IMG/VR virus record: IMGVR_UViG_3300018019_000034
Coordinates: 1-22,422 of that record
Length of the DNA: 22,422 nt
DNA from: a virus
Strand: one strand, 5' to 3'
This document shows, one piece after another, positions 1 through 22,422 of the stretch. Under the pieces are notes generated by a model that ran no database searches, was not told where the DNA came from, and saw only the letters and a list, made by a program, of their open reading frames with translations. Made by a program: the position numbers and the translations under genes. Position 1 is the stretch's first letter. Each line of letters begins with the position of its first letter.

Positions 1-687
1 ACCACATTTCTTACATTTAATTGTTTTCTCTAATCGAAATTCTTTATTAGCTTTTAAAAGATAATCAGAAATTTCTTTAAGTAATTGTTCTGTTAATTCA
101 CTAACAATTATTAATTTGGTTGGCAAATCAACATCAACAATTTCACCTTTAAAATCTACATTTTTAATACTACTTGCAACACCTGTTATTACTCTATCTT
201 CTTTAACATATTCAAGAAGATTTTTATAATCCATTATTGTTAAACTACCTAACATCAAACTGGTATTTTCACTTACTTTAACAACATTGTTTTTCTTTTC
301 TTTATCAACTTTAAGGTCTTTAAAGATATCAATAGGTAAATCATTTTTTTCGTTACATGTACTATTTTTACATCTAGCAACTAATTCTATAATATCTCCT
401 TGAGATTTTGCCCTAATGTTTAATAGCAACCAAACAAAATCATTCATTTCTAATTGACCTAATGGAACCGGACATTTTAATACAATAACATCCAATAATC
501 TCATAATTGAATCGAAATTCTTTATATCACTATCTTCATTTTCTTCCTTATCAATTACAATAACTTTTTGGTCTTTTCCTTTCAAGGGTCTAAAAACGAT
601 GTTCTTCTTTGGATTACTAATCATTGGAATAGTAAATTTTATAGTATTTTCCTGTACATCCTTAATGATATCTTCAATTTTTGACAT
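1..687 (-). CDS. gp26-like baseplate hub protein, 3' end outside window
   Basis: Open reading frame of 229 codons that runs off the left edge with no stop. It starts at ATG 685-687 behind a clear GGAGG (697-701). The layout resembles the T4 gp26-type baseplate protein family: a hydrophobic segment ending in KCP (residues 60-73), then D83-xx-WLLLNIRAKSQGD (83-98), which matches the 'IRA.S.G..I' signature I associate with that family. Cys106 and Cys111 plus Cys225 and Cys228 (CKKC at the truncated end) suggest a split zinc ribbon. The gene has its own late promoter (728-735) and follows a terminator, so it is a separate late unit from the tail-tube genes. In T4, gene 26 is not beside gene 19, so gene order is rearranged. 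The family call is from remembered motifs; baseplate role moderately sure. Confidence 0.65.
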   Translation of the reverse strand, partial: MSKIEDIIKDVQENTIKFTIPMISNPKKNIVFRPLKGKDQKVIVIDKEENEDSDIKNFDSIMRLLDVIVLKCPVPLGQLEMNDFVWLLLNIRAKSQGDIIELVARCKNSTCNEKNDLPIDIFKDLKVDKEKKNNVVKVSENTSLMLGSLTIMDYKNLLEYVKEDRVITGVASSIKNVDFKGEIVDVDLPTKLIIVSELTEQLLKEISDYLLKANKEFRLEKTIKCKKCG

Positions 688-727
688 TTGGTGTTTCCTC
701 CATTATTAAATTGTTATAACTACTAAG

Positions 728-735
728 TATTTATA
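728..735 (-). promoter_or_regulatory. T4-type late promoter TATAAATA
   Basis: The minus strand reads TATAAATA here, an exact match to the T4 late promoter core recognised by gp55-type sigma factors. The expected start point is about 35 bases before the gp26-like gene, leaving room for its GGAGG site. It lies directly downstream of an intrinsic terminator, so transcription stops and restarts within about 40 bases. Confidence 0.75.
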
Positions 736-736
736 T

Positions 737-770
737 AAAACGAAAAGGCGATAGAATAATCTATCGCCTT
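737..770 (-). terminator. Intrinsic terminator after tail-tube genes
   Basis: An 11-bp perfect stem (745-755 paired with 760-770, arms AAGGCGATAGA and TCTATCGCCTT) with a 4-base loop is followed on the minus strand by TTTTCGTTTT. It lies 19 bases past the stop of the second tail-tube gene and ends the sheath/tube operon. Confidence 0.85.
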
Positions 771-788
771 GTAAGATTAGTAAAAAAA

Positions 789-1301
789 TTAGGATTCTAC
801 GATAAGATAATTATAGTCGTATTCAAAATCTATTTTTAATGTGTTTATGTCTTTGTTATTATAAGCTAAAGTTATGTCTTCAAGATTTGAAACCCAAGCA
901 CCGAAAAATTGCCATGAAATCAACTTGTTACCAGCATTATCCAATTGATATAATTTGAATGAAGATTTATACTGTGAAGGAAATGCCGCTATGTTTGTTA
1001 ATGTACCAACTACTAATTCATTCCATGCTCTGAATTGCTTATAAACATCATAGTTATCATCAATACGAAGTGTACAACTCCATGTTGGAAACTTTACAAA
1101 TCCTGCTAAATTAAGAGGTTGACCTGCATAATTTGAAGGAACTGGTGCAATGTTATAAGAAGGAATTTCTGTACTTTCAACCAAGATATTAACTAAAGCA
1201 GACGAACCAATTACGACAGGAAATATTAATTCTGCTTCGAACTGATAAGCCCTAGCTAATTCCCGAACATTGGCTAAAAATTCTTGTAATCTAAATGCCA
1301 T
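789..1301 (-). CDS. 19: Tail tube protein, gp19 family (copy 2)
   Basis: 170 residues, close to T4 gp19 (163). The middle part matches the gp19 fold signature: a strand with W (FPTWSCTLRIDD, 71-82), a helix ending in W (VYKQFRAWNELVVG, 86-99), then PSQYKSSFKLYQLD and FFGAW, ending in a D/N-rich strand with FEYDYNYL. The protein polymerises into the inner tube through which DNA passes. The N-terminal helix NVRELARxYQFE is shared almost unchanged with the neighbouring copy at 1314-1826; overall I estimate around 40% identity by eye. Start ATG follows a TAGGAG-like site at about 1309-1313. It is last in the sheath/tube operon and followed by a terminator. The special role of each copy is not visible. 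Confidence 0.9.
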   Translation of the reverse strand: MAFRLQEFLANVRELARAYQFEAELIFPVVIGSSALVNILVESTEIPSYNIAPVPSNYAGQPLNLAGFVKFPTWSCTLRIDDNYDVYKQFRAWNELVVGTLTNIAAFPSQYKSSFKLYQLDNAGNKLISWQFFGAWVSNLEDITLAYNNKDINTLKIDFEYDYNYLIVES

Positions 1302-1313
1302 TTTAATCTCCTA

Positions 1314-1826
1314 TTATAATACCGTAAGAGTATTATTATCGTATTGAATTGTTACATCAGCTTGAATTGGTTCCCGGGTTTTTGTATCTAATCCAGTAAC
1401 CGTAAGATTTGTAGGCCATGCTCCATTTAAAGTAATTTGGATTATTCTATTACCACCGTTATCCAATCTATATAAATTGATATTTGATTTATATTGTGCA
1501 GGAAAAGCTGAAATATTAGTTGCTGTACCGTGGACTAATTCTTGCCATGCTCTCCAACTCTTTAACAAATCATAATTGTCATCAATCCTGAAGTTTCCTG
1601 TCCATTGTGGATATGTAATGTTGCTTGCTAATTTATATTCCATGCCCATGAAAGCTAAATCACCAGTAGGGTCAATTTTTCTTCCGGGCTGAGTGCTAGA
1701 AAAAATAAGCATATTAATCAAATTTGAACTTCCGATAATTACCGGAAATACAACTTCAAGTTCAAACTGATACTGTCTTGCTAATTCTCTAACATTAGCT
1801 TGAAATTGTTGTACTGTAAATGACAT
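1314..1826 (-). CDS. 19: Tail tube protein, gp19 family (copy 1)
   Basis: 170 residues, paralogue of the downstream gene at 789-1301. Shared blocks are NVRELARxYQFE near the N-terminus, FPVxIGSS (27-34), FRIDDNYD, RAWxELVxGTxTNIxAFPxQYKS and NGAW. These match the T4 gp19 tail-tube pattern, including W in the strand before RIDDNYD. It starts at ATG 1826 behind an AGGAG site and is preceded on the minus strand by a GC-rich structured spacer (1845-1900) and a homing endonuclease gene. Which copy forms the tube, or whether they mix or form initiator and terminator rings, cannot be read from sequence. Family assignment is secure. Confidence 0.9.
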   Translation of the reverse strand: MSFTVQQFQANVRELARQYQFELEVVFPVIIGSSNLINMLIFSSTQPGRKIDPTGDLAFMGMEYKLASNITYPQWTGNFRIDDNYDLLKSWRAWQELVHGTATNISAFPAQYKSNINLYRLDNGGNRIIQITLNGAWPTNLTVTGLDTKTREPIQADVTIQYDNNTLTVL

Positions 1827-1844
1827 TTTTATCTCCTAGTTTAA

Positions 1845-1900
1845 GATGTGCGGTAAGATATGGGAGGAATTCACATCAACCTGTTGGGCTGTCCCGCACG
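1845..1900 (-). other. GC-rich structured RNA element between HNH gene and tail tube gene
   Basis: This spacer is much richer in G and C than its surroundings. Two competing stems can form: GTGCGG (1848-1853) with CCGCAC (1894-1899), and GATGTG (1845-1850) with CACATC (1872-1877). They share bases 1848-1850, so only one can exist at a time. A smaller GGG(1886-1888)/CCC(1893-1895) hairpin lies inside. The element sits just upstream of the ribosome site of the first tail-tube gene. No group I intron core or known ribozyme core was recognised. It could be a riboregulator, an RNA processing site or a remnant left by the endonuclease gene's insertion. Confidence 0.4.
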
Positions 1901-1907
1901 CAAATCT

Positions 1908-2240
1908 TTATATTTCTTCTAAATAATTTGAAGCTTTTAAAAGTAATATAGAATTATCTTTTAATAATCCAATCGCTCTATTACATGTAGAACATAATAA
2001 ACCTCTTACTTTACCTGTTTCATGATTATGGTCTACCGATAAAGTTCTTATTGTTCCACTTTGATGTTTAGATATTTCAGATTTATTACATATAGCACAT
2101 AAACCGTTTTGATTTTTAAATAATTTATTATAATCTTCTATTGTTATACCAAATTTCTTTTTTAAATCTCTACTTTTAAAATAATCAAAATTATTTTTAT
2201 GATATTCTTTATTATATTGTTTATGATATTCTTTTGTCAT
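1908..2240 (-). CDS. HNH endonuclease, endonuclease VII-like (homing endonuclease)
   Basis: 110 residues. The zinc-binding and catalytic signature of the endonuclease VII/HNH fold is complete: C48-AI-C51, then SVDHNHETGKVRGLLC with Asp70, His71 and His73, and C83-ST-C86-N87. The N-terminus is basic and rich in Y and K, suited to DNA contact. Such free-standing genes between phage structural genes are usually homing endonucleases that cut intron- or gene-less alleles and spread by repair. It begins nine bases after the sheath stop (ribosome site AGGAT) and separates sheath from tube genes, which are adjacent in T4. The long GC-rich spacer after it (1845-1900) may have come with it. The target site cannot be told. 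Confidence 0.88.
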   Translation of the reverse strand: MTKEYHKQYNKEYHKNNFDYFKSRDLKKKFGITIEDYNKLFKNQNGLCAICNKSEISKHQSGTIRTLSVDHNHETGKVRGLLCSTCNRAIGLLKDNSILLLKASNYLEEI

Positions 2241-2249
2241 TTAATATCC

Positions 2250-3947
2250 TTATACTGTTACTTCTGTTAAGTCTACACCTGTCTTCGTTGCTACGAAGTT
2301 AAGAGTAATAAATTCTGCTGCTGGTACTGGTGAAACCAAGATGTTAGCAATGAATTGTTCATTGTCAATTACTTGTGGAGTATTAACCTTTGCACTTACA
2401 TCTACTAAGAATTGACTAATACCCTGTTGACCTTGAATACTATTCAAGAATGGATTAATCATATTCAAGAATATTGATTGTGTCAACGAATCATTTTGTT
2501 CGAATACAACATACATTGCAGCTGCAGCAATTGCAGATTCCATATACAAGAAGAGTAACCGAACATTAATACGAGAAAATGCAGATGCTTGTGTAACCAT
2601 TGTCTTTTGACCCCAAATAAGAATACCTTGTCCGGGGAAATTAACAATTGGATTAACTTGAGATTGATACTGTTGGTCACGATATTGTTTCTTTGGATTC
2701 CAAGCAAGCTTGATAACACCTGTAAGAATACCACGATTCAATCCTGCTGGTGCAAACCAGGGTGCGTTACGGTCTGCTGTTAATGCATAGATACCCGCAA
2801 CGAAACCACTAGAAGGAACCCAACGATTTTTATCATTGTATTGGTCATAAATATATAACCAGTTACCATATATTGCAGAATAACTAGAATTAATATTAGT
2901 TGCATTTCTATAATCAACGGTTGCTTGAGAATTATTAGCATCTGATTGATTAGGACTAATACTAGGAACTGATGAATTATAAACAGTATTCATTGAGAAC
3001 GCTACGTCATGAACTGAAATACAATCTGCTCTTTCATTAGCAATACCTGCGATAGTTGTTGGTAAACCGTCTGTAATTGATGTATTAGAACCACCAATTA
3101 GATAATTTATTTTAATTGCTTCTGTGTTATTGAAAAGTTCATAACCTGCTTCAATATCTCCTGCTGTAGTCGTACCATCTGCACCACCAGAAAGATTTGT
3201 TGAGGCAAAAGAAGGAGCAATTTGACCTTGTAAATTAAAGTTGTTAAATGCAACAATATAATTTGAACTTGTATTAATAAGTTGATTGATGTAAATATTA
3301 TTTCCAAAAGTATCCAATGTATTTGGTGTATCTGAAACAAGGAATTGCTCTTGAATAGAATAAGTAACACCATCACTATTCAATGTACTAACGAAGATAA
3401 CATATTCAGTTGAATTTGCTGGGCCGTATTCGATTAAACCAGAGAATTCTGCGGCTGCACCTGACATTACACCAGCGGAAGTTCTGTTATTCCAATCTGT
3501 ATAATTTACCATACCAACTTGAATATTAGCACTACCATAAGCACCGGGATAAATTCCATAAAAATGAAATTTGTCACCAGATACACTAAATGTTTCTGTA
3601 ATTGATTCCCAATTTGTAATAAATTCTGGTATACCTGAAGTTGTTATAGTTAATGTTGAAGTCAAAGATGCGTTTGTTGCAGTTAGAGCGTCACATGCTC
3701 TTACGAAATAACAATTTTGACCATAAATCAAGAATCCTGCTACGGTGAAGAAATCTTGATAAGTTGTATCAGTTGGCGGGCCAAATAAAGTTTCAAATGA
3801 ATTTGGGTCAGTTACCAATGTATATTGATTTGCTGGCCCCCAAATTGATAGACCTACATATGCAGCTACGCTAGTTGCTGGAGGTGTTACAGTTGGAGCC
3901 TGATTTGTTTCTATTACTTGAACGCCTGCGCTTAATTGTGTTGCCAT
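2250..3947 (-). CDS. 18: Contractile tail sheath protein, gp18 family
   Basis: 565 residues, somewhat shorter than T4 gp18 (about 659). The N-terminus (LSAGVQVIETNQAPTV, then VAAYVGLSIWGPANQ, then FGPP and FLIYGQNCYFVRAC) follows the sheath pattern of the 'WGP' and 'VRA' strands that swap between subunits. The C-terminal third has the conserved core: RINVRLLFLYMESAIAAAA, NPFLNSIQGQQGI, and an end rich in strands (ANILVSPVPAAEFI). It forms the contracting outer tail tube. Start ATG 3947 has an AAGGAGAT site nine bases upstream. Together with 19 it forms an operon fed from the promoter before the fibre gene or read-through from 17. The central variable domain, about residues 100-330, is the part facing outward in T4. 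Confidence 0.93.
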   Translation of the reverse strand: MATQLSAGVQVIETNQAPTVTPPATSVAAYVGLSIWGPANQYTLVTDPNSFETLFGPPTDTTYQDFFTVAGFLIYGQNCYFVRACDALTATNASLTSTLTITTSGIPEFITNWESITETFSVSGDKFHFYGIYPGAYGSANIQVGMVNYTDWNNRTSAGVMSGAAAEFSGLIEYGPANSTEYVIFVSTLNSDGVTYSIQEQFLVSDTPNTLDTFGNNIYINQLINTSSNYIVAFNNFNLQGQIAPSFASTNLSGGADGTTTAGDIEAGYELFNNTEAIKINYLIGGSNTSITDGLPTTIAGIANERADCISVHDVAFSMNTVYNSSVPSISPNQSDANNSQATVDYRNATNINSSYSAIYGNWLYIYDQYNDKNRWVPSSGFVAGIYALTADRNAPWFAPAGLNRGILTGVIKLAWNPKKQYRDQQYQSQVNPIVNFPGQGILIWGQKTMVTQASAFSRINVRLLFLYMESAIAAAAMYVVFEQNDSLTQSIFLNMINPFLNSIQGQQGISQFLVDVSAKVNTPQVIDNEQFIANILVSPVPAAEFITLNFVATKTGVDLTEVTV

Positions 3948-3981
3948 TTTATTATCTCCTTGTTAATTAGTGTAGGTCTTT

Positions 3982-4635
3982 TTAATTCCACTCTGTCCAT
4001 ACTTGTAATGCACCAAGACCACCAGCACCAACTATTTTATAATATTGTGGTGTTACATTTCCGGGTAATACCCAAAATCCTATTTGAAAATTTCCTATAC
4101 CATTTACCGAAGCTACAAGAGTGCTTGGATTAATTGTTGAATCACTATATGCTAACATACTTGCACTACTAGCAAAATTGTAACAAACTGCTACATATTT
4201 TGCAGTTGAACCAGTATATTCATATGTAGTACCAAGAGCATGTACACCAAAAGCAACGTGTGTTACTGTTGGGGCAGAACCTGCTGTTTGAGCATATAAT
4301 ACAGATTTTGTATTATCATGCGTATTATCAACATTCCCTAAACCAATATTGGAAGGGGTTATTACAATATTTGCAGTTCCATCAAAGGCAACACCGCTTA
4401 TGGTTCTAGGTGTGGCTAATTGATTTGCTTTTTGTGCAATTCTACTTGTACTACCATCATGGTTATGACCTGTAGATGGATTCCATGATATAGTTATAAC
4501 ATTTGGATATTGCCCATCATCAGTAGGAACCTCATACAAAATACCTGTATGATTATCATTCCAATCGTTATTTCTAACAATCGTAGGGTCAGAACTTTGA
4601 GTTTTGCTTACTGTAAATTTATGTTTTACGGACAT
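3982..4635 (-). CDS. Small tail-fibre-like structural protein
   Basis: 217 residues. Three short motifs are typical of phage tail fibres and collar proteins: HNHDGSTS (57-64), ATPRTISGVAFDGTANI (74-90), and NIGLGNVDNTHD (96-107). The C-terminal half is beta-rich, ends in an aromatic tail (QVWTEWN), and has no recognised adhesin domain. No chaperone-like tip or catalytic motif is seen. It has its own late promoter at 4654-4661 and lies between terminase and sheath, where T4 has nothing, so it is an insertion. It could be a fibre attached to collar, whisker or sheath, or a head fibre. The start is ATG 4635 with a weak AAAAGG site inside the short leader. Confidence 0.65.
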   Translation of the reverse strand: MSVKHKFTVSKTQSSDPTIVRNNDWNDNHTGILYEVPTDDGQYPNVITISWNPSTGHNHDGSTSRIAQKANQLATPRTISGVAFDGTANIVITPSNIGLGNVDNTHDNTKSVLYAQTAGSAPTVTHVAFGVHALGTTYEYTGSTAKYVAVCYNFASSASMLAYSDSTINPSTLVASVNGIGNFQIGFWVLPGNVTPQYYKIVGAGGLGALQVWTEWN

Positions 4636-4653
4636 GCCATATACCTTTTAAAG

Positions 4654-4661
4654 TATTTATA
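4654..4661 (-). promoter_or_regulatory. T4-type late promoter TATAAATA
   Basis: Exact TATAAATA on the minus strand, 18 bases before the start codon of the fibre-like gene. The expected transcript start leaves a leader of about 13 bases containing AAAAGG. It shares the longer block TATATAAATACTT with the promoter at 728-735. Confidence 0.75.
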
Positions 4662-4676
4662 TAATTAGAAAAATTA

Positions 4677-6332
4677 CTATGTAACTCTCATATCAAGAGG
4701 TGCATCATCTAAAGTCTCAATTTCTCCTTCATCCTTCAATTCTTTAACTATTTCTTTTACTTCATCTTTTATATCATCATCCTCTAAGTAATTGGTTTTA
4801 ATTATAAAAATAGCCCAAATCATAGAAGTAACACAATCATCATTTTCCCCTTCTTCTGCTCCAAATTTTCCGGGTTTCAATTCTACATATCTTGATAATT
4901 CATATATAGTATCAGAATCACAAATTTCTAATTTAAAATCTTCCATAAGCTGTTTTACAATATCGTTTGCTAAAGATTTGGTTCTTGGTGTACTCCTAAT
5001 ACCGATATCTATACGATTCTTGGTATTATAATTCACCAAATTTTCATATTCAGCATCGTTCCAAATGTAATCTACCACAGCTTGCCCAATGTCATTGTTT
5101 TCAATCATAATATATGCATTATTAAACATCTTTGCAATTTCAACCACATATTCAGCAAAATTTCTTGTCGTTTTGTCATTTACTCTATAAATGGCAACTT
5201 GCCTGAATGGATATGTGGTTATATCGAAAACATTAGCAACTGAATAATCATTACCTGTTCCTTTGGCACTATCAACCCCGACAACATAAGTTCTACCCTT
5301 TATCAAAACATCATCTACTTTTCTATCAATGATTGGTTTAGCATATATCCTAAATTTACCTTCTTTAAGGATTTCAACAGCATCTTGAATATCCATCATT
5401 TCTATGATAGAACCCTTTACAAGGGTTGAGGATGAACCTAAGAAGGCACAAGCATATTCCTGATTGAAATGTTGTTCTCCTTTGTTCTTAATAACACTTT
5501 GCCTAAACTTTTCATCTCTTCCGGGAACTTCATTCCATTTGACTTCTACAGGGAAGAATTCACTTCTTTTCTTTATAGCCTTTTGCCATAATTCATAGAA
5601 ATGATTCATACCTCTACTTGTTGAGGTTACAATAATCTTGGATTCAACCGAAGCTGAAATAGTTGGAAATACAGTATCCAAGAAGGCATCAATAATACTT
5701 CTCCTAATCTTTGCATATTCATCTATATAAAGAATACCGTTAACAGTTAAACCTACAATAGCATCGGCACTAGTAGCAGAAGCAAAACAATGACAACCAT
5801 TCTCAAGTTGCATAGAGGTCTTATGCCATTCGTCCACACCTATCTGTAACCAATAAGGAAGTAAACGATAGGCAAGTTTTATCTTTTCAAGAATTTCTTT
5901 TGCGGTTGCTAATTTATTTGCTAAGATTGCGGATTTCTTATCTTTACTAAAGATTAAGGAATGAAGTATGAAAACTGCTGCCGACATGGATTTACCGGAC
6001 TGTCTACCTGATTTGGCAACAGAATATCTATTCTCGGCAAAAGCTTTAATCATCCGAAGCTGATAAGGTCTTAACTCACAAAGAACTCTTCCCTTATCAG
6101 GATGAATTACAAAAACATAATTTCTTGCAAAATATTCAATATCAACTGCACATTTAGACATTTCTAAAACTTGTTCTTCAGTAAATTCAACTATGATATT
6201 TGCTCGTTTGAGACCCGGAATTTTATCATAGCAACAATCAAGAGGTAATTCTTTTAATGTACCTGATACTGTTACTTTACCTTCTTCATCTTTTCTATAT
6301 TTTTTGGCTCTATGTAGTGGTTTTCTTCCCAT
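4677..6332 (-). CDS. 17: Terminase large subunit, gp17 family
   Basis: 551 residues; T4 gp17 has 610. ATPase domain: Q-motif region ELRPYQLRMI (86-95), Walker A SGRQSGKS (108-115), Walker B ILYIDE (200-205, with Asp204 and catalytic Glu205), and coupling motif TSTS (236-239). Nuclease domain of RNase H fold: VGVDSAKGTGNDYS with Asp354, ENND with Glu411, and NDDC with Asp498/Asp499. The protein is the packaging motor that cuts concatemers and pumps DNA into proheads. The start ATG 6332 has no ribosome site and lies five bases past a TATAAATA core, so the message may begin at the start codon itself. The next in-frame Met is residue 57, inside the domain, so 6332 is the only sensible start. No small terminase gene is seen beside it. 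Confidence 0.95.
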   Translation of the reverse strand: MGRKPLHRAKKYRKDEEGKVTVSGTLKELPLDCCYDKIPGLKRANIIVEFTEEQVLEMSKCAVDIEYFARNYVFVIHPDKGRVLCELRPYQLRMIKAFAENRYSVAKSGRQSGKSMSAAVFILHSLIFSKDKKSAILANKLATAKEILEKIKLAYRLLPYWLQIGVDEWHKTSMQLENGCHCFASATSADAIVGLTVNGILYIDEYAKIRRSIIDAFLDTVFPTISASVESKIIVTSTSRGMNHFYELWQKAIKKRSEFFPVEVKWNEVPGRDEKFRQSVIKNKGEQHFNQEYACAFLGSSSTLVKGSIIEMMDIQDAVEILKEGKFRIYAKPIIDRKVDDVLIKGRTYVVGVDSAKGTGNDYSVANVFDITTYPFRQVAIYRVNDKTTRNFAEYVVEIAKMFNNAYIMIENNDIGQAVVDYIWNDAEYENLVNYNTKNRIDIGIRSTPRTKSLANDIVKQLMEDFKLEICDSDTIYELSRYVELKPGKFGAEEGENDDCVTSMIWAIFIIKTNYLEDDDIKDEVKEIVKELKDEGEIETLDDAPLDMRVT

Positions 6333-6337
6333 ATAGT

Positions 6338-6345
6338 TATTTATA
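6338..6345 (-). promoter_or_regulatory. Late promoter TATAAATA abutting terminase start codon
   Basis: Exact TATAAATA on the minus strand followed by ACTAT and then the ATG of the terminase gene. If the core occupies -13 to -6 as in T4, the first transcribed base is the A of ATG, which predicts a leaderless terminase message. No ribosome site is present upstream of that ATG. Confidence 0.7.
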
Positions 6346-6360
6346 TTAAGAATTTTTTAC

Positions 6361-6389
6361 TTGACAAATTGAAAAGAAACCGTTATAAT
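6361..6389 (+). promoter_or_regulatory. Consensus sigma70 promoter for plus-strand cassette
   Basis: TTGACA (6361-6366), a 17-base spacer, and TATAAT (6384-6389): both hexamers and the spacer are perfect. The expected start is 6396-6397, exactly at an ATG. The promoter is back-to-back with the late promoter of the terminase gene, so the cassette is likely read early by host polymerase while the flanking genes are late. Confidence 0.9.
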
Positions 6390-6396
6390 GTATTCC

Positions 6397-6636
6397 ATGA
6401 TGCCAATACCTATAATATTATATAGTGGAGTTTATGGTTCAGGAAATATTTGGATAGATATTGCTTATTCTTTTTTTGCCATTCCTATTTTAATATGGGC
6501 TATTTATGAATTATGGTCAATATATAAAGAAGAAAGAGAAGATAGAAAATTCGAAAGAGAAGCATGGTGCTTTGATATAGATATGTTTAATGAAGCTATT
6601 AAATTCGCAAAGGAGATACTTTACAATGAAGCTTGA
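6397..6636 (+). CDS. Small membrane protein, unknown function
   Basis: 79 residues. It is not a family I recognise. A hydrophobic stretch at roughly residues 18-38 (IAYSFFAIPILIWAIYELW) is probably one membrane span; it is followed by a charged, probably helical, segment KEEREDRKFEREAW and an amphipathic tail. An ATG at 6388 is in frame but lies inside the -10 box of the promoter and cannot be transcribed from it, so I start at 6397 (6400 is also possible). No ribosome site precedes it, which suggests leaderless translation. It overlaps the next open frame by 11 bases, as in a tight operon. First gene of the plus-strand cassette. Confidence 0.65.
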   Translation: MMPIPIILYSGVYGSGNIWIDIAYSFFAIPILIWAIYELWSIYKEEREDRKFEREAWCFDIDMFNEAIKFAKEILYNEA

Positions 6637-7086
6637 AGATATAGGATTTTATACGTTGAGCAACTATAGGGCAGTAACATCTTCAATTCATATTTTATCT
6701 GGGATTTATGGAGAGGTGGGAGTATAAAAGAATTAGGTTTATATTCCAGAACTCTAAGTGTTACTTCACCTGAAGGAAAGAAATTATTGCGTAAATATTC
6801 TATTGGTTATTGTAATGCTGAAGATTTAATGTGTAGACCGAAATATCATCAATATGCTATTATGTGTAGACATCCTGAAACAAATGAAAGTTTTTGGTTT
6901 CATATATTTAAATTCGATTTCGAAGAGGTTTTTATGGAAAATAAAATCAGAAATAAAAATTTCAATTGTGAAGGTTCTAAACGCTCTGGAAAAAATGGAG
7001 CTACCAACAATTTGAAAGCAGTTCAGAGAAGTGTAAAAAAGAAGGTTAAAAGAATTATGAAGAAAATGGAGGAAAAAAATGTATAA
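6626..7086 (+). pseudogene. Broken gene, possible radical SAM protein remnant
   Basis: A good ribosome site (AGGAG, 6611-6615) precedes ATG 6626 of a 33-codon frame starting MKLEDIGFYTLSNYRAVTSS, which stops at about 6727. A second frame, open from 6670 after a TAG and running to 7086, reads IWDLWRGGSIKELGLYSRTL, then YCNAEDLMCRPKYHQYAI and SGKNGATNNLKAVQRSVKK. This second frame has no ATG or GTG; its first usable start is TTG 6787. The N-terminal words resemble the start of a phage radical SAM protein family as I remember it, but the CxxxCxxC cluster that should follow is absent. The simplest reading is an internal deletion with a frame change joining the two ends of a larger gene. The alternative is two small genes. 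The radical SAM link is uncertain. Confidence 0.5.
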
Positions 7087-7309
7087 ATTTATAATTGGTA
7101 TAATCTTTTTTGTTATGATTATTGGTTGTGTGAAAAGAGAATATAAATTTAAAGAAGGAGATATTGCTTGTTCAGTTTTAGGTGGTCAAACTCTTCAGAT
7201 AATAGATTTATATACTGATGGAGATTATGGTGTAAAAGATGCAAATCATAAATTTTTTATTGTTAAACCATTTGAAATTGAAAGTTGTATTAATATGCAT
7301 AGGAGATAA
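7079..7309 (+). CDS. Small lipoprotein
   Basis: 76 residues. A lipoprotein signal peptide is visible: MYKFIIG, hydrophobic IIFFVMI, then IIGC with Cys17 as the likely lipidated residue. The mature part is about 60 residues with the pattern FKEGDIACSVLGGQTLQI and YGVKDANHKFFIVKPFEIE, suggesting a small beta domain. It would be anchored in a host membrane facing the periplasm or outside. Ribosome site GGAGG lies eight bases before ATG 7079, inside the end of the preceding frame. Phage lipoproteins of this kind sometimes block superinfection or modify the envelope, but nothing here shows that. Confidence 0.75.
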   Translation: MYKFIIGIIFFVMIIGCVKREYKFKEGDIACSVLGGQTLQIIDLYTDGDYGVKDANHKFFIVKPFEIESCINMHRR

Positions 7310-7310
7310 A

Positions 7311-7463
7311 ATGAAGATAGATTTCTTAATTAGAATACATTCTTTTTGGATAGGATATCATTATTCTCCTAGAAATAAAAGATTGTGTATTAATCCAATA
7401 CCGTTCTTTACTATATCTCTTACTAAAGAAGGCGGTAAAAGACCTATTAAGGGAGAATATTAG
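7311..7463 (+). CDS. Small conserved phage protein, unknown function
   Basis: 50 residues starting at ATG 7311 with AGGAG seven bases upstream; a longer in-frame start exists at 7239 but lies inside the lipoprotein gene and has no ribosome site. The sequence FLIRIHSFWIGYHYSPRNKR followed by LCINPIPFFTISLTKEGGKR is a pattern I recall from short conserved proteins of many tailed phages, with no known role. Last gene of the plus-strand cassette. Its 3' end overlaps the 3' end of minus-strand gene 15 by 17 bases with no terminator between them. Confidence 0.7.
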   Translation: MKIDFLIRIHSFWIGYHYSPRNKRLCINPIPFFTISLTKEGGKRPIKGEY

Positions 7464-8376
7464 GATAAAATTCACTACATACTGAAGGTATAATAGTTGT
7501 ATTTATTGGTAATTCATGATAATCACCGGATATTTGAGGTTCAATCGTATTACTTATTATTTCTTCTCCACCACTAACTTGATATACATTATCTGTCCAT
7601 CCAGATACCGTATCAACTAATGTTACAGGGTCTACCCATTCTGGAAGAACATTGTAATCGTTTATATCTAAACCAGAAACAGCAAAATTATATGTGGTTT
7701 CTATTGTTTGTGTTTCTAAGATACCCAAATCCAATTTAACATATTTAATAATATCACTAATTTGAATTGGTAAATAAAAATTACAATCTACATCAAAAGG
7801 AATTTCAAATTCAATTTTCTTGAAAGCTTCTTCAGGTACTTCATCCATAAAATTAGGCTGAACCGTTCCACCACATAATACCTTTAAGTCTCTAGTTAAA
7901 CTTGGTAAGAAATCCCATTCTTGTATTGTTATATTTTTATATGGATTGAATTGAGGTAATACTTGTTCAAGTATCATACTCATTTCAGACATATGCATTG
8001 AAATGATACCTAACGAATAACTAATTTTCCACGGACTACCAGAAAATATTCTTTGTGTATTACTATTCATATCAACATAATTATAAATAGGACTATCGAA
8101 CCCACCTCTGACTTTTTCTGGATTATAAGTTATATTCTTAATGAACAAAGCTATCTGTGGAAGATGTTGATTAAACCACATCTTATTAGCTTCTAAGTTA
8201 TCAGTTAAATAAGGAATGAATTTTTGTTTATGTACAAAACGAATAGGAACAGCCCGAAATTCAAGAATATTTCCTTTATTATCTCTTTTAGCTACTTGTA
8301 ATCCACCAAATAAATTAATCATTGCCAAATTAACTTTGCGTAATATATCGGTGAAATAATAGGTTTTGTCTAACAT
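7447..8376 (-). CDS. 15: Tail completion / sheath stabiliser protein, gp15 family
   Basis: 309 residues; T4 gp15 has 272. Matches to T4 gp15 run in order: the N-terminal YYFTDILRKVNLAMINLFGG (T4 SSFRRYATLMGDLF), AVPIRFVHKQKF (T4 RVPITYASKEHF), LPQIALFIKNITYN (T4 LPRINLHLVDFSYN), and PWKISYSLGIISMH with ILEQVLPQFNP (T4 IEQILPYFQP region). The C-terminal 80 residues are Thr/Ser-rich, with little match. The protein caps the tail tube and sheath and joins the neck. Start ATG 8376 has AAGGA about 14 bases upstream. It follows the accessory array and is the last late gene before the plus-strand cassette. Confidence 0.88.
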   Translation of the reverse strand: MLDKTYYFTDILRKVNLAMINLFGGLQVAKRDNKGNILEFRAVPIRFVHKQKFIPYLTDNLEANKMWFNQHLPQIALFIKNITYNPEKVRGGFDSPIYNYVDMNSNTQRIFSGSPWKISYSLGIISMHMSEMSMILEQVLPQFNPYKNITIQEWDFLPSLTRDLKVLCGGTVQPNFMDEVPEEAFKKIEFEIPFDVDCNFYLPIQISDIIKYVKLDLGILETQTIETTYNFAVSGLDINDYNVLPEWVDPVTLVDTVSGWTDNVYQVSGGEEIISNTIEPQISGDYHELPINTTIIPSVCSEFYPNILP

Positions 8377-8392
8377 TTATAAATACAAATCC

Positions 8393-8677
8393 TTAACTAT
8401 AAAATTTGTTCCCATTAATTTTATCAAATAAATCTTTTTCATAACCAGTAAATTTTCTTTCATCAAGAAATGATTCTATCTTCACTTTTACTTTCTTATC
8501 ATTCAACCATTTTTTAGGAGCATCTTTAAATTTAGGTTCTTCACCAGTAGCAGTTGCTTGAGCAACAATAAGACCATTTGCCATACCATGCATATATGGG
8601 TCGTAATCATAATTTCCTTTTGAACTAGCTATGTCTACAAGATTCTTTAAATCATCTATAAATTTTTTGAATGTCAT
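8393..8677 (-). CDS. Small array protein with capsid-targeting-like N-terminus
   Basis: 94 residues of unknown function. The N-terminus MTFKKFIDDLKNL resembles the tag shared across this array, although the Glu at the possible cleavage position is Asp. The middle, DPYMHGMANGLIVAQATATG, then KFKDAPKKWL, is a pattern I recall from conserved phage hypothetical proteins with no known role. ATG 8677 overlaps the stop region of the preceding gene as TAATATG, with no ribosome site, which suggests translation by re-initiation. Last gene of the array before 15. Confidence 0.7.
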   Translation of the reverse strand: MTFKKFIDDLKNLVDIASSKGNYDYDPYMHGMANGLIVAQATATGEEPKFKDAPKKWLNDKKVKVKIESFLDERKFTGYEKDLFDKINGNKFYS

Positions 8678-8678
8678 A

Positions 8679-9089
8679 TTAATCGAATAGATTACTATCT
8701 ACCTTTATTCTAAAATCATTTTTCATATATTTTTTAACATTAGAATTATTTTTAACAATATTTTTTATTCGTTCTACTTCTTGTTGTGTTAAATCTGCTT
8801 GTTTCCAATCCCAAAGACTAATCTCTACTAATTTTGTTCTAGGAAATAAAATAATTGAAATAGCACCATTCTCTTTATTCTTATTCATACGATTCATTAC
8901 AGGTTCATGAATTGTTTCAGTTTCACCATCCCATGCAAATAAATCGCCCTTTTTATCAAGAATAGCTCTAACTATTTTTGGATTATTTTTAGGCTCACCT
9001 GAAGTTGGATTTAAAAACACTTCAACTATTTGACCATTTAATTTATAGGTGTTATAATATTCTTCTTCTAAATAATCTTTAAAACTCAT
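8679..9089 (-). CDS. EEYxNxxK-family array protein with capsid-targeting-like tag
   Basis: 136 residues. The tag MSFKDYLEE is followed at once by the domain EEYYNTYKLNGQIVEVFLNP, then AILDKKGDLFAWDG, a strand VEISLWDW, and C-terminal VKKYMKNDFRIKVD. The same blocks occur in the C-terminal half of the gene at 13613-14332 and in the broken gene at 14686-15149, so this is a small expanded family of about 125 residues. Alternating strands with a central 'VRAILDKKG.LF.W' hairpin suggest an alpha/beta domain. No catalytic motif is seen. Ribosome site AAGG precedes ATG 9089. Function unknown; likely made late and packaged if the tag is real. Confidence 0.75.
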   Translation of the reverse strand: MSFKDYLEEEYYNTYKLNGQIVEVFLNPTSGEPKNNPKIVRAILDKKGDLFAWDGETETIHEPVMNRMNKNKENGAISIILFPRTKLVEISLWDWKQADLTQQEVERIKNIVKNNSNVKKYMKNDFRIKVDSNLFD

Positions 9090-9097
9090 ATTCTACC

Positions 9098-9484
9098 TTA
9101 TACATGATTACCATCACCAACTGCTACAGATATATTATTTAATAATCCTTCTGTTATAACTTTACCCATAAAACCTCTCCATTTTTCTAATTTATTAGGT
9201 TTTGTTATAACACGATAATAATATCTTTTCATTCTTGCCGTAAACAACCATTCATTGCTTCGATATCTTGGGAATTCCAAAAATATTATACTAGATAAAA
9301 GATTTAATATAAAATCTAATGGCGCAAAAATTCCTAACAAAGTATAACCAAAATATTTTGCTAATCCTTTTAATTGTCCAATGGCTTGAACTTTTTGTAG
9401 AGCCATAAGCGCACAAAAACCAACCCAAACAATAAAACAAAATCCTACAAATCCAATTATTGTTTTAAATATTATTTCTAACAT
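9098..9484 (-). CDS. Membrane protein, conserved in phages, unknown function
   Basis: 128 residues. Two hydrophobic segments are visible, at about residues 5-30 (IIFKTIIGFVGFCFIVWVGF) and 45-70. The second half has the pattern LEFPRYRSNEWLFTARMKRY, then EKWRGF, and ends GDGNHV; I recall 'FTAR..R ... WR ... D..G.H' as a conserved signature of small phage membrane proteins without a role. It lacks the tag found on the neighbours, so it is probably a different kind of cargo. ATG 9484 directly follows the previous stop (TAAATG) and has an AAGGAGA site. Confidence 0.7.
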   Translation of the reverse strand: MLEIIFKTIIGFVGFCFIVWVGFCALMALQKVQAIGQLKGLAKYFGYTLLGIFAPLDFILNLLSSIIFLEFPRYRSNEWLFTARMKRYYYRVITKPNKLEKWRGFMGKVITEGLLNNISVAVGDGNHV

Positions 9485-9796
9485 TTACTTCTCCTTATCA
9501 TATGGTTCTAATAAATCTTCAGTCCATCTTATTTTAGGTCTTCCAGATTTATCTTTCCAAATTACACAATTTGATGTTGGAGGTCTTTCTATAACTAATC
9601 TATATACCCAAAGTCCTTCTCTATTTTTTCCATCGTTATTATCTATAATAAAAAATTTATTTTTAGCTATTTTATGACCATATTCACCACTCAATATTAA
9701 TGGAGTAATACCATTTTTAGGTTTAACCCTAGAACCATTTGGAAATTTGGGAGGATTATCAAATAAATCTTTTCTTTCATATTCTTCAAAATTCAT
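9485..9796 (-). CDS. LFDF-family small protein
   Basis: 103 residues. The N-terminus MNFEEYERKDLFDNPPKFP combines a tag-like start with the LFDxPPKF box that opens the LFDF family in this array (also at 12469, 13243, 13613 and 14322). After the box come a basic strand GSRVKPKNG, then EYGHKIAKNKFFIIDN, WVYRLVIE and a closing WTEDLLEPYD, matching the family order 'GDxVKI ... YG ... YYRL ... W.E.DLE'. The short alternating strands suggest an SH3-like barrel; that is inference. ATG 9796 has an AAGG site nine bases upstream. Most divergent family member. Confidence 0.65.
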   Translation of the reverse strand: MNFEEYERKDLFDNPPKFPNGSRVKPKNGITPLILSGEYGHKIAKNKFFIIDNNDGKNREGLWVYRLVIERPPTSNCVIWKDKSGRPKIRWTEDLLEPYDKEK

Positions 9797-9798
9797 TT

Positions 9799-10974
9799 TT
9801 ATGCCTTGTATTGTCTCTCTTCATTATATTTAATAACTCTATTTTCTGGATATTTTTCTGTATTATATTCAGCTTTAACTTTTGCTAAAATCGTATCTTT
9901 ATTGCCATTAATTACTGAACCAACAATCTTAGCATAAAGATTGTTTGAAAAATCAATATCAGCTTGAGTTACAGGTGGTTCTATCTTCATCATATTTGCT
10001 TCACCTACTTCAGAAACAAACATACCTGTATAGAATCCTTTTAATTTATTGTGTTCAACATATTTATCAGCATTACACCAAATGAAAATACTATTATCTT
10101 TTTCTTCTAAATATTTAGCTAAACTATCATTTATAATAAGACCATAACCACTACCGAATAATCCAGAGGGGCCGCCATGACCCATCATAATAATTCTATC
10201 ATGTTTTTGAATAGCTTCTATCATATCGGCAGGAGAAGCAGCTTTATGAAGAATATCAGCTTTTAAATTAGCATAAATTGGCTTTAAGAAATCTGTAGTC
10301 TTATCAGTCATGTGAATAACTAAATTAGGATGATTATATTCAACTTTTGCATATTCAATTTTAGTATATTCTTTAAAAGTTCGTCTTTGTTGCTTCATGA
10401 ACTTCTTATAAAATTTTCTATCCTCTTTAGAAAAATCATCCCAATATGGAGGTTTGCCAGTTTTTTCTAAACTCTTAGCTCTTTCAATACCTCTATCTTT
10501 ACCTTCTTGATATTCCTTCCACCAATCATCATATGAAAAATGGTCGGTATCTCCCTTTAGGTAATCCTGATATTGTTTACTATCCCACCATTTTTCTTCT
10601 TTCTTTGCCATAGGTTCTTCTTTCTTTGGATTACTCCCTAAATGATTTACTCTATCATACCAATGACTGTGTGCTTCGAAATAGGTTAATTGACCTTTTT
10701 CATATGCTTGATATTCTGGACTACCTTTCCAATTATCTTTACTTTGCAAAAATTTATGTTTTTGTTCATCTTCTACATCATCAATAAAATCTGTAAAACG
10801 AGCAAATGATTGTTTACCCCATTTACTAATATCTTTATCGGAACCAGTAAAAAGATTTTTATTCTTTAGATTTTTATATTTTTCAATATAATCATCAACT
10901 TTAGCAGGGTCTGCACCTGTTCTTATCCATTTACTTTTAACGTCTTTGAAATTTTCTAATAAGAAATTAAACAT
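9799..10974 (-). CDS. Putative caspase-like (clan CD) cysteine peptidase, array protein
   Basis: 391 residues. Residues about 25-66 (VDDYIEKYKNLKNKNLFTG, then DISKWGKQSFARFTDFIDD) match the same region of the protein at 11469-12479. A middle segment, 80-200, is Lys/Tyr/Trp-rich with near-repeats (EYQAYEKGQLTYFE; QYQDYLKGDTDHFSYDDWW). The C-terminal domain has DRIIMMGHGGPSGLFGSGYG with His266 and NSIFIWCNADKY with Cys300, each after a hydrophobic strand, the arrangement of the His-Cys dyad in caspase, gingipain and CHAT folds. LKGFYTGMFVSEVGEA follows. I recall similar GHG/WC domains in bacterial hypothetical proteins. The N-terminus MFNFLLENFK is a weaker version of the array tag. ATG 10974 overlaps the upstream gene and has AGGGAT. 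The peptidase role is inferred, not certain. Confidence 0.6.
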   Translation of the reverse strand: MFNFLLENFKDVKSKWIRTGADPAKVDDYIEKYKNLKNKNLFTGSDKDISKWGKQSFARFTDFIDDVEDEQKHKFLQSKDNWKGSPEYQAYEKGQLTYFEAHSHWYDRVNHLGSNPKKEEPMAKKEEKWWDSKQYQDYLKGDTDHFSYDDWWKEYQEGKDRGIERAKSLEKTGKPPYWDDFSKEDRKFYKKFMKQQRRTFKEYTKIEYAKVEYNHPNLVIHMTDKTTDFLKPIYANLKADILHKAASPADMIEAIQKHDRIIMMGHGGPSGLFGSGYGLIINDSLAKYLEEKDNSIFIWCNADKYVEHNKLKGFYTGMFVSEVGEANMMKIEPPVTQADIDFSNNLYAKIVGSVINGNKDTILAKVKAEYNTEKYPENRVIKYNEERQYKA

Positions 10975-11479
10975 TTTTATCCCTTAAATAATCGGTTATT
11001 CTTTCTTCTATCTTTTTCTTTTTCTTTTTGTTATATCTGTATAGTTTGTCATTTGCATACATAGGAACATTGTTCTTACCCATTTTTTTAGAACTAGTTC
11101 CTATCTTAGAATCCATATCAACTGGACTTGCATAAATCGAACCAGTTATATTTCCACCACCTGTACCGGCTCCTGCTAATGCATCTTCCTCAATTTTCTT
11201 CTTTTTCTTCTTAATCAAAGGTCTACGAAATTGTGTTCCAAAATAATCTTTATATGTTGCAACATCTGAAGTGGTCGTAGCAGGAGCATTACCAACAGGT
11301 GCATCTTCTTTTAAATGAAGCATCCTTTTGAGAACCGTAACAACTTCAGGATAGAATTTTGGACTTGATACTCTTGTAGATTTAAGAACAGCTTCTTTTG
11401 CCTCTTTCCATTTCTTTTCAATATCTTCTATTGATTTACCTGTTTCTTTTGCATATTTTCTAACGATACTACTTGGCAT
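10967..11479 (-). CDS. Lys-rich array protein with repeated K6-IEE motif
   Basis: 170 residues. The N-terminus SIVRKYAKETGKSIEDIEKK, then WKEAKEAVL, is a helical pattern I recall from several T4-like phage hypothetical proteins. Two nearly identical motifs, KKKKKKIEEDA (about residue 92) and KKKKKKIEER (about 150), flank a Gly/Ala/Ser-rich linker with SPVDMDSKIG. The IEE and LKED sites fit the loose [LI]-x-E rule of the T4 prohead protease. Low complexity and high charge resemble scaffold or DNA-binding internal proteins. It overlaps its upstream neighbour by 11 bases and its downstream neighbour by 8, with an AGGAT site, so translation is coupled. Function unknown. Confidence 0.75.
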   Translation of the reverse strand: MPSSIVRKYAKETGKSIEDIEKKWKEAKEAVLKSTRVSSPKFYPEVVTVLKRMLHLKEDAPVGNAPATTTSDVATYKDYFGTQFRRPLIKKKKKKIEEDALAGAGTGGGNITGSIYASPVDMDSKIGTSSKKMGKNNVPMYANDKLYRYNKKKKKKIEERITDYLRDKNV

Positions 11480-12479
11480 TTTTTCTTATCCTTCCGGTTC
11501 TAATGTTCTTATCTACAATCTTTACATCACCTGCAATATCGGCATCACCACTAATAACCGAATCACCTGAAATATGAGCATCACCGTGAATCCTAGCATT
11601 ACCTTTTATCTTGGCATTTCCTGAAATAAAACCATCACCATAAACCATTGCTTTATCATAAACCCAACAATTTCCTTTACCTATATTATTGGTATTGGAA
11701 ACATAACCACCCATTTCACCTTCACGAACATCACCAAAATCTTTAATTGCTTGAATTCTATAAAGATTATATTCTTTACCGTTATCGTCTTTAACAGATT
11801 TATCAGAATGAAGACTTGCTAATTTAAATTTACTCTTAAAAGTATTTACTGTTTTGAAAATATTCCTATTTATATCAAAGGTATCCCAAATCCAATTAAT
11901 TTCGCTCAAATGAGGTTGTCCATCAACCCCATACATATCATACATTGCTTTGTTATCAGCAGACCAAACCGAATGAATCTTATGTGTTCCAAATTCTGAA
12001 GGCATAACAATAACTGCAATTTTTCTATATTTTTCATCAACATCATCTGATTTAGATATTATATAATAAGGAGTTACGCCATTAATATCTACATAATCTT
12101 CCCAACTTCTACAACCTCTTTCACTCCTAGCAGAAATACACCATTTCGTTCCAGTTCCTAATTTTGCTGATGCTTCATAAGTTTTTGGCAAATAAACGAT
12201 ACATTTGGAATTTTCAAATACAACATCTGCTTTGGTTTTCTTCTCTTTTGACTCTTCTCTTGATTCTCTTTTTTTATTGTGTTCATCAACAAATTTTTTG
12301 AATTCGCCAAAAGATTTCTTTAACCACATATAAATATCATTATAAGGTGGTTTAATAATTTGTTCATCTTTTAATGTTTTGAATAATTTAACATATTTTT
12401 TAATTTCATCATCAGAAACTTTATCAGAACCCCATACATCTGTGGTAGAATTTTCTCTTATATATTGTTTAAAATTCAT
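11469..12479 (-). CDS. GTKWC-motif protein with C-terminal hexapeptide beta-helix
   Basis: 336 residues in three parts. Tag MNFKQYIRE, then a helical module (24-66) shared with the caspase-like protein at 9799-10974. The middle has AKLGTGTKWCISARSERGC (106-123), WEDYV and HSVWSADNKAMYD; I recall the 'G.GTKWC' motif from many phage proteins of unknown role. The C-terminus, FGDVREGEMGGYV, then GNCWVYDKAMVYG and NAKIKGNARIHGDAHISGD (270-322), repeats every six residues like left-handed beta-helix proteins. Ribosome site: none strong; ATG 12479 lies 11 bases inside the preceding gene, so coupling is likely. Cys114 and nearby His/Asp residues could be catalytic, but that is a guess. Confidence 0.72.
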   Translation of the reverse strand: MNFKQYIRENSTTDVWGSDKVSDDEIKKYVKLFKTLKDEQIIKPPYNDIYMWLKKSFGEFKKFVDEHNKKRESREESKEKKTKADVVFENSKCIVYLPKTYEASAKLGTGTKWCISARSERGCRSWEDYVDINGVTPYYIISKSDDVDEKYRKIAVIVMPSEFGTHKIHSVWSADNKAMYDMYGVDGQPHLSEINWIWDTFDINRNIFKTVNTFKSKFKLASLHSDKSVKDDNGKEYNLYRIQAIKDFGDVREGEMGGYVSNTNNIGKGNCWVYDKAMVYGDGFISGNAKIKGNARIHGDAHISGDSVISGDADIAGDVKIVDKNIRTGRIRKNAK

Positions 12480-12807
12480 TTAGGTCTACCACCTTTTCCA
12501 AATTATCTTCTGGAAAATATACATAAGATTCTCCATCACCATTATTAAAAACATTTTCAATACTTTTATGAACTAAAAGGAAAGAATAATCTGTTCTAAC
12601 ATTTGGTTTAAGATTATTCCTACTAAGTTTATAAAAACATCTATCACTTTTATCTTTTCTTACTTCAACAACTCTTCCATATGGAGGAATATTGTCTAAA
12701 GTGACACCACTATTTTGTTGTTGTTCAACATTAATACCAAGTATTTTTACTATATCTCCCTCTTCAAAATTTCCGGGGAAATCAAATAAATGTTTTTTCT
12801 GTTTCAC
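12469..12807 (-). CDS. LFDF-family small protein
   Basis: 112 residues, starting at GTG 12807 because AGGAG lies eight bases upstream within the end of the GNAT-like gene. KKHLFDFPGNFEEGDIVKIL is the family box, followed by PYGRVVEVRKD, CFYKLSRNNLK and a closing YFPEDNLEKVVDL. The GDIVKI ... YGRVVEV ... YKL spacing resembles small SH3-like or KOW-type barrels. No metal site or catalytic motif. It lacks the F-x-x-F-[IL]-x-E tag seen in neighbours; the short MKQKK precedes the box directly. Function unknown. Confidence 0.75.
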   Translation of the reverse strand: MKQKKHLFDFPGNFEEGDIVKILGINVEQQQNSGVTLDNIPPYGRVVEVRKDKSDRCFYKLSRNNLKPNVRTDYSFLLVHKSIENVFNNGDGESYVYFPEDNLEKVVDLNEF

Positions 12808-12809
12808 TT

Positions 12810-13238
12810 TTAACTCCTTTCAAATGAATAATAAATGAAATCTTTTTGGGGGTCATTATATACTTCTTTGAAACCAGATTTCATATGCGCTTTAACAGAA
12901 GGAACATTGACTTTAAATACTTTTGAGAACAAGGTTTTAATACTTAAATCTTTCATCATAAGATTTACAAATCTTAGAAACATATTCTGATTTCTAAACT
13001 TTGGGTCTACAACAATTTGTAGAAAAGGAAAATTACCGATGATAGTAATTCCTATAGCACCTATTTTTGTATCATTGGAATCAAGAACGGTATAAACTTC
13101 ATATTTATAATCTTTTCTTTTAGCCCAACCAAAACCACCTAAATCTTCAGGGTCAATACTCTTTATATAAGCCATATCAGCTTTTCCGAGTTTCAATCCA
13201 TCTATTACATCTTCGTTTAAAAATTGTTTAAATTTCAT
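12810..13238 (-). CDS. GNAT-like acetyltransferase with capsid-targeting-like tag
   Basis: 142 residues. Tag MKFKQFLNEDVIDG at the N-terminus. The body has GNAT order: strands YKYEVYTVLDSNDTKIGAIG (43-62), PFLQIVVDPKFRNQNMFLRF with the acetyl-CoA-contacting 'V.P..R....' region (70-90), a helix FVNLMMK, then FKVNVPSVKAHMKSGFKEVY, the typical 'N..A...Y.k.GF' end. The usual R/Q-x-x-G-x-G/A loop is weak (RNQNMF), so cofactor binding is not assured. If packaged and injected it could modify a host protein, as T4 Alt and the internal proteins do. Ribosome site is weak (GGTAAT), close behind the previous stop. Confidence 0.65.
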   Translation of the reverse strand: MKFKQFLNEDVIDGLKLGKADMAYIKSIDPEDLGGFGWAKRKDYKYEVYTVLDSNDTKIGAIGITIIGNFPFLQIVVDPKFRNQNMFLRFVNLMMKDLSIKTLFSKVFKVNVPSVKAHMKSGFKEVYNDPQKDFIYYSFERS

Positions 13239-13242
13239 TTTA

Positions 13243-13611
13243 TTACCAAATAAGATTATCTGTTTTATTTCTTGGATATTGTTTCATCCATTGTTCTTTT
13301 GTTTCTTCATCTACTTTACTTAAATCATCTTCACTAAAATATTCTTTATTATTTTTATCAATAGAATTTTCATTTTGCATTACACCCATACCGCCTTGAG
13401 GAAATTGGATTGGTCTTATCGTATAATGATTTATTCCAGAATCTCTATAATCTTTCCAAAATGAAAAAATATAACCATAAGGTTCTGTTTCTTTTAAATT
13501 TTTATGAGAAATTTTTATATTATCTTTAATTCTTATAATTTCTCCAACTCTAAAAATTGGTTGGAAATCAAAAAGATTTTTTTCTTCTCTTATGTAACGA
13601 TAACTTTCCAT
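13243..13611 (-). CDS. LFDF-family small protein
   Basis: 122 residues. I start at ATG 13611, which overlaps the preceding stop region as TAATATG with AGGATG upstream; a longer frame needs a TTG at 13632 inside the preceding gene. N-terminus MESYRYIREEKNLFDFQPIF joins a tag-like start to the LFDF box. Then VGEIIRIKDN, PYGYIFSFWKDYRDSG, HYTIRPIQ and YFSEDDLSKVDEE follow the family order. The gene lies next to the fused two-domain member at 13613-14332, so a local duplication is likely. Function unknown. Confidence 0.72.
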   Translation of the reverse strand: MESYRYIREEKNLFDFQPIFRVGEIIRIKDNIKISHKNLKETEPYGYIFSFWKDYRDSGINHYTIRPIQFPQGGMGVMQNENSIDKNNKEYFSEDDLSKVDEETKEQWMKQYPRNKTDNLIW

Positions 13612-13612
13612 A

Positions 13613-14332
13613 TTAATGCATCCTATGTTCAATACCGACTTTAAATTTATTCTGCATATACTGTTTAATATGATTATTATTTTGAACAGTATATTTTAAT
13701 TGAGCTACAAAAGATGAATCACCATGTAAAGCCGTATCTATATCCCACATAGAAAGGTTTATTTTAAGATTATGAAAATCTTCCATATGAAAATATAAAC
13801 CAATATTACCACCATCAAATAAATTCAAACCTAATAATCTTGACATTTCTTTATGAAGCAGATTACCTTCCCAAACATATAAATTTCCTTTTCTATCAAG
13901 AATACCACGAACTTCTATTACATGTTCAGGTTCGGTTGATTTAGGATTTTTATATACTTCTACTGTTTCTCCTTCATGTTTAAATGAATTAAAATATTCC
14001 TCATTAACATTTTCTAATTCTAATTCACTTTCAAAAAATTTTACTTGTGACCATTTTATCAATCCATTTCTTCTCCAATTTTTAACTAATAAATTATAAC
14101 CATTTGGATAAGGAGAAAGTCTATAATAATTTTCAGAAGATTTTTTATTTTCTCCTTGTTCATGAGGGTCGCCATTTATATCATAAATTTTAGCTAAATT
14201 TTGTTCATAAGGATGTTCATTAAGCCATACATTTTTATTGTTAATTTTTACTATATCACCCTCTTCAAACTTTGGTGGAAAGTCAAATAAATGTCTTTTT
14301 TCTCTTTCATCTATGAATTTTTTAAATTTCAT
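13613..14332 (-). CDS. Fusion of LFDF and EEYxNxxK domains with capsid-targeting-like tag
   Basis: 239 residues. Tag MKFKKFIDE, then the LFDF domain (about 13-110: HLFDFPPKFEEGDIVKINNK, AKIYDINGDPHEQG, YYRLSPYPNG, SQVKFFESELELENV). It passes directly into the EEYxNxxK domain (about 115-235: EEYFNSFKHEGETVEVYKNP, VRGILDRKGNLYVWEG, LKINLSMWDID, IKQYMQNKFKVGIEH). Upstream lie separate genes for each domain, both broken (14322-14656 and 14686-15149), so this gene may be a fusion of the same pair. No catalytic motif. ATG 14332 overlaps the end of the broken gene by 11 bases; only a distant GGGGAAG is available, so coupled translation is likely. Confidence 0.78.
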   Translation of the reverse strand: MKFKKFIDEREKRHLFDFPPKFEEGDIVKINNKNVWLNEHPYEQNLAKIYDINGDPHEQGENKKSSENYYRLSPYPNGYNLLVKNWRRNGLIKWSQVKFFESELELENVNEEYFNSFKHEGETVEVYKNPKSTEPEHVIEVRGILDRKGNLYVWEGNLLHKEMSRLLGLNLFDGGNIGLYFHMEDFHNLKINLSMWDIDTALHGDSSFVAQLKYTVQNNNHIKQYMQNKFKVGIEHRMH

Positions 14333-14656
14333 CTTCTTGAATTACTTCCCCTTCGTCCTTTGTTAATCTATCTTCACCAAATGAAACATCTTTTATTGTT
14401 ATTCTTCTATTATCACCATGATATATTACTGTGCCTTTAGAAGAAGAAAATTTATCTTCAGGCCAAATTCTATATTGATTTCCATCAACATAATCATCAT
14501 AGTGAAAAACATTTATATCACAAATTATACCTGTATTAAGATTGTATAAATTGCTATTAAAATATAACTGTCCAAAACTATCACTAATTTTAACTCTATC
14601 TCCTACTTTGAACTTGGGTGGAAAATCAAAAAGATTTTCTTTTCATAAGTTTCCAT
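14322..14656 (-). pseudogene. LFDF-family gene with a frameshift near its start
   Basis: ATG 14656 has a good AGGAG site and begins METYEKK, but that frame stops after 17 codons. A second frame, open without a stop from AAT 14636 to TAA 14322 (104 codons), reads NLFDFPPKFKVGDRVKISDS, TGIICDINVFHYDDYVDG, QYRIWPEDKF and so on, clearly an LFDF-family body. It has no start codon before the box. Adding one A in the AAAA run near 14638 would give METYEKKNLFDF, which matches the N-terminus EEKNLFDF of the neighbouring member at 13243. So either a one-base deletion broke the gene or ribosomes slip back one base at the A-rich site. No canonical slippery heptamer is present in the zero frame. A sequencing error is also possible. 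Confidence 0.7.
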
Positions 14657-14685
14657 ATTAAACTCCTATTCATCAATTTTGTATA

Positions 14686-15149
14686 TTATACCATTTTTTC
14701 ATCCATTTGTAAAGCTTTTTCTTCTTCATTTAACACAAATTGTTTAAAGGTTGATTCGAAAAATGTATGGTCAAAACCAACAGAATAATCCTTTGTTCCC
14801 ATATATTTTTGAACCCATTTATTATCTAAAACAGTATCATAATCTTCATTATGATGTTCTTTAAAATATTTCATACTATATACAAAATAACTAATATCAA
14901 CTTTATTCAATCTTGGATATAGTATAGATAAAGAAAAATTGGATTCTTTTCATTTAATTTTTTCTTTATATCTCCATGTAAAGCATACTTCTCACCTGAC
15001 CAAACATATAAACCAGTTTTGGTTAATATACCTCTATCATATTCAATTCGTTTACCGAAATGTGTTCCAACTTCTTCTTTAGTTGGATTCTTAAAGATTT
15101 CGATATCTTCATTATTTAATTTAAATGCATTGTAAAATTCTTCGTTCAT
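14686..15149 (-). pseudogene. EEYxNxxK-family gene split by a frameshift
   Basis: Two abutting frames together make one family member. The first (14907-15149) starts MNEEFYNAFKLNNEDIEIFK, continues RGILTKTGLYVWSGEKYALH and stops after YLYYIQD. The second (14686-14910) continues NKVDISYFVYSMKYF, then NKWVQKYMGTKDYSVGFDH, matching the C-terminal blocks of the intact relatives (LKINLSMWDID and IKQYMQNKFKVGIEH). Its only local start is a TTG and there is no ribosome site. One missing T at about 14910 would restore IQDLNKVDISYF. The tail contains STFKQFVLNEEE, which looks like the array's N-terminal tag placed at a C-terminus. The call of a frameshift rests on homology with the two intact copies. 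Confidence 0.68.
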
Positions 15150-15161
15150 TTCTTTATATCT

Positions 15162-15731
15162 TTATGTAATGAATTCCTCTACTTTATTGAAAACATATTT
15201 ATGAATATTAACTTCTTCTTGTGGTAAAAGATTTCTATAATTTTTTAATCTTTTCATTGTTATTTTTTCTAATATATTAACATCGTCAACATTACCTTCT
15301 TCTGCCATAACATTTGCTAAAACATATAAAACTAAAGCACCAACAAATTCATAATTATCTTCAAGTTTTTTAATTGAATCAAATTTATTAAACCAATCAT
15401 TTGTCATATAAATTTGAACTAAATCAACTGGATTTCTCCAAGTAATTCCATTAAGATGTTGCATATATATTTTATGATAACTAGACCAATCACCACCACT
15501 CATTTTTTCAATAAATCTTGGTATATCAATTGTCTTACCTTTAAATTTGAAAGTTTTGAAATCAAATAAATTTTTTTCTTCACCTTTATATTCATATTTC
15601 TTTTCATTAAGAAAACTTTTAAAATCAGATTTAGCCAATACTTTTGTCTTGCATCTTTTACAATAAGGATGACCATTCTTTAAAATAATTCTATCTGATT
15701 TTTTACACTTCTTACATTTTGGAATAGCCAT
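15162..15731 (-). CDS. Zinc-ribbon protein with internal tag and LFDF box, unknown function
   Basis: 189 residues, from ATG 15731, which overlaps the stop of gene 14 as TAATG with GGAG upstream; an in-frame TTG nine bases earlier has no better signal. Residues 1-30 carry a zinc ribbon, CKKC then CKRC with NGHPY between. Residues about 36-45 are SDFKSFLNEKK, the array's tag motif placed inside the protein, then GEEKNLFDFKTFKFKGKTID. The remainder is helical (YEFVGALVLYVLANVMAEEG, MKRLKNYRNLLPQEEVNIHK). It looks as if a zinc ribbon was joined in front of a tagged array protein. First gene of the array, co-translated with the late neck gene 14. Confidence 0.72.
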   Translation of the reverse strand: MAIPKCKKCKKSDRIILKNGHPYCKRCKTKVLAKSDFKSFLNEKKYEYKGEEKNLFDFKTFKFKGKTIDIPRFIEKMSGGDWSSYHKIYMQHLNGITWRNPVDLVQIYMTNDWFNKFDSIKKLEDNYEFVGALVLYVLANVMAEEGNVDDVNILEKITMKRLKNYRNLLPQEEVNIHKYVFNKVEEFIT

Positions 15732-16372
15732 TATTCCCAATCTCCATAGGGGCTAGTGTCGCCTTCCTTCTGAACAGATATACCGGAAATTTCAACTTGA
15801 TTAGCACTATTATCATCATATTCAAGTGGGTCAATTTCAGGCCATCCGGGAATTGCTAATTCATTATCACCTGAAGTCTCTGTAGTAAGCATACCACCTT
15901 CCACATCTGCTGCTTGAACATGCATACGATATGTCATTTTCTTCTGAAGGAAAACATTATCTTCTTGTTCAACAGTTGTAATAATATAAACACGATTTTG
16001 ATATTTTACCCAAATATAATCTCCTGCTCTCGGCATAACATCAGGTTGAACACCGCTATCATCGAAACCGACACCATTCAAAGTTCCCATTGCATCATAG
16101 AATTGTTGATGTGATATAATGATATCCATAGCATCAGGAGATTGAAAATTAAATTTATTGAAGATATAAACTTCCTGAATAACTTGAAACCATGCTTTCA
16201 AAGGAAATTTGGCTACAAAAGTTGGAAATGGGTCTTCCTCATAAAGTTTATCTTTAGAAGGGTCACGATTTGCTCTCCAAAATTCTATATCATATCCATA
16301 CTTTGTTATTGCCTCTGTCAAAAATCCTTGATATAATTTCTGTTCAGAAGGAGAATTAAATCTAAATCCCAT
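15731..16372 (-). CDS. 14: Neck protein, gp14 family
   Basis: 213 residues; T4 gp14 has 256. The best match to T4 gp14 is the N-terminal block: SEQKLYQGFLTEAITKYGYD and KLYEEDPFPTF, against T4 'FIHSLVTESIDVFGYDV ... NELFGEDPFSRF'. A beta-rich middle (VMPRAGDYIWVKYQNRVYII) fits the family's barrel. The protein builds the neck with gp13 after packaging. Gene order 13-14 agrees, with a GIY-YIG gene wedged between. ATG 16372 lies 11 bases inside the end of the GIY-YIG gene, whose last codons supply the GAGG ribosome site. Confidence 0.82.
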   Translation of the reverse strand: MGFRFNSPSEQKLYQGFLTEAITKYGYDIEFWRANRDPSKDKLYEEDPFPTFVAKFPLKAWFQVIQEVYIFNKFNFQSPDAMDIIISHQQFYDAMGTLNGVGFDDSGVQPDVMPRAGDYIWVKYQNRVYIITTVEQEDNVFLQKKMTYRMHVQAADVEGGMLTTETSGDNELAIPGWPEIDPLEYDDNSANQVEISGISVQKEGDTSPYGDWE

Positions 16373-16982
16373 AATTCACCTCTTTTATTTTTCTTTTTTC
16401 ATTTTGTTTTTTTAAATGAATTATTAATTTTTCACTACAAGTTCTTCCTATTTTATAACCTAAATTTTCATATTCTATTATTTTTTCTTTTGGAATTCTT
16501 GTATTTAATTTTCCATCGGTCATCCATTTATAACCATTAATATGATTTATACCTTCATTCCATGTTTTTTTACCTTTATTCCCTAAACTAACAGCTTTTT
16601 TAACTTCATCTGTTCTTGGTATTCCTTTATTCCACGGAATTTTACCTTTACCTTTTTCACTCATTTTCTTTTTAATTTCATTTATATTTGGATTAAAAGT
16701 TAATGTATCTCCACCACTTCCACCTGTCGCTATATTATAATTATCATCTTTTTTACAAAAATCTTCATTTACAATTTCAGCTTCTTTATCTGACATTTCT
16801 TTTTCATTATCAAAAATAAAAAGAATTTCTTTCTTGAAATTTTCTATTCCATTCTTTTTAATAGCTCTTTTTAAAATTTTACCAGAACCCATATATCCAT
16901 CATTAATATCATAAGTTCTATGCATACCAATATAAATTTTATTATTTATTAAATTTGTTATTTTATATAATATATAATTCAT
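16362..16982 (-). CDS. GIY-YIG homing endonuclease with NUMOD-like C-terminus
   Basis: 206 residues. The N-terminal nuclease domain has ILYKITN and KIYIG (the GIY and YIG elements, residues 4-19), then DGYMGSGKILKRAIKKNG and a helix with EAEIV carrying the expected metal-binding Glu. The C-terminal half has KGKIPWNKGIPRTDEVKKA and KGKKTWNEGINHINGYKWM, repeated 'W(N)KG' DNA-binding modules of the NUMOD3 type. T4 Seg proteins are similar free-standing endonucleases. It is inserted between neck genes 13 and 14, starts seven bases after the stop of 13 (no clear ribosome site) and overlaps the start of 14 by 11 bases. Confidence 0.9.
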   Translation of the reverse strand: MNYILYKITNLINNKIYIGMHRTYDINDGYMGSGKILKRAIKKNGIENFKKEILFIFDNEKEMSDKEAEIVNEDFCKKDDNYNIATGGSGGDTLTFNPNINEIKKKMSEKGKGKIPWNKGIPRTDEVKKAVSLGNKGKKTWNEGINHINGYKWMTDGKLNTRIPKEKIIEYENLGYKIGRTCSEKLIIHLKKQNEKRKIKEVNYGI

Positions 16983-16986
16983 TTTA

Positions 16987-17775
16987 TTATGCCATAAAAA
17001 ATCCTAATGGCTCTCCTTCTGTTTTTATAAGTTCCTCATAAAGTGCGTTTTTTTCAGCAGTACCTTCCGCAATCATATTAGCATAATTAAGGATTGCACC
17101 ACCTGGGATTGTCATACCTGAATATTTGCCCCAAACAGTTCCTAATGCTATTTTACACAATGCAACAGAATATCTCTTTACCCAAAGTTCATTATAGATA
17201 TCTGAATCCCCTGTTCCGGGGTCATATTGAGTATAACATTCTACTACACCTACGAGTGGGAATATCATATCTCCATTATCATAAGGTGTTGGTGTTACTG
17301 TTAAAGTTTGGTCATATTTATTATAATGGATAGAGAATGGAGCAGTTAATTCCAATTCAGTTTGTCTCAAATATTCCAAACCAACTTCATATGAAACTAA
17401 TCCACTACCAAATGTTCCAGAGAAGAAGTTTAAGAAACCCATATTATACATTTGGTTTAAAGGAGAGAAAAGTGTATTGATACCTTCACCGATTGTTTGG
17501 CTTGTATCCATAGACATAACGGAAACAGTTTCAGGTGGAACAGAATATTCACTAACACCACCTGATAATACAACAACAAAAGCATTACGATAAACAGCAT
17601 CACCAGCATGACGATTAAACAATTGCATCGTATCATCAATAGCTGTATATATTTGTTCTAATTCAATTTCAATGTCAATAACAGGTGCGCCTAATTTGAC
17701 TTGAATATATTTTGCTAATTGTTGTCTATTTCGTGGATAACCACCACCAAAATTACCTGCAAGTGGAAGTGACAT
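16987..17775 (-). CDS. 13: Neck protein, gp13 family
   Basis: 262 residues; T4 gp13 has 309. The N-terminus YPRNRQQLAKYIQVKLGAPV, then IDIEIELEQIYTAIDD, follows T4 '[29 protein letters not shown]'. The C-terminus ELWVKRYSVALCKIALG, MTIPGGAILNY, AEKNALYEELIK and PLGFFMA follows T4 'NRWVKDYATALAKELNG ... MMLPGGVTIDG ... EKEALREEL ... PFGILVG'. The central loop is shorter than in T4. It closes the filled head with gp14. ATG 17775 has AAGGAG. It shares an operon with the ClpP-like gene. Confidence 0.92.
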   Translation of the reverse strand: MSLPLAGNFGGGYPRNRQQLAKYIQVKLGAPVIDIEIELEQIYTAIDDTMQLFNRHAGDAVYRNAFVVVLSGGVSEYSVPPETVSVMSMDTSQTIGEGINTLFSPLNQMYNMGFLNFFSGTFGSGLVSYEVGLEYLRQTELELTAPFSIHYNKYDQTLTVTPTPYDNGDMIFPLVGVVECYTQYDPGTGDSDIYNELWVKRYSVALCKIALGTVWGKYSGMTIPGGAILNYANMIAEGTAEKNALYEELIKTEGEPLGFFMA

Positions 17776-17785
17776 AATAATCTCC

Positions 17786-18520
17786 TTATCTTCTTAATTG
17801 TTCTTCAGTATATTCTAACAATTTTGCCCAATTTGCATCAAATATTTCATCTGCAAATCCTATTTCTACAGATTCTTTAGCTGTTAAATAAACTTCTTCT
17901 TTTTCATTCATTTTACTCTTTAACCAATTAGTAATAACTTTTTCTGATTTGTTTTTAAATTTTCCATTTTCTTTCAAAGATTTTACATAAATATCTAACA
18001 TTGTTTTAGAAGCAATTCTTCCAAAATCAACATAACTTCTTACACTTTTTTGTGTTCCAGAAACATAATCAGTTCCATCGTGAATCATAAAATATGAATT
18101 AGGCATGAGGACTCTTTTATTTGCAGCTTGTAAAATTAAAGAACTCATAGACCGAGCATGAGTATAAGAAAGAATAGTTACTGGATTTGGACAACTTTTT
18201 ATAGCATCGTATATAGCCATTCCTTCAGTCCAAAAACCTCCACATGTTTTCATATGAATTAGAATAGGTTTTTTTGAATTAATTCTCATGCATAAATTTA
18301 AATTTCTTATAAACCTATTTGCAATCACATATTCTATACCTGGTTCTCCTAAATCTAACATTTCATTAGAACCAGCAGTATATGTTTCTGCACCAAATAA
18401 AAATATTTGATTTGATGAAAGATTTAAATCATATTCATGAGTTTGTTGAACAATGTCTAAATCAGCTTTTTTAACTTTAAGAGTATGGTCTAATGCATAA
18501 TTTTGTTCTGTTTCGCTCAT
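17786..18520 (-). CDS. ClpP-like serine protease
   Basis: 244 residues. The ClpP fold shows in order: LIHMKTCGGFWTEGMAIYDA (oxyanion Gly-Gly and helix), ILSYTHARSMSSLILQAA with nucleophile Ser124, PNSYFMIHDGTDY with His147, and LTAKESVEIGFADEIF. By alignment the catalytic Asp position of ClpP falls on Asn205 (KSKMNEKEEVYL), so activity may rest on another residue. Phages use ClpP-like enzymes as prohead proteases or regulators; its place just upstream of the neck genes under a late promoter hints at assembly. I start at ATG 18520 (GGGAG upstream), not 18556, because the longer frame runs through the late promoter and into the terminator. Confidence 0.8.
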   Translation of the reverse strand: MSETEQNYALDHTLKVKKADLDIVQQTHEYDLNLSSNQIFLFGAETYTAGSNEMLDLGEPGIEYVIANRFIRNLNLCMRINSKKPILIHMKTCGGFWTEGMAIYDAIKSCPNPVTILSYTHARSMSSLILQAANKRVLMPNSYFMIHDGTDYVSGTQKSVRSYVDFGRIASKTMLDIYVKSLKENGKFKNKSEKVITNWLKSKMNEKEEVYLTAKESVEIGFADEIFDANWAKLLEYTEEQLRR

Positions 18521-18537
18521 ATATACTCCCTCAATAT

Positions 18538-18545
18538 TATTTATA
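18538..18545 (-). promoter_or_regulatory. T4-type late promoter TATAAATA
   Basis: Exact TATAAATA on the minus strand, starting the ClpP-like/13/14/array/15 operon. The expected start lies about 12 bases before ATG 18520, and the leader contains GAGGGAG. It follows a terminator within about ten bases, the same layout as at 728-770. Confidence 0.75.
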
Positions 18546-18550
18546 TAAAC

Positions 18551-18586
18551 ACACAAAAAGCCGATAGTTTTATAACTATCGGCTTT
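18551..18586 (-). terminator. Intrinsic terminator between accessory genes and neck operon
   Basis: A perfect stem of 13 bp (AAAGCCGATAG at 18557-18567 with CTATCGGCTTT at 18576-18586, extended by two T-A pairs) and a 4-base loop. On the minus strand it is followed by TTGTGTGTTT. Because the arm also has AAAA on the outside, some function on the plus strand is possible. The core GATAG/CTATC is shared with the terminator at 737-770. Confidence 0.85.
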
Positions 18587-18613
18587 AATTACTAATTTAC
18601 TACTAATTTGTTA

Positions 18614-18925
18614 CTAATTAGTATTTTCTTTTGAGTTTACTAATGTTACTGGAAGAGATACCAAATATCCAAATAATGAACCAAGTAAACCACCTACAAC
18701 CAAACTAACTGTAAGCATTGAGAAGATACCTACCAACATGCCACAAACCACGAATATTCTTGAAAATAGACTTGGTTCAACTGCTCCACCTGTTATCTTG
18801 GCAAGTAACGAAATAGCCCCATACCCGCCAAAATAGAAGCCAGGTAACAATCCGACAATTGCAAATAACAATGTTCCTAATGTTGCCCCAATCTTCATTC
18901 CTGCCTTTACTGTTAAATTTTTCAT
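18614..18925 (-). CDS. Small membrane protein, unknown function
   Basis: 103 residues from ATG 18925, with GGGAG eight bases upstream; a longer frame to 18970 has no ribosome site. Three hydrophobic Gly-rich segments: ATLGTLLFAIVGLLPGFYFG (about 11-30), FVVCGMLVGIFSMLTVSLVV (about 58-77) and GGLLGSLFGYLVSLP (78-92). Such Gly-zipper-like membrane proteins occur in phages and bacteria without an assigned role. The upstream 155 bases (18926-19080) have no gene; I see only a weak promoter-like TTGGGT-N17-TATAGA and an ATGCCAA/TTGGCAT inverted repeat around 18974-19022. Confidence 0.65.
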   Translation of the reverse strand: MKNLTVKAGMKIGATLGTLLFAIVGLLPGFYFGGYGAISLLAKITGGAVEPSLFSRIFVVCGMLVGIFSMLTVSLVVGGLLGSLFGYLVSLPVTLVNSKENTN

Positions 18926-19080
18926 TTTGTTTCTCCCTTTTGTAATAGATTTTGATATATCTATATGCAAAAGCTATGCCAAACCCAAGTCTTTGAAATA
19001 ATTAAATCTGGAGTTGGCATTTCTGAGAAAAGCAAGAATTTATTCGCAAATTATTATATTTTTAAATCTAGTAGAAAACT

Positions 19081-19191
19081 TTAAATCTTCTTGTATTTTT
19101 CAACACTTCCACTATCTAATAAAGACCAAACTATAGTGGAAATAATACCAAGTACATACCAACCACCAATTATGAATAGTATTCTTAACAT
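19081..19191 (-). CDS. 36-residue membrane peptide
   Basis: A short frame starting at ATG 19191, three bases from the TGA of the preceding gene (TGATATG), so it is probably translated by re-initiation; no ribosome site of its own. MLRILFIIGGWYVLGIISTI then VWSLLDSGSVEKYKK is one membrane span with a charged C-terminal tail, like other phage membrane peptides. No homologue recognised. The call rests on coupling and amino-acid pattern only. Confidence 0.5.
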   Translation of the reverse strand: MLRILFIIGGWYVLGIISTIVWSLLDSGSVEKYKKI

Positions 19192-19192
19192 A

Positions 19193-19432
19193 TCATTTAT
19201 ATTTTAGCATCAATAAAATAAAGAAAATAATAGCAATAGCTATACTTACTCCTTGAGATTTTTTCTGTCTATCCAATTTACGAATTTGTTTTATAGTTTC
19301 AGAAGTATAATGTTTACATTCAAAAAGATAACCATGCATAACTTGACATACTTCACAATATCTGCCTACTCGACCGGGAACAACATCACCATGCTTAATG
19401 TTTCCAATTGGAATATAAAGCTTGCATCCCAT
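19193..19432 (-). CDS. Small protein with CxxC motif and C-terminal membrane anchor
   Basis: 79 residues. Residues about 25-40 carry CEVCQVMHGYLFECKHY: CxxC, then His and a further Cys, a likely small zinc site. The C-terminus VSIAIAIIFFILLMLKYK is a single membrane span, so the soluble part would face the cytoplasm if tail-anchored. Not a family I recognise. ATG 19432 has a GAGGTG ribosome site. Part of a run of small accessory genes with their own ribosome sites. Confidence 0.65.
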   Translation of the reverse strand: MGCKLYIPIGNIKHGDVVPGRVGRYCEVCQVMHGYLFECKHYTSETIKQIRKLDRQKKSQGVSIAIAIIFFILLMLKYK

Positions 19433-19450
19433 AATTACACCTCACATAAT

Positions 19451-19816
19451 TTATTTTATACTTACAATAACATGGTCATTTTCAATCCAAATAGGACTAA
19501 TAAACCATTGATTATAAGTCAAAACAACTTTTTGTCCAGAATCTATAGCTGATTGAAGTTTTTCAATAATACTTGGGTCTGATACATTAAATTCCATAAT
19601 ATTAGGAACCATAGATTTTCCATCGGAAGATTCTCTCATTCCACCAACTAAAAGTTCTCCTTCCCAACTCTTCCAAATCAATCCTTTATTTGAAAGTTTA
19701 GTAACAGTTCCTGCCCGAACACCATCAGAATAATGAGGATTCACACCTTGACTACATCTTGCTACACAACCACCCATCAAAAATATAGTCAATATTGTTA
19801 TAATAAAAGTTTTCAT
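19451..19816 (-). CDS. Phage lipoprotein, unknown function
   Basis: 121 residues. The signal peptide MKTFIITILTIFLMGGCVAR ends in the lipobox MGGC with lipidated Cys17. The mature part has SDGVRAGTVTKLSNKGLIWK, SWEGELLVGGM and VSDPSIIEKLQSAIDSGQKV, which I recall as a widespread phage/bacterial pattern ('G.V..LSnKGl.wKsWEGEL..GG') sometimes mislabelled as a dehydrogenase; no enzyme motif is present. It would be anchored in the host envelope. ATG 19816 has AAGGAG. Confidence 0.75.
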   Translation of the reverse strand: MKTFIITILTIFLMGGCVARCSQGVNPHYSDGVRAGTVTKLSNKGLIWKSWEGELLVGGMRESSDGKSMVPNIMEFNVSDPSIIEKLQSAIDSGQKVVLTYNQWFISPIWIENDHVIVSIK

Positions 19817-19829
19817 TTTATTCTCCTTA

Positions 19830-20006
19830 TCAAAGTTTTACTTTCGGCAAAGGGAATTCTTGTTCATCCCCTTTATATTCATAAGACAAACATGCTCCGT
19901 TTGAATCATGGTCTATAAAATGTTGGTTGCAATAGTAATACTTAAATTCATCCTTTATACAATTTTTACAAGATTTATTATTGCAACCAATCACTTGACT
20001 TTCCAT
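19830..20006 (-). CDS. Small Cys-rich protein
   Basis: 58 residues from ATG 20006, with GAGG just upstream (a GTG two codons earlier overlaps that site). Cysteines at CNNKSCKNC, YYCNQHFIDHD and ACLSYEY form a compact metal-binding pattern resembling DUF1540-like small proteins; I am not sure of that family. It likely binds zinc. Between the lipoprotein gene and the 159-residue gene in the accessory run. Role unknown. Confidence 0.6.
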   Translation of the reverse strand: MESQVIGCNNKSCKNCIKDEFKYYYCNQHFIDHDSNGACLSYEYKGDEQEFPLPKVKL

Positions 20007-20015
20007 ATTCACCTC

Positions 20016-20495
20016 TTAAAAAATATCTTCAACATTAACCTTTTTCATCCAACTGATACCAATTTCCTTTGCTGTCTTCAAAATAACATATTTTAGACAT
20101 TCATTTACAGGAGTATTTCTATCTCTCTTAAAGGTATCTCCAACTTCTTGCAAATCTTTTAATGCTTCTTCCTGACCAAACTTACGGTCAAAATTATCTC
20201 TCGGTGAACAGAAAGAAAATCCTATTGCAAATTCTGTCAATTCATCATTCAAAGGAAGTGTAGCAACTGTAACCTTACCTGCATTTACCCTTCCACGAAG
20301 TAGAGTACCATCATACAAAGTAGCAACAACTTTTTCTTTGATGATATTCAATGTCCTATAACGAACTTCCTTTTCAGGTACAGGAATGTCAAAATCAGGT
20401 TCAGAAAAATCTACATCAATAGCTTTAATTATTGACGATTTTCCAAAAATAGCAGTTAACAAAATTCCAAGTGCTTCTAGTTCTTCGTTTTTCAT
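20016..20495 (-). CDS. Conserved phage protein, unknown function
   Basis: 159 residues. A central block KEKVVATLYDGTLLRGRVNA, then EFAIGFSFCSPRDNFDRKFG and QEEALKDL, is a pattern I recall ('GfSfCsPkD.F.RkiGr') from small phage proteins, role unknown. The C-terminus is helical. Predicted soluble, no signal. ATG 20495 has an AAGGAG site. Part of the accessory run. Confidence 0.7.
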   Translation of the reverse strand: MKNEELEALGILLTAIFGKSSIIKAIDVDFSEPDFDIPVPEKEVRYRTLNIIKEKVVATLYDGTLLRGRVNAGKVTVATLPLNDELTEFAIGFSFCSPRDNFDRKFGQEEALKDLQEVGDTFKRDRNTPVNECLKYVILKTAKEIGISWMKKVNVEDIF

Positions 20496-20505
20496 AATTT
20501 TCTCC

Positions 20506-20691
20506 TTATATCATTCCTAACAGTTTAGCTCCAATAAACAAATAACTTATCCCCAATATCATAGGTACTACTTTAAAAACCAAAGTGCTTATAAATTTTT
20601 TGGTATCCATAAGAAAAGCCATAGTTACTAACAAAATTCCTGTAACAAATGGAACAACAGAAATAAATTTTACCGTACCTTCTGTCCACAT
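20506..20691 (-). CDS. Small two-span membrane protein
   Basis: 61 residues. Two hydrophobic segments, at about 8-27 (KFISVVPFVTGILLVTMAFL) and 39-59 (FKVVPMILGISYLFIGAKLL), joined by a short polar turn with DTKK, so a helical hairpin. Holin-like topology, but nothing specific; in T4-like phages the holin is unrelated. ATG 20691 has GGAG. Confidence 0.55.
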   Translation of the reverse strand: MWTEGTVKFISVVPFVTGILLVTMAFLMDTKKFISTLVFKVVPMILGISYLFIGAKLLGMI

Positions 20692-20704
20692 TGCTTTCTC
20701 TCCT

Positions 20705-20896
20705 TTATTTAGTCTGAGTTTTTTGACACTTCGTACAATAAAATCTCATACCTTCTATACGACCTGTCTCACTATAAACTCTCGCAAGAATTGTAGATTC
20801 ACCACAACACTTAGGATTTGGATTTTGGATTACAGCTTTCTTCTTTGCATTTTTTGCGTTTTTGCTTTCAACAACTGCTACATCTTTCTTAGCCAT
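20705..20896 (-). CDS. Small basic zinc-ribbon protein
   Basis: 63 residues from ATG 20896 with AGGAT upstream; an upstream in-frame Met (20956) lies in the preceding gene and lacks a ribosome site. A Lys/Ala-rich start (KNAKNAKKKAVIQ) is followed by NPKCCGE and FYCTKCQKTQ, giving two cysteine pairs of a small zinc ribbon. Possibly binds nucleic acid. Overlaps the preceding gene by eight bases. Confidence 0.65.
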   Translation of the reverse strand: MAKKDVAVVESKNAKNAKKKAVIQNPNPKCCGESTILARVYSETGRIEGMRFYCTKCQKTQTK

Positions 20897-21116
20897 TTTT
20901 ATATCCTTCCTTTTTTGAATAATTAATTGCTGTAGACATATAAAGAAATATGGCACTTCTTAAACCTTTACCACCTTCTTTAAGTAATTCAGAATGTGCA
21001 TATCTTGTAGCATCATCAACAAGTTGATTAAAATCTATTTTATTTGCATCATCAACAAGTTGATTAAAATCTATTTTATTTGCTTTAGTATTTTCTATTC
21101 TTAATTTAGTAGACAT
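20889..21116 (-). CDS. Small protein with a tandem 12-residue duplication
   Basis: 75 residues. NKIDFNQLVDDA occurs twice in direct succession (about residues 13-36), encoded by a perfect 36-bp repeat (21010-21081); the duplication keeps the reading frame. The rest is helical (ATRYAHSELLKEGGKGLRSA, IFLYMSTAINYSKKEG). No family recognised. ATG 21116 has AAGGAG. Lies between the RNA ligase and the zinc-ribbon gene. Confidence 0.65.
   Translation of the reverse strand: MSTKLRIENTKANKIDFNQLVDDANKIDFNQLVDDATRYAHSELLKEGGKGLRSAIFLYMSTAINYSKKEGYKNG
21010..21081. repeat. Perfect 36-bp tandem repeat inside a small gene
   Basis: Copies 21010-21045 and 21046-21081 are identical over 36 bases, exactly 12 codons. 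With no visible base differences between copies, the duplication is probably recent, made by slippage or unequal recombination. Confidence 0.95.
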
Positions 21117-21119
21117 TTA

Positions 21120-22211
21120 TTATCTCCTTACGAAACATTTTAAAAGTCTTTCTTGCATATTTTCCGACATATCCGAAATTATATCAGATATTGATTTATC
21201 CATCATCTTTCTCTTTTTAAATAAAACACTTGACATATAACCATGTTCATTAACTGCAAGAGCAAAATCTTTCTGACTTTCAATGTCTTTATACTTATAC
21301 CACACTTCATTGATTTTGTCAAGCATTACTTTATGTGCATCAATATAAGGCTGAAACAAAGGTCTATCTTCACCGAAATAAGAAAGATATTCCTCATGGT
21401 CATTTTCCATTACCAATTTTATTACTCTACTTTCAGAAAGTACACCATTTTCTCTAAGGTGAGCAATTGCAAGATAAGAAGGATTTTTTATCTTTAAACG
21501 GAAACCATCAGCCCATTTACAAACATAACCTTCTTCAAGTGCTGGAAGCTTACTTGCGTTTTCGATAACTTCCTCAAAAGAATTAAGATTATATGTATTA
21601 GGCATATCAACACCAAGAAGTTTTGAAGCATGTAAAACATTACCATAATCTAATTCCAGACCTGTTCTTTTATCTCTAATGGTAAGAAGATAAACCTTAT
21701 AATCTGAATAAGGAGTTACCACCCTTGTTTCAGGTGATACTAATTCAAATACAAAAGTATAATCGGTCATATCATCAGTTAATTTATTAATATCAAAAGC
21801 TTTATCGAATACAGAACGATAAGACCTACCAAAACCATTCTCACCTTCAGCAAAAGCCATACTACGAGTTGCTACATTCCATTTACCATTATGATGATAA
21901 CAAGTAATTAAACTACCATCTATTTTATCGAAAACAATAGCATCATTAATTGATTTTAAATAATTAGATGTACCTTCACCATAATTAAAGAAACGGTCAA
22001 AAGACCTTGCTACAACTTCATAAGTATCACGATTAAGAATTAAACCACGACATTCCATAATGATAGGGTCTGTTTTAGGAGAATCAATTTGGTTATAATT
22101 AAGAACAACAAGACCCTCTTCAGGATAATCTCTTATCTTTAGATTATAAGGTTCTTTTGATAGAGCATCAAGTGTTCCACCATCTTTTAGAAATTTCTGA
22201 ACATTAAGCAT
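21120..22211 (-). CDS. rnlA: RNA ligase 1 (T4 Rnl1 family)
   Basis: 363 residues; T4 Rnl1 has 374. Motif I is KIDGS with nucleophile Lys96, the residue that takes AMP. Before it, IIMECRGLILNRD and VARSFDRFFNYGE match T4 'ALECRGIMF' and 'ASRPMEKFFNLNE'. Motif IIIa is FELVSPETRVV (155-165; T4 FEFVAPTNRIV), motif IV EEGYVCKW (226-233), motif V FRLKIK (237-242). Rnl1 repairs tRNA cut by host anticodon nucleases, with Pnkp as partner. Two phage tRNAs lie directly upstream in the same direction, in keeping with that. ATG 22211 has AGGAG. Confidence 0.92.
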   Translation of the reverse strand: MLNVQKFLKDGGTLDALSKEPYNLKIRDYPEEGLVVLNYNQIDSPKTDPIIMECRGLILNRDTYEVVARSFDRFFNYGEGTSNYLKSINDAIVFDKIDGSLITCYHHNGKWNVATRSMAFAEGENGFGRSYRSVFDKAFDINKLTDDMTDYTFVFELVSPETRVVTPYSDYKVYLLTIRDKRTGLELDYGNVLHASKLLGVDMPNTYNLNSFEEVIENASKLPALEEGYVCKWADGFRLKIKNPSYLAIAHLRENGVLSESRVIKLVMENDHEEYLSYFGEDRPLFQPYIDAHKVMLDKINEVWYKYKDIESQKDFALAVNEHGYMSSVLFKKRKMMDKSISDIISDMSENMQERLLKCFVRR

Positions 22212-22233
22212 TTTAACTCCTAATAATTTAAAA

Positions 22234-22311
22234 TGGTGGGTCGGATAGGTATCGAACCTATAACCTACGCCTTAAAAGGGCGTTGCTCTACCATAATTGA
22301 GCTACCGACCC
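22234..22311 (-). tRNA. tRNA-Lys (anticodon UUU), CCA encoded
   Basis: The 75-base tRNA (22237-22311) folds fully: acceptor GGGTCGG with CCGACCC, D stem GCTC/GAGC, anticodon stem ACGCC/GGCGT with loop CTTTTAA, T arm ATAGG TTCGATA CCTAT. Discriminator is A and CCA follows at 22234-22236. The UUU anticodon suits an AT-rich phage using many AAA codons. Confidence 0.95.
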
Positions 22312-22313
22312 AT

Positions 22314-22401
22314 TGGTAGGGGTAACGGGATTCGAACCCGTAGCGTTTCTAATGTAGATGATTTTAAGTCATCTGCGGCTCGCCAATTACGCCATACCCC
22401 T
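22314..22401 (-). tRNA. tRNA-Leu (anticodon UAA), CCA encoded
   Basis: The 85-base body (22317-22401) has acceptor AGGGGTA with TACCCCT, anticodon stem GATGA/TCATC with loop CTTAAAA (anticodon TAA), a long variable region of about 15 bases as in class II tRNAs, and T arm ACGGG TTCGAAT CCCGT. CCA is encoded at 22314-22316. It reads UUA, a frequent codon here. Confidence 0.93.
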
Positions 22402-22422
22402 AAATTAATCCGCTTTATACTC

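Follow-up and report, generated by a model that had tools for sequence, protein, structure and literature searches.

Caspase-fold proteases are effectors of both bacterial immunity and animal cell death. The leader that targets proteins into the head of phage T4 follows the pattern aromatic-x-x-Phe-Ile-x-Glu. Ten residues of this leader are sufficient, with positions 4 and 7 serving in targeting and positions 8 and 10 in processing (PMC9026906). The leader is the only feature common to the T4 internal proteins, which are diverse defence proteins (PMC3012670). A survey that compared 224 jumbo phages proposed that patchily distributed phage peptidases target host proteins, and it does not contain the word "caspase" (PMC7824862). 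Our own literature search for phage-encoded caspase-like proteins, whose coverage was incomplete, found, among the papers it listed, no report of the domain family described here.

Genomic Context of ORF 9799-10974

The DNA analysed here, referred to as the window, is a virus record of 22,422 bases. Its large terminase is of the T4 type, with an identity of about 40% to cyanophage gp17 across 85% of its length. An 8.3 kb part of the window (10034-18362) also occurs, at 99.98% identity, in contig JACTVF010000081.1, which is assigned to a Methanoregulaceae MAG of the SPRUCE peat site; this stretch is most likely the same phage, misbinned. ORF 9799-10974 belongs to a cassette of 14 small genes placed between packaging and tail genes (Table 1). 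The genes flanking the cassette are ones that we tentatively take, from gene order, to be T4 gp14-like and gp15-like. The ORF has a good ribosome site, AAGGGA (10980-10985), five bases upstream of its ATG, and it overlaps the upstream gene by eight bases.

Several other products of the window were recognizable. A cassette protein (12810-13238) resembles GNAT acetyltransferases (PF13302, E 6.8e-5, narrowly short of the cut-off) and begins with the strict targeting-like sequence MKFKQFLNE. Four cassette proteins (12469-12807, 13243-13632, 13613-14332 and 9485-9796) have LFDF or LFDN followed by PxFxxG near their N-termini, perhaps representing a shared small domain. A ClpP-type protease (17786-18556; PF00574, E 3.2e-20; head maturation protease in PHROGs) is encoded in a T4-like gene order, and genes that by sequence are GIY-YIG- and HNH-homing-endonuclease-like (16362-16982 and 1908-2240) lie between structural genes.

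Table 1. Features of ORF 9799-10974 and its gene cassette, in window coordinates.
Feature	Position	Strand	Remarks
Cassette of 14 small genes	8393..15740	(-)	Five with [FY]xx[FY][IL]x[ED] among their first 12 residues
ORF, 391 codons, ATG start	9799..10974	(-)	N-terminal module, spacer and predicted C-terminal caspase-fold domain
N-terminal module, residues 4-73	10756..10965	(-)	Common to phrog_28193, phrog_17056, ORF 11469-12479 and SCTP-2 proteins
FLLE, residues 4-7	10954..10965	(-)	May end a short leader for capsid targeting (weak)
Lys/Trp/Tyr-rich spacer, residues 74-213	10336..10755	(-)	Predicted helical, much at low confidence
Spacer near-repeat, copy 1, residues 77-105	10660..10746	(-)	
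Spacer near-repeat, copy 2, residues 124-152	10519..10605	(-)	
Predicted caspase-fold domain, about residues 214-391	9802..10335	(-)	Family alignment, model (pLDDT 92.5) and fold comparison
HxxD (His221, Asp224)	10303..10314	(-)	After the first strand; invariant, also kept in bacterial copies L088 and L089, both very distant; possible substrate-pocket role
His266, predicted catalytic	10177..10179	(-)	In MMGHGG, after strand 260-264; invariant
Cys300, predicted nucleophile	10075..10077	(-)	In FIWC, after strand 295-298; invariant

The N-terminal module is shared with the next gene but one, and it recurs, followed by a KWCT-type domain, in several proteins of the giant Salicola phage SCTP-2. The spacer had been described as rich in Lys, Trp and Tyr with near-repeats, and this proved real in the form of one near-repeat, whose score of 53 compares with a shuffle mean of 27 and was reached in 1 of 2000 shuffles. 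A model of the full-length protein was confident in the C-terminal domain only, with the remainder predicted to be helical at lower confidence. The fusion of the domain to the module and spacer was seen only in the window's copy. Scans of viral contigs with the terminase and with the N-terminal module identified no sister phage with which to compare the cassette.

Predicted Fold of the C-Terminal Domain

The original prediction was of a C-terminal domain with the His-Cys layout of clan CD peptidases, and the sequences MMGHGG (His266) and FIWC (Cys300) were found as claimed, each directly after a beta strand in the model. An AlphaFold2 model of the domain, built from 27 sequences, had a mean pLDDT of 92.5 and a pTM of 0.87. 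The order of its elements is strand-helix-strand-helix-strand-His-hairpin-helix-strand-Cys, as in clan CD, such that His follows strand 3, Cys follows strand 4 and His precedes Cys in both sequence and strand order. In the domain model, the strands that immediately precede His and Cys span residues 56-61 and 91-95, which correspond to 260-264 and 295-298 of the full-length protein.

By itself, Foldseek found no PDB match to the model at E < 0.001, and its best rows were mixed Rossmann-like proteins. We aligned the model with VIA-align 2 to 1000 chains from the Foldseek listing, and 49 of the 50 best rows were caspase-fold proteins; the one unrelated row had a Z of 7.6. The best match was SAVED-CHAT (PDB 8tl0; Z 11.2, 151 residues, 2.8 A), followed by gingipain RgpB and separase (Z 9.5 each), and then by human separases and caspases (caspases about 8). 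Flavodoxin and dehydrogenase chains, which had stood high in the Foldseek ranking, were outscored by caspase-fold chains. Searches of PDB sequences with phmmer and with profiles returned chance matches only (a glutamate receptor and ribosomal S12). Based on the confident model and the VIA-align result, the domain is predicted to have an alpha-beta-alpha fold of the caspase/gingipain type with the clan CD arrangement of His and Cys. By implication from topology and alignment, the two residues would also be near each other in space. The structure prediction and fold search thus bore out the likeness to caspases, gingipains and CHAT proteins that had been proposed, and we consider a caspase (clan CD) fold for this domain to be almost certain.

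None of four named clan CD families gave a significant match when profiles were compared. Neither CHAT (PF12770) nor Peptidase C14 (PF00656) was matched in searches; the hhalign probability was 0.05% for CHAT, at control level, and 6.7% for C14, with reversed controls at 2.3-2.4% and a register in which the His positions coincide and so do the Cys positions. Peptidase C25 (PF01364) also had a probability of 6.7%, over 8 columns only (GHGGxxGL), and Peptidase C11 (PF03415), for which the test profile held five C11 sequences only, had 0.14%, equal to its reversed control. These results indicate that the domain, while modelled in the clan CD fold, is a family of its own and not a member of CHAT, C14, C11 or C25.

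Extent and Conservation of the Family

Searches with the C-terminal 174 residues (the family core being 180 residues) identified the domain at 56 loci in viral contigs and, besides the window's own copy, at 10 further bacterial loci, most of them on contigs from Bacteroidota MAGs. It has no model in Pfam, PHROGs, NCBIfam or PADLOC. The C-terminal domain is thus part of a family that has had no name so far and that occurs in numerous phages as well as in bacterial operons resembling defence loci. A caspase-like peptidase had been called a rare idea for a phage; this does not hold for the domain, with its more than 50 viral contigs, and perhaps holds for the fused form. The other family copies that were read stand alone and are about 180-225 residues long; most of them start at or near MKTLIIHP. 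One further member (L166:2498-3046; LGHGSDKGLF, IWCHADKF) is on an unverified human gut "Bacteriophage sp." scaffold, which has a PP2C-like phosphatase gene in the same stretch and is perhaps bacterial DNA.

The window's domain is 38-49% identical to the other rows of a 27-row alignment, and 34-49% identical across the sequences of all the conservation checks (27 rows, 31 rows and 73 copies). Invariant in the 27 rows, among others, are HxxD, GHG with His266, FIWCNADK with Cys300, GMF.SE and a C-terminal N..Y, and most of FIWCNADK is conserved across family sequences. The conservation of His266 and Cys300 is beyond chance, as both are invariant in the 27 rows and likewise in the 31 rows, and both are kept in all 73 copies (48 distinct), which were selected by the HxxD motif alone. 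Even the two very distant bacterial copies, with which little else is shared, keep HxxD, GHG and SC. HxxD is possibly part of the substrate pocket. In a tree, the window's domain had a long branch and no neighbour with support, so that the tree favours neither a phage nor a bacterial copy as its source.

Bacterial Relatives

At two bacterial loci (L164, 4043-9156, and L165, 5272-10354), a distant caspase-fold gene is the last of an operon that also encodes a C5 cytosine methylase, a GHKL ATPase and a regulator-like protein. The GHKL ATPase is distantly similar to the BbrUII/HgiDII restriction family and has a histidine-kinase-like end. PADLOC gave no match for either the ATPase or the caspase-fold gene at these loci, and we regard the operon as a candidate defence system. 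In another contig (L058:6235-8540), a family member follows an IetA-like AAA ATPase after 23 bases. IetA belongs to a known defence pair, IetAS, in which its partner is a subtilisin-like protease. Two family copies at a further locus (L064) are near TIR-like proteins, and copies at two others (L066 and L060) are near VWA proteins. The phage copies, for their part, are found among small accessory genes. The proximity of bacterial relatives to the C5 methylase and GHKL ATPase, to the IetA-like AAA ATPase or to TIR proteins suggests that the family has a role in phage-host conflict, and we take the bacterial copies to be the most informative guide to function.

Possible Packaging into the Phage Head

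A strict [FY]xx[FY][IL]x[ED] N-terminus was found in 5 of the 14 cassette proteins versus 0 of 21 others (Fisher p 0.006; 0.13 expected). The five leaders (MKFKKFIDE, MKFKQFLNE, MNFKQYIRE, MSFKDYLEE and MTFKKFIDD) have the motif at the spacing of the T4 leader. ORF 9799-10974 has the weakest motif of the cassette set, a short form of seven residues, MFNFLLE, which lacks an aromatic residue where T4 has residue 4 of its leader and matches the T4 leader in its last four positions only, FLLE. In addition, LxE is conserved at the same point in the SCTP-2 homologues of the N-terminal module, so that the MFNFLLE match may reflect plain homology of the module rather than a leader. No T4-gp21-type prohead protease was identified within the 22 kb fragment. 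Overall, packaging of this protein into the head is plausible, and we would put it at neither better nor worse than an even prospect.

Proposed Function and Alternatives

Our best explanation is that ORF 9799-10974 encodes a caspase-fold (clan CD) cysteine endopeptidase that comes from a previously unnamed family and is fused to an N-terminal module. Its N-terminus would direct it into the phage head, where a prohead protease encoded outside the window would trim it after FLLE, and it would be injected together with the phage DNA. Cys300, activated by His266, would then cleave one or a few host proteins, for example a defence or transcription protein. The chances that this explanation is right as a whole seem evenly balanced. 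Taken singly, activity as a peptidase is probable, and action on a host protein falls a little short of an even chance. Based on the bacterial gene neighbourhoods, the accessory-gene setting in phages and the jumbo-phage peptidase survey, it appears most likely that the protein is a protease with which the phage contends against its host, and that in this phage it is perhaps delivered along with the DNA.

It is possible, if rather unlikely, that the enzyme is active and is not packaged, but is made during infection and acts on host proteins from within the cell, with the N-terminal module serving in binding or folding. All the other phage copies found are standalone domains without a leader, which also counts against our best explanation, and the SCTP-2 proteins that share the module have no known role. 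However, the cassette neighbours of ORF 9799-10974 have targeting-like N-termini and lie between packaging and tail genes.

That latter position would also suit a peptidase of virion assembly, one that cleaves phage head or tail precursors and not host proteins, and in jumbo phages the well-conserved peptidases have been interpreted as maturation enzymes (PMC7824862). We consider this improbable. At the loci seen, the neighbour clusters of the standalone relatives share nothing with the structural genes of the window, and the bacterial relatives are in defence-like operons, not in phage structural ones.

The caspase fold is known to have been kept by proteins that are not active peptidases, Raptor being a precedent, and the phage domain could similarly be a pseudo-peptidase used for binding. 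The invariance of His and Cys in 73 of 73 copies, the distant bacterial pair included, makes this very improbable. Still harder to credit is a Rossmann-like three-layer domain outside clan CD, as the mixed top rows of Foldseek and the lack of a profile link to named families might suggest, because VIA-align on the same chains strongly favoured caspase-fold proteins across almost the entire domain and His and Cys are at the clan CD positions.

A more far-reaching reading is that the caspase-fold protease enters the host together with the DNA of a T4-like phage and cuts immune proteins before these take effect, and that it comes from a family which Bacteroidota employ in methylation-, AAA- or TIR-linked conflict operons of their own; we offer this tentatively, as doubtful. 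A conserved, unnamed family across large phages, with one form perhaps carried in the virion, would place a caspase-fold enzyme on the attacker's side. The family also offers assayable proteins with invariant predicted catalytic residues, and a bacterial gene neighbourhood that can be tested for defence.

Comparison with Known Systems

The T4 internal proteins and Alt are carried in the head and have a short leader that is cut off by the prohead protease, and the motif in the cassette has the same spacing. The T4 proteins differ in being inhibitors or of unknown role, with Alt an ADP-ribosyltransferase, and to our knowledge none of them is a caspase-fold peptidase. Caspases and separase (C14, C50) share the predicted fold (Z 7.4-9.5), and the C14 profile pairs the predicted catalytic residues, although at a probability of only 6.7%; the phage domain is also smaller. 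SAVED-CHAT is the best structural match over its 151 aligned residues, but the identity is 12%, profile similarity to Pfam CHAT is lacking, and the phage protein is without SAVED or another recognised sensor domain. Gingipain RgpB (C25) is a secreted multi-domain protease that is 10% identical to the phage domain, with a profile match of 8 columns only. The two nevertheless align with a Z of 9.5 and have the string GHGGxxGL in common, and the His-Cys spacing is 34 in the phage protein and 33 in RgpB.
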